Assembly (NCBI GenBank): GCA_018396865.1 | Contig: JAGTRB010000009.1 | Location: forward strand, 1 to 64,000 | Reading direction: 5' to 3' | Source of the DNA: Candidatus Bathyarchaeota archaeon | GTDB lineage: Archaea > Thermoproteota > Bathyarchaeia > TCS64 | Length of the DNA stretch: 64,000 nucleotides | In this document: positions 1-64,000 of the stretch, one piece after another | Position numbering within the stretch: position 1 is the first letter of the stretch | Layout: each line of letters opens with the position of its first letter | Program-made: the position numbers and the translations under genes | The notes under the pieces: model-generated | The model's input: only the letters and a program-made list of their open reading frames with translations | The model's database searches: none | What the model was told of the DNA's origin: nothing

Positions 1-2
1 TA

Positions 3-152
3 GCTGAGATTAAGGAGGAGCAGAAGAAGATCTGGGTTGAGATAGCTGAGATTAAGGAGGAGCAGAAGAAGATCTGGGTTGAGATAGCTGAGATTAAGGA
101 GGAGCAGAAGAAGATCTGGGTTGAGATAGCTGAGATTAAGGAGGAGCAGAAG
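3..152 (+). repeat. 42-bp in-frame tandem repeat, 3.6 copies
   Basis: Three complete 42-bp units (3-44, 45-86, 87-128) and a 24-bp partial unit (129-152) are identical in sequence. Each encodes 14 residues, which is two coiled-coil heptads. More copies may lie to the left of the window. Identity at the DNA level points to recent expansion or continuing homogenisation. Confidence 0.95.
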
Positions 153-695
153 AGTCTGAGGGAAGAGCAGAAGCGCCTGGGAGAGGAGCAGAAGAGTCTG
201 AGGGAGGAGCAGGTGAAGCTTAGGGAGGACTTCAACAGGATGTTGGCTATGATTAACCGGATGGATAGGAGGCTGACAAGGGTTGAGCGTACCCTGGATA
301 AGCTTACGCTGGATGTCGAGGATGAGGCCAGATCCATCGTAAGGAAGAGGATCAAGGATGAGCTGGGATTCGACATCAAGCTTGGGTCCTTAGCCCTCCC
401 CGATATGGAGGTCAATATCTATGGTGCCTCTAAAGACGTCTGCGTCGTCGGGGAGGCAACTGTGAGAGGCGGAGTGGAAGTCCTTCGAAGGTTACTGAGG
501 AATATTAAGAGGCTGAAAGAGAGACACCCCGAGAGATTGAGGGATAGGATGATACCCGTGATATATGTCTGTCAGCCAATGCCTGAGCTTGTGGAGAGGG
601 CTGAGAAGCAGGATATATGGACCTTGAAGGCTACAGAGGACTTCTATAAACCTAGAACCATCATCTGGAGTTCTCCCACCAAAAACTCTAGATAA
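3..695 (+). CDS. Coiled-coil protein with PD-(D/E)XK-like C-terminal domain (5' end outside window)
   Basis: The reading frame is open from base 3 and enters from the left edge, so the true start is not visible. The first ~70 residues are a glutamate/lysine-rich coiled coil built from a 14-residue repeat (AEIKEEQKKIWVEI). The next ~50 residues continue the helical arm. The last ~110 residues resemble the restriction-endonuclease-like fold attached to coiled coils in many thermophilic archaeal proteins of the DUF3782 type. In such domains the core motif is E-x-K; here the corresponding strand reads VVGEATV, with Thr in place of Lys, so nuclease activity is doubtful. Function is unknown. A decayed relative lies at 3517-4052. 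Confidence 0.75.
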   Translation, partial: AEIKEEQKKIWVEIAEIKEEQKKIWVEIAEIKEEQKKIWVEIAEIKEEQKSLREEQKRLGEEQKSLREEQVKLREDFNRMLAMINRMDRRLTRVERTLDKLTLDVEDEARSIVRKRIKDELGFDIKLGSLALPDMEVNIYGASKDVCVVGEATVRGGVEVLRRLLRNIKRLKERHPERLRDRMIPVIYVCQPMPELVERAEKQDIWTLKATEDFYKPRTIIWSSPTKNSR

Positions 696-776
696 AGAGA
701 TCCAGATTAGATAGTATTAAGAGGCAAAATATGAGAACCTTTTTCCTGGTTGAATTATTATTTTGAAATCTCATCT

Positions 777-1280
777 TTATGGAGGTGTCCAGGTTATGTA
801 CTTAGAGGTTGTTAGCCTCTGCTTCCACCTCATTCCCAACCCGATCTCCACAACCTCTGGTAGGACTTGTGTGAGGAACCTCTCGCTAGGCTTTCCTAGG
901 ATTATCCCCTCACAGTTCGGGTCTAGATATATGTGGAAGGTTCTCCCTCCATACCTGTACTCGCTTCCATCGCCACGCCTGTAGACCGGCTTGGATAGGA
1001 CCCTGAAGGGGAAGAGCTTGCAGGCTAGGGGTTTTATGTCTTGGATTGCGCAGGCCCATCGGCCCATTATTGGGTGCTGGAATATGCATCGGTCCTCGAA
1101 TCCGTGCCTCAGGTAGACCTTCCCCAGGCCGACTTCCACAACCCCCTGGCCATACCTGCCGGTGATCCTTGCATACTCATCCATCTTGAGGGGAACCCTA
1201 TACCCCTTGCAGCATAGTCCGCAGGCTGTGCATGTCCATGTGTTCACGTCAATCCAAGGTATGAGCTCCTCCCCAGCCAA
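777..1280 (-). CDS. YkgJ/UPF0153-type cysteine-cluster protein
   Basis: The 167-residue product carries an N-terminal CTACGLCC motif, a further Cys in DRCIFQHP, WACAIQDIKPLACKLFP and a late Cys in DPNCEG. This is the spaced-cysteine arrangement of the YkgJ/UPF0153 family, thought to bind zinc or an Fe-S cluster. The biochemical role of the family is not established. The gene is divergent from the membrane acyltransferase-like gene at 1343, leaving 62 bp for both promoters. Family assignment is firm; function is open. Confidence 0.85.
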   Translation of the reverse strand: MAGEELIPWIDVNTWTCTACGLCCKGYRVPLKMDEYARITGRYGQGVVEVGLGKVYLRHGFEDRCIFQHPIMGRWACAIQDIKPLACKLFPFRVLSKPVYRRGDGSEYRYGGRTFHIYLDPNCEGIILGKPSERFLTQVLPEVVEIGLGMRWKQRLTTSKYITWTPP

Positions 1281-1311
1281 GGCCCTTCCTAGAGCGATTG
1301 GGAAAGGATCC

Positions 1312-1317
1312 TATATA
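1312..1317 (+). promoter_or_regulatory. TATA box for the gene at 1343
   Basis: TATATA is centred about 27 bp upstream of base 1341, so transcription should begin almost at the GTG at 1343. This supports the GTG start and a leaderless mRNA over the downstream ATG at 1370. Confidence 0.5.
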
Positions 1318-1342
1318 CCTATTGCGAACGGTATAGAGCACT

Positions 1343-2491
1343 GTGGAAGGGTCCAGGAATCCTAGGTTCATGGGCTTGGAGCATAGGCTCCCTTTCATAG
1401 ACTTCGCCAGGGGGGTTGCCATGGTCTTGATGGCTTGGGATCATGTCTCAAGCTTCTGGAACCCTGGGCACAGGGGTGGGGAGGGGTTGATGGGTAGGAG
1501 GCCGGTATTCCCGGACTTCACCCAGTTCATCCTTAGGTTCATAACCCACGTCTGCGCTCCCACCTTCATATTCCTCGCTGGTACAGCCCTGGCCCTCTCC
1601 ACGAGAAGGAGGCTGGCCCATGGGGAGTCTGAAATCGAGATCTCCCTGAGAATGATTAAGCGGGGCTCTGTGCTGGTCCTCCTAGCCATCTTCGTGGAGA
1701 GCCCAGCCTTCGGTCTTCCGCCCCTCTACTTCGGGGTTCTGAGCTGCATAGGGGCCTGCCTCATCATCTTCAGCCTGCTCCATAGGCTTCCTCAAAGGGT
1801 CATCCTGATCCTCTCCACCCTCATCATCTTAGCCCACCCGCTCTTGGGCCTCAGCTGGATCCCTATGGATGACCCTTGGGGATGGTACTTGAGGGTGGTG
1901 ATCCATGAGCCGAGCATGGACTGGAGCCCATTTGTAGGCCTCTACCCGATAATCCCCTGGATCGGAGTGATGGGTCTGGGCTGGTGCTTCGGCAGCCTCA
2001 TCTCACGGAACCCCTTAGAAGAGAGGAGGCTTGAGCGGCTGCTGGCCTCAACCGGGGTAGGTTTACTTTGCCTCTGGCTCCTCGTCAGAGCCCTAAACGG
2101 GTTTGGGAACCTCCTCCCAAGGCTGGGATCAAGCCTCCAGGACTGGCTCTACATGGCCAAGTATCCTCCAAGCCTCGCCTTCCTCCTCTGGACTCTGGGA
2201 TGGATGTTCCTCATCCTCTCCATAGGGGTCAGCCTCCAGAGGAGAGGTATCATAGAGAAGGGGCTGGGCGGCATAATCCTAGCCTTTGGTAGGGTTCCCC
2301 TCTTCTTCTACTGCACCCATCTATGGCTGTACAGGCTCAGACCCGGATGGGCTGCGGTGAGGCCCTTCTCCCTGAGCCTACCGGCAACAGCCGCTTTCTG
2401 GCTCATGGGACTGATGGTCCTCTGGAGGCTCTGCCTTAGGTATGAGAGGCTTAAGCTGAGATACCCGGAATCAATACTCCAATACCTTTAA
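1343..2491 (+). CDS. Multi-pass membrane protein, heparan-alpha-glucosaminide N-acetyltransferase-like (DUF1624 type)
   Basis: The 382-residue protein has about ten hydrophobic segments and opens with the DUF1624/HGSNAT signature: FIDFARGVAMVLMAWDH followed by a CAPTFIFLAG helix. In the eukaryotic relative a membrane His transfers an acetyl group from cytosolic acetyl-CoA to an extracellular amino sugar, and the DH in the first helix pair is typical of the family. The archaeal substrate is unknown; modification of surface glycans is an inference. The start is GTG at 1343, or ATG at 1370. Confidence 0.75.
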   Translation: MEGSRNPRFMGLEHRLPFIDFARGVAMVLMAWDHVSSFWNPGHRGGEGLMGRRPVFPDFTQFILRFITHVCAPTFIFLAGTALALSTRRRLAHGESEIEISLRMIKRGSVLVLLAIFVESPAFGLPPLYFGVLSCIGACLIIFSLLHRLPQRVILILSTLIILAHPLLGLSWIPMDDPWGWYLRVVIHEPSMDWSPFVGLYPIIPWIGVMGLGWCFGSLISRNPLEERRLERLLASTGVGLLCLWLLVRALNGFGNLLPRLGSSLQDWLYMAKYPPSLAFLLWTLGWMFLILSIGVSLQRRGIIEKGLGGIILAFGRVPLFFYCTHLWLYRLRPGWAAVRPFSLSLPATAAFWLMGLMVLWRLCLRYERLKLRYPESILQYL

Positions 2492-2522
2492 GCCCCTCCC
2501 CCTTGGTGGGATAAACTGGCTC

Positions 2523-2672
2523 TTAGCCCCTCTTCTTCTCCTCCTCTTCTAGGGCGTAGAGGAGGCTGTAGATGTCCCTGTGCTGCCTCATCAGCTTCAG
2601 GGTGAAGTACCCGAAGCCTATGAAGATGAGTATCGAGACTGTTAGAAGGAGGAGCGAAATAAGCATTCCCAT
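2523..2672 (-). CDS. Small single-pass membrane protein, 49 residues
   Basis: A 49-residue frame begins MGMLISLLLLTVSILIFIGF, a clean transmembrane helix. It continues with a basic, amphipathic stretch and ends EEEEKKRG. The hydrophobic N-terminus followed by a charged cytoplasmic tail is a plausible small membrane protein. A second ATG lies two codons in. It converges on the acyltransferase-like gene, which ends 31 bp away. No family is recognised. Confidence 0.55.
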   Translation of the reverse strand: MGMLISLLLLTVSILIFIGFGYFTLKLMRQHRDIYSLLYALEEEEKKRG

Positions 2673-2817
2673 GTCCAAGACTACTCAATATGCCCTTTGA
2701 CTATATCTCCCTAATAAACCTCTCTGATGATAAGGATCATAACTTCAATTTGGAGCCTTAGCTCACTCCATGGAGGCCATACTCAACTGTATGTCTTGGC
2801 CTCGTCTTCACCTAGGC

Positions 2818-3321
2818 TCATGGTATCTCATTAAGGGGTTTAGCGTAGACCCATGCATCCTCCCCGTCCATATAGTAGGCCACATTTCTCTTCACCCTCA
2901 CAAATCCAAGCTTCTGGTAGAGCCTTATCGCAGGCTCGTTAGTGATCCTGACCTCTAGATAGCACTCCTCAGCCTCGTATACTTCCCTTCCGTTTCTCAT
3001 AGCGCATCTCAGAAGCTCGGTTCCAATCCCCCTCCTCCTGTAGGGCTCCCTCACGGCTATGGATACTATGTGGCACAGTCGGATGGGCTTGAGCATATGG
3101 AATTTTGAGAACCCCTTCTCAATCCTGCTCATTACATAGCCCTGGATCCTCCCATCCAACTCGGCGACGAGGAAGGTCTCAGGGAACCTCTTGTGGAGGT
3201 CGAGGTAGAAGCTCGGGGAATAGTTCTCTGGGAGGCACTCGAAGTTTATCTCCATAACCCTCTCCAGATCCTCAACCCTGAAGGGTCTTATCCTATACCC
3301 CTCGGATGCCAAGCTGTCCAC
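2818..3321 (-). CDS. GNAT N-acetyltransferase, RimI/Ard1-like
   Basis: The 167-residue protein shows the GNAT order. The strand HIVSIAVREPYRRRGIG (residues 84-100) contains the acetyl-CoA pyrophosphate-binding R/Q-x-x-G-x-G/A loop. It is followed by LEVRITNEPAIRLYQKLGF, typical of RimI/Ard1 N-terminal protein acetyltransferases. Archaeal Ard1 acetylates protein N-termini and sometimes Alba. Such a role is likely but not provable here. Confidence 0.85.
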   Translation of the reverse strand: MDSLASEGYRIRPFRVEDLERVMEINFECLPENYSPSFYLDLHKRFPETFLVAELDGRIQGYVMSRIEKGFSKFHMLKPIRLCHIVSIAVREPYRRRGIGTELLRCAMRNGREVYEAEECYLEVRITNEPAIRLYQKLGFVRVKRNVAYYMDGEDAWVYAKPLNEIP

Positions 3322-3516
3322 CCATTAGCCTCATATGGGGAGGTTCAAAACCTCCTTTCATTCTGATTCTTCATCACAGATATAAAGGGTTAAACCTAAA
3401 CTTAGCCTCTAAGGCCATAATCTTATACCTGCGAGTTCTGAAGAGTAACTCCCTTTCTGGTTGAGATATTTGAAGCCTGCCTCAAGTAGCTTCCTAATCC
3501 CCTAAAATCTTGGGCC

Positions 3517-4052
3517 TCAGATCTTCGTATAGATCTCTATTTTCAGCTGCTCTGCAGCCTCAAGGGCTCCCTCCCCTCAGCCCTTGCGTAGAACTTTGCC
3601 TTACGCTTGAATACATATACATCTGCCCTTCCCACATGGGATTTAACATCTACAAGCACAACAAGGTCGTCAAGCAATGAGACTCCACATCGATCATGCT
3701 TGGATAGCCAAACACGTAGCCTTCGCTATCTCGTCCGACCCAATACTCAACCCTAGCTCCCTTTCCAGGAGTCCTTTAAGGCCCTCCCTAAAGGCCCCCT
3801 CAGCCATCAAACCTCAACGGGCGCCTAGGGCATCAAGATGTCTCCTAAAGATGGCGATCTTCTCAGCATGATGTTTAGACCCTGAGCATGTCCCTGCGGA
3901 GTTTTATCAGCTGCTTCTCGTTCTTATCCGACCTTTTAAGTATCTCCTCGAGGCCGAGTATGCCCGCTACCGCATATCTGAACTCTCTGTCGCGCTCCAG
4001 AAGGCTTGGAAACTCCTCCTTCAAGCTCAAAGGCTCAACCCTGAATATTCAT
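3517..4052 (-). pseudogene. Decayed coiled-coil/PD-(D/E)XK gene of the DUF3782 family
   Basis: Read on the minus strand in shifting frames, pieces of one protein appear in order: LKEEFPSLLERDREFRYAVAG, then GLEEILKRSDKNEKQL, then YVFGYPSMIDVE, then LVVLVDVKSHVGRADVYVF, and finally ALEAAEQLKIEIYTKI before a stop. This is the DUF3782 helix, the linker and a PD-(D/E)XK core with D-V-K. At least three frameshifts, several stops and a deletion between core and C-terminus break it. No intact frame longer than about 60 codons remains. Confidence 0.7.
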
Positions 4053-4583
4053 AGACTGAACCATAATTAATCCTTGATCTAAGATGACAACGGCGAACGT
4101 ACATCTTAGGGGTTGTTGGGCAAACCGGCTCTATTCCATATGTGGGTCTTCAAATCCTGAAATTATATATTCCCAGGAACAATAACCTTTATCTGCACAT
4201 CCCGGAGGGTAATTCTCACCTTTCTGGCAGGCATATTTAAGACTACCTCGAATATATCATAATTCCTGGCGGAGAATGGGATCTATTTCGACGAAGAGGC
4301 CTTTTGAAACGAGTTTGTAGATGGTTTTCACTGCGGTATAATTAAACAGACTTGGTGGCAACCTTAAGCCTCCAATGCATCGTTAAACATTCAATAGAAA
4401 AGTGAGAAAAAGAGGGATCTGTAGAGGTTATCTACTCTAGACCATAAGATCCTGTTTAAACTCACCCCTTCCTTTTAACAGCCAATTATAAATTGAAACG
4501 AAGAGTTAAAATGGGAAAATGGATTTATGGGGCATCTCCGATAGCAAAGGGTTAAATCTTGTCGCTCCTCTAATTCATGGAGT
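4053..4583. other. AT-rich intergenic region, no gene seen
   Basis: About 530 bp between the pseudogene and the S2P-like gene hold no convincing frame, RNA gene or repeat. A TTAAATCTT element at 4551-4559 sits where a TATA box for the TTG start at 4584 would be expected. Confidence 0.4.
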
Positions 4584-5702
4584 TTGGCAGCCTATCGTAT
4601 CATGGAGCCTGAGGTCGAGGAGGCCATTGAGAGGAGATTCATAGTCGAGGATAGATACTTTGACATGGATATCCCGACCTACGTGGTCCGCCCGATGGGT
4701 GAGGGGGATCCTAGAAGCCTTTTTAAGAGGGGCTTTGAGGAGCTGGCCTTAGAGCTCAGGTACCTCGGCTACCTCCCAAAGCTCAACAGGGTCTTGGAGC
4801 GCTACTCCATATCGATATACCGGAGGCCCCCACCTTCTCACAGGGGATATTCGAGGAACTTGATCCTCCTACTCGCAACCTCTGGGACGATCTTCCTCGA
4901 CGGCTATCTGAGGAGCAACAACCCTATATTGACCATGGTCCTTATGCCCGGGATCCCACCGGCCCTCAACGCCCTACTCTTCACGGCGGCCATCCTTGGG
5001 ATATTCGGCCTCCACGAGCTGGGGCACAAGTTCGTGGCTGTGGCTAGGCGTGTTGAGGCCTCTATGCCCTACTTCATCCCGGCCCCTCCGGGGATGGGTG
5101 GAACCTTCGGGGCTGTGATAACCCAGAAGGAGCCCCCAGTAAACCGTGACGCCCTCTTCGACCTAGGCCTCTGCGGCCCCCTTGTAGGGTTCCTAGTCAC
5201 GGTGCTAATGGCAGCCTTGGGCATAAGGCTCTCCTTTGTTGTCCCGGTGGAGGAGGTCTCGAGGTGGATGGCCGTATTTCCCGATGTCAGGTTCCAATCC
5301 ATCCCATTTCCCCCCCTTATGGATCTGCTTGCATCTCATATGAGGCCGACTCCTCCGGGGATGGTCCTGATCCTCCACCCAGTGGCCTTCGCAGCCTGGG
5401 TGGGGTGCATAGTCACATTCATAAACCTGATGCCATCCTGGCAGCTCGACGGGGGCCACATAACCAGAGCCCTCCTAGGAGAGGCGAACCACAAGATAGT
5501 CTCGGTGGTCGGGGTGCTCCTCCTCCTCTTCACCGGGTACTTCATAATGGCCATCGTTCTGGCCTTCTTCATGATGAGGTCAGGGGGCGAGGCCGGAGCC
5601 CCCTTAGACGATATCTCCCCCCTCAGCGCCTCCAGGAAGCTCCTATCTCTGATATATCCATTGATGATGGTATCGACTATAGTGGTCCTATTCTCCTTCT
5701 AG
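4584..5702 (+). CDS. Site-2 protease family (M50) membrane metalloprotease
   Basis: The 372-residue protein has a ~90-residue cytosolic N-terminus and then about six membrane segments. The zinc motif HELGH lies at residues 144-148 and the second ligand motif NLMPSWQLDGGH near residue 290, as in intramembrane S2P proteases. It lacks PDZ or CBS domains. Substrates are unknown; family members cleave membrane-anchored regulators. The TTG at 4584 fits a TATA-like element; ATG at 4602 is an alternative. The end overlaps the convergent LarA-like gene by 4 bp. Confidence 0.88.
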   Translation: MAAYRIMEPEVEEAIERRFIVEDRYFDMDIPTYVVRPMGEGDPRSLFKRGFEELALELRYLGYLPKLNRVLERYSISIYRRPPPSHRGYSRNLILLLATSGTIFLDGYLRSNNPILTMVLMPGIPPALNALLFTAAILGIFGLHELGHKFVAVARRVEASMPYFIPAPPGMGGTFGAVITQKEPPVNRDALFDLGLCGPLVGFLVTVLMAALGIRLSFVVPVEEVSRWMAVFPDVRFQSIPFPPLMDLLASHMRPTPPGMVLILHPVAFAAWVGCIVTFINLMPSWQLDGGHITRALLGEANHKIVSVVGVLLLLFTGYFIMAIVLAFFMMRSGGEAGAPLDDISPLSASRKLLSLIYPLMMVSTIVVLFSF

Positions 5703-6931
5703 GAGAGCTCCGGGATCGTTATGCACCCCCTCGGGATCACTAGGGTCTTCCTCCCCCTCCGGCCCTCTACCGCCGAGGCTAGGGCTTCGTTAGCTGTCCT
5801 GTGGGGCTTGAGCCCAAGGGGTTCGAGGTAGCTCCTCGGAAGGGCGGAGACTATGTGGACTTGGCTCCTGCGAAGCGTGGACTTTAGTAGATTAACCGCC
5901 TCAGCCCCGAGGGTGTAGCTCCTCCTTAACTCCTCGACCCTCTCCATCTTCGAGAGGGTTCTTAGGCCCTCCACCCCCAGTCCCTCGGAGCACTCCGCGG
6001 CGAGGATTATCAAAAAGCCCCTATCTGCCATATCCTTAGCGGGGCTCAGGGCCCATATGGCGCTGTACAGGTCGTGGTCGTGCTTGAAGCCGCCCGCGCT
6101 TAAGACGAGGATCTCTGGCCTATTCTCGACTCTGACCCTGAAGGCTTCCCCAAAATCTGATATAGCCCTCCTCCACACCTCCTCCAGGTCTCCGGCGTAG
6201 ACTCCCAGCAACCCTCCCTCGGGGCTTGAGACTATATTAACGGCCAGATCCACATCAGCCAGCTTGGCTACCTCCATGACATCCTCAAGTAGCTGGTTTC
6301 CCTCGACCTTCCCTGGGCCTGGAACCTCCCTTAGGGCGTGAATCCGGTTCATCTCAACGGTTTTGAGGGAGGATATTCCAGGTAGCAGGACGTCTTGGGG
6401 CCCTTTAAACCCGGTTAACGCGTCTGGGTGGGTCTCCCCTATGACTATTCTAAGCTGGGCTGAGGCGAAGTGTCTGTTAATGGAGACCATGGTCCCCCTC
6501 TCAGTCGCCCCTAGATCCGTTAGTTCCCCGGCCCTCAGGGTGTGCTCATATATTTTAAGATCCCTAAGCGGGCCCTGAGCCCTCAGAGCCTCTATGAGCT
6601 GGGGGTCACTATGCCTCCTCCAGCCGTTTCCAACTATCAAAACGATACTATCCGGGGAGGCGCCCCCCCCTCTCAACCTCTCCACGACCTTTGAGGAGGC
6701 TAAGGCCGCGAGGCTTGGGTTCAGGGCGCCGTCGATGGCGATGGCTGCTAGGCCTCCACTAGCCTTCTCGGCGGCCTCACCCTTAAAAGCCTCGGCTATT
6801 GCCTTCTCCAATGACGTGGGGGCATCTTCCAGGGGCTGGTTGAACCTCGGCTCCAAGATCCCCATCAGGTCTTGGATGGGGACGGTTATGTGGATCTCAG
6901 TCTTACCATACGGGAGCCAGCACTCGACCAT
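5699..6931 (-). CDS. LarA-like protein (DUF2088), active site apparently divergent
   Basis: The 410-residue protein matches the LarA superfamily over its length (N-terminal LPYGKTEIHITVP, then the ETHPDALTGF and LLPGISSLKTVE regions). LarA enzymes are nickel-pincer-cofactor racemases or epimerases of 2-hydroxyacids. By eye, the segment that in LarA holds the cofactor-anchoring Lys reads GPQDVLLPG, and the usual early G-x-H-R motif reads GNGWRRHSD. Both key residues seem replaced. No larB, larC or larE is nearby. It may be a non-canonical family member with another chemistry. Confidence 0.75.
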   Translation of the reverse strand: MVECWLPYGKTEIHITVPIQDLMGILEPRFNQPLEDAPTSLEKAIAEAFKGEAAEKASGGLAAIAIDGALNPSLAALASSKVVERLRGGGASPDSIVLIVGNGWRRHSDPQLIEALRAQGPLRDLKIYEHTLRAGELTDLGATERGTMVSINRHFASAQLRIVIGETHPDALTGFKGPQDVLLPGISSLKTVEMNRIHALREVPGPGKVEGNQLLEDVMEVAKLADVDLAVNIVSSPEGGLLGVYAGDLEEVWRRAISDFGEAFRVRVENRPEILVLSAGGFKHDHDLYSAIWALSPAKDMADRGFLIILAAECSEGLGVEGLRTLSKMERVEELRRSYTLGAEAVNLLKSTLRRSQVHIVSALPRSYLEPLGLKPHRTANEALASAVEGRRGRKTLVIPRGCITIPELS

Positions 6932-6985
6932 TCCCCTTCATCTCTCTTAGGTATGTCTAAGATAACCTTATTCAACTGTGGGGAC

Positions 6986-7795
6986 CTATTCGCTGCGCCT
7001 TTCTAGAAGCCTCGTCAGGAGTTGTATGGCCCTCTCGATCTTTTCCTCAGCCTCCTCCCTAGACCCTCCAGTAGCTGTTATCCATATCCTTATTGAGGGT
7101 TCTCCATAGGGTTTCACCATGGATTTTAAGTAGACGTTCTGGATGCTCCTCATGACCTCGTCTATTACTGGGGATAGGATCGTCTCGTCTCTGACTGGTA
7201 TGGATACCATCCTCTCTGATAGGATGCCGCCCTCTCCCCCTCCGAGGAGGGGGATCAGCCTGTTCTCGAAGATCCACTTCATCTCCTCCGGAACCCCCGG
7301 GAGGGATACTATCATCCCCAAATCGGCCTTAAGCAACACCCCTGGGGCCCCCCCAACAAGGTTCTCTAAGGGCCTGGCGCCCTTCGGCAGGACAGCCATC
7401 TTCCTCCTAGCCTCGGTTATCTCATCGGTCTCAACGATCCCCATGGAGTATAGCTCCCTATACCTCCTGGAGACCATCTCCAGGGCCTCCTCATCCAGCT
7501 CCATGGGGAGGCCAAGGGCCTCAGCCACTCCTCTCAGGGTCTTATCATCATGGGTTGGGCCCAACCCTCCGATGGTGATAACCAGGCCACAGCCGTCTGA
7601 GAGTAGCCTCCTAACTCCCAGGGCGATCTCTTCCACGACATCCCTCACGGTTATCCTCTCCTTAACCCTGATGTTCAACGCCTTAAGCCTGTTTATCACC
7701 CAGTGGCTGTTCGTATCGAGGACAAGCCCTTCTAGGATCTCGTTTCCAACGACCAGGATCCCAACCCACCTCGAGCCGCGATCCAAGCAGACCAC
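6986..7795 (-). CDS. CinA-like molybdopterin-binding-domain protein
   Basis: The 269-residue protein begins with the MoCF/CinA fold: VGNEILEGLVLDTNSHWV (residues 16-33), then TIGGLGPTHDDKT and later VSLPGVPEEMKW. This is the stand-alone archaeal COG1058 form without the C-terminal NMN deamidase domain. COG1058 domains in CinA hydrolyse ADP-ribose-type dinucleotides, so a nucleotide-housekeeping role is plausible. It is divergent from purA, with an inverted repeat between them. Confidence 0.85.
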   Translation of the reverse strand: MVCLDRGSRWVGILVVGNEILEGLVLDTNSHWVINRLKALNIRVKERITVRDVVEEIALGVRRLLSDGCGLVITIGGLGPTHDDKTLRGVAEALGLPMELDEEALEMVSRRYRELYSMGIVETDEITEARRKMAVLPKGARPLENLVGGAPGVLLKADLGMIVSLPGVPEEMKWIFENRLIPLLGGGEGGILSERMVSIPVRDETILSPVIDEVMRSIQNVYLKSMVKPYGEPSIRIWITATGGSREEAEEKIERAIQLLTRLLERRSE

Positions 7796-7851
7796 CCCTC
7801 AGGCAGCAGCCCTTCCTCACGCCCATCCTTGAGAGGGCGTATCGAGGTTTA

Positions 7852-7890
7852 TCACATCACGAGAATTAAAATAACTTTGGTGTGATGTGA
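7852..7890. promoter_or_regulatory. Inverted repeat in the cinA-like/purA divergent promoter region
   Basis: TCACATCAC (7852-7860) and its exact complement GTGATGTGA (7882-7890) are separated by 21 bp of AT-rich sequence. The spacer contains a TATA-like ATTTTAATT for the minus-strand gene. Arms bracketing a core promoter suggest an operator for a dimeric regulator. Confidence 0.45.
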
Positions 7891-7973
7891 ACCGAGGATG
7901 CTGCAGAATTAGGGAGATCGATAAAACTTAAAGCCTTTCAGATATTTTTGATATCGTCTCAGGTTGTGCCTCT

Positions 7974-8987
7974 ATGGTCTGCACTGTGATCGTTGATGGG
8001 TTCTTCGGTGACAGTGGGAAGGGGAAGATAGTGTCATACCTCGCGTATGCCGACGATGTTGATTACTGCGCGAGGGGTGGGGTTGGGCCCAACGCAGGTC
8101 ACACTGTGACTCTGCGGGGGAGGGTCTTCAGGCTCAGGATGCTCCCCTCAGCCTTCGTAAACCCAGAGACGAGGCTCCTGATCGGCCCCGGGGTCGTCGT
8201 AAATCCCGAGATAGTCCTCAGGGAGATCTCAGAACTCGAGGTGGCGGGCTTTAATGTGGAGAAGAGGTTTGGACTGGATGCCCAGTGCGCCGTGATAGAG
8301 CCCAGGCACATTGAGGCGGATAGGGGCGGCCACTTGGGAGAGGTTATCCAGACCACGGGGACTGGTACGGGACCCTGCAACGCCGATAGGGCTCTGAGAA
8401 GGGCCAAGCTCGCCAGGGATGAGCCATCGCTGAAGGGGTTCCTAGCCGATGTCCCCTTGGAACTCAACCAAGCCCTAGACAAGGGTATGGATGTCCTTGT
8501 GGAGGGGACACAGGGGACGTACCTGAGCCTATACCATGGAACCTATCCATATGTAACCTCTAAGGATGTCTGCTCCTCCGCCGCCTGCTCGGATGTTGGG
8601 ATAGGCCCCACGCGGGTGGACGAGGTTATAATGGTATTGAAGTCTTATGTGACGAGGGTCGGGGCAGGCGAGCTCCCCGGAGAGCTAACCCCTGAGGAGG
8701 CCAGGAGGAGGGGGTGGGAGGAGTATGGGACGGTCACGGGGAGGCAGAGGAGGGCCGCCCCCTTCAACTACGAGTTGGCTAAGAGGGCTGCGATGATCAA
8801 CGGGGCGACCCAGATAGCCCTAACAAAGCTTGATACCCTCTACCCAGAATGCAGGGGTGTCAGGGATTATGGTTCGCTAGGTCAGGAGGCCAGAGGCTTC
8901 GTGGAGAGCATTGAGTCCCAGCTCGGGCTTCCGGTGACCCTTATAGGGACAGGGCCCGATATAGAAGAGGTGATAGATCGGAGGTAG
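7974..8987 (+). CDS. purA: Adenylosuccinate synthetase, short archaeal form
   Basis: It joins IMP and aspartate using GTP to give adenylosuccinate, the first committed step to AMP. The 337-residue protein has the phosphate loop GDSGKGK (residues 11-17), where most relatives have GDEGKGK. Other family motifs are GPNAGHTV, TGTGTGPCNADR, EGTQGTYLSLYHGTYPYVTS and TGRQRR. The length fits the deleted archaeal form (about 340) rather than the ~430 of bacteria. It converges on dnaJ with one base between stop codons. Confidence 0.95.
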   Translation: MVCTVIVDGFFGDSGKGKIVSYLAYADDVDYCARGGVGPNAGHTVTLRGRVFRLRMLPSAFVNPETRLLIGPGVVVNPEIVLREISELEVAGFNVEKRFGLDAQCAVIEPRHIEADRGGHLGEVIQTTGTGTGPCNADRALRRAKLARDEPSLKGFLADVPLELNQALDKGMDVLVEGTQGTYLSLYHGTYPYVTSKDVCSSAACSDVGIGPTRVDEVIMVLKSYVTRVGAGELPGELTPEEARRRGWEEYGTVTGRQRRAAPFNYELAKRAAMINGATQIALTKLDTLYPECRGVRDYGSLGQEARGFVESIESQLGLPVTLIGTGPDIEEVIDRR

Positions 8988-8988
8988 G

Positions 8989-10140
8989 TTAAACTCTGCG
9001 GTGCCACGGCCTCCACCTATTGGTAGCCACCTCATCCCCCAGCTCCTTGGCGAGCTCCTCGAGAAGCTCCCTCTGCCTTTTGGTCAGCCTCTCGGGGACC
9101 TTAACCCTGATGTTTACCAGCTGATCACCCCTCCCATAGTTGCCTCTTATCCCCTCCCCTCTAAGCCTTATCATTGTTCCACTCTGGGTTCCTGGGGGGA
9201 TCCGCACCTTCGCCTCCCCCCTGAGGGTGGGCACGGTTATCTCAGCCCCGAGGGCGGCCTGTGGGAAGCTAACCTCCGCGTCGTAGACGACGTCTAGGCC
9301 TCTCCTGACGAGGTATGGGTGGGGCTTGACCCTGACGGTTACATAAAGGTCGCCTGGAGGACCGCCGTAAGGCCCATCATCGCCCTGCCCCCTGAGGATC
9401 AGGCTGTCACCGTCCTCGATCCCCGGAGGGACCCTCACCTGGAGCTTGGTCCTAGACTCCTCTAGGCCGCTTCCTCCGCACCTCCTGCAGGCCCTCTCCG
9501 GTATCTCACCCCTCCCATCGCATCTATTGCATGGCATGACCCTTATCAGCTGGGCGAATCCTGAGTAGGACCTCTCCTCAATCCTTCCGGTGCCGTTGCA
9601 CCTCGGGCATTTTAGGAGGCGGCTTCCAGCCTCAGCCCCAGAGCCCCCGCAGGAGCTGCACCTCCTCATCCTTGGGAGGGCTATCTCCACCTCAGCCCCG
9701 TTGGCCACCTGCTCAAGGGTAACTTCGATCTCCGCCTCGAGGTGGCGCCCTCTCCTTGGGCCTACCTGGACCTGCTGGAATCCGAATCCGCCGAAGCCCC
9801 CTCCGAATATCCTCTCGAATAGATCCTCGAAGTCGAAGCCGAACTCTGAGAAGATGTCCCTGAACACGGTCCTGTTGAATATGTCCTCGGGCCTGTACCT
9901 TCCCTGGATGCCCTCGAAGCCATAGGCGTCGTACTGCTTCCTCTTCTCAGGGTCGGAGAGTACGGCGTAGGCCTCGGAGATCTCCTTGAATTTCTCCTCA
10001 GCCCCGGGCTCCTTATTCCTGTCTGGATGGTATTTTAGGGCTAACCTGTGGAATGCCTTCTTTATCTCCTCCTGGGAAGCGTTCCTGTCGACCCCTAGGA
10101 TCTCATAGTAGTCCTTCTTACCAGCCGACAACGCCCTCAA
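8989..10140 (-). CDS. dnaJ: Chaperone DnaJ (Hsp40, type I)
   Basis: The full type I architecture is present. The J domain spans residues ~10-75 with HPD at 38-40. It is followed by a Gly/Phe-rich linker, then four zinc-binding repeats ([32 protein letters not shown]), and the substrate-binding C-terminal domains. It stimulates DnaK ATPase and delivers unfolded proteins. Neither dnaK nor grpE is adjacent. The TTG at 10140 gives the longest frame. GGTGG just before it is better spaced for the TTG at 10131, so the start may be three codons in. Confidence 0.95.
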
Positions 10141-10195
10141 CCACCCCGGGGAGGTCCCCTAACTCAAGACCATCGATATCAACCAATGGACATCC

Positions 10196-10204
10196 TTATA
10201 TATA
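10196..10204 (-). promoter_or_regulatory. TATA box for dnaJ
   Basis: The minus strand reads TATATATAA, a near-consensus archaeal TATA box. It predicts a start near 10174 and a leader of ~35 nt containing GGTGG. Confidence 0.55.
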
Positions 10205-10289
10205 CATCCTAGTCCGGAAGATGAGAGAAACTACGAGGCCTATTTAAAATTTTTCTATCGATTATCTTCTAATATACCTCACCTTATTA

Positions 10290-10320
10290 GGAGAAGGGAT
10301 TAAATGACAACTCCTTCTCC
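10290..10320. promoter_or_regulatory. 8-bp inverted repeat between dnaJ and the HypE-like gene
   Basis: GGAGAAGG (10290-10297) pairs exactly with CCTTCTCC (10313-10320) across a 15-bp AT-rich loop. The element lies in the 340-bp divergent intergenic region, so an operator is more likely than a terminator. The rest of this gap is AT-rich with no gene visible. Confidence 0.35.
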
Positions 10321-10480
10321 AAACTAAGTTTTTATCTTGGATTTTAGAAGTCCCAGCCCCCTTAGAGGAGGCTATCTTCACGAAATCTAAAGAAAAGATA
10401 AACAGTTAAACAAATCAAATACAGTTGAGTTAGAGGCTAAATCGACAGAGATATATCTAGAATATCTGATATCAACGAGG

Positions 10481-11533
10481 TTGGGAGCGCCTTTGAGCCG
10501 CAGATTTCCCACAGGAAAGGTTCCAGTCGAATGGCTGAAGAGAGCGGTGTTCAATAGATTAGGCATCCCCTCCAGTAGGGTGCTAAGGGGGCCAGGGGTT
10601 GGGGAGGACGCCGCCATCCTCGAGATGGGGGATCGGGTTCTCGCAGTCGCTGCCGACCCTATCACGGGGGCCGTGGAGGACATCGGGAGGCTCATGGTCC
10701 ACATTAACGCCAACGACATAGCCTCATGCGGGGTCCGCCCTAGATGGCTCCTATGCATCATAATGCTCCCCGAGGGCTCCGGCTCAGGCCTGCTGGAGGG
10801 GATAATGGAGGATATCCACTCAGCATGCTGCGAGGTCGGGGTCAGCCTTATAGGGGGCCACACCGAGACCGTGCCGGGGCTTGACCGGCCCATCCTATCG
10901 GGCTTCATGATGGGAGAGGCCGAGAAGGGTGGCTACGTAACCTCCTCCGGGGCCTCCCCAGGAGACGTGTTGATAATGACTAAATCGGCGGGGATCGAGG
11001 GAACCGCTGTCCTAGCCAAGGACCTCAGCTGGGTCCTCAAAGGGCTTGTGGGAGAAGATATCCTCAGACGAGCGGAGGGTATGCTCAACCTGATAAGCGT
11101 TGTTCCAGAGGCGATGAGGGCTATGGAGGCCGGAGGGGTCCACTCCCTCCACGACCCAACCGAGGGGGGCATCCTCAACGGGGTCTGGGAGATGGCTGAG
11201 GCCTCTGGGATAGGGGTTGAGATCTGGGAGGCCTCAATACCAGTGGCTTCGGAGACTAGGGCGATATGCGAAGCCCTCTCCATAGACCCCCTCAAGCTCC
11301 TAGGCTCAGGGGCCCTCCTCATATCGGCAGAGCCGAGCAGGGCAGGAGGCATAATCTCAGCCGTGGGGGATGCTGGGGTTAAGGCCACGGTGATAGGCAG
11401 AGCTAAGGAGAAGGATGAGGGGCGCATCCTGGTGAGGGAGAGCGGTGAGAGGACCCGTATAGAGGCGGTGGAGCAGGACCACCTCTACATTGTCTTGGAT
11501 AGATATGGTATGGGAGCATCATCAAAACCTTAA
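10481..11533 (+). CDS. AIR synthase-related (PurM/HypE-like) ATP-binding protein
   Basis: The 350-residue protein follows the PurM/ThiL/HypE/SelD superfamily: GVGEDAAIL (ATP/Mg binding), VAADPITG, NANDIASCGVRP, SLIGGHTETV and, late, HDPTEGGILNGVWEMAEASG. It is HypE-like but lacks a C-terminal cysteine motif needed for hydrogenase maturation, and no hydrogenase genes are present. The substrate is therefore unknown. It starts a plus-strand run of five genes; the start is TTG. Confidence 0.8.
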   Translation: MGAPLSRRFPTGKVPVEWLKRAVFNRLGIPSSRVLRGPGVGEDAAILEMGDRVLAVAADPITGAVEDIGRLMVHINANDIASCGVRPRWLLCIIMLPEGSGSGLLEGIMEDIHSACCEVGVSLIGGHTETVPGLDRPILSGFMMGEAEKGGYVTSSGASPGDVLIMTKSAGIEGTAVLAKDLSWVLKGLVGEDILRRAEGMLNLISVVPEAMRAMEAGGVHSLHDPTEGGILNGVWEMAEASGIGVEIWEASIPVASETRAICEALSIDPLKLLGSGALLISAEPSRAGGIISAVGDAGVKATVIGRAKEKDEGRILVRESGERTRIEAVEQDHLYIVLDRYGMGASSKP

Positions 11534-11569
11534 ATCCAGAATCGCCCCATCTAGTCCACGGAAGCCATA

Positions 11570-13141
11570 TTGTCTCCTGAACATCGAGTAGCCATTCTTG
11601 GGGGCACCCTGATAGACGGCACAGGCCGCCCCCCAATACAGGACTGCTCCATAATCCTGGAAGGCGAGAGGATAGTCGCCTCTGGGAGGAGGGGCGAGGT
11701 GGAGGTTCCAAGGGATGCGGAGATAATTGATGCGTCCGGCGGGACTGTCCTGCCGGGCTTCATCGACGCCCACACCCACTTCCTCTGGATGGGGATCGGG
11801 ATGGTCAGGTTCGTGGACATGAGCTCAGCCCTCTCCCTCTCAGAGGCCCTCACCCAGGTAGAGGCGAGGCTCAGGGAGACCCCTAAAGGTGAATGGGTCC
11901 TCGGGAGGGGGTGGGATGAGAGCAAGTGGCCTGAGAGGCGCTACATAACCAAGGAGGATATAGACCCCTTCTCCCCCCACCATCCAGTGATGCTCACAAG
12001 GGTGGACGGCCACCTGGTCACCCTGAACTCCAAGGCCCTCGAACTCGCCGGGATAACCAGGGATACCCCAGACCCACCCGGGGGTAGGATAGACAGAGAC
12101 CCCGCAGGTGAGCCCACGGGCATCCTACGAGACGCCCGCCACCTCGTCGAGAGGGTCATACCTCCCCCCACCATGGAGACCGCATTGGAGGGGTTGAGGA
12201 GGGCCTGTGACCTAGCCCTGAGGCTGGGGTGCACGGGGATTCATGACGCGGGCCTAGACTCCTTCGGCCTTGAAGCTTACCAGACAGCCCTGGAGAAGGG
12301 GATCCTTAAGGTGAGGGCATACCTCATGGTTAGGGGCGAGACCGCAAAAGCGGCAGAGGATCTCGGCCTTAGAACGGGCTTCGGATCGGACTTCCTGAGG
12401 CTTGGATCGGTGAAGCTCATAATGGACGGATCCCTAGGCGCCCGAACCGCAGCCCTATTCGAGCCCTACCAAGACGATCCATCAACCAAAGGATTGCTTG
12501 TCTCGAGGCCTGAAGACCTTGAGGAGGAGGCGAGGAGGGCCCACAGGAGGGGCTTCCAAGTCGCCATCCACGCCATAGGGGACAGGGGGATAGAGCACTC
12601 GATAAACATCATAGAGGAGGTCCTCAGGGGCTCCCCGAGGAGGGATCACCGCCACAGGATAGAGCACTGCGAGGTGATGACCACAAACCAGATAGAGAGG
12701 CTCAGACAGCTCGGCATAATAGCCTCCATGCAGCCCAACTTCGTGGGAGAGTGGAGCGGCCCAGGGGGGATGTACGAGGCCCGCCTAGGAGCCGAGAGGC
12801 TGAGGATGAACAACCCCTACAGGGCCCTCCTCGACGAGGGGATCCATGTAGCCTTTGGATCCGATTGCATGCCCTTCAACCCAATATACGGCCTCTGGTC
12901 CGCCCTCAACCATCCGATAAAGGAGAGCCGGATAGGGCTTGAGGAGGCGGTCAGGTGCTACACCTTGGAGGCTGCATACGCGTCCTTCATGGAGGGGCTA
13001 ACGGGGAGCATAGAGCCGGGGAAGCTCGCAGACATAGTCATCTTAGATGAAGATCTCACCAGGATCAAGTCTGAAAGGATAAGGGAGGTGAAGGTGAGGA
13101 TGACCATAGTCAACGGCAAGATCCTATACTCCAAGGATTAA
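11570..13141 (+). CDS. YtcJ-like metal-dependent amidohydrolase (paralogue of the gene at 17908)
   Basis: The 523-residue protein has the Amidohydro_3 layout: N-terminal composite beta-sandwich, metal motif HTHFLWMG (HxH) after GFIDAH, a middle barrel with KLIMDGSLGARTA, AIGDRGIEHS, RIEHCE, and FGSDCMPFNPI. The sandwich closes with GSIEPGKLAD. YtcJ-like enzymes hydrolyse C-N bonds but natural substrates are mostly unknown. It shares 47 identical bases with the opposite-strand paralogue near 18017. It lies 36 bp after the HypE-like gene; the start is TTG. Confidence 0.88.
   Translation: MSPEHRVAILGGTLIDGTGRPPIQDCSIILEGERIVASGRRGEVEVPRDAEIIDASGGTVLPGFIDAHTHFLWMGIGMVRFVDMSSALSLSEALTQVEARLRETPKGEWVLGRGWDESKWPERRYITKEDIDPFSPHHPVMLTRVDGHLVTLNSKALELAGITRDTPDPPGGRIDRDPAGEPTGILRDARHLVERVIPPPTMETALEGLRRACDLALRLGCTGIHDAGLDSFGLEAYQTALEKGILKVRAYLMVRGETAKAAEDLGLRTGFGSDFLRLGSVKLIMDGSLGARTAALFEPYQDDPSTKGLLVSRPEDLEEEARRAHRRGFQVAIHAIGDRGIEHSINIIEEVLRGSPRRDHRHRIEHCEVMTTNQIERLRQLGIIASMQPNFVGEWSGPGGMYEARLGAERLRMNNPYRALLDEGIHVAFGSDCMPFNPIYGLWSALNHPIKESRIGLEEAVRCYTLEAAYASFMEGLTGSIEPGKLADIVILDEDLTRIKSERIREVKVRMTIVNGKILYSKD
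12983..13029 (+). repeat. 47-bp stretch identical to the complement of 18017-18063
   Basis: This segment of the first amidohydrolase gene is identical base for base to the complement of 18017-18063 in the second. It encodes the shared SFMEGLTGSIEPGKLA region. The surrounding coding sequence is similar but much less identical. Confidence 0.85.
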
Positions 13142-13167
13142 AGCATCTAGGTGGTGGGAGTTCTAGT

Positions 13168-14115
13168 TTGTACAAAGAGATAGAGACCATAGCATGTGTG
13201 GGAGCTGGCCTTGTAGGCCAGGGATGGGCAGCCATATTCGCCCTAAAGGGGTTTAAGGTCATCCTCGAAGACCTGGAGTCTGAGAAGCTCGATGAGGCCC
13301 TTAGGAGGGTGAGGGGCCACATACGTTTCCTCGTCGAAGCTGGTCTAGGTGAGGATGCCGAGGGGGCGATAGGAAGGGTCAGGGTCACAACAGACCTCCA
13401 GGAGGCAGTCAAGGGGTCTGATTATGTCCAGGAGTCGATCTACGAGAGCTACGAGGCGAAGAGGTCGGTTTACAGGGAGATGGATGAGGCCGCGCCGAGG
13501 GAGTGCATCCTAGCCAGCAGCACCTCAGGCCTCCTGATGACCGAGATCCAGAAGGCCGCACGAAGGTTTCCAGAGAGGTGCATCGTGGCCCATCCCTGGA
13601 ACCCAGTCTATCTAATTCCCCTAGTTGAGATCTGCCCAGGTGAATTGACATCAAAGGAGACCATCTATAGAACCAGAGATCTCATGGAGAGGATAGGGAA
13701 GGTGCCTGTGGTTCTGAGGAAAGAGGTTCCTGGATTCATAGGGAACAGGCTCTCCGCCGCCCTGTGGAGGGAGGCCCTAGACCTCGTGGATAGGGGGGTG
13801 GCCTCAGTCGAGGATGTCGACAAAGCGGTCTGGGCTGGACCTGGGTTGAGGTGGGCATTAATGGGCCCCTTCATGACATATCACCTTGGGGGAGGGGCTG
13901 GCGGAATAGGGTACCTGATGAGGCATATAGGCCCCACGAAGGCCGCCTGGCTTGAGACCATGGCTAAGTGGACCAAGACACCCGAGACAGCTGTGGAGAA
14001 GGCGATAAATGGTGTGGAGGAGATGACCGGCGGCAGGCCTGTAGAGGAGCTTGAGAGGTGGAGAGACGAGAGGCTTGTCAACCTACTTAAACTCCTTGGA
14101 GAGAAACGGTTTTAA
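13168..14115 (+). CDS. 3-hydroxyacyl-CoA dehydrogenase family oxidoreductase
   Basis: The 315-residue protein has the NAD-binding motif GAGLVGQGWA (residues 11-20), an acidic residue ending the second strand (LEDLE), and the catalytic-region motif AHPWNPVYLIPLVEI. The C-terminal helical domain contains RKEVPGFIGNRL. The single-domain layout and the W in HPWNP resemble L-carnitine dehydrogenase and lambda-crystallin rather than beta-oxidation multienzymes. The substrate is probably a small 3-hydroxy acid or its CoA ester. The TTG start follows a strong GGTGGTGGG ribosome site. Confidence 0.85.
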   Translation: MYKEIETIACVGAGLVGQGWAAIFALKGFKVILEDLESEKLDEALRRVRGHIRFLVEAGLGEDAEGAIGRVRVTTDLQEAVKGSDYVQESIYESYEAKRSVYREMDEAAPRECILASSTSGLLMTEIQKAARRFPERCIVAHPWNPVYLIPLVEICPGELTSKETIYRTRDLMERIGKVPVVLRKEVPGFIGNRLSAALWREALDLVDRGVASVEDVDKAVWAGPGLRWALMGPFMTYHLGGGAGGIGYLMRHIGPTKAAWLETMAKWTKTPETAVEKAINGVEEMTGGRPVEELERWRDERLVNLLKLLGEKRF

Positions 14116-14144
14116 GCGCCCTCTTCACTTCGACCCTGAAAATC

Positions 14145-14426
14145 ATGGGAAAGTTGATAACCGTTGAGGTAATAATTCGGGGAGACATAATAGAGAGGAA
14201 TATAATCCTGAAGCTTGCGAACAGGCTGAGGGATTCTAGGCTAAGGGCCGACTTCAGCAGCTGCATAGCCGTCCCACCCTTCCTCATGGCCGTCGAGAGG
14301 AGATACCCAAGCCTAGCCGTTCTCTACGCCACAGTCGACATCGAGGACCTATTCCAGTTCAAGAGCCTCATCCAAGGTCTATGTATGGAGGAGGGCTGCG
14401 TCATCCACTCCATAAGGGAGCTGTGA
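14145..14426 (+). CDS. Hypothetical protein, 93 residues
   Basis: No family is recognised. The product alternates predicted strands and helices (LITVEVIIRG, IILKLANRLRDS, LAVLYATVDIEDLFQF) and ends with CMEEGCVIHSIREL, giving a small alpha/beta domain with three Cys. A TATA-like GTTTTAAG at 14108-14116 predicts a leaderless ATG here. It sits 10 bp before the SLC13 transporter gene, so the two are probably cotranscribed. Confidence 0.65.
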   Translation: MGKLITVEVIIRGDIIERNIILKLANRLRDSRLRADFSSCIAVPPFLMAVERRYPSLAVLYATVDIEDLFQFKSLIQGLCMEEGCVIHSIREL

Positions 14427-14436
14427 GGATTCCAAA

Positions 14437-15819
14437 TTGAGGGCTGCTAGGAGGGCCATCATAACAACTGCGGTGGCGGCCGCCGCAGCCACAGCATATC
14501 TCTCCACACCAGCCTTTCTAGATCAAGGGGAGAGGGCGGCCCTGGTCGTGCTTATAGCCGCTGCGGGGCTCTGGATAACCGAGGCCGTCCCCCTCGTCGC
14601 CACAGCCCTGCTCATCCCCCTCCTCCAATCCCTCTTAGGGGTCCAATCCTTCGGAGACAGCCTGAGGCCATTCTTCGACCCCGTTGTCATGCTCCTCCTC
14701 GGGGGTTTTCTCCTAGCGGCATCCGTCGAGAAATACGACCTAGATGAGTACCTCGCATCCCAGGTCGTCTTCAGGGTTAAGGCGGACGTCCGGATCTTGC
14801 TCTTGGTGATGATGATCGCCACCATGAGTCTATCCCTCTGGATAAGCAACACGGCCGCGGCGGCGATAATGATGACCCTGGCCCTGAAACTCGTGGAGGG
14901 GGCTGAGGAGGCGGATAACTTCCCGAAGGCCCTTGTCCTCGGGATAGCCTACTCGGCGACCGTGGGTGGCGTTGGAACCCTTGTTGGAACCACCACGACA
15001 GCGATGGCCGCCGGCACCCTGAAGAGGCTCGCAGGGGTCGAGATATCATTCCTAGGGTGGATCCTCTACGGCCTCCCCGTATCCCTCCTCATGGTCCTGG
15101 CCGCCTGGCTCCTCCTCCTCTTCCTCTTCCCCTGTGGAGGGAGGAAGCCTCCCACCCCTGAGATGGCTATGAGGCCCCTTAATAGGAGGCAGAGGCTCAC
15201 CCTCGCAGTTTTCGCTTTATCAATCATCCTATGGCTTACCGAGAGGATTCCCGATCCCCTGATCCCTTTGGTAGGTTGGAGGGGCCACGGCCTCTCTTCC
15301 AACGTAGTGGCGGCCGTTATAGCCATAATCCTCTTCTTCTCAGGGCTCTTGGAGGAGAGGGACCTCTCCAGGGTTAACTGGGGTGTCCTGATCCTCATTG
15401 GTGGGGGCCTGAGCCTCGGAGAGGCGCTGGAGGTATCTGGGCTTATGAACAGGATTGGTGAGGCCCTTCTCATCCTCACAAGAGGGGCGGCCACTTGGCT
15501 CATAGTGCTGATAGTCTCCTTCTTCGGGCTTGCGATCACCGTTATGGCGAGCAACACCGCCAGTGCGGCCATATTTCTCCCTATAGCCATAGGGATAGCA
15601 TCCTCGACTGGCCTCAGCCCCGCCATCCTTGCAGCCATAGTGGGGATAACAACGAGCCTGGACTTCATGCTTCCCGTGGGCACCCCGCCGAACGCTATAG
15701 CCTACAGCACGGGAAAGGTGAGCCTAAGGGAGATGATCAAGGCGGGCCTCATACTGGACATCTTTGGAGGCCTAATAACCTCCGCCCTAGCCATAACCAT
15801 ATGGCCTCATATCTCCTGA
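14437..15819 (+). CDS. SLC13/DASS family anion transporter
   Basis: The 460-residue protein has about 11-12 membrane segments and both duplicated SNT signature motifs of the DASS family: WISNTAAAAIMM (~residue 129) and MASNTASAAIFLPI (~residue 370). These motifs form the dicarboxylate and Na+ sites. Likely substrates are C4-dicarboxylates, citrate or sulfate-like anions. The TTG start follows the stop of the preceding gene by 10 bp with GTGAGG ahead of it. It could import organic acids for the catabolic enzymes upstream. Confidence 0.9.
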   Translation: MRAARRAIITTAVAAAAATAYLSTPAFLDQGERAALVVLIAAAGLWITEAVPLVATALLIPLLQSLLGVQSFGDSLRPFFDPVVMLLLGGFLLAASVEKYDLDEYLASQVVFRVKADVRILLLVMMIATMSLSLWISNTAAAAIMMTLALKLVEGAEEADNFPKALVLGIAYSATVGGVGTLVGTTTTAMAAGTLKRLAGVEISFLGWILYGLPVSLLMVLAAWLLLLFLFPCGGRKPPTPEMAMRPLNRRQRLTLAVFALSIILWLTERIPDPLIPLVGWRGHGLSSNVVAAVIAIILFFSGLLEERDLSRVNWGVLILIGGGLSLGEALEVSGLMNRIGEALLILTRGAATWLIVLIVSFFGLAITVMASNTASAAIFLPIAIGIASSTGLSPAILAAIVGITTSLDFMLPVGTPPNAIAYSTGKVSLREMIKAGLILDIFGGLITSALAITIWPHIS

Positions 15820-15826
15820 ACCGTCC

Positions 15827-17008
15827 TCAGACCTTCACGCCCGCCTTAAGGACGGCTAGACCCCCGGCATATATCGCTAAGCCTATTATGAAGATGCTGG
15901 TCAGGCCAAGCCCTGAGGCTATATAGGCCGCGATCACGGGCGCCACAACGCCCATAACCTCCCCTGGTAGGAAGAAGAGGGAGTACCCAAGCCCCCTCCG
16001 CCTGCTAGGGGATAGGCTCGCGACGATCGCGGAGTTTGCCGCCATTCCAAGGGTGTTGCAGAACCCGTAGGCTAGGTACAAGATCACGAACCCCGCCACA
16101 CCTGGGGATATAACCGCGGCGCCTAGGCATATGTAGGCCATCCCAAGCGAGATCATAAGCCATCTCTTCTCCCCAAGCCTCGAGGCCACCGCCCCCCCTA
16201 TCGGGGCGGCTGCAAGCCCGAGTAGGGAGCTGCTTCCGAATACCAAGCTCGCCAGGGCCTCCCCGAGCCTCCTGTTCTCCACGAGGTAGATGGGGAGGAA
16301 GACCTCTATCATCTGGGCCGCCATGTTCCTCAACCCGGTGTAGAATAGGAAGAAGATCATGCTCGATGTGAAGATGGAGCCCCCTTCGATCTTGCTGCCT
16401 ATCTCCCCATCCTCCTTGAGATCCTCCGTTGGCTCAGACCTTAATCTCGAAACGGCGAGCATTCCAAGCAGTATGGGGAAAGCCCAGAAGAGGTAGACCT
16501 GCCTCCAGCCGAGCGCGAAGATCCCCATGAGGATGCTCACGGATATCGGGCCCAAGGCCATCCCTAGGGTTCCCCCCGCCCCATGGATCCCAAGCGCCTT
16601 TGACCTGTCTCTAGGTCTGAACATCTTCGTCGTGAAGCTGTATGAAGCCGGGTGATACATGACCGTGTTTATGTAGACAAGGCTTACGGCGACCGTCAAC
16701 ATCTCGGGGTTTATGGTCTGGCTCGCCAATAGGCTTCCGAGAATGGCTAGGGTGAAGCTTAAGATGATCATCCTCTTCGAACCGAAGCGGTCCGAGAGGA
16801 GCCCAGTCGGGATGCCGAGTAGGGCCTGGCAGAGGAATGGGATGGCCGCGATGACTCCGAGCTGCTGTAGGGATAGGTTAAACTCCCTCCTTATAGTGGG
16901 GAATAGGGCTAGGTGTATCCTCTGGAATACATGCGTCAATGTATGGGTAACCGTCATGACTATCAGCCCATAGCTGAGAATCCCCACGCTCCTCTGAGAG
17001 GCCTTCAT
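15827..17008 (-). CDS. Major facilitator superfamily transporter
   Basis: The 393-residue protein has twelve predicted membrane segments. The MFS loop 2-3 motif appears as GLLSDRFGSKRM, with related GGAVASRLGEKRW in the second half. The first helix contains HTLTHVFQRIHLALFPTIRREF. The substrate is unknown. It converges on the SLC13 gene with a 7-bp gap. Confidence 0.9.
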   Translation of the reverse strand: MKASQRSVGILSYGLIVMTVTHTLTHVFQRIHLALFPTIRREFNLSLQQLGVIAAIPFLCQALLGIPTGLLSDRFGSKRMIILSFTLAILGSLLASQTINPEMLTVAVSLVYINTVMYHPASYSFTTKMFRPRDRSKALGIHGAGGTLGMALGPISVSILMGIFALGWRQVYLFWAFPILLGMLAVSRLRSEPTEDLKEDGEIGSKIEGGSIFTSSMIFFLFYTGLRNMAAQMIEVFLPIYLVENRRLGEALASLVFGSSSLLGLAAAPIGGAVASRLGEKRWLMISLGMAYICLGAAVISPGVAGFVILYLAYGFCNTLGMAANSAIVASLSPSRRRGLGYSLFFLPGEVMGVVAPVIAAYIASGLGLTSIFIIGLAIYAGGLAVLKAGVKV

Positions 17009-17339
17009 CGCAATCTCCCTTGAGACTCATAGAGGAGCCCCATAAACCCTATTTAAGATTATCACGTTCATGAGCCCCAACTTCACCCTATAAAAGTAGG
17101 GTTTGAATTATCCGCTTGGAAAAGCTCGGAAAAGAACCTTAAGAAGGTTGAGCCTTAATCATCTGAACTGATTAGCTAGGGTTACCTCCTCTTTGGATTT
17201 TCGAATTTATGGGGCAGAGCCTCGCATTAAACCTTTATTTTCTATTATGAAGAATATTAATATCAGATCACGAAAGATTCGTTATTGATCTCGGTTTTCC
17301 TCAAGATTTAAATTTTCAGGTGCGGTCAGCCTGTATCAA
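17009..17339. other. Intergenic region with divergent promoters
   Basis: This 331-bp AT-rich gap separates the MFS gene and the HD-domain gene. GATTTAAATTTT near 17304-17315 lies about 30 bp before the ATG at 17340 and is a plausible TATA box. I see no RNA gene or repeat. Confidence 0.4.
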
Positions 17340-17891
17340 ATGGTCTCAATTGAGGAAGCCCTAGATAGAGTGAGGCATCATGTCAGAAACCCCAATCTGA
17401 TAAAGCATATGATAGCGGTCTCCTCGATAATGCGTGGGCTGGCTGATAGGCTGGGGGAGGACCCTGAGCTGTGGGGGGCGGTGGGCATGCTCCACGATAT
17501 AGACTATGAGGAGGTTGGAGAGGACTGGGAGAGGCATGGCCTCCTATCAGCCATGATGGTCTCAGATCTCCTCCCCGAGGCCGCCCTCCACGCTATAAGG
17601 TCTCACAACCAGATGACTGGAGTTAAGGCTGAGAGCAGGATGGATTTAGCCCTCATCGCCGCTGACGCTCTCTCGGGCTTGGTAGTCGCCACAGCCCTCA
17701 TGATGCCCGGGAAGAGGCTTGAGGAGGTCAAGGTGAGCAGCCTCAGGAGGAAATTCAGGGACGGCTCCTTCGCGAGGAGTGTGAGCAGGGATAACATAAT
17801 GAGGTGTGAAGGGCTGGGCATAAAACTCGAAGAGTTCTTCGAGATAGGCCTAGAGTCGATGAGGAAGGTGGCGGCTGAAATAGGCCTATAG
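17340..17891 (+). CDS. HD-domain phosphohydrolase
   Basis: The 183-residue protein shows the HD metal-site order: an early His in LIKHMIAVSSIM, the doublet in MLHDIDYEEVG (~residues 57-67), the SHNQM helix, and a late Asp in ALIAADALSGL. HD proteins hydrolyse phosphate esters such as nucleotides. The HDIG form with a short C-terminal tail is common in archaea and has no fixed substrate. The ATG start is supported by the TATA-like element ~30 bp upstream. Confidence 0.85.
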   Translation: MVSIEEALDRVRHHVRNPNLIKHMIAVSSIMRGLADRLGEDPELWGAVGMLHDIDYEEVGEDWERHGLLSAMMVSDLLPEAALHAIRSHNQMTGVKAESRMDLALIAADALSGLVVATALMMPGKRLEEVKVSSLRRKFRDGSFARSVSRDNIMRCEGLGIKLEEFFEIGLESMRKVAAEIGL

Positions 17892-17907
17892 ATTGAACCG
17901 ATGCACC

Positions 17908-19545
17908 CTAGGCCTTGTAAACGGTCCTGCCTCCCAGTATTGTTCTAAGGACCCTCACATCCTTTATCTCGTCCTCCGGACATGTGAGGATATCCCTGTC
18001 TATTATGATCAGGTCCGCGAGCTTCCCCGGCTCTATGCTCCCCGTTAGCCCCTCCATGAAGGATGCGTAGGCCCCATTCCAGGTATACATCCTTATCGCC
18101 TCCTCCCTGGTCACCCCCTCCCCCCTCCCCAACTCCAGGTTTTTGACCTCGGTCCTCCTGGCTATGGATGCCCAGAGGCTCACGAAGGGGTGGTATGGGG
18201 TGACTGGGGAGTCCGTCCCAGAGGCGACCAGGACACCTCCATCTATCCAGGACCTGTGGGGCAGGAGCTCTGAGGCCCTCCTGGGTCCCACATTCTCGTA
18301 GTAGCTGTCTCCGAGGTAGTATAGGAAGCTGGGCTGAGAGGCGACGACGACCCCTAGGAGGCGGCAGTCCTCGATGTTCCCCCTGGTAGGCTGGTACGCG
18401 TGGATAAGGGTATACCTCCTCCCCCCGATGCTCCTCCTCCTATCTGTCTCCTTAAAGGCCTCTAGGACAATGTCCATCGCCCCTCCCCCTGCACAGTGGA
18501 CCCCCACTGTCATGCCCTGCTGGTTAGCCTCATCAACCAGCCTCTGGAGGCTCTCTCTAGGGAGGGTGAGGACGCCATAGTTCTCGGGCTCCCCCTCATA
18601 TGGCTCCCTTAGAAGAGCTGTTCGGCCTCCGATCCCCCCATCTATGAGGAGCTTCAACCCCAGGAATCTGAGCATGCTGCAGCCGAAGCCCGTGAGTAAT
18701 GGGAACTCCCTGATCCTCCTTAACCCCTCCTCTATGGGTTCTCCCCCCTCCAGCCCCCTGAGCATCATGCTGACCCTGACCGTCAGCTTCCCATCCGATA
18801 GGGCCTTCTGATAAGCCCTCATATCCTCGGCTGATAGCCCAGGCTCTATCACCCCAGTTATCCCCGCCTCGTTAAGGGCCTTAGATGCCATACCTATTGC
18901 CTCAACCTTCCTCTCAAATGTTGGGGGAGGTATACACCTCCTCACGAGGTTGAAGGCCGGCGCCTCCCTAAGGATCCCGGTGGGTTCACCGCTCTCATCC
19001 TTATCGATCACGCCCCCCGAGGGCTGGGGGGTATCCCTGCTGATCCCAGCGATCTCCAAGGCCCTGCTGTTCACCACTACGATGTGCCCACATGTCCTTG
19101 TCAGGATGACCGGGTTCTCCGGCGCAGCCTTGTCGAGATCCCACCTCGTGGGAAACCTATGCTCCGCCAGCTTCGCCTGGTCCCAGCCCCTCCCCTCGAT
19201 CCAATCCCCAGGCCTGAGCCTCTCAGCCCTCTCCCTCACGGCATCGATGATATCTGATATAGAGCTCCTAGGCGGGGTCCTGCAGTCTATCATGAACATA
19301 CTTAAACCTGTCCCGAGCATGTGGATGTGGGAGTCTATCAATCCAGGTAGGACCGTCCTCCCCTCCAGGTCTATAACCTCGGTTCCATCTCCCGCAAACC
19401 CTTTGACCTCCTCGTTTGAGCCCACTGCGACTATCCGCTCACCCTTGACCGCTATCGCCTCCGCTATCCTGAAGCTGGGGTCAACGGTTACAACCTTCCC
19501 ATTCATAAGAACTAGGTCCGCCTTGCATGACCCTGAACTAAACAT
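17908..19545 (-). CDS. YtcJ-like metal-dependent amidohydrolase (paralogue of the gene at 11570)
   Basis: It has the same architecture as the gene at 11570: LIDSHIHMLG metal motif, KLLIDGGIGGRTALL, GVHCAGGGAMD, TLIHAYQ, ASGTDSPVTPYHP and the closing GSIEPGKLAD. GVHCAGG replaces the AIHAIGD of the paralogue, so specificity probably differs. The frame extends to 19590, but the TATA box at 19575-19583 lies inside that extension. The ATG at 19545 is about 8 nt after the predicted transcription start and is preferred. It converges on the HD-domain gene. Confidence 0.87.
   Translation of the reverse strand: MFSSGSCKADLVLMNGKVVTVDPSFRIAEAIAVKGERIVAVGSNEEVKGFAGDGTEVIDLEGRTVLPGLIDSHIHMLGTGLSMFMIDCRTPPRSSISDIIDAVRERAERLRPGDWIEGRGWDQAKLAEHRFPTRWDLDKAAPENPVILTRTCGHIVVVNSRALEIAGISRDTPQPSGGVIDKDESGEPTGILREAPAFNLVRRCIPPPTFERKVEAIGMASKALNEAGITGVIEPGLSAEDMRAYQKALSDGKLTVRVSMMLRGLEGGEPIEEGLRRIREFPLLTGFGCSMLRFLGLKLLIDGGIGGRTALLREPYEGEPENYGVLTLPRESLQRLVDEANQQGMTVGVHCAGGGAMDIVLEAFKETDRRRSIGGRRYTLIHAYQPTRGNIEDCRLLGVVVASQPSFLYYLGDSYYENVGPRRASELLPHRSWIDGGVLVASGTDSPVTPYHPFVSLWASIARRTEVKNLELGRGEGVTREEAIRMYTWNGAYASFMEGLTGSIEPGKLADLIIIDRDILTCPEDEIKDVRVLRTILGGRTVYKA
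18017..18063 (-). repeat. 47-bp stretch identical to 12983-13029 in inverted orientation
   Basis: This is the second copy of the identity tract shared by the two YtcJ-like amidohydrolase genes. The two copies face each other about 5 kb apart, so recombination between them could invert the intervening segment. Confidence 0.85.
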
Positions 19546-19574
19546 AAACCTCAGATTTAGATCACGCTCATTGA

Positions 19575-19583
19575 AATATAAAA
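19575..19583 (-). promoter_or_regulatory. TATA box deciding the start of the amidohydrolase gene
   Basis: The minus strand reads TTTATATTT, centred at 19579, predicting transcription from about 19553. That excludes the upstream in-frame start at 19590 and supports the ATG at 19545. Confidence 0.5.
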
Positions 19584-19784
19584 GATGCACAGGAAGATAT
19601 GGATCTGAATCCTCTTTCGATTTGAAAGGCCTCTTTATAGAAATGCGGTCTCCAGGAGGGGTCTTTTAATACGTTTATAGCATCTATTTCAGGCGTCATC
19701 CATGAAGCTCAATTAGATGGGTTTTCATAAGGCCTATTGGGTTTTTAGGAGCCACCAGTTGGCCTAAAGTTCTTCATGCCTCTT

Positions 19785-20243
19785 CTAGCTCATGATTATG
19801 GTTATCTCCTTTAGGAGTGGGATGGGATGTATCCTCCTCCCCCTCCTCTCCAGCTTTACGAAGCCCAGCTCCTCCAAAACCCTAAGATCCTCGTACACAT
19901 TCTTAATGTCTCTCCCTATCCTCGTCGCTAGCTCGTTTATCGATTGGAAGCTAGTGGATGAGATCGTGTCTAGGATCTCGATTCTTTTAGGTGTGAGCTT
20001 AGATAGGCTATCCTCATCAAGATCAATGGTCTCCTCCCTATAATACTCGAACTCCTCCCCCTCCCTGTAGGCGCTTAGGGCGTGGAGCATCTCCACCCAC
20101 TCCATGTATTCCTCGAGTTCACCCCCACCGAGGTCTGTCTCCTCCGGGCCAATACCCCTCCAACCATGCTTTCTCTTTAGATAGACTATCCTACCAAGGG
20201 CCTCCCTCATCGGTATCCTGAGTACTATCCTAGCCTGCATCAT
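19785..20243 (-). CDS. Winged-helix transcriptional regulator
   Basis: The C-terminal half is a clear winged helix: LTPKRIEILDTI, SINELATRIGRDIKNVYEDLRVLEELGFVKL, then a basic wing GRRIHP. The N-terminal ~75 residues are helical and acidic, possibly a partner-binding part. This resembles HVO_A0114-type archaeal predicted regulators. The frame can be extended to a TTG at 20258. The ATG at 20243 fits the TATA element shared with rtcB, which lies 25 bp away. Control of rtcB or of itself is an inference from the divergent arrangement. Confidence 0.75.
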   Translation of the reverse strand: MMQARIVLRIPMREALGRIVYLKRKHGWRGIGPEETDLGGGELEEYMEWVEMLHALSAYREGEEFEYYREETIDLDEDSLSKLTPKRIEILDTISSTSFQSINELATRIGRDIKNVYEDLRVLEELGFVKLERRGRRIHPIPLLKEITIIMS

Positions 20244-20263
20244 TGGTGTTAAAACCAAAAATA

Positions 20264-20271
20264 CTTATAAA
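20264..20271. promoter_or_regulatory. Symmetrical TATA element shared by rtcB and its divergent neighbour
   Basis: CTTATAAA reads as TTTATAAG on the other strand, so the same element can act in both directions. Its centre is ~28 bp from the rtcB ATG at 20296 and ~25 bp from the regulator ATG at 20243, the distances expected for two leaderless transcripts. Confidence 0.55.
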
Positions 20272-20295
20272 CCCTCCCGAGAGATGAAGAGAGGT

Positions 20296-21744
20296 ATGAG
20301 CATCCCCATCAATCAGGTTGAGGAGCTGGTCTGGGAGGTTCCTAAGAGCAGCGATCCGAGGATGAGGGTCCCCGCGAGGATCTACGCCGACAGGGAGCTT
20401 TTGGAGATGATGAGGAGGGATGAGACCCTCAGGCAGACGGTCAATATGACCTACCTCCCAGGGATCCTAAAGTATGCAGTCACCCTCCCCGACGGACACC
20501 AAGGGTACGGCTTCCCCATAGGTGGGGTTGCAGCCTTCGACGAGGATGAGGGGGTGATATCCCCTGGGGGTGTCGGCTACGACATAAACTGCGGGGTTAA
20601 CCTGATGAGGACGGACATGAAATACGAGGAGGTCAAACCGAAGCTTAGCGAGCTCATAGATAGGATATTCAGGCTGGTTCCATCCGGGGTAGGGGTGGGG
20701 AGTAAGCTTCGCCTAACCAAGATGGAGCAGGACAGGGCCGTCGTGGAGGGAGTGGAGTGGGCTATAGAGCGGGGGTATGGCTGGCCCGAGGACACGCAGC
20801 ATATGGAGGACTTCGGGAGAATGGCCGAGGCGAACCCCGATAAGGTTTCGAGCAAGGCGAAGGAGAGGGGCCTAAGCCAGCTGGGAACCCTGGGGGCTGG
20901 AAACCACTTCCTAGAGGTGGCCAGGGTGAGGGAGATCTACGACCCCTCAACTGCGAAGGTCTTCGGCATAACCGAGCCGGACCAGGTGATAGTCTGGGTG
21001 CACACTGGTTCTAGGGGCTACGGCCACCAGATAGCAAGCGACTACATAAGGGTTATGGACAGGGCGGTCAGCAAATACGGGATAAACATCCCAGACAGAG
21101 AGCTAGTCTGCGCACCGGTGAAGAGCAGGGAGGCGGAGGACTACTTCCAGGCGATGGCCTGCGCGATAAACTGGGCCTTCATAAACAGGCATATAATAAC
21201 CCACCTAGTTAGGCAGGCCTTCCAAGAGACCTTCAAGATGGAGGCAGAGGATCTGGGTATGAGGCTCATCTACAGTATGACCCACAACACTGCGAAGAAG
21301 GAGGAGCACCTGGTAGAGGGGAAGAGGAGGAGGGTGGTGGTACACAGGAAGGGGGCCTCGAGGGCCTTCGGCCCCGGTAGGGAGGGCCTCCCGAAAGACT
21401 ACCTCGAGGTCGGCCAGCCCGTCCTCCTCGTAGGAACCATGGGGACGGCGAGCTACCTCCTCGTGGGGACGGAGAAGGGGGAGGACCTATCCTTCGCCAG
21501 CACAGCCCACGGAGCCGGAAGGGTTATGTCAAGGGCGGGGGCGAAGAGGCACTACACGAGCAGGGAGATAGTCGCAGCCCTCAAGAGGAAGGGGATAGAG
21601 ATCAGGGCTGCGAGCGACGAGGTGGTCGAGGAGGAGGCCCCCGACAGCTACAAGGACATCCACAGGGTCGCAGAGGTGAGCCATAAGGTCGGCATAGGCC
21701 GGAAGGTGATGATGGCAACCCCAATAGCCGTAACAAAGGGCTGA
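20296..21744 (+). CDS. rtcB: RNA-splicing ligase RtcB
   Basis: It joins tRNA exon halves, ligating 2',3'-cyclic phosphate or 3'-phosphate ends to 5'-OH using GTP and Mn2+. The archaeal tRNA-splicing ligase motifs are all present: GGVGYDINCGV with the metal-binding Cys, GTLGAGNHFLEV, HTGSRGYGHQ, MTHNTAKKEEH, HRKGASRAFGPG (GTP site) and STAHGAGR with the guanylylated His. No intein interrupts it. An ATG at 20284 would add four residues. The ATG at 20296 gives the family-typical N-terminus MSIPINQVEELVWEVPK and fits the TATA spacing. Confidence 0.97.
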   Translation: MSIPINQVEELVWEVPKSSDPRMRVPARIYADRELLEMMRRDETLRQTVNMTYLPGILKYAVTLPDGHQGYGFPIGGVAAFDEDEGVISPGGVGYDINCGVNLMRTDMKYEEVKPKLSELIDRIFRLVPSGVGVGSKLRLTKMEQDRAVVEGVEWAIERGYGWPEDTQHMEDFGRMAEANPDKVSSKAKERGLSQLGTLGAGNHFLEVARVREIYDPSTAKVFGITEPDQVIVWVHTGSRGYGHQIASDYIRVMDRAVSKYGINIPDRELVCAPVKSREAEDYFQAMACAINWAFINRHIITHLVRQAFQETFKMEAEDLGMRLIYSMTHNTAKKEEHLVEGKRRRVVVHRKGASRAFGPGREGLPKDYLEVGQPVLLVGTMGTASYLLVGTEKGEDLSFASTAHGAGRVMSRAGAKRHYTSREIVAALKRKGIEIRAASDEVVEEEAPDSYKDIHRVAEVSHKVGIGRKVMMATPIAVTKG

Positions 21745-21801
21745 ACCTGAGAGGAATAAAATGGTTTATATCGTCTCCAATAACGCGATACCTGGTAGGA
21801 G

Positions 21802-22506
21802 TTGTCCCAGCACAGAAAGGAGGGTAAGTTAAGCCCAAGCCTATGGTTTACCCTGTATCATCTCCTTACCCAAGGGGCTGGGGTTCGCCCCATCAGGATA
21901 TCCACAACCAAGCTATCTAAAAGCCTCGGATGCTCGCAGCAGAGCGCCTCAAGGCATCTTAGGCTTCTCGAGGATCTAAGGCTCCTCTCAAGGCGTATAG
22001 AGGCTGACGGGAGCCTCCTGAAGATAACCGAAGCCGGATTGAACGCCTTGGGCGAGGTCTACCACGGCTTGAAGAGGCATCTGGAGGGGGAAGAGGCTGA
22101 ATCATTAGTCTTCGATGGCCGAGTCTTCAGCGGCCTTTACGAGGGGGCATACTACCTCTCCCTGCCGGGTTACAGGGCTCAGATAAAGGAGAAGCTAGGC
22201 TTCGACCCCTACCCTGGAACCCTGAACCTGAGGATAAGCGAGGAGGATATGGAGAGGAGGAGGAGGCTTGACCGTCTCCCATCGATACGCATAGAGGGAT
22301 TCATGGATATGGGAAGGGGCTTCGGAGGGGCTCGATGCTATCCCCTACTCGTGAACGAGGAGGTTGAGGGAGCCCTGATAATAGCCGATAGATCATCATA
22401 TAAAAACGATGTAATGGAGATAATCTCCCCAATCTACCTTAGAGGGCACTTCGGACTTGAAGATGGGGACTGGGTCAGGATAAGGATATATGTACGCTCT
22501 ATATGA
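21802..22506 (+). CDS. rbkR: Winged-helix regulator fused to CTP-dependent riboflavin kinase (RbkR type)
   Basis: The N-terminal ~90 residues form a winged helix (STTKLSKSLGCSQQSASRHLRLLEDL). The C-terminal ~135 are the archaeal DUF120 riboflavin kinase domain: GRVFSGLYEGAYYLSLPGY, GFDPYPGTLNLRI, GGARCYPLLVN and APIYLR-like SPIYLRGHFGLEDGD. The enzyme makes FMN from riboflavin with CTP. In related archaea the fused protein also controls riboflavin genes. The TTG start at 21802 is preceded by a TATA-like TTTATATC at 21766. The next step, RibL, is encoded 1 kb away. Confidence 0.93.
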   Translation: MSQHRKEGKLSPSLWFTLYHLLTQGAGVRPIRISTTKLSKSLGCSQQSASRHLRLLEDLRLLSRRIEADGSLLKITEAGLNALGEVYHGLKRHLEGEEAESLVFDGRVFSGLYEGAYYLSLPGYRAQIKEKLGFDPYPGTLNLRISEEDMERRRRLDRLPSIRIEGFMDMGRGFGGARCYPLLVNEEVEGALIIADRSSYKNDVMEIISPIYLRGHFGLEDGDWVRIRIYVRSI

Positions 22507-22611
22507 TACGTGAAGCCTGGCATGCGCGATATATGCTTTTTTATCCTTTCCATCGAATAAGTAAAATGTACGGATAAGCGATGGGAGAAAAGCTAAAAGC
22601 CTCTTAAATGG

Positions 22612-23333
22612 CTATACATAGGCGCGCGATGTCATATTAGGTATCTTGATAGGCTTCCAACGCCAGCTCTCGCCTCTCTGAACGATATAGCCCAAGCCTG
22701 GGAATGGGAAATGGAAAACCTGAACCAATGTCTTATCTGACGCAGCTTTGCTTATGAGTTTTTTCTTGTTGAAACGGTTTTCTGAGGACGGACTGCGACG
22801 GAAGAAAACCACTCAGGTCTCTCCAGATGTATTGGGTGTAGCACAGTGTCTGAGAGACATAGCAGCTTCTCTTCAATAGAATTTACTGCAACAACCATCT
22901 GGCCAGGGGTATGCCGTGATGCTTCAATTAGGCTGATGCCTGGAGCGACTTCAATTTCCCCTACTAAGTCCAGTTGGTCTTTGACCTGTAGAAGATTGCA
23001 GCGTGCCAAATTGATTAGCAGTTTCTTGGCTTCTTCTGGAAGTTTGAGTTCTTCTTCTGCCTTAAGCATCCAGAAGTCCCATTCAGCCTTAGATATTATG
23101 TAACGGGCGTTGGGGAATGCTGGTTTGCCATGGCTGTCAAGGTTTCCGCCGGTGTGGTCTGGATGAGCGTGGGTCAGTATCACCTTGTCGAAGTCCTCCG
23201 GAGCCAAGCCTAATGAATGCAGGTTCCGCATGCTTTCCGTGGTTGTGGACATAGCACCTGCACCAGTATCAACGATCAGCTCTCCCTAAAGTGTGATGAG
23301 GAGCCTAAACCATCCGAGAAAGATGTTGGGCAT
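22612..23333 (-). pseudogene. Metallo-beta-lactamase-fold hydrolase, broken by one stop and one frameshift
   Basis: The pieces are collinear. An N-terminal segment starts at ATG 23333 and ends LLITL before an in-frame TAG. The same frame resumes with ELIVDTGAGAM, the zinc motif LTHAHPDHTGG and the SRHTPGQMVV His region, then LSDTVLHP. A single-base loss in an A6 run near 22760 shifts the frame, and the C-terminus KAASDKTLVQVFHFPFPGLG continues in the next frame to 22612. Zinc-binding residues are intact. This is a recent pseudogene, or a sequencing error in the homopolymer plus one real stop. Confidence 0.8.
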
Positions 23334-23474
23334 GGGAGAAAGAAGAAAAATAGAGCCCTCCGGGTGAGGTTTTTAGGGTAGGATGGCCAGATATGGGGCT
23401 TGAGTTTACCGTTTTATTTGCTTCTTGCTCCTCCCTCGTTTTATTCTTTTTAAGGGATGACGGCTAGATGGGTA

Positions 23475-23918
23475 TCATAAGGATCTCCAGTCCTCCACGA
23501 TCCTCCTCTTTATCTTAGATGAGCTGTTCAACTCCTCACTTCCGAATCTTCCGATCCTCTCAACTCTGAGGTTTAAGCCTCTCTCATCGATTATCCTCTT
23601 CACCTCCCTCTCTATCTCCTCCTGATCATAGCCAACTGCTATTATATCCGGCTTTATCTTCTCTATTACAGCCTCCAGGTTCATATCCTCATAGCCCAGT
23701 AGGGCCTCATCCACAACCTTTAGAGCCTCGACGAGGGCCCTACGTTGATCCTCTGGGATAACGGGCCTCCTCCCCTTTAGCCTGAGGACCGTCTCATCCC
23801 TTGCGACTATGACCACGAGCCTCGATTCAGGCCCCCCGACCCTCTTAGCCTCCTCTAGAAACCTTATATGTCCGTAGTGGAGGAGGTCGAAGACCCCCGA
23901 TGCTATCACCACAGTCAT
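23475..23918 (-). CDS. ribL: FAD synthetase, archaeal RibL type
   Basis: It transfers AMP to FMN to make FAD. The 147-residue protein is a compact nucleotidyltransferase with GVFDLLHYGHIRFLEEAK (HxGH motif), GRRPVIPEDQR, DIIAVGYDQ and NSSSKIKRRIVE (the ISSTKIR-type motif). This matches archaeal RibL rather than glycerol-3-phosphate cytidylyltransferase, though these are close relatives. With the riboflavin kinase at 21802 it completes riboflavin-to-FAD conversion. Confidence 0.88.
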   Translation of the reverse strand: MTVVIASGVFDLLHYGHIRFLEEAKRVGGPESRLVVIVARDETVLRLKGRRPVIPEDQRRALVEALKVVDEALLGYEDMNLEAVIEKIKPDIIAVGYDQEEIEREVKRIIDERGLNLRVERIGRFGSEELNSSSKIKRRIVEDWRSL

Positions 23919-24056
23919 ATACCTTTATCGAACCTCCGGAGAGCGCACCCAATACGCGTGAGGACTGCGAGAATAGAAGGTTAAGGGGGACATATTTCAA
24001 TCTTAGGATGCTCCTCAGGGCTCCAATCCAGAACTTGGCCTATCATATCATCCATG

Positions 24057-25043
24057 TTAGATCATCCTTGATGGATTCGAGGCTTTTAATTTTAAGATCT
24101 CTTTCAATGCGAGTCTAACAGCCTGCTCGCTGTTATATCTTGGCCTCCATCCCCTCGACTTGAGCCTGCTCACATCTAAAAGCATGTTCTTAACATCCCC
24201 TATCCAGCCTCTCCCCCCAGCTACGCCGCCGGTCACCCTGAGCCTGACCCCCTCTAGGCCCAGCATCTCCACGGTTATCCTAGCGATCCTAAGCACATCG
24301 ATCTGGTCTGTTGATCCTACGTTGAAGATCTCCACTGCCTCCAAGGGGCGATAGGTTGTCTCGAGGCCTGTTATGAGGGCCTCCACGCAGTCGTCTATAT
24401 AGAGGTATGACTTGGTCTGAGAGCCGTCGCCTAGGATCTCGAGTTCCTCAGGGTTCTCCTCAAGCTTCCTCACGAAATCCGATAGGACTCCGTGCTGGCT
24501 TCTAGGCCCGATGATGTTGGCAAGGCGGTATATGACGGCTTTGAAGCCATAGCTCCTGGCATACGCTCCTATGAGGGCCTCGCATGCAAGCTTACTCGCC
24601 CCATAGATCGAGATCGGCCTCAGGGATGGATAGTCCTCCGGCGTCGGGGTCTCGGCCTCCCCGTAGACGGTTGAGGAGGATGTGAATAGAAGCCTCCCCC
24701 TCCATCCACTCAGCCTTATGGCCTCGAGTAGGTTGAAGGTTGCCTGTATGTTCTCCCTGAAATGGGTTTGGGGCTCTGTGGAGCCCACCCTCACCTCCGG
24801 GTTGGCGGCTAGATGATAAATGGCTTCGCATTCCTCGAGGAGGCTTGGAAGCCCCGATGGGTTCAGGAGATCTCCATGGATAAATCTGAATCTCGGGTTA
24901 TCCATCCACCCCGAGAGGTTCTCCAGCTTCCCGCTGCTAAGGTTATCGATGACGGTGACCTCGAGTCCGAGGCCCATCAGGGAGTCGACAAGATGGCTTC
25001 CTATGAAGCCCGCCCCTCCGGTGACGAGTATTCTCCCCTCCAT
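24057..25043 (-). CDS. NAD-dependent sugar-nucleotide epimerase/dehydratase
   Basis: The 328-residue extended SDR has VTGGAGFIGSHLVD (residues 7-20), DNLSSGK, HLAANPEVRVG, the active-site S-T-V-YGEAE strand and YGASK (Tyr-x3-Lys), then RLANIIGPR. This fits UDP-glucose 4-epimerase-like enzymes making surface-polysaccharide or N-glycan precursors. A CTATTAAGG element at 25067-25074 is ~27 bp from the ATG, consistent with a leaderless start. Confidence 0.9.
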   Translation of the reverse strand: MEGRILVTGGAGFIGSHLVDSLMGLGLEVTVIDNLSSGKLENLSGWMDNPRFRFIHGDLLNPSGLPSLLEECEAIYHLAANPEVRVGSTEPQTHFRENIQATFNLLEAIRLSGWRGRLLFTSSSTVYGEAETPTPEDYPSLRPISIYGASKLACEALIGAYARSYGFKAVIYRLANIIGPRSQHGVLSDFVRKLEENPEELEILGDGSQTKSYLYIDDCVEALITGLETTYRPLEAVEIFNVGSTDQIDVLRIARITVEMLGLEGVRLRVTGGVAGGRGWIGDVKNMLLDVSRLKSRGWRPRYNSEQAVRLALKEILKLKASNPSRMI

Positions 25044-25207
25044 CCCTCATAAACCTCTTCTCATCATCCCTTAATAGAGATATCCTCATAACCTTCATAT
25101 CATTTATCAGATATTCTTATCTGTCATGAAACTCTATTTTGGTTCACTCTCAAAGATGATGGAGATGATGGTGAAACCTATCTCGCCACTATGAAACCAG
25201 TTTAGAT

Positions 25208-26203
25208 TTAATGCATTACTTCTTTGAAGACCCTTAGAAAGTTCTCCCCGAGGATCTTCTTCACATCCTCCTCGGAGTATCCTCTTCTTAGAAGCTCTCT
25301 TGTTATATTGGGCATCTTAGAGACGTCCTCGAGCCCCTCAGGGGTTGTGCTTATTCCGTCGAAGTCCGAGCCTAGACCCACATGGTCGGCGCCCACCAGC
25401 TCGACTATGTGGTCTACATGGTCTACCAGGCGTTCTACAGTCGCCTTATTCTTTGAGATGAAGGATGGGGAGAAGTTCATCCCTATCACGCCACCCCTCT
25501 CAGCCAGGGCCCTTATCATATCGTCGGTCAGGTTTCTAGGGTGGTCGCAGATGGCCCTGCAATTGGAGTGGGAGGCTATGAAGGGCGCCCTCTTCAGCTC
25601 CACCACATCCCAGAAGCAGCTGTCGCTGAGGTGGGAGACATCGTAGACTATACCGAGCCTCTCCATCTCCCTCAACGCCTCCACTCCTGCCTCGGTCAGC
25701 CTGCTCTCAGCCCTCTTGGAGCCCACACCGTCAGCGAATGGGTTGCGCCAGTTCCATGTTAGGCTTACCATCCTCACCCCGAGCTTGTGGAATATCCTCA
25801 GGAGGGCTGGGTCTCCCATGAGGGGCTCAGCCCCCTCAAGGGATAGGACCGCTGCAACCCTACCCCTCTCATTCGCCTTGATGATTTCCTCATAGCTTTG
25901 AGCCAAGGTTATCCCCTCGTTTGAAGAGCATTCCCTATTGAATGCCTCTATCATCCTTAGTGCTGTGCGTAGGGCCCATGGCTCATTCTCCTGCCTCGCG
26001 GTGTATATGGCGAAGACCTGGCAGTCGACCCCTCCCTCAAGCAGCCTCGGAAGATCCACATGTCCCTTTTCACTCCTCTCCCCGAGCTTTCTGGGCTCCC
26101 TCCCCCATCCCACCTCTGGAAGGAGCTGCATCAGGGTGTCGCAGTGGGCGTCGACTAAGATCGCCTCCTTATGGATCTCGAGAGGTGATTTCCCTCTCAT
26201 CAT
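25208..26203 (-). CDS. Membrane dipeptidase (renal dipeptidase family, M19)
   Basis: The 331-residue amidohydrolase-superfamily enzyme has DAHCDTLMQL (HxD metal motif, residues 18-27), LSLEGAEPL, VSLTWNWRNPFADG, DVSHLS, IASHSNCRAI and GLGSDFDGI. M19 enzymes use two zinc ions to cleave dipeptides, including those with D-residues at the C-terminal side. It has no signal peptide, so it is probably cytoplasmic. The ATG is ~27 bp from a TATTTTATAG element. Confidence 0.93.
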   Translation of the reverse strand: MMRGKSPLEIHKEAILVDAHCDTLMQLLPEVGWGREPRKLGERSEKGHVDLPRLLEGGVDCQVFAIYTARQENEPWALRTALRMIEAFNRECSSNEGITLAQSYEEIIKANERGRVAAVLSLEGAEPLMGDPALLRIFHKLGVRMVSLTWNWRNPFADGVGSKRAESRLTEAGVEALREMERLGIVYDVSHLSDSCFWDVVELKRAPFIASHSNCRAICDHPRNLTDDMIRALAERGGVIGMNFSPSFISKNKATVERLVDHVDHIVELVGADHVGLGSDFDGISTTPEGLEDVSKMPNITRELLRRGYSEEDVKKILGENFLRVFKEVMH

Positions 26204-26352
26204 CCCTAATCGTTTAAAAATGTCTATAAAATAGATAAATATTTTTATTTATTTTTCATTGAATTTTGAATATTGATCTAAATATCTCCAAACAGGTCTG
26301 GGACAGGTTTAAAAGTTGGTCCTAGTTAAGGCTTTAAGGTCTGAGGGCCGCC

Positions 26353-28428
26353 ATGCTGATCCGAGAGGTTATTCTGGAGAACTTCATGTCCTACGAGTAT
26401 GCAAGGGTTCCCCTAAAACCAGGTCTCAACATAGTTGTAGGCCCTAACGGCTCGGGGAAGTCGGCCTTCCTCCAAGCCATCTGCGTAGCCCTTGGGGAGA
26501 CCTACACTGAGCGCTCCAAAAGGCTTAGCGACCTAATAAGGTGGGGGGAGAAGAGAGCTCGGGTGAGCCTCCTCCTAGACAACTCCGTCAGGGAGGATGG
26601 CAGGAGGCCCATTCAACAATTCGACTCCGACGTGATCAGGATATCGAGAACCCTGAGGAGGGACGGCAGGTATAGCTTCCACATCAACCAGCGTGGGGCT
26701 CAGAAGCAGGAGGTTGTCGAGATCCTCAGGCGTCTAGGATTCGACCCGGAAAACATGCTGATAATAATGCATCAGAATATGGCCGAGATCTTCGCAGCCC
26801 TCTCCCCACAGGAGAGGCTGAGGAGGTTGGAGGAGGCCGTTGGATTCCAGTCCTTCAGGGCCGATGTCCTAGAGGCTAGGAGAAGGCTTAGCGGGATCCT
26901 AAGCGAGGAGGAGAGCCTCAGCCAGCTCCTTGAGAGGTCAAGAGAGACGCTGAACTACTGGAGGGAGCAGTACGAGAGGCTTCAAGAGAAGAAGAGGCTG
27001 CAGATACGCCTGAGCTTCCTGCAGAGGGAGATGGCGTGGAGCAGGGTCTCAGAGCTCGAGGGGGCGAGGAGGAGGCTTGAGGAGGAGGCCGAATCAGCAG
27101 TCGAGGCTCTAAAGAGGTGTGAGGAAGACCAGGAGCAGTACAACCTTCAGATCATAGAATCTAACCAGCGGCTTAAGGAGTTGAGGGGTATGCAGGCCGA
27201 GCTGATAGAGAAGAGGGTGAGATACGAGAGGGATCTAGGGGTCTACAGGTACGCAATAATGGAGGTAAAGGATCGAATAGCCGAGATCGATAGCATGATG
27301 AAGTCCTTTGGGGAGTGGAAGAAGGGCCTCGAGGAGAGCTTCAAGGAGCTAAGGGGGAGGCTGAAGGCAGGTGCAACCCTAGAGGACTACTTCAAGCTCT
27401 TCGAGGAGGTGGAGAGGAGGGAGACTGAGACCCACGAGAGTTGGATCTACGGGCTAAAGGGCAGGAGGGAGGAGGCTGAGAAGCAGCTGGCCTCACTGGA
27501 GGAGAGGCTTATAGAGGCTGAGGGGAAGGCAACCGCGGCCCTGGAGGGGTTGAGAAGGATAGAAGCCCTAATGGATGAGGCTGGCAACCGCTACATAGAG
27601 GCGAGGATCCAGGCGGCCCTCCTGAAGGAGCGAATGGAGGGTCTCAGGAGAAGGCTCGAAGCTCTAAGGGGAGAGGTTGAAAGGGTCTCTAAAAGCCTCA
27701 AGGAGGCTGAGGCTGAGGCCCTGATAAGAGGAGCCAGAATAGAGACCGGGAGATCCTCTGATGAGGTCATGAACGAGATCAGGAGGGTTGGGGGGATGCT
27801 CATAGCCATGGCAGACGTCCCAGAAGAGGCGGAGGCGATGTACGAATCTTACTCGAAGACATACAAGGAACTATTGGAGAAGGCTCAAAGGGTTAGAGAG
27901 AGCAGGGTCAAGGTGATGGAGGAGGTGGAGGAGAGGGTCAAGAAGTGGAGGGAGGTGACCAGAGGCCTAGTAGAAGAGGTTAACCTAAGGTTCCAGAGCC
28001 TCCTATCCCGCCTCCAAGCCAGGGGAGAGGTGAGGCTGACGAATGAGATGGATATAGAGGAGGCGGGCATTGACATATATGTGGGATTTAAGGGCGGGGA
28101 GATGAGGCTTCTAGACCCCTACACACAGAGCGGAGGGGAGAGAACCACCGCGGTTATGGCTTTCCTCCTCTCCCTACAGCAGAAGATCCTATCCCCATTC
28201 AGGGCTGTAGACGAGTTCGACCTCCATATGGATCCGAGGAACAGGGAGGTCGTCACCGAGTTCCTCTTCTCAACGTTGGAGGGCTCCTCAGACCAGTATC
28301 TGGTCATAACCCCGAGCCAACTTGTTTTGAAGGGTGGCAACTCACACATAATAATGGTCCATAAATCTGAGGGCTCATCAACGGTAAGTCTGGTGAAGGA
28401 GGATGAGGGAGAGGGAGGCCAGGTCTGA
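26353..28428 (+). CDS. Short-armed SMC ATPase with Smc5/6-type head motifs
   Basis: The 691-residue protein has the SMC head at both ends: Walker A GPNGSGKS (30-37), Q-loop MHQNMAEIF (Q141), coiled coils from ~165 to ~550, signature SGGER (593-597) and Walker B FRAVDE (616-621). The signature-to-D-loop stretch (QSGGER..., PFRAVDE, then MDPRN) and the following [10 protein letters not shown] match eukaryotic Smc5 closely and differ from canonical SMC and Rad50 (no Zn-hook CxxC). It is only about 60% of normal SMC length and I see no recognisable hinge domain. It overlaps the next gene by 26 bp. Confidence 0.85.
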
Positions 28429-29185
28429 GCTCCAGAGCGTGATCGACCTCTGCAGGGCAGCCTCGGGTGGGAGGCTAGACCCCTTCGCAGTTGATGCAGA
28501 CTACGTGCTCTCAGTGATCCGAAGATACTATCCGAACGTGAATTCTCTTGAAGACCTATGCCTCGACGCCACAGCCATAAGGGAGCTATCATCGGTTCTG
28601 GAGAGGCAGAACGAGTGGATCAGGCATCAATCAACCATCCTCTACAAAGACCCATTCATACTAACCCAGCAGCTCATGAGGATGGACCTAGCGGCTATAG
28701 TGGAGGCCTTCCTATCCTCCTGGCACCCCGTCGTAGAGCTCGAGCAGGTATCAGCCCCCACCCTCGCCCTCTCCCTGGCCTACTGGGGCAGCCTCCTCCC
28801 CATAAGCGAGAGGTTGGCTGAGATAGAGGTAGGAGAGACCGAGGCAGAAACGATGGGACGAGAGGAGGTAAAGGAGTTCATCTTAGACCAGAGCTTCTCA
28901 GAGAAGCTAGAGGCGATGTGGAAGGAGCTGTTGGAGAGGGCCGGTGAGGAGATGAGGGTAGACTACTGGGAGTGGTTGGACGGGGAGGCCTTCGAGGAGG
29001 CGTTGGAGAGGGCATACCTAACATGCTTCCTAATTGGCTACGGCTACGCGAGGATGGAGCTGGATAGGCTCCAGGAAAGGGTCGAGCTGATACCATACAG
29101 GGAGCCTAAGACAGACCTAGCCTCGAGGGCCTCCATCCCATTACTGATAGACCAGGAGGAGTGGATGAGATGGCGAGGAGGTTGA
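28403..29185 (+). CDS. SMC-associated protein with kleisin-like N-terminus
   Basis: The 260-residue acidic, helical protein overlaps the SMC gene by 26 bp and the next gene by 16-25 bp. The N-terminus [19 protein letters not shown] followed by [11 protein letters not shown] resembles the ScpA kleisin pattern (LxxLLxLIRxGxLDPWxIDI). A helix of the type that contacts the SMC neck would follow. The middle has [22 protein letters not shown] see no clear C-terminal winged helix by eye. Position and pattern suggest a kleisin bridging the SMC heads; this is inference. GGTGAAGGA lies upstream of the ATG. Confidence 0.6.
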
Positions 29186-29745
29186 AGGGGGCCCAAGAAG
29201 CCTACGCCAGAAAGGCGAGGGATGCTGCTAGGCTCCTCTTCTTCAAGCATCACACCCTCCCAGGGGTTAGGGGGTGGGAATTGAGGGAGGAGCTGGGCCC
29301 GGAGTGGCTTGAGGTGCTGGAGGTCTTAGACAGCCAGATAAAGGCCCTAGACCTGCAGGTAACGAGGGTCCTCGAGGAGCCCGAAACCACAGTTGAGCCA
29401 ACGAGGAAGCAGCTCGAGGAGGCCAGGTACTACATAACCCTTAGAGGGGAGATTGACAAGAAGGCCTTGAAGACGATTGGATGGAGGATCGACGACATAG
29501 CAGGCCTAGCCGTAGCCGTAGCATACATAATCTCGAGGCAGGGGAAGGCTCCCAGGAATGATGTTGAAAACATCCTCTCCGAGAAGCTTCCAGGATGGAA
29601 GGTTAAGGTGAACATTGATAGATACATCCAGGAAGGCTATCTAGGAGAGGAAGACGGCCTCCTATACTTGGATTGGAGGAGCAGGGCGGAGATAGACCAG
29701 AAGAAACTATTAGACCTAATACTTGCCTATGGGAGAAAGGAGTAG
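29170..29745 (+). CDS. MAGE/Nse3-like tandem winged-helix protein
   Basis: The 191-residue product (194 from GTG 29161) follows the MAGE-homology order. A first winged helix runs through [20 protein letters not shown], then a strand (YITLRGE), a hydrophobic helix ([19 protein letters not shown]), a second winged helix ([10 protein letters not shown]) and the closing [11 protein letters not shown] / [17 protein letters not shown]. The close parallels QEGYLEYR and WGPRAHAET-type C-terminus of human MAGE proteins. MAGE/Nse3 proteins are the KITE subunits of Smc5/6. GGAGGA at 29155-29160 favours ATG 29170. Confidence 0.6.
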
Positions 29746-30109
29746 AGCCGGAACCTAGCTAAAAGGGGGGATATCTGGGTTGTTGATGAGGACCTTACAT
29801 GGGGGATGTCCGTCGAAGAACAAGATCCACGGCCGTATAGACGGCTCGATTAACTAGCCTAGACACCAGTAATGGGTGACCTAGACCCTCTAGTTCCCTC
29901 AATGATAGCTAGGTCGAGGTCTAAAGGATATGATTCGGCAGTGGCGTCAAGGGAGCTGAGTGATGTAAGGCTCATTCCACGGGTCGTCGAGACTACCCTT
30001 AGACATAAAATCCTCAAAATTAATTCTATCCATCTCCGACCTTCAGGGGTTTAAATAGAAGATAAGATGGGAGATATTAAACTTGGAGCCATAATCATCA
30101 GCGGAATCG
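29746..30109. other. Intergenic region, possibly containing gene debris
   Basis: This 364-bp gap separates the SMC group and XPB. The minus strand has a stretch (about 29870-30010) with protein-like composition (VVSTTRGMSLTSLSSLDATA, DLDLAIIEG) that soon meets stops, so it may be an eroded gene I cannot identify. ATATTAAA at 30074-30081 is a good TATA box for the GTG at 30110. Confidence 0.35.
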
Positions 30110-31453
30110 GTGGATTTGCAGGGCTTGGTACACTTAAGATTCGAGAAGGGTGAGCTGATCGCTGAGGGCTTCTCCATACCCGGAGGGGTCTATGATAAGG
30201 ATATCCGAGCCTATCGAGCTCCCGCCTACCGCTATGGAGAACTCATCGATTATCTCAAAAGGTGGCACATCGATTATATAGATGAGGCCCTTAAGGCCCC
30301 AGACCCTATAGGCCTCTCCTCCCGCATCGTCCTCCGAGACTATCAGAGGAGGGCTCTCGAGGCCTGGATGGCCTCTGGGAGGAGGGGGATCATCATCCTA
30401 CCCACCGGATCCGGGAAGACCCAGATAGCTATAAAAGCCATTGAAATGCTTGGGGCCTCCACCCTCATAGTTGTCCCCACCCTCGTACTTGTGGAGCAGT
30501 GGCGTAGGAGGCTAGAGGAGGCTTTCAGTATCGAGATAGGGGTGGTGGGGGGAGGGAGGTATAAGATAAACCCCCTCACCGTGGCCACATACGAATCGGC
30601 AAGTATTAGGGCTGAGCATCTCGGGGACAGGTTCTTAATGCTCGTCTTCGACGAGGTCCACCATCTCTCCGCCCCCACCTTTAAAAGGATAGGTGAGATG
30701 TACCTCGCCCCCTATAGGATGGGGTTGACGGCGAGGCTTGGGAGGACAGGCCGCGGAGGCCTCGAGGCCTCAGAGCTGACTGGTGAGGTAGTCTTCGAGA
30801 TGGCGGTTGAAGACCTCGCGGGGGTGCACCTCTCGGACTACACGATCCACACCATCTATGTACCCTTATCGGAGCAGGAGGCCAGGGAGTATGAGGCCAA
30901 TTTCTCCATCTATAGAGAATACATAAGGAGAAGGGGAATGAGCATGAGAAGCCAGGATGACTTTCAGAGGTTCATCAGGCTGAGTGGATTCGACCCAGAG
31001 GCGAGGAGGGCCCTCCTGGCCAGGAACAAAGCTATGGAGGTTGCCCTGAACTCCGAGGAGAAGATCAGGCATCTTAAAAGGATTCTAGAGGAGAACCCCT
31101 GGGAGAAGGTGTTAATATTCACCCAGCATAACAGCCTCGTCTACAGGATAAGCAGGGAGATGCTCATCCCAGCCATAACCCACCAGACCCCTCAGAGGGA
31201 GAGGGAGGAGATCCTCGAGAGGTTCAAGTCAGGCCAATATATGAGGGTGGTTACAAGCAGGATCCTCGAGGAGGGAGTTGATGTGCCCGACGCCTCCGTG
31301 GCCATAATCCTAAGCGGGACCGGGAGCAGCAGGGAGTTCATCCAGCGACTGGGGAGGATCCTCAGGAAGAGGGAGGGGAAGCACGCCAGGCTCTATGAGC
31401 TCGTATCCAGGGGAACCGCTGAGGCCCGTCTAAGCAGGAGGAGGAAGGCTTGA
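30110..31453 (+). CDS. XPB-type SF2 DNA helicase
   Basis: The 447-residue protein has an N-terminal ~70-residue damage-recognition-like region, DYQRRALEAW (Q-like motif), Walker A LPTGSGKTQ (~97-105), DEVHHL (181-186), MGLTAR (motif III), and in the second RecA domain FTQHNS, TSRILEEGVDVP and QRLGRILRKREG (motif VI). It matches archaeal XPB, the 3'-5' helicase of nucleotide excision repair. The GTG start is ~5 nt after the predicted transcription start. Its stop overlaps the Bax1 gene by 4 bp, the known archaeal pairing. Confidence 0.92.
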   Translation: MDLQGLVHLRFEKGELIAEGFSIPGGVYDKDIRAYRAPAYRYGELIDYLKRWHIDYIDEALKAPDPIGLSSRIVLRDYQRRALEAWMASGRRGIIILPTGSGKTQIAIKAIEMLGASTLIVVPTLVLVEQWRRRLEEAFSIEIGVVGGGRYKINPLTVATYESASIRAEHLGDRFLMLVFDEVHHLSAPTFKRIGEMYLAPYRMGLTARLGRTGRGGLEASELTGEVVFEMAVEDLAGVHLSDYTIHTIYVPLSEQEAREYEANFSIYREYIRRRGMSMRSQDDFQRFIRLSGFDPEARRALLARNKAMEVALNSEEKIRHLKRILEENPWEKVLIFTQHNSLVYRISREMLIPAITHQTPQREREEILERFKSGQYMRVVTSRILEEGVDVPDASVAIILSGTGSSREFIQRLGRILRKREGKHARLYELVSRGTAEARLSRRRKA

Positions 31454-32604
31454 TCCTGCCCCCCGAGCTTCTACGGACGAAGATAATCGGAGGCTCGGTA
31501 AGGCTCATCTACGCTGGGGAGGAGGCTCTCAGCCTTGCGAGAACACTCACAGCTGTATTTGAGGAGGCCACGGAGAAGACCAGGAGGGAGCTTCAGGAGG
31601 GAATTAGGAGATGCGAGGAGCTCGGATACGACTACAGGCTCGTGAGGGGCCTCGCCTCCATCCTTGAGGAGTTCTGCACCTTCCAGACTAGAGCCTTAGT
31701 TGAACCAGAGGTGGCCAGGAGGACGGTCTTCGAGGAGGCTGGGATAGAGCCTATCACCACCGATGAGCAGAGGTCTAGAGTTCTCAAGAGGGCTGCTGAA
31801 AGGCTCAGGGTCTCCCCCAAGGACTTAGAGGAGAGTCTTTACGCAGATCTATGGGAAGAACAGATTCTAGCCGCGTTCGAGCCTCCTGAGCCCCTTGAGC
31901 TTCTTAGGAGCTACAACTTCTCCCTAACCCTGACACTACTAGCCCAGGCCAGAAGGATAGAGGCGAGATTCAGGGGGGAGGATGAAGGCCTTATGCCCAT
32001 TGGAAAGAGTTTGGGCACCTGTCTGATGAAAGGAGAAGGAGAGGCGTCCGTAGTAGTGGTTGAACCAAGCTCTGCCAGGTCTGGAAGGAAAGCCTACGAG
32101 CTCGAGGCCTTCCTATCTCGTATTATGCTCCAGGAAAGATGGAGGATAACTGCTGAGGTGGAGCATCCACCCGGGTCAAAGCTTAGAAGGTTCGAGGTGT
32201 TTCAGGAAATCCATGGAAAGATGATAACACCAAGAAATCTCAAGGGGAGACCCGACCAACAGAGGAATCCTCATAGGTTTGAAGGCCACTGGGAAGAGGG
32301 GATAGTGGTCATTCAAGACTTCGCCTCCAGACTTGGACTAACCGAGGAAGAGGCGAAGAGGAGGCTGAGGGAGAGAAATAAGAGTTACATTGATATCGGA
32401 GGGATCTATATAACGCGGGAGAAACTGGATATATTGAGGTCATACTTAGGATGCTATCAGAACCCGAACCTCTCCGATGCTATCTCATTTTTGAGGAGGC
32501 TGGGATGCAGGAGGCCAATTCAGGTCTTAGAGGCCCTTGGTTACACGGTGGAATGGGGTGAGAACCTCAAGGACGGCAGGGTCTACAAACCTGGAAAGAG
32601 ATGA
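31450..32604 (+). CDS. Bax1-like nuclease (DUF790), partner of XPB
   Basis: The 384-residue protein matches the DUF790 family: N-terminal LPPELLRTKIIGGSVRLIY, a helical domain (RGLASILEEFCTF), then the segment ESLYADLWEEQILAAF and RSYNFSLTLTLLAQA. Bax1 binds archaeal XPB and nicks 3' of lesions or bubbles through a PD-(D/E)XK-like site. The start TTG/ATG overlaps the XPB stop by 4 bp, so translation is coupled. The C-terminal ~120 residues look helical, and a Trp/Glu-rich piece is less familiar. Confidence 0.85.
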   Translation: MILPPELLRTKIIGGSVRLIYAGEEALSLARTLTAVFEEATEKTRRELQEGIRRCEELGYDYRLVRGLASILEEFCTFQTRALVEPEVARRTVFEEAGIEPITTDEQRSRVLKRAAERLRVSPKDLEESLYADLWEEQILAAFEPPEPLELLRSYNFSLTLTLLAQARRIEARFRGEDEGLMPIGKSLGTCLMKGEGEASVVVVEPSSARSGRKAYELEAFLSRIMLQERWRITAEVEHPPGSKLRRFEVFQEIHGKMITPRNLKGRPDQQRNPHRFEGHWEEGIVVIQDFASRLGLTEEEAKRRLRERNKSYIDIGGIYITREKLDILRSYLGCYQNPNLSDAISFLRRLGCRRPIQVLEALGYTVEWGENLKDGRVYKPGKR

Positions 32605-32734
32605 GCTTTATCGAGAACCCTCTAGGCATAATATTAATCCAGCGAGAGATAACACAGGCCGATCTCTCTAAAAATTCGTCAGCCTTCTACCCTCCAGCAA
32701 CAGCTTAATATCTAACCTTTCCTAGGTTTTGAGG

Positions 32735-33337
32735 ATGGATTACTGGGAACTCCAAGGGGCTACAACCGTAGGTCTCGTATGTAAGGATGGGGTGGTACTG
32801 GCCTCAGAGAAGAGGGTGAGCTGGGGCCATCTAGTCATGAGCCGCTCTGGAAAGAAGGTCTTCAAGCTAGCCCCCAACATAGGCCTCGCCTTCGCAGGAT
32901 TAGTATCGGATATGCAGGCCCTAACAAGGGAGGCATCAGCCTACACGGCCCTCTACAGGCTGGAGAATAATAGGCAGATACCTGTGAGGTCTCTTGCCAA
33001 GCTGATAGCTAATATCCTCTTCGAGCGCCGCCTCTTCCCCCTACTGATGGAGACCCTCGTCGGCGGCCTGGACGAGGAGGGCCCCGTAGTCTACTCCCTT
33101 GACCCACTCGGCAGCGTTATCCCGGACAAGTTCGTCTCAGTCGGCTCGGGCGCGGCTATAGCCATGGGCCTACTAGAGGCCAACTACAGGGAAGACATCA
33201 CCCTAGAGGAGGGAGCCGCCCTGGCTCTACAGGCCATCAAGTCCGCGGCCGCTAGAGACGCTGTAAGCGGCGATGGCGTTGACATGCTCCTCATCAGCGA
33301 TAAGGGGATAGAGGAGAGGACCTACCCTCTAAGATAA
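32735..33337 (+). CDS. psmB: Proteasome beta subunit, predicted catalytically inactive
   Basis: The 200-residue protein aligns with archaeal 20S beta subunits. After a short propeptide (MDYWELQG) the mature N-terminus reads ATTVGL where TTTVG is expected. The nucleophile Thr1 is thus Ala, while Glu17 (ASEKR), Lys33 (GKKVFKL), the GSG motif and SGDGVD are retained. It is probably a structural or regulatory beta paralogue needing an active partner elsewhere. The TTG at 32729 adds two residues. TTAATATC at 32705-32712 centres 27 bp before the ATG at 32735, favouring that leaderless start. Confidence 0.9.
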   Translation: MDYWELQGATTVGLVCKDGVVLASEKRVSWGHLVMSRSGKKVFKLAPNIGLAFAGLVSDMQALTREASAYTALYRLENNRQIPVRSLAKLIANILFERRLFPLLMETLVGGLDEEGPVVYSLDPLGSVIPDKFVSVGSGAAIAMGLLEANYREDITLEEGAALALQAIKSAAARDAVSGDGVDMLLISDKGIEERTYPLR

Positions 33338-33388
33338 GTCTAGGCCATTTGAAGGATCATCAGAAAAGCAGGTTTTCGAGGCCGGGTC

Positions 33389-34363
33389 TTAAAAAGGCTT
33401 AAGAGGTTGGCTTAAAGCTTCCTCAAGGTCCTCTATGAACCTCAACAAGCTCTCCCTGGGGATACTTGCTCCACTCGCCCTATCATGGCCCCCTCCAAAC
33501 CCTCCATGCCTCTTAGCAACCTCTCTAGTGATTATGCCCAAGTGGAGGCCTATACCCCTTCTACCTCTGATGGAGATGTTCACCCTTCCACCTATGGAGG
33601 GTTTATAGCTGACGCCGACATCGACATCTAGGGCATCGAGGATGAGGTTTGCCACCGCCCCCGTGGAAGGCTCACCGGATGCGTCGAAGTAGGCCAGCCT
33701 TCTAAGCCTGACCGCCTTACTTTTGAGCTCCTCCATTAGCGTGGCCGTATGCTCGAGGTAGGATACCGCCGCCTCAACCAATCCAGGTATTCTATGAGGG
33801 ATAGTATATCTCCTGAGCTCCTCAACCATCCTCCGCCTGAAATCATTGGATGTGACCTTGAAGAGGGCGTGGGTAAGGATGAGGGCCTCATGCTGGATGA
33901 GGTGGCGGTCAAACATGGAGAGGAGCCTAGACGCGATTGGCCCCTCCTCGAACTGGTCGGATATCGCCGCATAGGCGGCCAGCCTCGCTTCCTCCCTACC
34001 CATCTCCCTATTATAATGGTCATAGAGTAGGGCGCTCGCACAGTCTTCAGGGCTGTAGACCACCTGAACCCCACCCCTCTCCAACTCTTGGAGCAGAAAT
34101 CCCGCAGTGGGATGGTGATCGACGATAACCACCCTCGCGAACTCCCCTATCCTAAGTATCTCCTTAACGAGTTCTTCCCTGGCACATAGATCACAGATGT
34201 AGAGCTCCGCCGTGGGGGGCTTCACCTCTCCTAGGGCTTCTTTAAAATCATCGTAGGTCACCAAGATCGGCTTGGCACCCTTGAGGTTAGCTAAGAAGGC
34301 TGCGCATATCAGCCCATCGGCATCCTCTCCATGGGATATGCAGAAGACCCTTTCCTCGAGCAT
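33389..34363 (-). CDS. DHH-family phosphoesterase
   Basis: The protein has ISHGEDADGLI at its N-terminus, CDLCAR, VIVDHHPT (the DHH motif) and the C-terminal DHHA1-like GGHDRASGASI. Archaeal DHH proteins include nanoRNases, oligonucleotide-specific phosphatases and RecJ/GAN-like nucleases. A small stand-alone form like this is likely an RNA or small-nucleotide phosphodiesterase. The frame extends to 34453, but a TATA box at 34384-34393 lies 25 bp before the ATG at 34363, so the shorter 324-residue form is chosen. Confidence 0.87.
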   Translation of the reverse strand: MLEERVFCISHGEDADGLICAAFLANLKGAKPILVTYDDFKEALGEVKPPTAELYICDLCAREELVKEILRIGEFARVVIVDHHPTAGFLLQELERGGVQVVYSPEDCASALLYDHYNREMGREEARLAAYAAISDQFEEGPIASRLLSMFDRHLIQHEALILTHALFKVTSNDFRRRMVEELRRYTIPHRIPGLVEAAVSYLEHTATLMEELKSKAVRLRRLAYFDASGEPSTGAVANLILDALDVDVGVSYKPSIGGRVNISIRGRRGIGLHLGIITREVAKRHGGFGGGHDRASGASIPRESLLRFIEDLEEALSQPLKPF

Positions 34364-34383
34364 CAGAGGAAATCTGATTATTA

Positions 34384-34393
34384 AAATATAAAG
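34384..34393 (-). promoter_or_regulatory. TATA box deciding the DHH phosphoesterase start
   Basis: The minus strand reads CTTTATATTT, centred 25 bp from the ATG at 34363. The longer frame would need to be read through this promoter. Confidence 0.5.
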
Positions 34394-34893
34394 AATCGGT
34401 TTCACCTTTGCCCACGAGCAAGAGAAATGGAACGTTTGAGGCAAAATCATCAAAATAATTAAGATATTTATTAGACATAATTTTGATCAACCTATTCAAG
34501 TTATAAAAGAAGATTTGGAGGATGAGGGACAACGCTGAGAAAGTTTTCAAGAGATGATTCGCATGTTAAATTAATGACTGATATTGAAGAGGTAACCATC
34601 GGCATTTAAAGTTCAAAAGATGTTTAAAAAAGTTTTTATATATTTATAATATTTTTCGGAATCAGATAACTATCTTCCACAAAAATTAATTAAATCTTCT
34701 TTTTTTTAAAATATTGATGAGGATAAAAAATCTTCCAGCAGTGGTTCATACTCTCCCACTAGCTTTTCTGCTAATATTTTTAATATTTTTATATTCAACA
34801 TATTTGATGATCATGATTCAAATGTTCAAGTAGAATGAACATATCAGTCGTTGTAACTTTTTGGCGAGTTCCCGGAACAGTGACGCGTCTTCA
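34394..34893. other. Strongly AT-rich intergenic region
   Basis: About 500 bp are far richer in A+T than neighbouring genes, with runs such as TTTTTATATATTTATAATATTTTT around 34633-34657 (split here by eye). No coding frame, tRNA, CRISPR-type repeat or recognisable origin box is visible. Confidence 0.4.
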
Positions 34894-36240
34894 TTACCTA
34901 GAGGCTAGCTCCTCTATGGAGATTGGGGGCTTCTCATTGTACTTGAACCCTCCCTTAGGGATCCATGAGCCGATCTTCTCAACCACCTTGGAGAGATAGT
35001 ATCCTGAGGGGTGTTGGGGGCTGAACCTGGGGAAGCAGAACTTCTCCTCCTCATCTGATACTGGGGGAACAATGAGTTCGTAGTCCTTCGACCCTATGCC
35101 CAGTCGGCTGCAGGTGTTGACGGTCATCCACTGGCTTCTGCCTATTATCCCCGCGAACTTCTCGGATGGTGGGGTCATGACTCCCTTCTCCTCGGCCTGG
35201 GAGCCCGGGATCCCCGGCATCCTGCTTGAGAGGTCTAGGGTGGCCGTGTCTATTGCAACCATATCCCTCGAGGCCAAGACCCCTATGTTTGGGATTATGG
35301 GCCTATCGGAGCCTGGGGCGCAGTCGCATCCAGGGGCTATGTCTATAGCGTAGGTTATGAACCCCACCTTCTCCTTTCCAATGTGTCGGATGTAGCCCGT
35401 GGCGGCGTCGCCCATGGCTATTAAGAACCAGTTCCTGAAGTCCTCAAGCCTCTCTTCACCCCAGACCTTGCACTGGTAGAACTGGCGCTGGTGGCCCATG
35501 CACCCTATACATCTATCGGGATTCCAATCCATCCTATCCTCCAGTATCCTAATCGCCCTGGTTGGGCATGTGTTGTCGCAGAGGATCCACTCGGGGCAGC
35601 TCTTCCCTATGCAACTCTCCCCGTGGAACTTCCATCGGTTCATTCCGACCACTGGGTGGGTTGTTAGATGCACGTTCAGCTTCCCCCTCTTTGAGCTGAA
35701 TCCTATCGCTACGTTCTTTATCGCACCTCCGTAGACCCCGCTTACATGCCCCTTGAAGTGGCTCACAACGATTACCGCGTCGGCGTGGGCTATTGCTGAG
35801 GCGAGGTATCCCTCCTTGAGGATCAGGCCGTCTGGGATCTCCACCCTGACATCGTCAAGCCCGTACTCGCCGTCTGCTATTATAACTGGGCAGCCCATGG
35901 ACTCCCTCGTGTACCCATTGGCGGCCGCGGTCTCAAAGTAGAACTGGGCTAGGCTCCTTGAACCATAGTGGTAGTATGGCGCAGTGGTGGTGTCAGTGAC
36001 GAAGGGTATCCCACCATACTCCTTAACCTTATCAACAATAACCCTGACCAAGATAGGGCGGAGATAGGCCGTGTTATACCACTCCCCCATATGGCATTTT
36101 ACCGCCACGATATCTCCGGGCTTGAAGCAGTCTTGGAGTCCTGCGTGTTCGAAGAGCTGGGCCGCCTTGGCGGGGAGGCTGGAGGTCAAACCATTGTAGC
36201 GATCATCCATAAAGTAGACCTTACTGGTCAAGAAGAACAC
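34894..36240 (-). CDS. DUF362-domain iron-sulfur protein
   Basis: The 448-residue protein has the DUF362 pattern: VAVKCHMGEWYNTAYLRP, VTDTTTAPYY, and SHFKGHVSGVYGGAIKNVAIG, followed by Cys clusters (CIGKSCPEWILCDNTCP, CIGCMGHQ, CDCAPG) able to hold two 4Fe-4S centres. DUF362 proteins are widespread in anaerobes and generally of unknown function, some linked to electron transfer. The second ferredoxin-like cluster is irregular (CIGCMGHQRQFYQC). Confidence 0.82.
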   Translation of the reverse strand: MFFLTSKVYFMDDRYNGLTSSLPAKAAQLFEHAGLQDCFKPGDIVAVKCHMGEWYNTAYLRPILVRVIVDKVKEYGGIPFVTDTTTAPYYHYGSRSLAQFYFETAAANGYTRESMGCPVIIADGEYGLDDVRVEIPDGLILKEGYLASAIAHADAVIVVSHFKGHVSGVYGGAIKNVAIGFSSKRGKLNVHLTTHPVVGMNRWKFHGESCIGKSCPEWILCDNTCPTRAIRILEDRMDWNPDRCIGCMGHQRQFYQCKVWGEERLEDFRNWFLIAMGDAATGYIRHIGKEKVGFITYAIDIAPGCDCAPGSDRPIIPNIGVLASRDMVAIDTATLDLSSRMPGIPGSQAEEKGVMTPPSEKFAGIIGRSQWMTVNTCSRLGIGSKDYELIVPPVSDEEEKFCFPRFSPQHPSGYYLSKVVEKIGSWIPKGGFKYNEKPPISIEELASR

Positions 36241-36328
36241 TCATTACTCATTATAATTCAAGACCTATATTTTAATTTAGGTTTAATATGATTTGCAGGG
36301 GCCTCGGCTTTGAGCTTGCATTGTGGAT

Positions 36329-36691
36329 CTATGTTACCACCATGCTCCTCCTCCTGGACTCCTCGTCGAGCCTCCTTGCGCATTCCTCCACCTCCAACAG
36401 GGCATTCTCAAACTCCCTCACTATGGATTCATCCCTCAGATTCTCGATTATGCTGTATGAGGCTTCAAGTAGCCTCAAGGCGGCCCTATTAAACCTCTCA
36501 AGGATCTCTCTTCCATCCCTGGTCCTGAGCCAGATCCTCCTCTCATTCTGGACGAGGGAGTTGTAAGCCATCTGAAGGCGGAGTTGAAAGCCTCCCAACC
36601 CTCCCTTCTCTGTGGTTGAGACCCTGCCAAAGGCCTCTATGGCGGACCGCAGCCTGCCCTTAGCTGACTCAACCTCCTCCAACCTCATCAC
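36329..36691 (-). CDS. Helical hypothetical protein, 120 residues
   Basis: No family is recognised. The sequence is almost entirely amphipathic helix and rich in Glu and Arg (RLEEVESAKGRLRSAIEAFG, LLEVEECARRLDEESRRR), consistent with a small helical bundle. Its ATG overlaps the stop of the preceding epimerase gene by 4 bp, so the pair is translationally coupled and may act together. Confidence 0.7.
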   Translation of the reverse strand: MMRLEEVESAKGRLRSAIEAFGRVSTTEKGGLGGFQLRLQMAYNSLVQNERRIWLRTRDGREILERFNRAALRLLEASYSIIENLRDESIVREFENALLEVEECARRLDEESRRRSMVVT

Positions 36692-37545
36692 CTCAGTCCC
36701 GCCTCTTCCCCAAGCTTTGTTAGGATCTCGAGAAAATTTTTGAGGGGGGTCCTCTGATAGTCCAAGAAGCTTCCAACCCTGGTATCATACCAGTCTAGGG
36801 CCGTATACTCGCTTGAGAATTTAAGCTCGGCCTCAACGCCTAGGGATGCGTAGAGGCTTCTCATGTACTCTCCACCTGTAACCTGCCAAGAGCCTCCCCC
36901 CGCGATGTTAAAGATCCGCCATCTGGCCTCAGGCCTCTCTAGGGCTGATAAAAGGGCTCTCGCGGCGTCTTCTAGATATATGAACTCCACCCTTTGATCA
37001 GACCTGAAGGGTATGACCTCAGGTGGCTCAACGATGTCGGCAACGGCTATAGGTGAGATGCGGAGGATCGTGTATGGGATGCCCGAGGCCTCTATCAGCC
37101 TCTCAGCCTCTATCTTACTCCTGGAATAGTTATCCGTCCCCACAACTGGGTGGTCCTCCCGGACGGGGGGCTCCTCTAGGGCGGTGACCCCGTAAACCGC
37201 GACTGAGGATGCGAATATTATAGGTATAGATCTCTCCCTTAGGGCCTCCAACAGATTTCTGGTTCCTTCCACGTTAACCCTTTTAGTCAGCTCTGAGTCC
37301 TCCTCACTTCTGGGTGGGAGGACGGCGGCCAGGTGGAAGACTCCATCCGCTCCCCTACAGGCCTCAGCCACATCAGCCGGCCTAGTCACATCTCCCTTGA
37401 AGATCTCTACCCGTGGTGTGCCTTCCAATTTGTCGATCTGGGCGTTGGGGAGGTCGAAGGCTATGGCCGAGTGTCCCCTCTCCGAGATCATTCTAATAAG
37501 GCATGCTCCGAGCCTCCCCGCACCGCCTGTGACCAGGAGTCTCAT
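36688..37545 (-). CDS. NAD(P)-dependent epimerase/dehydratase family protein
   Basis: The 285-residue SDR protein has VTGGAGRLGACLIR (residues 5-18), FDLPN, HLAAVLPPRSE, FASSVAVYG and YSRSK (Tyr-x3-Lys). It is shorter than the gene at 24057 and resembles atypical extended SDRs. The substrate could be a sugar nucleotide or another small molecule. It is coupled to the helical protein downstream. Confidence 0.87.
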   Translation of the reverse strand: MRLLVTGGAGRLGACLIRMISERGHSAIAFDLPNAQIDKLEGTPRVEIFKGDVTRPADVAEACRGADGVFHLAAVLPPRSEEDSELTKRVNVEGTRNLLEALRERSIPIIFASSVAVYGVTALEEPPVREDHPVVGTDNYSRSKIEAERLIEASGIPYTILRISPIAVADIVEPPEVIPFRSDQRVEFIYLEDAARALLSALERPEARWRIFNIAGGGSWQVTGGEYMRSLYASLGVEAELKFSSEYTALDWYDTRVGSFLDYQRTPLKNFLEILTKLGEEAGLR

Positions 37546-37607
37546 TAACTTATGCCACCGAGGTAAACAACTTTAAAAAGGGCCATAGGAATTTGGCCTC
37601 ACCCTCA

Positions 37608-39248
37608 TTATGGATGGGGTTTAACCCTCTTCAGGATCCTCCCAGCCATCGCCCCGGTGTGCTCTCCATCTCTGACTGTTAGGACGCCGTTGACGAGGAG
37701 GTGCTCTATGCCCTCGGGGTATCTCATCGCAGCCTCCGGAGGGGTGTAGTCTGATTTGTCCTCAATCCTCTCGGGGTCGAATACCAAGATATCGGCCCAC
37801 ATTCCTGGGATGATCAGGCCTCTGTCATATAGCCCAAGGACACTCGCGGGAAGGGAGGTCATCTTCCTAATCGCCTCCTCTAGGGTGAGCAGCCTCTTCT
37901 CCCTAACATATCTCTTCAGGACCCTTGGGAAGGTTCCATAATACCTGGGGTGAGGTGAGGGCTCATGTCTCCTCAGGGGAGCTTTGGGTGAGTGGACCCT
38001 TCCGTCGGTTCCGAAGGCCACCCAGGGCCTCCTCATAATGGCCTCAACGTTCTCCTCTGACTGGTTGAAGTTGACTATGGAGAATCCCCCCTCCAACTCT
38101 CCGGATATGCTCTTCTCGATATGCTCCCTGAATAGGTTGAATATTGCATCCTCAGGTTCTTCTCCCCTAATCTCAGCGGCCTCCGCTATAGTCTTTCCAA
38201 CCAATGAGGGATCGGCTGGGTAGCTTGAGATCAGGGCTGCAGAGGCTCCTCCCCTCTCATCCATTGATTCGGCGAGGGCTCTACGTATCTTAGGGGCCAG
38301 CTCAGGATCCCTGAGCCGCTTAGCTAGAGCTTCGGGCCCCCCCTCATGGGCCCAATGGGGGATCCAGGCCCCGGGCCCTGTTCCGCTGGCGTTGTATGGG
38401 TATTGGTCGGCGGTGATTTCCAATCCCCTCGCCCTAGCCTCCTCAACCAGCTGGATGAGCCTAGGGCATAGGCCCCAAAACCTCCTGGAGAGAACCTTGA
38501 AATGGGATATATGGACTGGTATGCCCGCCTCCTCCCCGATCCTGATTATCTCCTCCACCGCACCCATGGGGTCGCCCCTGTCCCCCTCATCCCTAATATG
38601 GCTCGCGTAATAGCCACCATATCGAGCAACAACTTTGGCCAACTCGATAACCTCCTCAGTAGATGCATAGCTCTGAGGCACATACCTAAGACCTGTAGAG
38701 ATGCCGAGACAGCCAGCCTCCAAAGCCCTTACCAACTCCTCCTTCATGGCCTCAAGCTCCTCCAGGGTGGGGGGCCTCATCTCCATCCCCATCACGTACC
38801 TCCGGATGTTTCCAAAGGCGGCCATAGGGGCCACATTCACGGAGATACCCCCCTCCTCCAACCGCTTGAGGTACTCCTCAACTGTATGCCAGTCGATGCC
38901 TAAGCCAGCCTCCCTCAGGTAAGGGTGAAGCCTCTCCTCCTCCCTCCTCATCTCATCGTTGAGGGGGGCGGCACCCGAGCCGCAGCTGGGGAAGACGACT
39001 GTTGAGACGCCCATTCGAACCTTGTTCTCCGCCCTCCTATCCACCAGGAGCGCGAAGTCCGAGTGGTCGTGGAGGTCTATGAAACCAGGGCAGACCATCA
39101 GCCCTGAGGCATCCAGTGTCTCCTCGGCTCCTTCGAAGACCTTGCCCACTTCAACTATCCTCCCATCACTAACCGCCACATCGGCCCTGAACCAGGGGTT
39201 TCCAGCACCTGTGATAATCCTTCCACCCTTAATCACGAGGTCGTACAA
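37608..39248 (-). CDS. N-acyl-D-amino-acid deacylase (D-aminoacylase) family
   Basis: The 546-residue amidohydrolase starts DLVIKGGRIITGAGNPWFRADVAV-like (sandwich strand; shown in part) and has the metal motif GFIDLHDHSDF (HxH), then GISTGLRYVPQSYA, YASHIRDEGDR, VHISHFKV, ITADQYPY, FGTDGRVHSP and the closing GMWADILVFDP. This order is typical of D-aminoacylases and dihydropyrimidinase relatives acting on N-acyl-D-amino acids. A paralogue lies upstream at 39695. Confidence 0.88.
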   Translation of the reverse strand: MYDLVIKGGRIITGAGNPWFRADVAVSDGRIVEVGKVFEGAEETLDASGLMVCPGFIDLHDHSDFALLVDRRAENKVRMGVSTVVFPSCGSGAAPLNDEMRREEERLHPYLREAGLGIDWHTVEEYLKRLEEGGISVNVAPMAAFGNIRRYVMGMEMRPPTLEELEAMKEELVRALEAGCLGISTGLRYVPQSYASTEEVIELAKVVARYGGYYASHIRDEGDRGDPMGAVEEIIRIGEEAGIPVHISHFKVLSRRFWGLCPRLIQLVEEARARGLEITADQYPYNASGTGPGAWIPHWAHEGGPEALAKRLRDPELAPKIRRALAESMDERGGASAALISSYPADPSLVGKTIAEAAEIRGEEPEDAIFNLFREHIEKSISGELEGGFSIVNFNQSEENVEAIMRRPWVAFGTDGRVHSPKAPLRRHEPSPHPRYYGTFPRVLKRYVREKRLLTLEEAIRKMTSLPASVLGLYDRGLIIPGMWADILVFDPERIEDKSDYTPPEAAMRYPEGIEHLLVNGVLTVRDGEHTGAMAGRILKRVKPHP

Positions 39249-39694
39249 GGCGATCGAGATATGCTCCCATTAACTAATAAATCCATGGTATTGAGAACGA
39301 TGACGCCTTTTTCATTAGCAACTTTCATACATTTTACATTACGCTGGAGGCAGGTCTCAGCATACTAAGGCCTAACAATAGGCACATAACGAAGAGTTAA
39401 ACAGAAAACAGAAAAATCATAAAATTTTCACTAATGCTTTAAACATATTTAAAAACAAATGGATAGTGATGGATGGAGCATCGTATTAAACCTCCATAAA
39501 AAGGGAGATATGTAAAAAAGGTATCAACCAGGTGATCCTGAGAGAGTTAGAGGCCCTGATAGGAGAAATAAACTATCCTAGTAGAGCACCAACTCAAACC
39601 AGATCTAAGGGAGTCGAAGAAATCAAAGGAGTAGAGGGATTTAAGGCTCTTTATCTATCCGGCCGTTCTCCGGTTCTCTCCTTTCAGGAGATAC
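39249..39694. other. AT-rich gap between the two D-aminoacylase-like genes
   Basis: The 446 bp hold no convincing gene. A plus-strand frame at 39532-39732 runs into the neighbouring gene and looks accidental. Promoter-like A/T runs precede the downstream (minus-strand) gene at 39248. Confidence 0.4.
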
Positions 39695-41476
39695 TTAAGC
39701 TTGGCCCCTCCTTAGGACTCTACCTGGCTTAGCCCCTGTGTGCTTGTCCTTCTCTATGACAGCAACCCCGTTGACGAAGACATACTCGAAGCCCGTTGGG
39801 TATCTCCTCGTCTCCTTGGGGGTGCTGTTCATCCTCAGGTTCTCCCAGTCTATTATTAGGATGTCCGCGTAGCCTCCAACCTCTATCTTCCCTCTACCCT
39901 TTAGGTTGTGGGATTCAGCGGGCAGGGCAGTGCACTTCCTAACAGCCTCCTCTAGGCTAAGGAGCCTCTGCTCCTTTACGTAGCGGATGAGGAAGGATGG
40001 GTATGCGGAGTATGTGTTTGGCCCAGGCCTGTCCCATGGTGGGTATACCCCCTCCCTCTTATCGTCGACCATCGACGAGTCGACGCCCACCATACCTCTC
40101 GGATGCTTATAGAAGAGTTTCACATAGTCCTCCGTGAACCTGTAATCCCCTATGGAGCATCTAGAATCGGGATCCTCGACTATCAGGTCGAACCAGGCCT
40201 CCATGGGGTCCTTCCCCAATTCCAAAGCTATCTCTGCTACGGACCTGTCGAGATACTTCGGGTTCTTATGCTCAGTTATGGTTATCTCCCTGGCCCAGTT
40301 TGGGTTCATGTTAGGGTTGGATGGGGGCTGGATATAGAACTTCCCCCTCTGGAGGGCCTCCCTCACCTCCTGCCTGAAGTCCGCCATCCTGAGAGCCCTC
40401 GCGAAGGCCTCCCTCGAACCCAGAAGCCTCAGGAACGGGGCGAAGTGGCCGCAGAGGTAGTGGGAGGTGAACCACCAGTAGGGGATGACATCGAAGTAGG
40501 CCTCGACACCCTCAGCTATGTACCGGTCTATCACATCCAGGGTTGCCCTCCCTATCGCCTCCTGTATAACCCTAGGTGGAGGTATCGGCGTCGCATCCCA
40601 GCCCCCGTAGAGGTGGGCTATCACTATCGGTACCCCAGCCTTCTTCGCCGTCTCAAGCTCGTCGATAATCCCCTGTATCCTGTTCCATGGAATACCGGCT
40701 GTGATGCCCCTCCTCCTACCCGTCCTCCTCCAATGGGGCGAGTAGATCGACCCAGGATAATCCCTCAGGATGGCTACATGCCTGTCTATCTCCTCCCTCG
40801 AGGCGAAGCAGTCCGGGTCGTAGTCAATCCCCGCCGAGAGGCCTATACACCCCTCATCCATGGCCTGCCTTATGAGCCTACCGATCTCCTCAACCTCCTC
40901 AGGGGTGGAGGGCCTCTCATAGTCGTTGCCGAGGACAGCCGTCCTGCAGGCACCGTGCCCCACTAGGGGTGCGTAATTTATCGAGAAGCCCCTCTCCTCA
41001 ATGACCTTGAAGTACTCCCCCATCGTCCTCCAGGTTATGGTCCAGCCGAACTTCTCCTTCAGGAGCTCATTCACCCTCTCCAATGGAAAATACGGCTTCC
41101 TGGGGAAGTACATGAAGGGCTCGAGCTCATAGACATACTCCTCAGCGATGCCCGGAAGCCTGACCACCTCTCCCACCGGTGCTGGAGAGCTTCCACACTG
41201 CCCCCCGACGAAGGTGGTGACCCCCATATGAACATCACTCTCACACAAAGGATAGAAGAGAATATTTCTATCAGAGTGGCTGTGGGAGTCCACAAACCCG
41301 GGCGTGGCTAGGAGCCCTGAGGCATCGACCTCCCTGACAGCATCCCCTTTAACTTTCCCTAAGGCGGCTATCCTATCACCCTTAACCCCTATGGAACCCT
41401 TGTAGGCATCTCTTCCAGTCCCGTCGATGATGGTGGCATCCCTTATGAGCAGATCATACTCTATAACCATCAACAA
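39695..41476 (-). CDS. N-acyl-D-amino-acid deacylase family protein, long form
   Basis: The 593-residue protein has the same family order as its neighbour: GFVDSHSHSDRN metal motif, CIGLSAGIDYDPDCFAS, YSPHWRR, IVIAHLYGG, FDVIPYWW, MVGVDSSMVDD and GGYADILIIDW. It carries extra segments (for example around residues 300-400), and several barrel motifs are altered (VIPYWW for ADQYPY). Specificity probably differs from the 546-residue paralogue. Both are on the minus strand, but the 446-bp gap argues for separate promoters. Confidence 0.85.
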   Translation of the reverse strand: MLMVIEYDLLIRDATIIDGTGRDAYKGSIGVKGDRIAALGKVKGDAVREVDASGLLATPGFVDSHSHSDRNILFYPLCESDVHMGVTTFVGGQCGSSPAPVGEVVRLPGIAEEYVYELEPFMYFPRKPYFPLERVNELLKEKFGWTITWRTMGEYFKVIEERGFSINYAPLVGHGACRTAVLGNDYERPSTPEEVEEIGRLIRQAMDEGCIGLSAGIDYDPDCFASREEIDRHVAILRDYPGSIYSPHWRRTGRRRGITAGIPWNRIQGIIDELETAKKAGVPIVIAHLYGGWDATPIPPPRVIQEAIGRATLDVIDRYIAEGVEAYFDVIPYWWFTSHYLCGHFAPFLRLLGSREAFARALRMADFRQEVREALQRGKFYIQPPSNPNMNPNWAREITITEHKNPKYLDRSVAEIALELGKDPMEAWFDLIVEDPDSRCSIGDYRFTEDYVKLFYKHPRGMVGVDSSMVDDKREGVYPPWDRPGPNTYSAYPSFLIRYVKEQRLLSLEEAVRKCTALPAESHNLKGRGKIEVGGYADILIIDWENLRMNSTPKETRRYPTGFEYVFVNGVAVIEKDKHTGAKPGRVLRRGQA

Positions 41477-41582
41477 ACAATCTCTGCATAATCTAATAAA
41501 ACTTTAGGTTAAGGCTAGGGAATTTTTAAATCGTAATGAAAGTGAAAGGCATTATTTTTAGGATAATTTTAAGAGTCGAGTT

Positions 41583-41888
41583 TCAAGGAGGATCCGATCT
41601 CTCGGGTTTATATGAACTGGGAGGGTTCAAGTCTTGATTTTTCAATCCGTCGAAATGCCTATCGAAGGATACGATTCCATCCGCCTTTAATATTGTTGCT
41701 ACATGGTATTGAATTGAATCATCTATATCCAGGTTTAACTCATAACTCAGATCTATGGCACTTAACTCATCCATTAATGTTGTATTATAAATTCGTAATC
41801 TCTTATAATCTAGCAAACTCATTAAGAATAGTTTAAGTCTTCTAAGGAATGGGGAAAGATCGGAGTAGTGACTGATTTTTCTATACAC
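41583..41888 (-). pseudogene. PIN-domain (VapC-like) toxin remnant
   Basis: The frame encodes only the second half of a PIN domain. ELNLDIDDSIQYHVATILKA carries two of the acidic metal ligands, then GIVSFDRHFDGL with the last Asp. The N-terminal half with the first catalytic Asp is missing, and stops lie immediately upstream. No antitoxin gene is visible. An inverted repeat at 41925-42010 sits just upstream of the break. Confidence 0.65.
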
Positions 41889-41924
41889 TCAATTTTAGTT
41901 ATAATGGAAGGATTTAATAGAAGA

Positions 41925-42010
41925 CAAAATGTCAAACAGAACTTAGAAGAAAAGAGCTTAAACTATTCAAACAGGAGTCTACTAAGTTCTTAGGTCTGTT
42001 TGACATTTTG
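41925..42010. repeat. 86-bp element with 16-bp perfect inverted repeats
   Basis: CAAAATGTCAAACAGA (41925-41940) is exactly complementary to TCTGTTTGACATTTTG (41995-42010), with 54 bp between. The inner sequence adds ACTTAG/CTAAGT pairing. This could be a miniature inverted-repeat element, a transposon scar or a strong hairpin. Confidence 0.75.
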
Positions 42011-42578
42011 AAGGGAGCATCTCTCTTTAATTGATTTTAAGGGTTCGATTATCTGGGCCTTTCTCTAATCCATAATCTTGAGGTAGCTCCCTTCCTTCAC
42101 CTAAACCTCTCTAGAAGAGTCCTCGGGACAACCCCCTCCATTCGTCGACTTTTGTAATCTCTATAGGCTTTAAAGAGTTCTTATTCAAACTCTTTAAATT
42201 TTTCCACTTCATTGAGGCCTCTAAACTCTTCGATAATTTTCACTACTAGAAATCCAGAGCCGATAATTTCACTCATAGAATGCCGATTTGACAAGCTGCC
42301 AATGAATGTAATCGTCGTCATAGACCTTCCAGTACAGACTCCCGATCCTATCTGGCCAACGATAATCTCCACCTCTCGGTCCCTCATCATGACTCTCTCC
42401 ATTCCGAAGACTCGCCCAAACTCGGCCTCCCGAGCTGTAGAAAACGGGGAGATGGAGCCGGGCTTTTGCCTCCTCCAAGGACCATAGATTAGAACACTTT
42501 AGATTTAGATGATTCTATGTTGTTCTGATCCATGGTTTAAATAACCTCAGTCGACAATGTTTTAATGGGAGAGCAGGG
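42011..42578. other. Eroded region upstream of the SIMPL gene
   Basis: The minus strand contains a 73-codon frame at 42181-42402 (EIIVGQIGSGV, SGFLVVKIIEEFRGL) and, further on, KSRRMEGVVPRTLLERFR before a stop. Together they could be a decayed gene, but I recognise no family. TTTAAATA at 42535-42542 may be the promoter of the gene at 42579. Confidence 0.3.
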
Positions 42579-43370
42579 TTGAAGTTGAAGTGGCAATATA
42601 TCTCGATCTTCGCGGTCTGCGCCTCGGTCATACTCGCATCTGTGATAATCACATACAGGCCTCAGGAACCGGCTTCGGTCGAGAGGGATTTCTGGCTACC
42701 CGTAGGGGTACCCCCCTCCCTAGGATCCATAGGGTCTAATGTCCGCGTGGACGGGCAGTCCAAGACAATCTCACTCTCTGGAACCGGGACCTCTTATGCC
42801 AAGGCGAATCAGGCTACTCTCACCCTCGGCGTCCAGACGGAGAACTCCTCGGCCTCTGTTGCTGTTGAGGAGAACGCTAGGCTCATGACCTCCATTGTCT
42901 CGGCTTTGAAGTCCCTAGGGATAGGGGAGGAGAGGATGGAGACGGTCTCCTACGGCATAAACCCGATCTACGATTCTAACTGGCAGAAGGTGATAGGCTA
43001 TAGGGTTGTCAACCTTATAAGGGTGAGATTACAGGAGCTGGACCTGATCGGGAAGGCCATAGATGTGGCCAGCAGGGCTGGGGCCAACAGGATCGATGGT
43101 ATCTCCTTCGGTCTCTCAAGCGACCTCCAGGAGCAGCTGAAACTGGAGGCCTATAAAAAGGCGATAAACGACGCCTCCACAAAGGCGAAACTCATCGCTG
43201 AGATGCTGAACCTAAAGATAACAGGCGTCCTCTCCTTCACCGAGAGCGTTTACTATCCCTACACGCCGGCTAGAGGCCTTGAGATCACGGCCGATAAAGG
43301 CGCAACGCCGATCTTCGAGGGAGCCCTAAGCGTCTCTGTAACAGTAAATATCGTGTACACCTTTGAGTAA
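42579..43370 (+). CDS. SIMPL-domain (DUF541) secreted or membrane-anchored protein
   Basis: The 263-residue protein begins with a hydrophobic anchor or signal (YISIFAVCASVILASVIITY). It is followed by the DUF541/SIMPL pattern: ISLSGTGTSYAKANQATLTLGVQTE, ALKSLGIGEERMETVSYGINPIYD, GYRVVNLIRVRL and a C-terminal SVSVTVNIVYTFE strand. SIMPL proteins are periplasmic or extracellular and poorly understood. It should face the outside of the membrane. The start is TTG. Confidence 0.87.
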   Translation: MKLKWQYISIFAVCASVILASVIITYRPQEPASVERDFWLPVGVPPSLGSIGSNVRVDGQSKTISLSGTGTSYAKANQATLTLGVQTENSSASVAVEENARLMTSIVSALKSLGIGEERMETVSYGINPIYDSNWQKVIGYRVVNLIRVRLQELDLIGKAIDVASRAGANRIDGISFGLSSDLQEQLKLEAYKKAINDASTKAKLIAEMLNLKITGVLSFTESVYYPYTPARGLEITADKGATPIFEGALSVSVTVNIVYTFE

Positions 43371-43414
43371 CCCTTTATTTTTCCAACTTCACTTTTATAA
43401 TATCCAAAAGGAGG

Positions 43415-44308
43415 TTACCTGTGGATTTTCTTCATAGCCTCAGCTGCCCTGGATCTGTGTTCTGCGATTATCTCGGGCTGGCGGCGGACAAGTTCGAGGT
43501 TTTCGTGGAGGAGCGTTTTATAAAGCTCCCCAAGCTCGGGGTTGATGGTTTGGAGCTCTTCGAGGAATCTTCTCCCAGTTGAAATGGCCGAGGGGCATCT
43601 TGGATGACACGGGAAGAAGTAACCCACGAAATAAGCTAGGCTATCTGCCTCCCCCTTCTCATCAGCCTCCCTCAACTGTCTCGCAGCCCTCTCCTCGACC
43701 GAGATGCCCTTTTCCCTGTCTGACGCGTAGCGCTCGACGCAGCATTTGGGGTATCCATATAGGGTCCCCATCTCCTTCACCCAAGCTCCATTGAACTCCT
43801 CAGGATATACTATGTGGGTTCTCCCTAAGCCTGGTGGAGGGCGACGGAGGACCTCCTGCCTGATCTTAATCCTCTCCTTCATTAGCCTTTCTAACTTTTT
43901 TTCAACCTCTTTATCTTTAAAGAGATAAAGTTCTCTAACTGTAGGCCTTACCTCGAATTGAAGGGTTTTGAGTTCTAGATTTCTCGCCCACTCTATATGA
44001 CCGCGATACTGCTCTGATCTCTCTACGACCTCCTTGTAGGCTTTCCTCATCTCCTTCTTAAGGTCCTCTATCATCTTCAGTCTCCTATCTGGTTCAACTA
44101 TAGAACTCAGACTCTTCATCTTGGGGAGAACTTTCTCATCTATGCCTTTCCCCATAATCTCAGCCTCCGGGAGTTCAGCTGGCAGAGTTGTGAGGGAGCA
44201 TGGCCTTAGATCCAAATGAACAAGTAGATAATTCTCAACCTTTACTCTCTTCAAAAGCCTTGTATCCAATAGCAGACTTTGCGTCAGATGCTCGATCTTC
44301 ATAGACAA
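43415..44308 (-). CDS. DUF483-like cysteine-containing protein
   Basis: The 297-residue protein has a long helical middle (KMIEDLKKEMRKAYKEVVERSE) and a C-terminal domain with GYPKCCVERYASD and FFPCHPRCPSAISTG. This Cys/His arrangement recalls DUF483 and could bind metal. The family has no known function. The DUF assignment is from memory of the motif and only moderately certain. Confidence 0.65.
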   Translation of the reverse strand: MSMKIEHLTQSLLLDTRLLKRVKVENYLLVHLDLRPCSLTTLPAELPEAEIMGKGIDEKVLPKMKSLSSIVEPDRRLKMIEDLKKEMRKAYKEVVERSEQYRGHIEWARNLELKTLQFEVRPTVRELYLFKDKEVEKKLERLMKERIKIRQEVLRRPPPGLGRTHIVYPEEFNGAWVKEMGTLYGYPKCCVERYASDREKGISVEERAARQLREADEKGEADSLAYFVGYFFPCHPRCPSAISTGRRFLEELQTINPELGELYKTLLHENLELVRRQPEIIAEHRSRAAEAMKKIHR

Positions 44309-44380
44309 TTAATTCACCTTAATACTATTAAACATTCCTAACCTAGGAGAGATTTAAGGGATAAAAAAGAGGGGGACTTC

Positions 44381-45019
44381 TTAGAATGGGACTAAGCCTA
44401 GGACTTGTAGGAGGAACTGGGCTCTACCTGAGAGCATAGCCATCCTGAAGAGAACCGTGTTTCCGTAGTAGGCTCCCAAGCCTATCATTATGACCCATCT
44501 GCCAAGCCTCGTGGGATATGCGATCGGACCTTTATGCTCGAAGGTGAGGAGAAAGTACATAACGGCGAGTATCGTGCCGATCCCAATGTATACAAAGTTA
44601 AACCAGGCCGTTGCGTCGGCACCGGCTTTAGGAGGCGTTATAGTGGCTATGATCTGACTGAGTATGTTCGGGATTATAGTTCCTCTCATACCAAGCCCTA
44701 TGCTTGAACCAACTAGGATGGCGATGGGATATCTACTGACCCAGCGATAGTCACGGTGTAATATAAGGTACATCATGAAGCCCAGCAGAATAGGGATTAT
44801 GTAGTAAACCTTTCCAGCCATTAGAGGGGTTATCGCCAGTCTGATCGTGGTCTGTATACCTGTGATCGCCGCGATGGCGAGGGACAACCCTATGAAGAAG
44901 TGCTCTGCAAATCTGAAGAGCTGATTCTCCTTGAAGAGAGGGTAACTGTAAACAAACAGCATCAGAGCTAAAGCCGTCCAGATGCCTATGATTCCATCTA
45001 TGGTCGTTGGATAACCCAT
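44381..45019 (-). CDS. Multi-pass membrane protein, module gene 4
   Basis: About six hydrophobic helices are visible (GIWTALALMLFVYSYPLF, FFIGLSLAIAAITG, VYYIIPILLGFMMYLIL, IGTILAVMYFLLTF), and no soluble domain. No named family is recognised. The frame can be extended to 45046. The ATG at 45019 follows the upstream stop by one base and has GGAGG about 10 nt ahead, so it is preferred. It is the last gene of a tightly packed four-gene membrane set. Confidence 0.75.
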   Translation of the reverse strand: MGYPTTIDGIIGIWTALALMLFVYSYPLFKENQLFRFAEHFFIGLSLAIAAITGIQTTIRLAITPLMAGKVYYIIPILLGFMMYLILHRDYRWVSRYPIAILVGSSIGLGMRGTIIPNILSQIIATITPPKAGADATAWFNFVYIGIGTILAVMYFLLTFEHKGPIAYPTRLGRWVIMIGLGAYYGNTVLFRMAMLSGRAQFLLQVLGLVPF

Positions 45020-45020
45020 A

Positions 45021-45848
45021 CTACTTCTTCCTCCTCGTGGCAGCATAACCCAGATTTGCCAATATCACAGCGACTATTACCAGTAGATGTGAGGTGTTTA
45101 TAGAGTCCATTGTGATCGTTGCATCTCCTGGTTCCCCTATCAGTTTCTCAAGCTCGGCTCCACCCCTAGCCCCCGCTGTCACGCCGAAGAGGATACCCGC
45201 CTGCCAATGGGGTTGGTATGCAGAGAAGTTCATCGCTATCCCTATCTCCGCTAATGGTACTCCGAATGGAATCCTCCATTGCCTTATGTAGTAGTCACAG
45301 TAATCCCCCGTGTCGCTGCTTATCACCATCTTAACATCATTTGCCGAGTTTACGTTCTTCATTATCGGGAGTTGGTCTATCGGTGTCCCCTTGTAATCCG
45401 TGGTGAAGATAGCTCTTATGTTCTTGGCCAACTGAGCAACTGCAGGCTCAGCTCCGGTATAGAAACCTAGGTGGACATAATCCACTCCGTATGTTAACCC
45501 CTTGAATCCCGGAACCTTCTCAACTATCTTCTCGAAGGTCATGTGGCCGTCTACGAAAGAGGTCCAAAATATCATCTTTGCCTTCTGCTGTATTAGAACC
45601 TTTGATACTGCTACCAGCGATGGAAGGCACTCCGGCCATGCGCTCACGCCAGAAGATATGTTAATAACCACTACATCTCCCTCCTTCAATTTCCTCAATC
45701 CCTCTATGAAGGTTATTGATTGGGGTCCAATGGAAACCGGTAGGCTTAAGGGTCTGAGGAAGGGAACCATTAGAAGTATAAATAGTATCCAGTAAATCAC
45801 TCGCCTATCTATCCTCTGCAGTCTATCCCATATCGTTTCCTGGCTCAT
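45021..45848 (-). CDS. Membrane-anchored protein with large extracytoplasmic domain, module gene 3
   Basis: The 275-residue protein has one N-terminal helix (VIYWILFILLMVPFL), a ~195-residue soluble domain and a C-terminal helix (HLLVIVAVILANLGYA). The soluble part has a Rossmann-like feel: GDVVVINISSGVSA, AKMIFWTSF, VKMVISSDTGDYCDYY and FGVTAGARGGAE. It overlaps module gene 2 by 4 bp (ATGA). Module gene 1 has a comparable domain, so the two may be distant paralogues. Confidence 0.75.
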   Translation of the reverse strand: MSQETIWDRLQRIDRRVIYWILFILLMVPFLRPLSLPVSIGPQSITFIEGLRKLKEGDVVVINISSGVSAWPECLPSLVAVSKVLIQQKAKMIFWTSFVDGHMTFEKIVEKVPGFKGLTYGVDYVHLGFYTGAEPAVAQLAKNIRAIFTTDYKGTPIDQLPIMKNVNSANDVKMVISSDTGDYCDYYIRQWRIPFGVPLAEIGIAMNFSAYQPHWQAGILFGVTAGARGGAELEKLIGEPGDATITMDSINTSHLLVIVAVILANLGYAATRRKK

Positions 45849-46495
45849 CCTCCTGCCACCTCCCCATAGAAGCCTCTCTCCCTTCCTAGGAGTGTCCTAA
45901 ACCCGAAGGCGAGGAGGCCAAATGCGGCCACTATAAGGAAGGTTCTCATCGCAGGCATCTGACCGATATCGTTAAACCAGCCTCCTATAACGGGGATTTG
46001 GGTCCATATCACCTCACCAATTGGAGCGTTTTTGAGCATTACGAAGATCCCAGCTATCAGTAACAATGCCGCATCCACATTCCTCGCCCTAAAAGCTCTG
46101 TAAGCCGCTGAAGCTATGTAGAATCCAGTTATTGCGTACCAAGTCTGTCCGAGAGATGTGTATGCGTAGTCAAATATCCACTTATAGATCGGGTTGGCTG
46201 AGGGATTATTTATATTGGTTAACCCGAGTATAGTCACAAAGGCGAAGATAAATATCAGCCAGGCGCTGTGATACCAAACACCAGGGGTTCTCTTTCGGAC
46301 ATTTCGACCATGCACTCGGATTATGTTGACAGCACCCAGCGTCAAAGCCATTGTCGATATGACAGTCGCCCAGGTATTCAGCTCTCCAGCCATAGCACTT
46401 ATAGCGGGAACTGCAAAAAAGTAGTCTATTATCATTATTACCACAACTACAGCTGTCAGGAGGTAAACCAGCTCTCTTCTGACGACCTCTGCCAT
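45845..46495 (-). CDS. Multi-pass membrane protein, module gene 2
   Basis: The 216-residue protein has about six membrane helices (VYLLTAVVVVIMIIDYFFAV, WATVISTMALTLGAVNII, WLIFIFAFVTILGLT, ALLLIAGIFVML, FLIVAAFGLLAFGF). No family is recognised. It is separated from module gene 1 by 4 bp and overlaps module gene 3 by 4 bp, so translation of the set is probably coupled. Confidence 0.75.
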   Translation of the reverse strand: MAEVVRRELVYLLTAVVVVIMIIDYFFAVPAISAMAGELNTWATVISTMALTLGAVNIIRVHGRNVRKRTPGVWYHSAWLIFIFAFVTILGLTNINNPSANPIYKWIFDYAYTSLGQTWYAITGFYIASAAYRAFRARNVDAALLLIAGIFVMLKNAPIGEVIWTQIPVIGGWFNDIGQMPAMRTFLIVAAFGLLAFGFRTLLGRERGFYGEVAGG

Positions 46496-46499
46496 TTCA

Positions 46500-47282
46500 T
46501 CACCTCTTCAGGATATCAATGAGGAAGGGCACACCTGCAAAGCTTATCACGAAGCCGACTACAAGTATCGCCAATATTACAAGCTTCATTACATCCTCCC
46601 CTCTGAGGCAGCCCAGTATCCAAGGATCTTGTGTGATATTCGCACTAGCCGCGTAAAGTTCCTCAGCTATGAGGCAGTAGTCACAGGTCGCTATTAGGAA
46701 GGGCATCTGATGTGTGTTAGCCGTTCCTGCGATCTGCATCGCCCCAATCGTGTTACCTCCCTCACCCATAACCACAGACTCGTAGTAGAACCCACCCATG
46801 AGTATATTTGAGGCCGGTCTCTCCCTCTGCATGAATCCAAGTACGGCGTTGAGGTATGGACTCTGACCCGCCTGATAGTTAATCTGTAGAGGATCGAACT
46901 CCTCAGGCTTCCCCTCCTCCAGGTACGCTGTCCTCAATGTCTCCTCGACTAGGGGTAGAGAGTCCCTTATACAGGTGAAGTAGTAGAGCTTAACCCCTGC
47001 CCTAACAGCCAACCTCGCCACATGGCTCAGAATACTTATAGAAGCCAAAGTCTGGGGACCTTGGTCAGGGTTGCTCAAGGTCTCCATAGCATAGCCGGAG
47101 GTGTATAATAGGGGTTTCCCCATCTCAGCGCATCTTCCTATGGCTTCTGGGATTGCTGCGATGGCTGGGAAGGTTCTGATGGGTATCTTTCTTCCTCTCC
47201 TTGCCATCTCTAGGAATATGTAGAAGAGGGCTATTGTGACTATTAGGAAGACGAATGCTGTCTGTCGCCCTGCAACTATCAA
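46500..47282 (-). CDS. Membrane-anchored protein with extracytoplasmic or cytosolic alpha/beta domain, module gene 1
   Basis: The protein has an N-terminal helix (TAFVFLIVTIALFYIFLEMA), a ~190-residue domain (RTFPAIAAIPEAIGRCAEMGKPLLYTSG-like opening, VARLAVRAGVKLYYF, MGGFYYESVVMGEGG, MPFLIATCDYCLIAEELYAAS) and a C-terminal helix. I associate this type of protein with DUF6754, but that is an uncertain recollection. The frame extends to 47396. A palindrome at 47324-47358 lies inside that extension, and a TTG at 47282 follows purine-rich GAGGG, so the shorter form is proposed. Confidence 0.65.
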   Translation of the reverse strand: MIVAGRQTAFVFLIVTIALFYIFLEMARRGRKIPIRTFPAIAAIPEAIGRCAEMGKPLLYTSGYAMETLSNPDQGPQTLASISILSHVARLAVRAGVKLYYFTCIRDSLPLVEETLRTAYLEEGKPEEFDPLQINYQAGQSPYLNAVLGFMQRERPASNILMGGFYYESVVMGEGGNTIGAMQIAGTANTHQMPFLIATCDYCLIAEELYAASANITQDPWILGCLRGEDVMKLVILAILVVGFVISFAGVPFLIDILKR

Positions 47283-47323
47283 GTTTTTCCCTCTTTTCCA
47301 CCTTTTTTCACCAGTCCAAGGTG

Positions 47324-47358
47324 TTCCACCTCTATTGTTAGATGTAGTTGAGGTGGAA
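47324..47358. promoter_or_regulatory. Palindrome upstream of the membrane module
   Basis: TTCCACCTC (47324-47332) and GAGGTGGAA (47350-47358) are exact complements across 17 bp, with GGTG/CACC flanks that extend the symmetry after a 3-base slip. It lies ~42 bp before the proposed start of the first module gene. Confidence 0.45.
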
Positions 47359-47567
47359 AGCCACCGAGGACAGGCTAATAAAAGAAGGGCGTTCATTTCT
47401 TTTAAAATTTTCGCGTTCTGAAAGGCTTAAACCCTGTTTTATGATCGTTCATAATCATTATATGAAGAACAGAACCAAACATAAATTCCCCAAATAATTA
47501 GCAAAATTATAAAACATTTTGGCCTATTGATTCAGAACTAGATTTTTTAAAACTTTCACTCAATTTA

Positions 47568-49022
47568 TTAAATACTTTCCCTGCATGAAGTTGAGTAGAT
47601 CATTTGATTGAATCTAAAACTGTTTTCTATGATCTGATGTTCGTTCTGCCACTCTGTGTCGTATCCTAAACGGGACTCTGCGGGTAGCCCGATAGCTAGC
47701 CTCCTGAATCGCTCATAGTAGTCGAGGAAACTTCGGAATTTGATCCGGAGGCCGAAATCTTCTGGGGCTATGTATCTTGGGGATGCGGGCTCCAGTACCA
47801 GGGGGTTACACGCGATACTTGCAATTGGATATCTCTCGATCATCTTCTCACCCAGCCTGATGGTGTCCTCGAATGTCTCTGGAGTCTCCCATGATAGCCC
47901 TGTGGAGAAGTAGACCTCTATTGGGATGGCCTCTTCCTTCGCATCCTCAAGCCATCTGGTCAACTCATCATTAGTGTAGTAGAATCCCTTATTCTTCATC
48001 CTCACCTCCTCTGAGCCCGATTCGGGGGATACTGTGAGGGTTGAGTATAGGGGGTTAAAGGTGCGTCTGAAGTCTCTTATGAAGCTCTTATCTGAGAGGG
48101 ACCAGAGGAGGAACTGTGCACTAATGTCGATATCCTCCCTCCTGATCATCTCGAAAAGCTCATGGTAATATCTCCTATCAGGATATGGGTCGAAGTCCAT
48201 ATAGACCGAGTCGAATCCAAGCTCCTCAAATTTTGATAGTGTTTCGAGGACCTGCTGCTTTGGGTGGAATATGGGTTCGGCGCGGCCTGTTATTAGTTGG
48301 TGGGCCTTCCTTCCACCCCCGCAGTATGAGCAGTCCACGGAGCATCCCCTCCCCAATGGGAGCCATGTGTGCCTTTTGACGCTGACTCTCCACGGGTATG
48401 GGTCTAGGTCTCCGGACTGGGATATCAACCTACAGTATCTCTCATGGTTGTGAAGTATGCCGAGGCTTGTGTAGTCTAGTTCTCTCAGGTCATCCACCCC
48501 AGCCACGAACTTATTTTCACTTCTCTTTATGATTCCATTCTCTCTGTACACTAGGTTGGGTACCTCGTTGAACTCTTCATCCTCAAGATGCCTCATAAGC
48601 TCCAGGAGAGGCCTCTCTGCATCACCTCGAATTACCATGTCTATGCATTCGAACCTGTTCAGGATCTCCTCCGCGAAGTAGGAGGCGGTGAACCCCCCTA
48701 GGACCACACGGGCGTTGCTGTTTTGCTTGGCTATCCCTGCGATCCTTACGGCGTCGTAGGAGTGGACGAACCAGTGGAGGTCGATTCCGACCACCCTGGG
48801 CTCGTAAATCTTGAAGATATCCTCAACCCTGAATCCCCTCTCCTGGATCTGCTCGATCCCCGTGTGATATACCACCGCAGAGTACCCATTCCTGTTCAAG
48901 AGGTCTGCTAGGGCAATTGTCCCCAGAGGCATCACAAGGAAGGTTACCAGGTCTCTTCCAATCGGGTCGCTGGATCTGCAGTGGGTGGCTGGATGAATAA
49001 ATAGGAAATCTACCTCTCTCAA
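47568..49022 (-). CDS. B12-binding-domain radical SAM protein
   Basis: The 484-residue protein has an N-terminal B12-binding-like Rossmann domain (PLGTIALADLLNRNGYSAVVYH, VVGIDLHWFVHSYDA, RVVLGGFTASYFAEE). It is followed by the radical SAM core with GRGCSVDCSYCGGG (CxxxCxxC) near residue 225 and SPESGSEEVRMKNKG. Such proteins use cobalamin and a 4Fe-4S cluster for methylation or rearrangement of lipids, cofactors or peptides. The substrate is unknown. It follows the tandem-GNAT-like gene after 2 bp, so the two form a pair. Confidence 0.87.
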   Translation of the reverse strand: MREVDFLFIHPATHCRSSDPIGRDLVTFLVMPLGTIALADLLNRNGYSAVVYHTGIEQIQERGFRVEDIFKIYEPRVVGIDLHWFVHSYDAVRIAGIAKQNSNARVVLGGFTASYFAEEILNRFECIDMVIRGDAERPLLELMRHLEDEEFNEVPNLVYRENGIIKRSENKFVAGVDDLRELDYTSLGILHNHERYCRLISQSGDLDPYPWRVSVKRHTWLPLGRGCSVDCSYCGGGRKAHQLITGRAEPIFHPKQQVLETLSKFEELGFDSVYMDFDPYPDRRYYHELFEMIRREDIDISAQFLLWSLSDKSFIRDFRRTFNPLYSTLTVSPESGSEEVRMKNKGFYYTNDELTRWLEDAKEEAIPIEVYFSTGLSWETPETFEDTIRLGEKMIERYPIASIACNPLVLEPASPRYIAPEDFGLRIKFRSFLDYYERFRRLAIGLPAESRLGYDTEWQNEHQIIENSFRFNQMIYSTSCRESI

Positions 49023-49024
49023 TT

Positions 49025-50092
49025 CTATACAGCCCTACGAAGTATCTCTATCCTATGGACAACCTTAAAGCCATATTTGCCGAGAATCCTCTCCAGAAAT
49101 CCATTTCTCGAGTCAACAAAGCCTAACTGAATCCCCTTTATGCCCCTACCCCTCATGGCTTCAGAGGCCGATGAGAGCAATTGGATGATAAGATTTTCGT
49201 CTCTAGCTCTAAAACCCCAATCAAAGACCTTCCCAAGCCCGTACCTGTACTCCGGGAGGTGATCTTTAAAAAGAAGTGGGTAGGGGGTTCTAAGCATTTC
49301 CAAGGCCTCGAACAGGTTTGGGCACCATCTTATGAAGCCCTCAACCTCCCCCTCTTTAGATCCCCCTCTCCCACGCTTCCACATTATGTATGCCATACCC
49401 TCGTAGAGGGGTATTTTTTCATTGAAATTAATGGCGGCGTCGGCTCTGGATAGAGTGTAAGACCTTATAGGGAATATCTGGGGCTCTTTCTCTATCTTCC
49501 TAAACTCTGAGGGGAGTAAAGGGGTTATGTACTCCTTCGATCTCCCCTGAATATTTAATCTCCCCTCAAAATCTTCGATGTCGGCGTTGAGGCATTTTAT
49601 CTCCTCTTCAACCCTGAATCCTCTTTTAAGAAGAGACGCTGAGTCTAACCCCAGCAATGTGGCCTTATTCAGGTCGTAGGAGATGGGCGATATCGAACTT
49701 GGGAAGGATACTGGGCCGGATACTTTGTGTACCTCGATATCTATAGAGGCGCAGCCTAGGGAGATGGCGAGCCTTTTCGCTCCCGAGAGGAATGTCTCTA
49801 GGATTTCATCTCCATCTTCTAGCAGGATTGGATGTGTGAGGTGGAGCCTCCTCCTTTCATCATCGTCGATGTATAGAAAGGCTAGGCTGAAGAGCTGACC
49901 CTCCTGGAGGCCATCTGAGGATCTCCTTGACACCAATAAGGGATAAGTCCTCTGTAAATTTGCACCTTTATGTTTAACTAGGTCTGAGAAGGCTCCTAGA
50001 ATAAGAGATCTCGAGTCAGCTCCAATATAGATGAATGGGGCTCTCTTGAAAACCTTTGCTGGAAGATGAAACTCGATTTCAAATCTCGACAT
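49025..50092 (-). CDS. Probable tandem-GNAT-fold protein of unknown substrate
   Basis: The 355-residue protein has two halves, each ending with GNAT-like strand/helix patterns. The first is LFSLAFLYIDD followed by LETFLSGAKRLAISLGCASIDIEV. The second is LLSSASEAMRGRGIKGIQLGF followed by ERILGKYGFKVVHRIEIL. Classical acetyl-CoA loop residues are weak. It could be an acyltransferase acting on the product of the paired radical SAM enzyme. Promoter-like ATGGATATAAGG lies about 26 bp upstream of the ATG. Confidence 0.6.
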   Translation of the reverse strand: MSRFEIEFHLPAKVFKRAPFIYIGADSRSLILGAFSDLVKHKGANLQRTYPLLVSRRSSDGLQEGQLFSLAFLYIDDDERRRLHLTHPILLEDGDEILETFLSGAKRLAISLGCASIDIEVHKVSGPVSFPSSISPISYDLNKATLLGLDSASLLKRGFRVEEEIKCLNADIEDFEGRLNIQGRSKEYITPLLPSEFRKIEKEPQIFPIRSYTLSRADAAINFNEKIPLYEGMAYIMWKRGRGGSKEGEVEGFIRWCPNLFEALEMLRTPYPLLFKDHLPEYRYGLGKVFDWGFRARDENLIIQLLSSASEAMRGRGIKGIQLGFVDSRNGFLERILGKYGFKVVHRIEILRRAV

Positions 50093-50230
50093 CCAAGATA
50101 TACCTTATTTGACGACCTTATATCCATTAAGCTTCCCAGCTTAGTGAAGTGGAGAGAGGAAAATTTACAAATTATTGTTTGTTTTTTGATTTAATTATAT
50201 CGGATGTCGAATCATCCCACGCTTTTTCGG

Positions 50231-51394
50231 CTACTCTTCTATGATCTCGACGTTTGCCCTGGGAACCGTGACCACCCTCCCGTCCTCTAGTTCGACCTCA
50301 AGCACCCTGACATCGGATTCCGTCTGGACCTTTTGTAACTCCACCGGTAGGCTTACGACCTTCCCAATCGCCCCGAAGTAGGGCTGTCGGATTATCCTCA
50401 CTGGCGTTCCCGGGACCATTCCTGCTGAGAGCTCTTCCACTGAAGATTGCTCGAAGAACTCGTTGTGAGGGATGATTATCTCAGGCCTCATGACCCCTGC
50501 CCTTATCTGGGTCGCCCCGTTCACCGCGGCTAGGTATCCCTCGAAGCTCTTCAGGAGATCGAAGGTCCTCCTCGACATCTTCATCTCGCCGAAACCCTCC
50601 GTGACTATAAGGGTCAATCCAACCTCCTCATGTCCGGTTATGGCTACCCCTATCTCCTCCCCTATGAAGGTGGTGACATCCCTGTGCTTTATTCCTCCCA
50701 CGACGATGCATGAGACCCCTACCTCCGCGGCCTTTCTAAGGGCCTCCAGGGTGACCATCGAGCCCCCGACGAGAACCTTCCCCTTGTCTCCGGCCATTAT
50801 GTTGTCGGGTGTCAGCACCTCCTCGGGAGATTTAACCGCCATCTTTATCTCGCCGTGGGTTTCACCCCCTATGCCGAAGATCCCCTGGATGAAGGCCGCG
50901 TTCGTCTCTATGACCGCCCCCTCCCTCGGCAACACCTCCACGACCTCTCCAGGTATGTAGGCGTCGACCTCTACGGGGACCGGTAGGCCTCTGACTATGA
51001 CCTGACCCGTCACGTCGGAGATGGACTCTATGGTCCCATCGATGGGGGAGGGGACCCTCTTCTTTATGAGGCCGAAGAGGGCGTTGTAGGCGGCTATGAC
51101 CTCGTCCTTGGCGACCTTGTCCCCGACCTTCTTGGTCATGTACCTGGGGAGGTCCTCTGGCTCAACCCCTAGAAGGAGTGCCACCTTAACTATCTCCGGG
51201 TCTCCAGGGATCTCCGTCCTCGCTACGATGTCGTAGTAGTTAACCTTCTGGCCTTTCTCCACGAAGACCTCTCCAGGGATTGGCAGCCTCCTGGTCTTGG
51301 TGATGGTCATGGCCCTCTTGACCTTAAGCCCAGGGGTATAGGCGTAGGCCTCTTCTGAGACCCTCTCTTCACGTTCCATGGCCTTGGCCTTCAT
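50231..51394 (-). CDS. Hammerhead/barrel-sandwich and KOW-like protein cotranscribed with the GlmL-like ATPase
   Basis: The 387-residue protein opens with RnfC/biotinyl-lipoyl-like sandwich repeats (LPIPGEVFVEKGQKVNYYDIV, SPIDGTIESISDVTGQVIV). A central domain follows (GKVLVGGSMVTLEALRKAAE, GVSCIVVGGIKH, VGLTLIVTEGFGEMKM). It ends with a KOW/SH3-like unit (GTPVRIIRQPYFGAIGKVVSLP). There is no modified-lysine motif typical of lipoyl domains. One base separates it from the ATPase gene. I recognise no characterised family; a scaffold or carrier role is inference. Confidence 0.75.
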   Translation of the reverse strand: MKAKAMEREERVSEEAYAYTPGLKVKRAMTITKTRRLPIPGEVFVEKGQKVNYYDIVARTEIPGDPEIVKVALLLGVEPEDLPRYMTKKVGDKVAKDEVIAAYNALFGLIKKRVPSPIDGTIESISDVTGQVIVRGLPVPVEVDAYIPGEVVEVLPREGAVIETNAAFIQGIFGIGGETHGEIKMAVKSPEEVLTPDNIMAGDKGKVLVGGSMVTLEALRKAAEVGVSCIVVGGIKHRDVTTFIGEEIGVAITGHEEVGLTLIVTEGFGEMKMSRRTFDLLKSFEGYLAAVNGATQIRAGVMRPEIIIPHNEFFEQSSVEELSAGMVPGTPVRIIRQPYFGAIGKVVSLPVELQKVQTESDVRVLEVELEDGRVVTVPRANVEIIEE

Positions 51395-51395
51395 C

Positions 51396-53231
51396 TCATA
51401 TCAGCTCCTTCAGCTCATCCATCGGGTATAGCTCGATCGCCTGCCACCACTTGACGAGGAGCTCCTTCCTTAAGCCTTCATCCTCAGGGAGCTGGAGGGG
51501 TCTACCCCTCCCATCTAGGAGCACCCCAGCTACACCTCCCATAACCTTCTTCTCAAGCTTGTGTCCTGGGCCCATCCCGACGTCGAAGCCCCTCTGCGGC
51601 GTGATCACGGCGTTAGCATCCTGCCTCTCGGGGAGGTTTATGCGCTTTATCTCTCCGAACTTCACCTCCTCCTTCAAGGTCTCCCCGCCGGGCATCTCCA
51701 GCTCGACGGTCATCACCGGGTCTCCGAGCTTCCCTACCCCGGCCGGTGCGATGACGGTTCCAAGCCTCACCAGGCAGTCCTTATCGAAGATGTTCCAGGC
51801 AGCCTCCCTGTAAACCGTTGAGAGGACTCCGAGGTGGGGCATCATGAAGACGCTGTCCTGGAACATCTTGGTGACCCCCTCAGGCTGGAAGGCGTCTGTG
51901 AGGATGAACATGCTCTGGATCCTCCTAGGGGCGTGGCTGAGGAGCCCCCCTGTCCCCGCTATGATGTCTATGATCATCATCTTTATGTAGGTCTCCTCCA
52001 ACTCCTGCTCGAACATGTCTGAGATGGTCCTCTGGACCTGTATCCCCTTCAGCCTCGTCGCTATAGTCTTGTGATGCTCAAGCCCAAGGCGTAATGCCTC
52101 CCTCGCAACGGCGTGCTCGACTATCAGGTCTTCCAGGGTCTGGGGTATGGTGGTGGGCCTTATCATCTTGTTCATCAACCTATTTGCCACCTCCTCCTCG
52201 TCTATCTTGAACGGGAGCCACCTCACTATGTTTGGGAGCCCAGCCGACTTCATCACGTTGGTGACGCTGTAGCTCATGCCCAGGTTGGCGCTCACGCTCC
52301 TGACGAAGCGTCCGTCGACCACCGAGTAGACATTGGTCGTCGCCCCTCCCAGGCCGACTCCAAGGACATTCTCCTTATATACGCTCGCTATCAGCTGCAT
52401 CGCCATCCCCTCACCAGCCGGTGTGGGCATTATGGGGACGTCGGTCCACTTCATGAGCTTGGTATATCCGGGGGCGTGGCTCATTACATGCTCCATGAAG
52501 AGCTCGTGGATCGCCCTCCTAGCAGGCTCTGTGTTCTCAACCTCCAAGACCGGCCTTATGTTGTCGACGAGGGTGAGGGCGAACTCGGATCCCATGAGCT
52601 CCTCTATCTGGGTTTGCAGGGCCTTGTTTCCAGCGTAGACTATTGGGAGCTGGTAGCCTGCGCCGAGCCTCGGCTTCGGGCCCGCAGCCTTTATAAGCTC
52701 AGCAATCTCCACCACGTGGGCTGTGGCCCCGCCATCCGTGCCCCCAGCTAGGAGTATCATGTCCGGTCGGAGGCTCCTTATACGCTGGATCTTCTGGTAT
52801 GGCTGGCGTCCATCATCCCGGGCGATGACGTCCATAACTATTGCCCCAGCCCCCAGTGCAGCCCTGTTTGCGCTCTCAGCAGTCATCGTCTTGATGAGCC
52901 CGGCCACCATCATCTGGAGCCCCCCTCCAGCGCTGCTAGTCGTGCAGTACAGGTCGACACCCATCTTACCGTCGTAGGGGACAACTATTCCACTCCCATC
53001 GGGGGCTAGGATCCTGTGGCCTGTGAGCTCCTCCACCTCCCTAACAGCGTTTCTAACACCAAGGGTAACATCCTCATATGGCGCCTCAACGGTTGTGGGA
53101 GCCTCCCCAGCTATAACGAACCTCCACTCCCCAGACTCGTTGGAGAAGAACCTAGCCTTAGTAGTGGTGCTCCCAACATCCGTTGCCAGGATGTATCTCA
53201 TCTCCTCCTTAGGCTTCCTTAGGGTCACCAT
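51396..53231 (-). CDS. GlmL/MutL-like ASKHA ATPase, orphan of any mutase
   Basis: The ~610-residue protein has ATDVGSTTTKARFF (phosphate-1 loop), ILLAGGTDGG, and GLGGATTNVYSVVDG followed by SANLGMSYSV (phosphate-2/adenosine region), as in GlmL (MutL) of glutamate mutase. GlmL's own role is a reactivase-type guess. No glutamate mutase S or E subunit is nearby, so this copy probably serves something else. The frame extends to a TTG at 53255. AACTTAATGC at ~53265 and GGGGAAAGGTG before the ATG at 53231 favour the shorter form. Confidence 0.82.
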   Translation of the reverse strand: MVTLRKPKEEMRYILATDVGSTTTKARFFSNESGEWRFVIAGEAPTTVEAPYEDVTLGVRNAVREVEELTGHRILAPDGSGIVVPYDGKMGVDLYCTTSSAGGGLQMMVAGLIKTMTAESANRAALGAGAIVMDVIARDDGRQPYQKIQRIRSLRPDMILLAGGTDGGATAHVVEIAELIKAAGPKPRLGAGYQLPIVYAGNKALQTQIEELMGSEFALTLVDNIRPVLEVENTEPARRAIHELFMEHVMSHAPGYTKLMKWTDVPIMPTPAGEGMAMQLIASVYKENVLGVGLGGATTNVYSVVDGRFVRSVSANLGMSYSVTNVMKSAGLPNIVRWLPFKIDEEEVANRLMNKMIRPTTIPQTLEDLIVEHAVAREALRLGLEHHKTIATRLKGIQVQRTISDMFEQELEETYIKMMIIDIIAGTGGLLSHAPRRIQSMFILTDAFQPEGVTKMFQDSVFMMPHLGVLSTVYREAAWNIFDKDCLVRLGTVIAPAGVGKLGDPVMTVELEMPGGETLKEEVKFGEIKRINLPERQDANAVITPQRGFDVGMGPGHKLEKKVMGGVAGVLLDGRGRPLQLPEDEGLRKELLVKWWQAIELYPMDELKELI

Positions 53232-53314
53232 CACCTTTCCCCATACATACCCCAATAACTAAGCATTAAGTTTTTCTAAAGACCCCTACAATCCATGCGG
53301 GGCTCATAGGATTT

Positions 53315-53707
53315 CTATTCATCTTCTATGATTCTTAGTGGTATCCTCACCCCCCTGCGGTTGTATACCGCCGAACTGGAAGGGGAGTATGGATAAGCGA
53401 GGATCATCATTACTAGGCCGTAGAAGTTTTTCAGGTCCTCGTGAGAGGGGACAACGCTCTCCGAGGGATGGGAATGGGCGGTTCCAATGATGGAGAAGTC
53501 TATGGGGAGGAGGTGCATGGGGAACTCCGCGAAGCCCCTACCAGAAACTGTCAGTGGAGGTATCAGAAAATCCTCTAGCTCCGCGCATCCTTCCCTAACC
53601 TTACCCCTAAGGAGGAGAATGACCTCCCTCGGATGCCCCTCTCTAGCTAGCTCTAGCATCGACTCCAAGAGCGGCCCCCCTATCTGAGCCATCGTGATCT
53701 TTCTCAT
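53315..53707 (-). CDS. JAMM/MPN+ metalloprotease
   Basis: The 130-residue protein has the complete JAMM site: Glu28 (HPREVILLLRG), His78-x-His80-Pro (AHSHP), Ser88 and Asp91 (PSHEDL). Stand-alone archaeal JAMM proteins act on isopeptide or C-terminal bonds of ubiquitin-like SAMP proteins, or as general desampylases. No ubiquitin-like gene is seen nearby. It is on the same strand as, and 83 bp upstream of, the GlmL-like gene, and divergent from the HAD gene. Confidence 0.9.
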   Translation of the reverse strand: MRKITMAQIGGPLLESMLELAREGHPREVILLLRGKVREGCAELEDFLIPPLTVSGRGFAEFPMHLLPIDFSIIGTAHSHPSESVVPSHEDLKNFYGLVMMILAYPYSPSSSAVYNRRGVRIPLRIIEDE

Positions 53708-53746
53708 AAGGATTAATTATGATGATCCATTACAGGTCACTTAAAC

Positions 53747-54478
53747 ATGATCAGGACGGTCCTCATAGACTATGATGGAACCCTCCACGACTCCGACTCT
53801 GTTCTCAGAGACAGCTTGGACGGGATACTGGGGTTGAGAGGGGATGAACTCTACCGCATATATCTCCACGAGATACATCGAGGCATAGTTCATAAATATT
53901 ATCCGGAGAGGCATGATGATCTCCTGTTCCACTGCTCTCTCATCTACAGTTATCTGAGGAGGCCCTTCGAAGCCCCCACCGCAACCCTATTCTGCAGGAG
54001 GTTTATGGAAGCCGAGGATAGGAGTTGGAGGGATCCCATCTACTTCGATGACGTTCTACCGGCCCTGGAGATGATGAAGAGGGGTGGCTTGAGGCTTTAT
54101 CTCTCCACGGGTAGGGATGCCGAGAGAAAGGCGGAGGCCCTAGAGAGGTATGCCGGTAAGAAGCTCTTCGAGGGGGTCTTCAGCGAGCCCTCCATAGGCC
54201 ACTTGAAGTCAAAGCCAGAATACTACCTCGCAGTTTTGAAGAGTTCTGGATCAAAGGCTGAGGAGACTGTGAGCATAGGAGACTCACCCATGACTGACAT
54301 AGGACCAGCCAAAATTATAGGCATAAAGACCATCTGGGTTAACAGGAGGAGGGAACCCCAACCAAACCAAGAAGAGCTCAAACCCAATTACGAGGTGAGT
54401 GGTCTTCTAGAGGCTGCGAGATTGATTCAAGCAATCAATGAGAGGCTCAATATATGGCCTCCTGAGAACTCTTTTTAA
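53747..54478 (+). CDS. HAD-superfamily hydrolase
   Basis: The 243-residue protein has motif I DYDGTLHDSD (Asp8 and Asp10), motif II LSTGRD, a Lys in HLKSKPEYY and motif IV SIGDSPMTDIGPAK. A helical cap lies between motifs I and II (residues ~15-95). It is a phosphatase of unknown substrate, possibly a phosphoglycolate or sugar-phosphate phosphatase. It is divergent from the JAMM gene, 39 bp apart. Confidence 0.88.
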   Translation: MIRTVLIDYDGTLHDSDSVLRDSLDGILGLRGDELYRIYLHEIHRGIVHKYYPERHDDLLFHCSLIYSYLRRPFEAPTATLFCRRFMEAEDRSWRDPIYFDDVLPALEMMKRGGLRLYLSTGRDAERKAEALERYAGKKLFEGVFSEPSIGHLKSKPEYYLAVLKSSGSKAEETVSIGDSPMTDIGPAKIIGIKTIWVNRRREPQPNQEELKPNYEVSGLLEAARLIQAINERLNIWPPENSF

Positions 54479-54707
54479 TGGCTTAGGATGGAGGTCCTTT
54501 ATAAATTAGATCATCATACTTCCACCTCATAAGTTATTTTTCCTTTCTAATTTAAATTCCATTCATTAATCGCTAATTTATTCCTATCCTTCATCGCGAT
54601 TGCTTAAAACCAATCGAGAAAAACCCAATTTTGACTCACCGTCGATCATTTATCCATAGATTTGTGAGCTTTATACTTTATAGAATGGGCCAAAAATGGG
54701 AATATGA

Positions 54708-55193
54708 TTAAATCTTTTTCAGGATCCACTTCTCCTTTGCATATCCTGTCTCTACTGTGGGTTGCTCCAGTGTTAGGTCTATAATGTTTGCACTTAAGCC
54801 GCACATCTCTTCTAGGGCGGCGAACATGAGGTTCGTCATGAAGTGGCTTGGGCTTGCCCCCTCCCTCACAAGCCTCATCGAGGAGTTTACGACCGAGACT
54901 CCAAACATCTCTATTATGACCTCATCCTCCTCGACCTTCGTCAACTGTATCTTCGCCAGGTATCCCATCTCCTCTAGGAAGCCTGCCACCCTCCTAAGGA
55001 CCTCGTAGGGCTCCCTGCTGGGGAACTCAACCCTCCTCCTTAACTCTTGAAACCCTATCCTCCCCACTTTTCTGAAGAAGGCCTCAGCAGCCTCCTTTCC
55101 ATGGGTCTCGGAGTAGGCTTTACAGATATTATAATTAACGAAGTCGAGAAACTCAGGCTTAATGGGCTTTATAGGGATCTCCTTGTCCAACAT
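54708..55193 (-). CDS. Hypothetical protein, 161 residues
   Basis: I cannot name a family. The first half is helical (EFLDFVNYNICKAYSETHGK, AAEAFFRKVGRIGFQELRRR). The second half alternates strands and helices (KVEEDEVIIEMFGVSVVNSS, FMTNLMFAALEEMCGLSANI). It ends EKWILKKI. The pattern loosely recalls V4R/hydrocarbon-binding sensor domains, but the cysteines of V4R are not present. It sits downstream of lsm-rpl37e on the same strand, 77 bp away. Confidence 0.7.
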   Translation of the reverse strand: MLDKEIPIKPIKPEFLDFVNYNICKAYSETHGKEAAEAFFRKVGRIGFQELRRRVEFPSREPYEVLRRVAGFLEEMGYLAKIQLTKVEEDEVIIEMFGVSVVNSSMRLVREGASPSHFMTNLMFAALEEMCGLSANIIDLTLEQPTVETGYAKEKWILKKI

Positions 55194-55269
55194 CGTAAAG
55201 ATAAATGGAATTAAAGAAGATTTATCGTTATCGGAATGATATGGCCTTGAGCCCTAGGCTAGGTGGGCT

Positions 55270-55452
55270 CTATACTAAGCGCCTCTCCCTGTTGAGGGTC
55301 TTCCTGCCCCAGGAATATCTCCTCAACCTTGGAGAGCTTCCATAGCCGCAGGCTGCACACCTCTTCTTCCTCACGTGATATGCTCTTCGCCCGCACCTCC
55401 TGCAGCGGATGTGCACCTTCTTGCCCGTGTGGAGGGCTGCTTTAGTCGGCAT
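55270..55452 (-). CDS. rpl37e: 50S ribosomal protein L37e
   Basis: The 60-residue protein carries [20 protein letters not shown] followed by ACGYG, the two CxxC knuckles of the L37e zinc ribbon, and [12 protein letters not shown]. It binds 23S rRNA. It lies 18 bp after the Sm-like gene, the usual archaeal pairing. Confidence 0.96.
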
Positions 55453-55470
55453 CTCTATCTGGCCCCATTC

Positions 55471-55701
55471 CTAGTCTGAGGGGGGAGGTGAGATCATTAT
55501 CACGTTATCCCCCCTCAGAATTATGGTTCCAAGCCTCTCAACATTATTTGGGTCTGTTATAAGCTCGGTGTCTCTAAGAACGAGGTTCACGTGTTGGTCG
55601 AACCCCTCCAGCAACCCCCTTAGGGTCTTTCCCCCCCTAAGCTTAATCAGCACAGTCTTCCCGAGGCTCTGTTCAAGGACCTTCTCCACCATCTCAGCCA
55701 T
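55471..55701 (-). CDS. Sm-like (LSm) RNA-binding protein
   Basis: The 76-residue protein has Sm1 (IKLRGGKTLRGLLEGFDQHVN is the region; core G-x-L-x-G-F-D-x-H-x-N) and Sm2 (IILRGDNVIMI). Archaeal LSm proteins form hexa- or heptameric rings binding U-rich RNA. Gene order lsm-rpl37e is conserved across archaea. GAGGT is ~9 nt before the ATG. Confidence 0.95.
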   Translation of the reverse strand: MAEMVEKVLEQSLGKTVLIKLRGGKTLRGLLEGFDQHVNLVLRDTELITDPNNVERLGTIILRGDNVIMISPPPSD

Positions 55702-56262
55702 ACCAGCTTACCTCTCTTCTCCCACCTTCAAAGGCAGACCATAAACTGTTAGAATTTCACCTAATAAAGATTTTTGGGGCTGTGGAGCATTTCAATAGAG
55801 GCTGTAAAGGCAAGATGCTAAGGAAGTAGATAGCTGGAACTCATCTCTCCCCACACCGGAGCTTTATTTCAGAAGCTGCCATTATCGATATTTTCCTCGG
55901 TTTCACATAAAATTTTGAACCTCGTTAAGGGGAGCTATCTGGATCCAATCTCCATCAGGCTCTCTTCAAGCCGATAAAAACAGGAGCTGGTGCTCCAAAA
56001 TTTCAAAATTTCATATTACCCATCTCGATGTTTGGTCCTATTTATTCAACCGTGGATGCATTCTTGAGAGTTATGGCTTCATACCATCAGGCATTGCGGC
56101 GGGCTCTCAAAAGGTTTATTAAAGGGTTAAAGGCCTCAAGTGATGCAAAACCAGATTTGGACGACTTTTAGTCGGATGAAAATGGTTGGCAGGGGGAGTC
56201 AGGTTTAAATAATATGGGATTAGCCTCCATCGATCATAATACTTCAAAGTGGTGGGGGAGCC
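55702..56262. other. Intergenic region upstream of rpoB; no rpoH
   Basis: The 561 bp contain the lsm promoter at the left (CAGTTTATGG on the minus strand near 55740) and the rpoB promoter at the right. No frame of the size and composition of rpoH is present, although rpoH normally sits here in archaea. I see no structured RNA. Confidence 0.5.
56204..56211 (+). promoter_or_regulatory. TATA box and ribosome site for rpoB
   Basis: TTTAAATA is centred at 56207, predicting transcription from ~56233. GGTGG at 56251-56255 stands 7 bases before the TTG at 56263 and fixes that start. Confidence 0.6.
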
Positions 56263-59200
56263 TTGAGTCTCACTAGTGAGGATCTCTGGGAGGTCATGAA
56301 GGCCTTCTTCGCCGAGGAGGGGCTTGTGAACCAGCACCTTAGGAGTTACAACGAGTTCATCGATAGAACCCTCCAAGAGGTGATTGATGAGATAGGAGGC
56401 ATCACGATAGAGGTTCCAGGCCACACCTACAAGATAAGGTTTGGGCAGATAAAGGTTGGAGACCCCAGGATCGTTGAGGTCGATGGAACCATCCGGAGCA
56501 TATACCCGAGGGAGGCGAGGATAAGGAATATGACCTACTCAGCCCCCCTCTACCTGGAGACTTTCCTAGACCACGACGGCGAGAACTCGAGTGAGGTTGT
56601 TAATATAGGCGACCTCCCCATCATGGTTAAATCCTGCCTCTGCCCCCTCTCGAAGCTCTCGCCGGAGGAGCTTCTAAGAATTGGGGAGGACCCCGACGAG
56701 GCTGGAGGGTACTTCATCATTAATGGCTCCGAGAGAGTGATAGTAGCCCTAGAGGACCTGGCCCCCAACAGGGTCCTCGTGGAGATAGATAACAGGGGCT
56801 CTAGACCGGTATATAGGGGGAAAGTGTTCTCGACCACCGTCGGCTTCAGGGCCCGCATAGATATGGCCCTCAAGGCCAAGGGGGACATGGTGGTCTCGAT
56901 ACCCGGCGTACCCGTCCCAATACCCTTCGTGGTCTTGATGAGGGCTCTGGGCGTCGAGACGGACAGGGAGATCGCTAACCTAGTCTCACTGGATGAAGAG
57001 ATCCTGAGGGAGCTGGAGCCGTCCTTTAGGGAGGCCAGCAACGTCGAGTCCGTTGAGGACGCGATCCTTTACATTGGTAACAGGGTGGCCTTCGGCCAGG
57101 TGAAGGAGTTCAGGGTTGAGAGGGCTGAGGCAATACTCGACCTCAACCTCCTCCCCCATATAGGGAGGGAGAAGAAGGATCGCTTCGAGAAGGCCATATT
57201 CCTCGGGGAGATGGCCTCTAGGATTATCGAACTCAAGCTAGGCAGACGTGTGGAGGACGATAAGGACCATCTCAAGAACAAGAGGGTTAGGCTCTCAGGC
57301 CCCCTGCTGGCTGAGCTCTTCAGGAGCGCCTTTTGGGGCCTCTATCGAGATATGCGATACCAGCTAAGGAGGATGAGCGGAAGGAGGAAGGGCGTCCTCA
57401 TCTCGGCGGCTGTGAGGCCTGGTATCATAACCAGTAGGCTCCAGCACGCCCTTGCAACGGGGAACTGGAGGAGGGGCAGGGTTGGGATGACCCAGCTTCT
57501 GGATAGGACTACGACCCTCTCTGCCTTAAGCCACCTCAGGCGCCTCCAATCTCCCCTCAGCAGGAGTCAGCCGAACTTCGAGGCTAGGGATCTCCACTCA
57601 ACCCACTGGGGGAGGCTCTGCCCTAACGAGACCCCTGAGGGGGCGAACTGCGGCCTCGTCAAGAACCTAGCCCTCATGGCCAGCGTCTCAATGGGGGCTG
57701 ATCCGGAGAAGGTCAAGAGGGCTCTACTACACCTCGGGGTCATCCCGGCGAGGATAGCCGACTATGAGACCAGGTTTAAAGGTGCGAAGGTTTTCGTCGA
57801 GGGCTACCTCCTGGGCTACTCCTTAAACCCCCTCGAGCTCGTCGAGACTGTTAGGGAGATGCGGAGGGGTGGAGAGATAAGCGCGGAGGTAAACATAGCC
57901 TACTACGATCACCTGAACGAGATATATGTGAACTGTGACGACGGGCGTATCAGGAGGCCTCTAATAGTCGTCAGGGAGGGTAAGCCCCTTCTGAAGGCCA
58001 GACACGTAAGGAATCTACAGCTGGGGCGATGGAAGTGGAGCGATCTCATCAGGGAGGGGATTATTGAGTACCTCGACGCTGAGGAGGAGGAGAATGCCTA
58101 CATCGCCCTAGATCAGAGCCAGTTAACAGAGCAGCATACCCACATGGAGATATGCAGCTATACTATACTGGGTGTGGCGGCCTCTCTAATCCCATATGCG
58201 GAGCATAACCAGTCTCCGAGAAACACTTACCACTCGGCGATGGCCAAGCAATCGGCGGGTCTCTACGCGGTCAACTACAGGGACAGGACCGACACGAGGG
58301 GGCACGTGCTCCACTATCCCCAAAAGCCCTTGACTAGGACCAAGCCAATGGAGGTTATAGGCTACGAGAGGAGGCCGTCGGGCCAGAACTTCGTGGTCGC
58401 CGTCCTCAGCTCCAACGGGTATAATATGGAGGACGCCATAATCTTCAACAAGTCCAGCATTGAGAGAGGGCTCGGCCACTCAACCTTCTACAGGATATAC
58501 AAGGCCGAGTGCAAGAAGTACCTCGGCGGGGCCGAGGATAAGCTGACCAGGCCAGAGCCCGGGATAAGGGGATATCACGGAGCCGAGGCATACAGGTTGC
58601 TGGAGGACGACGGGATAATCTCAGTCGAGTCCGAGATAAGAGGGGGCGACATATTGATCGGGAGGATCAGCCCCCCAAGGTTCATGGAGGAGTACCGTGG
58701 ATTCGAGGTGGGGGGACCCCAGCTCAGAGACACGTCGATAGGGGTCAGACCCACAGAGGAGGGCGTCGTCGACACCGTCTTCGTCGCTAAGGATGCCGAG
58801 GGAGCCCATCTCGTGAAGGTCAAGGTACGAAGCCACAGGATCCCAGAGCTCGGGGATAAGTTCGTCTCCCGCCACGGCCAGAAGGGTGTTATTGGCATGA
58901 TAGTTCCCCAGGAGGATATGCCCTTCAGCGTCCACGGTATAATCCCTGACATCATCATAAACCCACATGCCTTCCCATCAAGGATGACCATCGGCCAGTT
59001 CATAGAATCCATAGCTGGGAAGGTCGCCGCCCTGAGGGGACGGGAGGTCGATGGAACCCCCTTCGACAACGAGAAGGCCGCCACCCTCAAGGAGGCCCTT
59101 AGGGCCCTGGGCTTCCAGCCGAGCGGTAGGGAGGAGATGTACGACGGGATAAGCGGTAGGAGGTTCGACGCTGACATCTTCATAGGGGTGGTCTACTACC

Positions 59201-59589
59201 AGAAGCTCCACCACATGGTCATAGACAAGATCCACGCCAGGGCGAGGGGGCAGGTCCAGATGCTGACGAGGCAGCCGACCGAGGGGAGGTCGAGAGGTGG
59301 AGGCCTGAGGTTCGGAGAGATGGAGAGAGACTGCTTAGTTGGACACGGAGCAGCGATGCTCCTAAAGGACAGGCTTCTAGAGGAATCTGACGCCTATACA
59401 ATATACCTGTGCAGGAGATGTGGGAAGCTGGCATACTACGACATAAGGCAGAGGAGATACGTGTGCCCCATATGCGGGGAGAAGGGTCTGATCGAGCAGT
59501 TGACGGTCTCCTACGCCTTCAAGCTACTCCTCCAGGAGCTCCAGAGCCTCTGCATATCCCCAACCCTAGAGGTCAGTAAGGAGGTTTAA
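56263..59589 (+). CDS. rpoB: DNA-directed RNA polymerase subunit B (unsplit)
   Basis: The 1108-residue second-largest subunit is encoded by one gene, not split into B' and B''. Motifs include CPNETPEGANCGLVKNLA, EDAIIFNKSSIERG, GDKFVSRHGQKGVIG and HAFPSRMTIGQ, which line the active centre. The C-terminal zinc ribbon is CRRCGKLAYYDIRQRRYVCP and then ICG. The TTG start has a well-spaced GGTGG. It is the first gene of the rpoB-rpoA-rpl30e-nusA operon; its stop is 2 bp before rpoA. Confidence 0.98.
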   Translation: MSLTSEDLWEVMKAFFAEEGLVNQHLRSYNEFIDRTLQEVIDEIGGITIEVPGHTYKIRFGQIKVGDPRIVEVDGTIRSIYPREARIRNMTYSAPLYLETFLDHDGENSSEVVNIGDLPIMVKSCLCPLSKLSPEELLRIGEDPDEAGGYFIINGSERVIVALEDLAPNRVLVEIDNRGSRPVYRGKVFSTTVGFRARIDMALKAKGDMVVSIPGVPVPIPFVVLMRALGVETDREIANLVSLDEEILRELEPSFREASNVESVEDAILYIGNRVAFGQVKEFRVERAEAILDLNLLPHIGREKKDRFEKAIFLGEMASRIIELKLGRRVEDDKDHLKNKRVRLSGPLLAELFRSAFWGLYRDMRYQLRRMSGRRKGVLISAAVRPGIITSRLQHALATGNWRRGRVGMTQLLDRTTTLSALSHLRRLQSPLSRSQPNFEARDLHSTHWGRLCPNETPEGANCGLVKNLALMASVSMGADPEKVKRALLHLGVIPARIADYETRFKGAKVFVEGYLLGYSLNPLELVETVREMRRGGEISAEVNIAYYDHLNEIYVNCDDGRIRRPLIVVREGKPLLKARHVRNLQLGRWKWSDLIREGIIEYLDAEEEENAYIALDQSQLTEQHTHMEICSYTILGVAASLIPYAEHNQSPRNTYHSAMAKQSAGLYAVNYRDRTDTRGHVLHYPQKPLTRTKPMEVIGYERRPSGQNFVVAVLSSNGYNMEDAIIFNKSSIERGLGHSTFYRIYKAECKKYLGGAEDKLTRPEPGIRGYHGAEAYRLLEDDGIISVESEIRGGDILIGRISPPRFMEEYRGFEVGGPQLRDTSIGVRPTEEGVVDTVFVAKDAEGAHLVKVKVRSHRIPELGDKFVSRHGQKGVIGMIVPQEDMPFSVHGIIPDIIINPHAFPSRMTIGQFIESIAGKVAALRGREVDGTPFDNEKAATLKEALRALGFQPSGREEMYDGISGRRFDADIFIGVVYYQKLHHMVIDKIHARARGQVQMLTRQPTEGRSRGGGLRFGEMERDCLVGHGAAMLLKDRLLEESDAYTIYLCRRCGKLAYYDIRQRRYVCPICGEKGLIEQLTVSYAFKLLLQELQSLCISPTLEVSKEV

Positions 59590-59591
59590 GT

Positions 59592-62500
59592 TTGAAGGCC
59601 CTTAACGCGATCAGGTTCGGCATCCTCTCCCCTGATGAGATAAGGAGGCTATCGGTCGTAGAGATACAGACACCAGAGACATATGACGAGGACGGGGCCC
59701 CCATCTCTGGAGGCCTTATGGATGGGAGGCTTGGGACACTCGAGCCCCGCCAGCGCTGCAGGACATGCGGTAACACATCCCTCAACTGTCCGGGGCACTT
59801 CGGGCACATAGAGCTCGCGGTCCCTGTTATACACGTCGAGTTCGCGAAGTACATCCACAGACTCTTACTCGCGACATGTAGGAGCTGTGGGAGGATACTG
59901 CTGCCAGATGACGAGATATTTGAGCTGAGGGATAAACTTGAGGAGGAGAGGAGCCTCTTCGGGAAGGTTAGCGAGGAGATAATCCTCGAGGTTCTGAGGA
60001 GGGCGAAGAAGTACAAGAGGGGGAGGCAGTGCCCCCACTGCGGGGCTAGGCAGAAGAATGTGAAGTTCCTCAAACCCACTACCTTCTATGAGGTTGAGGG
60101 CGAGGAAGAAGAGGGTGAGGAGGAGGCAGCCCCTGAGGACGTGAGCCAGAGGCTCACATCAAGCATGGTAAGGGAGTGGCTTGAGAGGATAAAGGATGAG
60201 GACCTGCCTCTCCTCGGCTTCGATCCCTCCATAGCGAGGCCCGAGTGGATGGTGCTCCAGGTGCTCCCAGTCCCACCAGTTGATGTCCGACCCAGCATCA
60301 TCCTAGAGTCCGGGATAAGGGCTGAGGACGACCTCACCCACAAGCTGGTGGACATAATAAGGATAAACCAGAGGCTGAGGGAGAACATAGACGCCGGGGC
60401 CCCGACACTCATAATAGAGGACCTCTCAGAGCTCCTCCAGTATCATGTGACCACGTACTTCGATAATGAGGTCTCAGGCATCCCTCCGGCTCGCCACAGG
60501 TCCGGCAGGCCCCTCAAGAGCCTAGCCCAGAGGCTGAAGGGTAAGGAGGGAAGGTTTAGGGGTAACCTCTCGGGTAAGAGGGTGGACTACTCTGCGAGGA
60601 CGGTCATCTCCCCAGACCCAAACCTAGACATTAACGAGGTGGGTGTACCGGTCCACATAGCCATACGCCTAACGGTCCCTGAGACCGTCACGGAGAGGAA
60701 TATAGAGGAGATGAGGAGGCTAATAATCAACGGTCCTTACAGGCATCCGGGCGCCCTCTACATCATAAGGCCAGATGGGAAGCGCGTGAGGCTGGAGTTT
60801 GTGGCCGACCGTGAGAAGGTGGCTGCGGCGATAGAGCCGGGCTTCATCGTTGAGAGGCACCTAAGGGATGGCGATATAGCCCTCTTCAACAGGCAGCCCA
60901 GCCTCCACAGGATGAGCATCATGGCCCACAGGGTTAAGGTCCTCCCATACAAGACCTTCAGGCTCCACCTAGCGGTATGCGCACCTTATAACGCTGACTT
61001 CGACGGGGACGAGATGAACCTCCACATCCCCCAGAGCAAGGAGGCCCAGGCCGAGGCCCTCTTCCTGATGCAGGTGCAGGACCAGATCCTATCACCTAGA
61101 TATGGAGCACCCATAATAGGGGCCTCCAGGGACTTTATAACCGGGGCCTACCTCCTCACAAGGAAGGGCACATTGCTTACAAGCGGGGAGGTGGGAAGGC
61201 TCCTCACAGCGGCTGGTTACAGGGGGGCCATTCCCGAACCCACGGTCAGTGACCCCGAGCCATTATGGTCTGGGAAGGACATCTTCAGCCTCTTCCTCCC
61301 AAAAGACTTCAACTTCGTCTCTAGGGCGAGCATCTGCCGCCACTGTACAACCTGTGAGCAGGAGAGGTGCCCATACGACGCCTATGTGATGATAAGGCAG
61401 GGTCACCTCATCACAGGGGTCATAGATAAAAATAGTATAGGAGGGGAGATCCCTGAGACCATATTCCACAGGATAGTGAAGGATTATGGAACCGATGTGG
61501 GACACCAGTTCTTGAACTCTATCTGTCGCCTCCTGAATGAGTTCATGTCTATGAGGGGGTTCACCTACGCCCTGGACGAGCTCGAGATTGGTGAGAGGGA
61601 GAGGAGGGAGATAAGCAAGGTGATGAAACAGATGGAGAGGAGCGTCCAAGAACTCATCGAGGAGTTCAGGATGGGGAAGCTGAGGAGGCTTCCAGGGCAG
61701 ACCTTGGAGGAGTCCTTCGAGATCCAGGTGATGAACGAGCTCTCTAAGGCCAGGGATGAGGCCGGGGAGGTTGTCGAAGAGGGTCTAGGATGGGAGAACT
61801 CGGGGATAATAATGACGAGGACTGGTGCCAGGGGCTCAAGCCTAAACCTTGGACAGATGATGGGCTCGGTGGGGCAGCAGGCGATAAGGGGTAAGAGGAT
61901 AATGAGGGGCTACTCGAACAGAACCCTGCCCCACTTCAGGGAGGGGGATCCATCACCCCATGCCAGGGGCTTCATATACAGCTGTTATAGGGACGGTCTC
62001 AACCCCATCGAGTTCTTCTTCCACGCTATGGGGGGAAGGGAGGGGCTGGTCGACACAGCTGTTAGAACCCAGCAGAGCGGGTATATGCAGCGACGCCTGA
62101 TAAACGCCCTCGAACATCTAAGGGTCGAGTACGATGGAACCGTCAGGGACTCCCTCGGCAACATAATAGAGTTCAGGTACGGTGAGGACGGTGTAGACCC
62201 CGCTAAGAGCGACCACGGAAAGGCCGTCAACATAGAGCAGCTCATAGAGAGGATAAAGATATTCATGGAAGGCGGGGAGCCCGCATCCAAGGATTATATA
62301 GAGGCCAGGCTGAAGGACGTTGAAGGGAGGCTGACTCCGAGCCTCATAGAGGATCTTAAAAGGAGATTACCCGCCTCCGGCCTGAGCAGGGAGGGGGTTG
62401 AAGAGGTCCTCAATACGGCGCTAAGAAACTATGACTTCAGCTTGGTCGAGGCGGGGGAGGCCGTCGGAACCGTAGCCGCCCAGTCCATAGGTGAGCCTGG

Positions 62501-63440
62501 AACCCAGATGACCCTCCGAACCTTCCACTACGCCGGGGTCGCAGAGCTCAACGTAACCCTCGGCCTACCAAGGCTGATAGAGCTTGTCGATGCAAGAAGG
62601 GTTCCCTCCACCCCAGTTATGACCGTTTATCTAGATGAGAGGCATAGGAGGAACCCTGAGAAGGCAAGAGAGGTGGCTCAGAGGCTTACTTACACGGTCA
62701 TAGGTGACATTGTCAGAAGCTTAAACATCGATGTGAAGAGGGATGTCATGGAGATAACCTTCGATCCCTCGAAGATGGAGGATCTTGGGGTCAACCAAGT
62801 GGAGTTGGAGGCAGCCCTCCATAGGATGGAGAGGGAGCTGGGAAAGGCCGAAAAACTGGATGAATACACATACAGTGTCAAGCTCTCAAAGAAGGCCCCA
62901 GACCCCGAGAGGCTGATGGAGAAGCCGGTGAAGGGTGTCCCCCAGATAAAGAGGGCTCTAACCATATTAGAGGGGGATGAATGGGTGATAAGAACCGACG
63001 GCTCCAGCCTCAAGGATGTCTTAAACATCGAGGGTGTAGACCCTCTGAGGACGACGACAAACGACATACATGAGATCGCAGAGGTCCTCGGCATAGAGGC
63101 GGCAAGGAACGCCCTTATAAGGGAGGCCCATAATGTCCTGGAGGAGCAGGGTCTAGACGTGGATATAAGGCATGTGATGCTCGTAGCCGATATAATGACC
63201 AACTCTGGAGAGGTCCAGCAGATAGGTAGGCACGGGATAAGCGGAGAGAAGAGCAGCGTCCTCGCAAGGGCCGCCTTCGAGCTAACCGTCCAACACCTAG
63301 TCAACGCCGCCGTTAAGGGCGAGAGAGACCCCCTGAAAGGGGTTGTTGAGAACATCATCGTCGGGCAGTCGATGCCCATAGGAACCGGGAGCGTTGAGCT
63401 CTTCATGACCATGGGAGGAGGGCATAATGAGCGTAAGTGA
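59592..63440 (+). CDS. rpoA: DNA-directed RNA polymerase largest subunit, A' and A'' fused
   Basis: The 1282-residue protein covers both A' and A''. Zinc sites CRTCGNTSLNCPGHFGH and CRSCGRILLP lie near the N-terminus, the catalytic NADFDGDEMNLH near residue 470, the bridge helix/funnel in the middle, and the A'' trigger-loop region GEPGTQMTLRTFHYAG around residue 970. In most Cren- and Euryarchaeota this is split into rpoA1 and rpoA2. No intein is visible. TTG start, with GGAGGT at 59578-59584. The end overlaps rpl30e by 14 bp. Confidence 0.98.
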   Translation: MKALNAIRFGILSPDEIRRLSVVEIQTPETYDEDGAPISGGLMDGRLGTLEPRQRCRTCGNTSLNCPGHFGHIELAVPVIHVEFAKYIHRLLLATCRSCGRILLPDDEIFELRDKLEEERSLFGKVSEEIILEVLRRAKKYKRGRQCPHCGARQKNVKFLKPTTFYEVEGEEEEGEEEAAPEDVSQRLTSSMVREWLERIKDEDLPLLGFDPSIARPEWMVLQVLPVPPVDVRPSIILESGIRAEDDLTHKLVDIIRINQRLRENIDAGAPTLIIEDLSELLQYHVTTYFDNEVSGIPPARHRSGRPLKSLAQRLKGKEGRFRGNLSGKRVDYSARTVISPDPNLDINEVGVPVHIAIRLTVPETVTERNIEEMRRLIINGPYRHPGALYIIRPDGKRVRLEFVADREKVAAAIEPGFIVERHLRDGDIALFNRQPSLHRMSIMAHRVKVLPYKTFRLHLAVCAPYNADFDGDEMNLHIPQSKEAQAEALFLMQVQDQILSPRYGAPIIGASRDFITGAYLLTRKGTLLTSGEVGRLLTAAGYRGAIPEPTVSDPEPLWSGKDIFSLFLPKDFNFVSRASICRHCTTCEQERCPYDAYVMIRQGHLITGVIDKNSIGGEIPETIFHRIVKDYGTDVGHQFLNSICRLLNEFMSMRGFTYALDELEIGERERREISKVMKQMERSVQELIEEFRMGKLRRLPGQTLEESFEIQVMNELSKARDEAGEVVEEGLGWENSGIIMTRTGARGSSLNLGQMMGSVGQQAIRGKRIMRGYSNRTLPHFREGDPSPHARGFIYSCYRDGLNPIEFFFHAMGGREGLVDTAVRTQQSGYMQRRLINALEHLRVEYDGTVRDSLGNIIEFRYGEDGVDPAKSDHGKAVNIEQLIERIKIFMEGGEPASKDYIEARLKDVEGRLTPSLIEDLKRRLPASGLSREGVEEVLNTALRNYDFSLVEAGEAVGTVAAQSIGEPGTQMTLRTFHYAGVAELNVTLGLPRLIELVDARRVPSTPVMTVYLDERHRRNPEKAREVAQRLTYTVIGDIVRSLNIDVKRDVMEITFDPSKMEDLGVNQVELEAALHRMERELGKAEKLDEYTYSVKLSKKAPDPERLMEKPVKGVPQIKRALTILEGDEWVIRTDGSSLKDVLNIEGVDPLRTTTNDIHEIAEVLGIEAARNALIREAHNVLEEQGLDVDIRHVMLVADIMTNSGEVQQIGRHGISGEKSSVLARAAFELTVQHLVNAAVKGERDPLKGVVENIIVGQSMPIGTGSVELFMTMGGGHNERK

Positions 63441-63738
63441 CCAAGAACTCAGGATGGCCATATCCACCGGAAAGGTATATTTGGGATCGAAGATGGCTTT
63501 GAGGGAGGTCCGCCGGGGGAGGGCCAAGATGTTAATATTATCCTCAAACTGCCCGGCTGAGATAGCTGAGAGATTAACTGAGTTTGGGGCCATATCGGGG
63601 GTTCCTGTTATAAGGCATACGAGGACCAGCATAGACCTAGGCGCCCTCTGCGGCAAACCCTTTCCGGTATCAGCAATAGTTATAAATGAACCCGGCAACT
63701 CAAGAATATTAAGTATGGTGAAGGTGGCTGATGCTTAG
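63427..63738 (+). CDS. rpl30e: 50S ribosomal protein L30e
   Basis: The 103-residue L7Ae-family protein has ISTGKVYLGSKMALREVRRG, ILSSNCP (RNA-binding loop) and GVPVIRHTRTSIDLGALCGK. Its place between the RNA polymerase large subunit and nusA is the standard archaeal order. A GGAGG precedes the ATG. Confidence 0.96.
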   Translation: MSVSDQELRMAISTGKVYLGSKMALREVRRGRAKMLILSSNCPAEIAERLTEFGAISGVPVIRHTRTSIDLGALCGKPFPVSAIVINEPGNSRILSMVKVADA

Positions 63739-64000
63739 CAACGTAAGGATAACGGAGAACGAGATGAAATATATAGCTCTTCTCGAGAACATGACTGGAG
63801 CTACCGTTCTAGACTGCATAATCGACGAGGAGGCTGACACAGTCATATTCGCCGTTAAGAAGGGTGATATAGGCTTAGTTGTCGGAAGAGGGGGAGAGAA
63901 GATCAGACGCTTCCGGAAGCTTATAAACAAGAACGTAGAAGTCTTCGAGTATATAGAAAACCCCGAGAAGTTCATAAGAAACGCGTTGAAGCCAGCTAGA
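63731..64000 (+). CDS. nusA: Archaeal NusA-like KH-domain protein (3' end outside window)
   Basis: The frame starts at an ATG overlapping the rpl30e stop by 8 bp and runs off the right edge after 90 codons without a stop. TENEMKYIALLENMTGATVL and IGLVVGRGGEKIRRF (a KH GxxG loop, GRGG) match archaeal NusA. This is a transcription termination/elongation-associated protein, normally ~140-150 residues and followed by rps12. GGTGG lies just upstream. Confidence 0.93.
   Translation, partial: MLSNVRITENEMKYIALLENMTGATVLDCIIDEEADTVIFAVKKGDIGLVVGRGGEKIRRFRKLINKNVEVFEYIENPEKFIRNALKPAR

Follow-up and report, generated by a model that had tools for sequence, protein, structure and literature searches.

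A hinge-less archaeal SMC ATPase encoded with Nse4-like and KITE partners as the probable core of an Smc5/6-type complex

Results

The window, by which we mean the whole 64-kb stretch of the Candidatus Bathyarchaeota contig JAGTRB010000009.1 that was analyzed, carries three consecutive genes in the order SMCL-ORF2-ORF3, with neighboring genes overlapping by ~25 bases each (Table 1). The first of them encodes an SMC-like ATPase (SMCL). Its Walker A, signature and Walker B motifs are all intact, as is characteristic of ATPases of the Smc5/6 clade, and the Q-loop MHQ lies at residues 139-141. A preliminary description, made from the sequence alone, had drawn attention to four motifs of the C-terminal head, and these were all found where they are expected in an SMC head: QSGGER, PFRAVDE, MDPRN (residues 626-630) and a ten-residue motif at residues 648-657. 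Because full-length orthologues (39-93% identity) occur throughout the class and the SMCL profile matches 128 of the 300 genomes sampled from the phylum, SMCL is a conserved gene and not a chance open reading frame. It is under purifying selection (dN/dS of 0.12 in comparison with a congener), and the corresponding values for ORF2 and ORF3 are 0.15 and 0.07. Aligned members of the SMCL family are 572 to 691 amino acids long.

TABLE 1 Positions of the genes and protein features at the locus, in window coordinates
Feature	Position	Strand	Basis
SMCL (691 aa), hinge-less SMC ATPase of Smc5/6 type	26353..28428	+	PDB matches, profiles, head trees
Walker A GPNGSGKS, residues 30-37	26440..26463	+	Motif position in translation
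N-terminal arm, single long helix, residues 166-334	26848..27354	+	AlphaFold2 model
Apex loop replacing hinge, residues 335-342 (8 residues)	27355..27378	+	AlphaFold2 model, no SMC_hinge, no CxxC
C-terminal arm (residues 343-553), helix broken at 460-468 and 486-492	27379..28011	+	AlphaFold2 model
ABC signature QSGGER, residues 592-597	28126..28143	+	Motif position in translation
Walker B PFRAVDE, residues 615-621	28195..28215	+	Head alignment and motif position
ORF2 (260 aa, start codon uncertain), Nse4-like kleisin	28403..29185	+	Profile against PDB, Pfam
Nse4_C-like C-terminal region of ORF2, ~residues 141-226	28823..29080	+	Approximate mapping from profile coordinates
ORF3, KITE, tandem winged helix, Nse1/Nse3(MAGE)-like, 194 aa	29161..29745	+	AlphaFold2, Foldseek, Pfam
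XPB-like helicase and Bax1-like nuclease, not in conserved unit	30110..32604	+	Neighborhood comparison

The two arms of SMCL are joined at their apex by a loop in place of a hinge. In the AlphaFold2 model (mean pLDDT of 84), most of this loop has a pLDDT below 50, and the helix that returns from it spans residues 343-459. The apex is also the least conserved stretch of the family. The Pfam SMC_hinge family was listed neither for the window SMCL nor among the 25 commonest families matched by 18 members, while the canonical SMC encoded elsewhere in this genome matched it at 60.8 bits and an Asgard relative (L218) at 51.7 bits. The dimerization domain at the coiled-coil apex that marks an SMC sensu stricto is thus missing from SMCL and present in the Asgard protein. 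The CxxC motif of a Zn hook is absent from the entire length of all 31 family members. Across the family, the segment between the head halves measures 268-389 residues, equivalent to an arm of ~130-190 residues or, by helical rise, ~20-29 nm. The earlier view of SMCL as a compact protein of 691 residues with neither a Zn hook nor an obvious hinge is therefore confirmed by the Pfam search, the CxxC scan and the modeled coil with its short turn. Because a hinge is present in canonical SMCs as well as in eukaryotic Smc5/6, the simplest reading is that the hinge was lost in this Thermoproteota family.

The preliminary description also held that the head tracks Smc5 better than canonical SMC or Rad50, and the rankings of PDB matches bear this out. 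The best matches to the single SMCL sequence were yeast Smc5 (118 bits) and Smc6 (108 bits), ahead of Pyrococcus SMC (106 bits) and Rad50 (39 bits). With the family profile, Smc6 and Smc5 scored 244 and 242 bits, Pyrococcus SMC 181 bits and Smc2 165 bits, and the gap between Smc5/6 and other SMCs thus widens on going from the single sequence to the profile; Rad50 reached 42 bits with a narrower SMCL profile. SMCL and the Smc5/6 heads have the motifs QSGGER, FR..DE (FR.vDE) and ITP in common. In a Foldseek search with the SMCL model, Smc6 and Smc5 rank high, with superpositions that are weak owing to the flexible coils, and our assignment does not draw on this ranking. A scan of genome contigs returned mostly canonical SMCs.

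For the head trees, the N- and C-terminal segments of each head were concatenated, and the sequences covered the SMCL family, canonical archaeal SMC, bacterial SMC, Smc2, Smc5, Smc6, Rad50-like, ASRP and Asgard SMC-like proteins; the eukaryotic segments were taken from PDB alignments and represent yeast and human only. In the 73-row tree, the SMCL family is recovered at 99/99 (UFBoot/SH-aLRT) and is sister to Smc5+Smc6 at 97/95; the closest named relative of the window protein in this tree comes from a Bathyarchaeota MAG (L110). Rad50, coalescin/ASRP, canonical archaeal SMC, bacterial SMC and Smc2 fall outside this grouping. A firm position within Rad50/SbcC or another archaeal SMC-like family had been named beforehand as the outcome that would speak against an Smc5/6 affinity; the trees place SMCL in neither, and the sister relationship to Smc5+Smc6 recurs, strongly supported, in several taxon samplings.

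The strongest alternative, which we nevertheless regard as improbable, is that SMCL is a derived archaeal SMC paralogue, that its grouping with Smc5/6 is an artifact of long branches or convergence, and that its partners are fast-evolving versions of ScpA and ScpB. The Smc5 and Smc6 branches are indeed long (1.3-1.8 changes per site), and Smc5+Smc6 as one clade is supported at only 93/57. However, SMCL groups with either eukaryotic protein when the other is left out (Smc5 alone, 99/96; Smc6 alone, 97/93), and the grouping with Smc5/6 is recovered at 100/97 after removal of the longest rows, a data set in which the AU test rejects trees that hold canonical SMC and Smc5/6 together (P = 0.005). 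These head comparisons support the SMCL family as the sister group of eukaryotic Smc5+Smc6.

The products of the two downstream genes bear on the same question. When the PDB was searched with a profile of 16 ORF2 homologues, Nse4 was the top match (E = 3.7e-4). With 30 diverse homologues, Nse4 was again on top (E = 9.6e-6), followed by human EID3 (E = 2.9e-5), a paralogue of Nse4, and next by C-terminal domains of ScpA (E = 0.0085 and 0.011); the N-terminal region of ORF2 weakly matched the N-terminal domain of ScpA (E = 0.23). Pfam Nse4_C was found in 21 of the 30 homologues (best E = 3.5e-7), and among the families listed no other occurred in more than one member. Because the window ORF2 by itself has no Pfam match, the link to Nse4 rests on its family. 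More generally, scanning ORF2 and ORF3 singly against Pfam and NCBIfam yielded nothing useful, and the signal came from the family-wide scans; NCBIfam has no model for either protein. By the homology of its family, which is supported at the C terminus, ORF2 is classed as Nse4-like (delta-kleisin).

The AlphaFold2 model of ORF3 (pLDDT of 83) has the tandem winged helix that characterizes KITE proteins. In a Foldseek search of the PDB, chains of the MAGE-G1/NSE1 and Nse1-Nse3-Nse4 complexes came first (E = 1.7e-5 to 2.6e-4), ahead of MukE and ScpB; among the PDB searches this fold comparison alone gave a match, the ORF3 sequence profile having none. MAGE and SMC_Nse1 were the two commonest Pfam families in 30 ORF3 members (7 and 4 members, respectively), at modest per-protein E-values (best 2.8e-4). 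As modeled, ORF3 is a KITE protein of the Nse1/Nse3 type. It ends after the second winged helix and so leaves no room for a RING domain. Its similarity to both Nse1 and Nse3, in a genome unit with one KITE gene, would fit a single ancestor that preceded their split. As a separate observation, one ORF3 homologue matches the NCBIfam model of Sul12a, a chromatin-organizing family (E = 1.6e-6), which hints at a link between Sul12a and KITE proteins.

The weak matches of the ORF2 profile to ScpA, and the 20 bits that the genome's own ScpA scores against that profile (distinct but detectable), are what would be expected if the partners were fast-evolving ScpA and ScpB. Against this, the partners independently agree with the heads: Nse4 outranks ScpA, the Nse1/Nse3 folds outrank those of ScpB and MukE, and the genome's own ScpB gives no signal to the ORF3 profile. 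That ScpA and ScpB (PF02616 and PF04079) are adjacent genes that follow a canonical SMC of 1188 amino acids on the same contig, ~57 kb downstream of the operon (G000:C9:85.4-90.3 kb; L290 6369-11284), and this ScpB scores 87 bits to its Pfam family. Because a separate SMC-ScpA-ScpB set is encoded at this other site, ORF2 and ORF3 are not the missing partners of the canonical SMC, and the window operon is a second, parallel SMC-kleisin-KITE set.

Gene order and co-occurrence tie the three genes together. They are contiguous in nearly all class relatives compared and keep the order SMCL-ORF2-ORF3 in 17 of 20 representatives drawn from a broader set of families, the SMC gene being divergent in one of the remainder and at a greater distance on the contig in two. 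In L098 and L104, SMCL lies ~8-11 kb from ORF2-ORF3 on the same contig. Among the 300 genomes of the phylum, SMCL, ORF2 and ORF3 profiles match 128, 126 and 125 genomes, respectively, with SMCL and ORF2 jointly present in 124 and all three genes in 122; several of the genomes that break the pattern are fragmented or incomplete. Among class relatives, absence of one of the three genes largely coincides with absence of all. Each genome has one SMCL gene and hence no SMC heterodimer of the kind that defines Smc5/6, and the operon neighborhoods of class and wider relatives contain no Nse2, Nse5 or Nse6 gene in the conserved operon.

These patterns make it very unlikely that only the ATPase is Smc5/6-like and that ORF2 and ORF3 are co-transcribed without being subunits, ORF3 acting, for example, as a DNA-binding regulator. 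Such a reading could draw on the Sul12a match and on a few genomes (L089, G120 and G252) in which the SMC gene is several kb away from ORF2-ORF3 or on the opposite strand, but it would have to explain why the three genes are present or absent together across the 300 genomes and why exactly ORF2 and ORF3 show homology to the families that supply the kleisin and KITE subunits of Smc5/6. We give equally little credence to an anti-plasmid or anti-phage defense module of the Wadjet or Lamassu kind. The SMC-kleisin-KITE make-up does resemble JetABC, and the ATPase is weakly similar to LmuB and mad3; however, the conserved unit contains no nuclease or effector, neither ORF2 nor ORF3 matches any PADLOC model, and the operon occurs as one copy per genome in many families with a constant gene order. 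Least probable of all is that SMCL is a Rad50/RecN-type or ASRP/coalescin-type ATPase, an identity suggested by similar length (570-700 amino acids) and a 79.8-bit match to the NCBIfam ASRP model but rejected here, since the cut-off of that model is 300 bits, CxxC is found in 0 of 31 members, Rad50 and ASRP rows fall outside the family in the head tree, and Rad50 works without a kleisin or KITE partner (PMC10586767).

The operon is followed immediately by genes for an XPB-like helicase and a Bax1-like nuclease, the latter matching Bax1 models over approximately its first 255 residues only. We rejected the pair as functional partners, as they adjoin the operon only in the window's genus. Elsewhere in the window, inspection by eye suggests that a 1282-aa open reading frame (59592-63440) joins the A' and A'' regions of RNA polymerase (unsplit RpoA) and that four genes are amidohydrolase/deacylase-like (11570-13141, 17908-19590, 37608-39248 and 39695-41476).

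Related operons occur in a few of 196 Asgard genomes, in which a hinge-bearing SMC of 831-840 amino acids is encoded, in the same order, with an Nse4-like ORF (E-values of ~1e-14 to 1e-16) and an ORF3-like KITE (~1e-15). The SMCL family profile scores ~350 bits to this SMC and ~190 bits to Asgard SMCs of canonical length. In the head trees, the 831-840-aa SMC is no closer to Smc5/6 than is the hinge-less family, and its position varies with sampling. A single-sequence search with the 831-aa protein places canonical SMC ahead of Smc5/6, so this protein is not merely an elongated SMCL. Long Asgard SMCs of 1121 amino acids (L224-L226) were considered as better Smc5/6 ancestors and rejected, as they do not group with Smc5/6 in the head trees. 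An AAA+ ATPase gene lies directly upstream of the Smc5/6-like SMC gene in Asgard (L218 8575-9963; also L219 and L221) and of the 1121-aa SMC gene (L224 3438-4526). In another Asgard genome (G440; L222 7398-12563), an unusual SMC-like ATPase of 1057 amino acids bears the signature HSSGQK; the locus also encodes a protein of 322 amino acids and a 313-aa ORF with a match to Nse4_C.

Discussion

We propose, with a probability of roughly three in four, that SMCL is the ATPase subunit of an Smc5/6-type SMC-kleisin-KITE complex in archaea, composed of an SMC homodimer, the Nse4-like ORF2 and the KITE protein ORF3. The data establish features of sequence, fold and gene linkage; the physical complex, its stoichiometry, a clamp mechanism and a role in repair or genome maintenance are what we infer. 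Some observations count against parts of this proposal: the window ORF2 has no Pfam match of its own, the E-values of single proteins for the KITE matches are modest, SMCL does without a domain that eukaryotic Smc5/6 has kept, and the linkage to XPB-Bax1 is confined to one genus, which weakens the case for a role in repair.

In yeast Smc5/6, DNA lies between the engaged heads below and Nse3, which closes the top, above, with Nse4 joining all parts (PMC9191643). This clamp forms at the heads and not near the hinge, and the archaeal operon has the parts of the clamp and drops the hinge. By analogy, we suggest that the archaeal complex may act as an ATP-gated, short-armed DNA clamp. Two SMCL heads would sandwich two ATP molecules; the kleisin would bind the head of one SMC through its C-terminal winged helix and contact the neck of the second SMC through its N-terminal helical domain, with KITE proteins seated on the middle of the kleisin. 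Heads, kleisin and KITE would then shut over one DNA duplex, forming an ATP-dependent clamp atop the heads that hydrolysis would open. Because a dimer without a hinge must be held together otherwise, namely by heads in the ATP-bound state, by the bridging kleisin and perhaps by contacts between the coil tips, the complex would act in genome maintenance as a clamp with arms of only ~20-29 nm rather than as a hinge-closed, long-armed ring.

Eukaryotes have six SMCs. The conserved archaeal operon suggests that the entire core of Smc5/6, a DNA-repair complex of eukaryotes, and not the ATPase by itself, is older than the eukaryotes and occurs here in a hinge-less form. With less confidence than we place in the complex itself, we favor the broader view that the homodimeric complex, with a single SMC that is sister to Smc5 and Smc6 alike, a single KITE resembling both Nse1 and Nse3 and an Nse4-like kleisin, represents the pre-eukaryotic Smc5/6 core and is the first hinge-less kleisin-KITE SMC machine, so that hinge closure would be dispensable for such machines. 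Current definitions hold that a hinge goes with kleisin and KITE partners and a Zn hook with Mre11 (PMC10586767); the SMCL family departs from this pairing. With its hinge lost, the family lends itself to finding out which parts of the SMC cycle depend on ring closure, and the small size of the proteins should make structures and single-molecule work feasible.

Previous work portrays archaeal SMC complexes as a canonical SMC joined by ScpA and in many cases by no functional KITE, and argues that a KITE is missing from archaeal Smc and smc itself from Crenarchaeota (PMC7055376). In the open-access literature, we found no account of archaeal Nse4-like or Nse1/3-like partners or of hinge loss, and the novelty of the Nse4-like and KITE partners is probable. 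The ATPase itself has precedent. Compared by description, the archaeal "SMC5/6-related" SMCs named by Yoshinaga and Inagaki in 2021 (PMC9389158, PMC10003631) likewise have heads that group with Smc5/6, and SMCL probably belongs to the same family; the papers that summarize them make no mention of partners. Of the compact archaeal Smc5/6-like ATPase of the preliminary description, then, the affinity stands, while the protein is not a lone ATPase, being encoded with an Nse4-like kleisin and a KITE, and SMCs of this affinity were already in print.

Among known systems, canonical SMC-ScpA-ScpB has the same composition and gene order as the window operon but differs in its long arms, its hinge and its ScpA and ScpB families; archaeal ScpB, moreover, reportedly does not bind ScpA (PMC7055376). 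Wadjet JetABC(D) and MukBEF follow the same SMC-kleisin-KITE logic, yet they have a hinge, long arms and other kleisin and KITE families, and Wadjet adds the nuclease JetD. ASRP/coalescin proteins (ClsN, Sph) are, like SMCL, short archaeal SMC-like ATPases; most of them carry a Zn hook, they form a different clade, and SMCL falls below the ASRP cut-off. The eukaryotic Smc5/6 core (Smc5, Smc6, Nse4, Nse1 and Nse3) is built on heterodimers and comes with further subunits, whereas the archaeal operon has a single SMC gene and a single KITE gene, no Nse2/Nse5/Nse6 or RING seen within it, and a hinge-less SMCL with arms of ~130-190 residues. What the two share is the sister relationship of their heads, the QSGGER, FR.vDE and ITP motifs, an Nse4-like kleisin and a MAGE/Nse1-like KITE.

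Follow-up and report, generated by a model that had tools for sequence, protein, structure and literature searches.

We analyzed a window of 64,000 nucleotides, the first part of a contig (JAGTRB010000009.1; G000:C9 below) from a Candidatus Bathyarchaeota archaeon whose 1.83-Mb genome assembly (GCA_018396865.1) is approximately 97% complete. Three forward-strand genes overlap here, encoding a short SMC-type ATPase, a candidate kleisin, and a candidate KITE protein. The middle ORF (28403-29185) begins with ATG, ends with TGA, and encodes 260 amino acids; it shares 26 bp with the end of the SMC-type ORF (26353-28428) and 25 bp with the start of the third ORF (29161-29745), in agreement with a first-pass annotation that had placed a kleisin gene between, and overlapping, both of its neighbors. 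The features of the locus are as follows.

26353..28428, +, short SMC-type ATPase of 691 aa with one half of the head at either end and a single antiparallel coiled coil (Pfam SMC_N 5e-36, phmmer, profile A4)
26440..26463, +, Walker A motif GPNGSGKS (sequence; pattern in 66 of 68 nonredundant relatives)
27364..27387, +, tip of the coiled coil, predicted to form a hairpin turn (residues 338 to 345) where a hinge would be expected (L172 model via alignment A5)
28129..28143, +, ABC signature SGGER (sequence; 68 of 68 relatives)
28207..28215, +, Walker B motif VDE (sequence comparison with SMC5/6 and canonical SMC)
28403..29185, +, putative Nse4-type kleisin, 260 aa (profile against the PDB, Pfam Nse4_C in the family, fold matches)
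28409..28639, +, predicted kleisin N-terminal domain, residues 3 to 79, three helices with a long third (L185 model mapped to the window; 6ivh alignment)
28652..28792, +, predicted middle helices and linker, residues 84 to 130 (L185 model helices mapped)
28886..29095, +, predicted kleisin C-terminal winged helix, residues 162 to 231 (fold matches)
29161..29745, +, candidate MAGE/Nse1/Nse3-like KITE (tandem winged-helix) protein, 194 aa, no RING (fold; weak Pfam matches)
29215..29442, +, predicted first winged helix of the KITE, residues 19 to 94 (model elements mapped)
29458..29670, +, predicted second winged helix of the KITE, residues 100 to 170 (model elements mapped)

The middle ORF is a genuine gene: homologues without internal stops were present in 55 of 61 related genomes, including 26 of the 29 of better quality, and residues P27, D55, Q69, P109, W128, and S244 were invariant among 34 aligned sequences.

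The ATPase belongs to a set of short SMC proteins (572 to 699 aa; 68 nonredundant sequences) that have retained the Walker A, signature, and Walker B motifs. When it was compared with PDB sequences by phmmer, the window protein matched yeast SMC5 (4e-33) and human SMC6 (7e-30) ahead of Smc, and the profile of the short SMCs likewise had SMC5 (4e-67) and SMC6 (9e-63) as its best matches. SMC5/6 proteins scored 177 to 230 bits with this profile (yeast SMC5, 230), SMC2 scored 129 to 153, and SMC3 scored 111 to 138; canonical archaeal SMCs, at 184 to 245 bits, were about level with yeast SMC5, so that the closeness to SMC5/6 is relative to eukaryotic SMC1 to SMC4 only and bit scores are not decisive. 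The canonical SMC that this genome also encodes matched Smc first and also SMC1 to SMC4, with no SMC5/6 match at an E value of ≤1e-20. The Walker B region of the short SMC resembles those of SMC5/6 (PFRVVDE and PFRCLDE, sharing PFR..DE) rather than the PFY..DEID of the genome's canonical SMC, and the signature region is like those of SMC5 (LDSHTQSGGER...PFRVVDEINQGMD) and SMC6 (PFRCLDEFDVYMD), in contrast to PFY..DEIDAHLD in canonical archaeal SMCs. By these sequence comparisons, the window ATPase is, among eukaryotic SMCs, closest to SMC5 and SMC6. An archaeal clade of “SMC5/6-related SMC” proteins has been grouped with SMC5 and SMC6 in trees (Yoshinaga, Nakayama, and Inagaki 2022, PMC9389158), and the window ATPase probably belongs to it.

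Neither a hinge nor a zinc hook was found in the short SMCs. The Pfam SMC_hinge model gave no match at an E value of ≤10 in four of them (the canonical SMC gives 2e-16), and the CxxC of the zinc hook was absent from all 68 nonredundant sequences. A model of the SMC and kleisin genes of relative L172, read through as one chain, has a single antiparallel coiled coil that folds back through a turn of eight residues (337 to 344), where the pLDDT is about 60; the length of this turn differs among relatives.

The kleisin call of the first-pass annotation was borne out by sequence profiles, fold matches, and conserved gene order, but the closest relative turned out to be Nse4 of SMC5/6 and not ScpA. 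A profile of 34 family members matched yeast Nse4 (2e-5) and human EID3, or Nse4B (3e-4), among PDB sequences, and with 85 members these E values were 1.7e-6 and 2.8e-4. The larger profile also gave weak matches to ScpA in the right order, with the N-terminal domain (6ivh) at 0.043 over profile positions 8 to 76 and the C-terminal domain at 0.025 to 0.032 over positions 169 to 237. Pfam Nse4_C (PF08743) matched 65 of the 85 members (best E value, 5.6e-9), and the next most frequent family matched four. A blind scan of 61 genomes with Nse4_C gave matches in 34, the middle gene's locus took the top place in 33 of these, and two members exceeded the curated cutoff. The window's own protein had no match in single-sequence scans against Pfam, NCBIfam, and PADLOC, and its assignment to Nse4 therefore rests on its family. 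Pfam SMC_ScpA (PF02616) did not match the locus in any of 12 genomes, finding the canonical ScpA genes instead, and ScpA was absent from all 16 Pfam families listed for the 34 members. Profile-profile comparison (hhalign) with the ScpA proteins of the same genomes did give an E value of 2.1e-5 (probability, 77), with colinear domains.

The N-terminal stretch that had been quoted as an ScpA-type pattern is present literally in the translation, yet it carries no ScpA signature motif; its counterpart in an alignment with archaeal ScpA is the “xPWxI” turn. Among the proposed key residues G-R-L-D-P-F, conservation across the family extends only to P27 and F28 and not to G, R, or L. Helical similarity to kleisin N-terminal domains was nonetheless recovered, with three helices in the L185 model (residues 4 to 26, 37 to 50, and 54 to 84) and the colinear 6ivh match; the N-domain assignment is weak by sequence. 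Taken as a whole, sequence and model comparisons support the kleisin plan of an N-terminal helical domain, a linker, and a C-terminal winged helix for the middle protein.

The kleisin-KITE pair was modeled with AlphaFold from the adjoining same-frame genes of relative L185, with the intervening stop codon read as G. Such read-through models (pTM, 0.47 to 0.49) are a way to place two subunits in one chain and imply no claim of gene fusion; the alignment used here (A9) was anchored by natural same-frame gene pairs. The model (mean pLDDT, 79; pTM, 0.49) runs from the three-helix N-terminal domain through middle helices and a C-terminal winged helix to the two winged helices of the KITE. When it was compared with the PDB by Foldseek, ranks 1 and 3 were Nse4, and ranks 2 and 4 were MAGE-G1/NSE1 chains (5hvq), in keeping with the earlier description of the third gene as MAGE-like. 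With VIA-align, the C-terminal domain of the kleisin matched Nse4-C with a Z score of 9.9 (97 aligned residues; rmsd, 2.4), ScpA-C with 9.2, and Scc1-C with 7.6, and the KITE matched chain C of the Nse1-Nse3-Nse4 complex 7dg2 with 11.7 and ScpB with 9.1. Unrelated winged-helix regulators reached Z scores of 7 to 8.4, so the fold margin is modest, though the top ranks are consistent.

By sequence, the identity of the KITE is marginal. Pfam MAGE matched 6 of 58 members (best E value, 2.8e-4) and SMC_Nse1 matched 5 of 58 (best E value, 0.015), these being the two commonest families; KITE profiles had no credible match among PDB sequences, and with archaeal ScpB hhalign gave a probability of 7, a weak match. 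The call consequently rests on the fold together with the weak Pfam matches, and because the fold ranks and the commonest Pfam families point the same way, the third protein is best read as a KITE.

The middle gene and the KITE gene are distributed together. Profile searches of 397 Thermoproteota genomes found the former in 158 and the latter in 159, with both in 157 of approximately 160 positive genomes; the single genome with the middle gene only (G043) is accounted for by a contig end, and the KITE gene stands alone in two. In a set of 40 loci, the SMC-kleisin-KITE order was kept as far as the contigs extended, and nearly all loci in a set of 130 kept it too. Among the exceptions were L246, with the SMC gene on the opposite strand; L254 and L258, where it does not adjoin the pair and lies approximately 8 to 11 kb off; and L263 and L181, where an upstream SMC ORF was not found. 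The ATPase-kleisin-KITE order proposed for the window thus recurs in nearly every locus read, in Bathyarchaeia as well as in other Thermoproteota. Each operon has one SMC gene, and clustering of neighboring genes revealed no fourth conserved member and, among the clustered loci, no other conserved neighbor of the trio, nucleases included; no second KITE or RING was present in the operon. Two kleisin-KITE pairs occur in the single-contig genome G429 (G429:C1:446893 and G429:C1:955461) and in some named bins (L155/L173 and L175/L180), where a heterodimer of SMC paralogues is therefore conceivable.

A canonical SMC-ScpA-ScpB operon (L124) lies outside the window on the same contig (G000:C9:85369-90284) and encodes a hinge-bearing SMC of 1,188 aa; a second ScpB-like gene is located at G000:C7:13888-14325. 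A search for the hinge in 23 genomes, all of which carry the middle gene, gave no match in 11, of which two (G074 and G131) have a long SMC after all. For the other nine, which are 91 to 99% complete (G066, G112, G154, G160, G255, G279, G361, G387, and G431), the best SMC match was the short SMC, whether the query was the Pfam model or the canonical protein. Sequence search detected no full SMC in these nine other than the short one, and a very divergent second SMC there is possible.

The product of the gene at 28403-29185 is very probably an Nse4-type kleisin that belongs to a compact SMC complex, the second in this genome, together with a short SMC ATPase and a KITE resembling MAGE, Nse1, and Nse3. 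The subunit families, predicted folds, and conserved three-gene order documented above, from sequence comparison and models, all point to this reading. An unlikely alternative is that the middle protein is a ScpA-type kleisin that has diverged but serves an ordinary archaeal Smc-ScpAB complex, without any particular relation to SMC5/6. The hhalign E value with archaeal ScpA, the weak PDB matches to both ScpA domains, and a ScpA-C fold score tied with that of Nse4 speak for it, but the genome has its canonical operon elsewhere, Nse4_C matches the family while Pfam ScpA never does at this locus, and the SMC and KITE partners likewise point toward SMC5/6. We consider it decidedly improbable that the short SMC arose by hinge loss and that the complex, instead of working independently, is a relict or regulates the canonical SMC: although the hinge was not found and canonical SMC-ScpAB coexists in the window genome, many families have kept the full set of ATPase motifs and the three genes together, and nine genomes of the phylum have no other full SMC that was detected.

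Least credible is an antiplasmid or antiphage role for the trio as a Wadjet- or Lamassu-like system with its own kleisin and KITE. Short coiled-coil ATPases are common in defense systems, JetABC KITE chains appear among the lower fold matches, and the SMC draws generic PADLOC matches. On the other hand, PADLOC has no match for the kleisin or the KITE, no match was found on 72,556 plasmid records, and the trio lacks a conserved nuclease neighbor (no fourth gene is conserved next to it, and hence no JetD nuclease as in Wadjet JetABCD); presence in nearly all good-quality related genomes is the behavior of a core gene and is not patchy. Near-universal presence, absence from plasmid records, and lack of nuclease partners favor chromosome maintenance over defense, and together with the lineages in which the short SMC is the sole full SMC detected, they suggest a core chromosome-maintenance machine and not a defense accessory.

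The compact complex at this locus is probably a homodimeric, SMC5/6-like SMC-kleisin-KITE complex. It resembles SMC5/6 (Smc5, Smc6, the kleisin Nse4, and the KITEs Nse1 and Nse3) in its subunit classes, in the Nse4-family C-terminal domain of its kleisin, and in the predicted MAGE/Nse1-like fold of its KITE, and SMC5/6 is the eukaryotic complex whose SMCs score nearest to the operon's. It differs in having one SMC gene, with a homodimer expected in place of two different hinge-bearing SMCs, in its single KITE gene without a RING, and in a short coiled coil with no detected hinge; partners such as Nse2, Nse5, and Nse6 were not seen next to the operon. Smc-ScpA-ScpB shares the gene order and domain plan, and ScpA and ScpB domains are among the fold matches of the operon, but it is encoded separately with a hinge-bearing SMC, and the ScpA family model misses the middle protein. 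The ASRPs, coalescin ClsN, and Sph (PMC9389158) are also archaeal short SMC-superfamily ATPases; ASRPs, however, carry a zinc hook, and the NCBIfam ASRP model scored the window SMC at 79.8 against a cutoff of 300. A hinge-less SMC reported from marine Actinobacteria as distinct from Rad50/SbcC (PMC12153180, 2025) is similar in lacking a hinge, but those are bacterial environmental sequences, and no kleisin is mentioned for them.

If the complex works as SMC5/6 and Smc-ScpAB do, a pair of short SMC molecules would associate through their ATP-binding heads. The kleisin would be expected to contact the neck of one molecule with its N-terminal helices and to cap the head of the other with its C-terminal winged helix. 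The kleisin linker would carry one or two copies of the KITE that help grip DNA, with residues 84 to 130 the expected KITE-binding segment, as in Nse4 and ScpA. ATP binding and hydrolysis might then open and close a clamp on DNA, serving chromosome organization or repair. The far end of the ring might be held directly by the coiled-coil tips or might be open, and since neither hinge nor zinc hook was found, the complex may be a DNA clamp or a short-arm translocator rather than a large ring.

The hinge is usually regarded as essential to SMC ring closure, so that its apparent absence here is relevant to the working of SMC motors. Where SMC5/6 and its KITE subunits originated is a standing question, and the locus offers a prokaryotic relative through which both that origin and the minimal design of the complex can be tested; if the reading is correct, a three-gene version with an Nse4-type kleisin would be a minimal SMC5/6 for biochemistry. 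Archaeal SMC5/6-related SMCs were already known (PMC9389158), but that study does not mention kleisins and describes no kleisin or KITE partner for them, and the open-access papers that we searched (subscription papers and preprints excluded) yielded no account of such partners, nor of the hinge-less design. Two published generalizations do not fit the locus: the conclusion of a 2020 survey that a KITE is generally missing from the Smc complexes of archaea (PMC7055376) and the statement of a 2025 paper that Thermoproteota have no SMC complexes (PMC12153180). We tentatively entertain, as a real but less than even prospect, the broader idea that a hinge-less SMC-kleisin-KITE complex sharing an ancestor with SMC5/6 belongs to the core machinery of many Thermoproteota and is in some lineages the one SMC complex present, that SMC5/6 with its Nse4 and MAGE/Nse1 KITEs is an archaeal inheritance, and that hinges are dispensable for a kleisin-closed SMC.

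The surroundings of the operon offer some further observations. Approximately 365 bp downstream of it in the window (30110-32604, +), a gene for an XPB-type helicase is followed, with a 4-bp overlap, by one for a Bax1-type endonuclease (DUF790); this pair adjoined the operon in 1 of 20 loci, that of G001 (L031), a congener in which each of the two genes is split into several ORFs. Among the flanks read (L031 to L050 and L135 to L214), genes resembling those for RNA polymerase A', L30e, and NusA were near the operon in approximately 20 loci, and an Lhr-like helicase gene was near it in 14 loci, all of these names having been assigned by eye.
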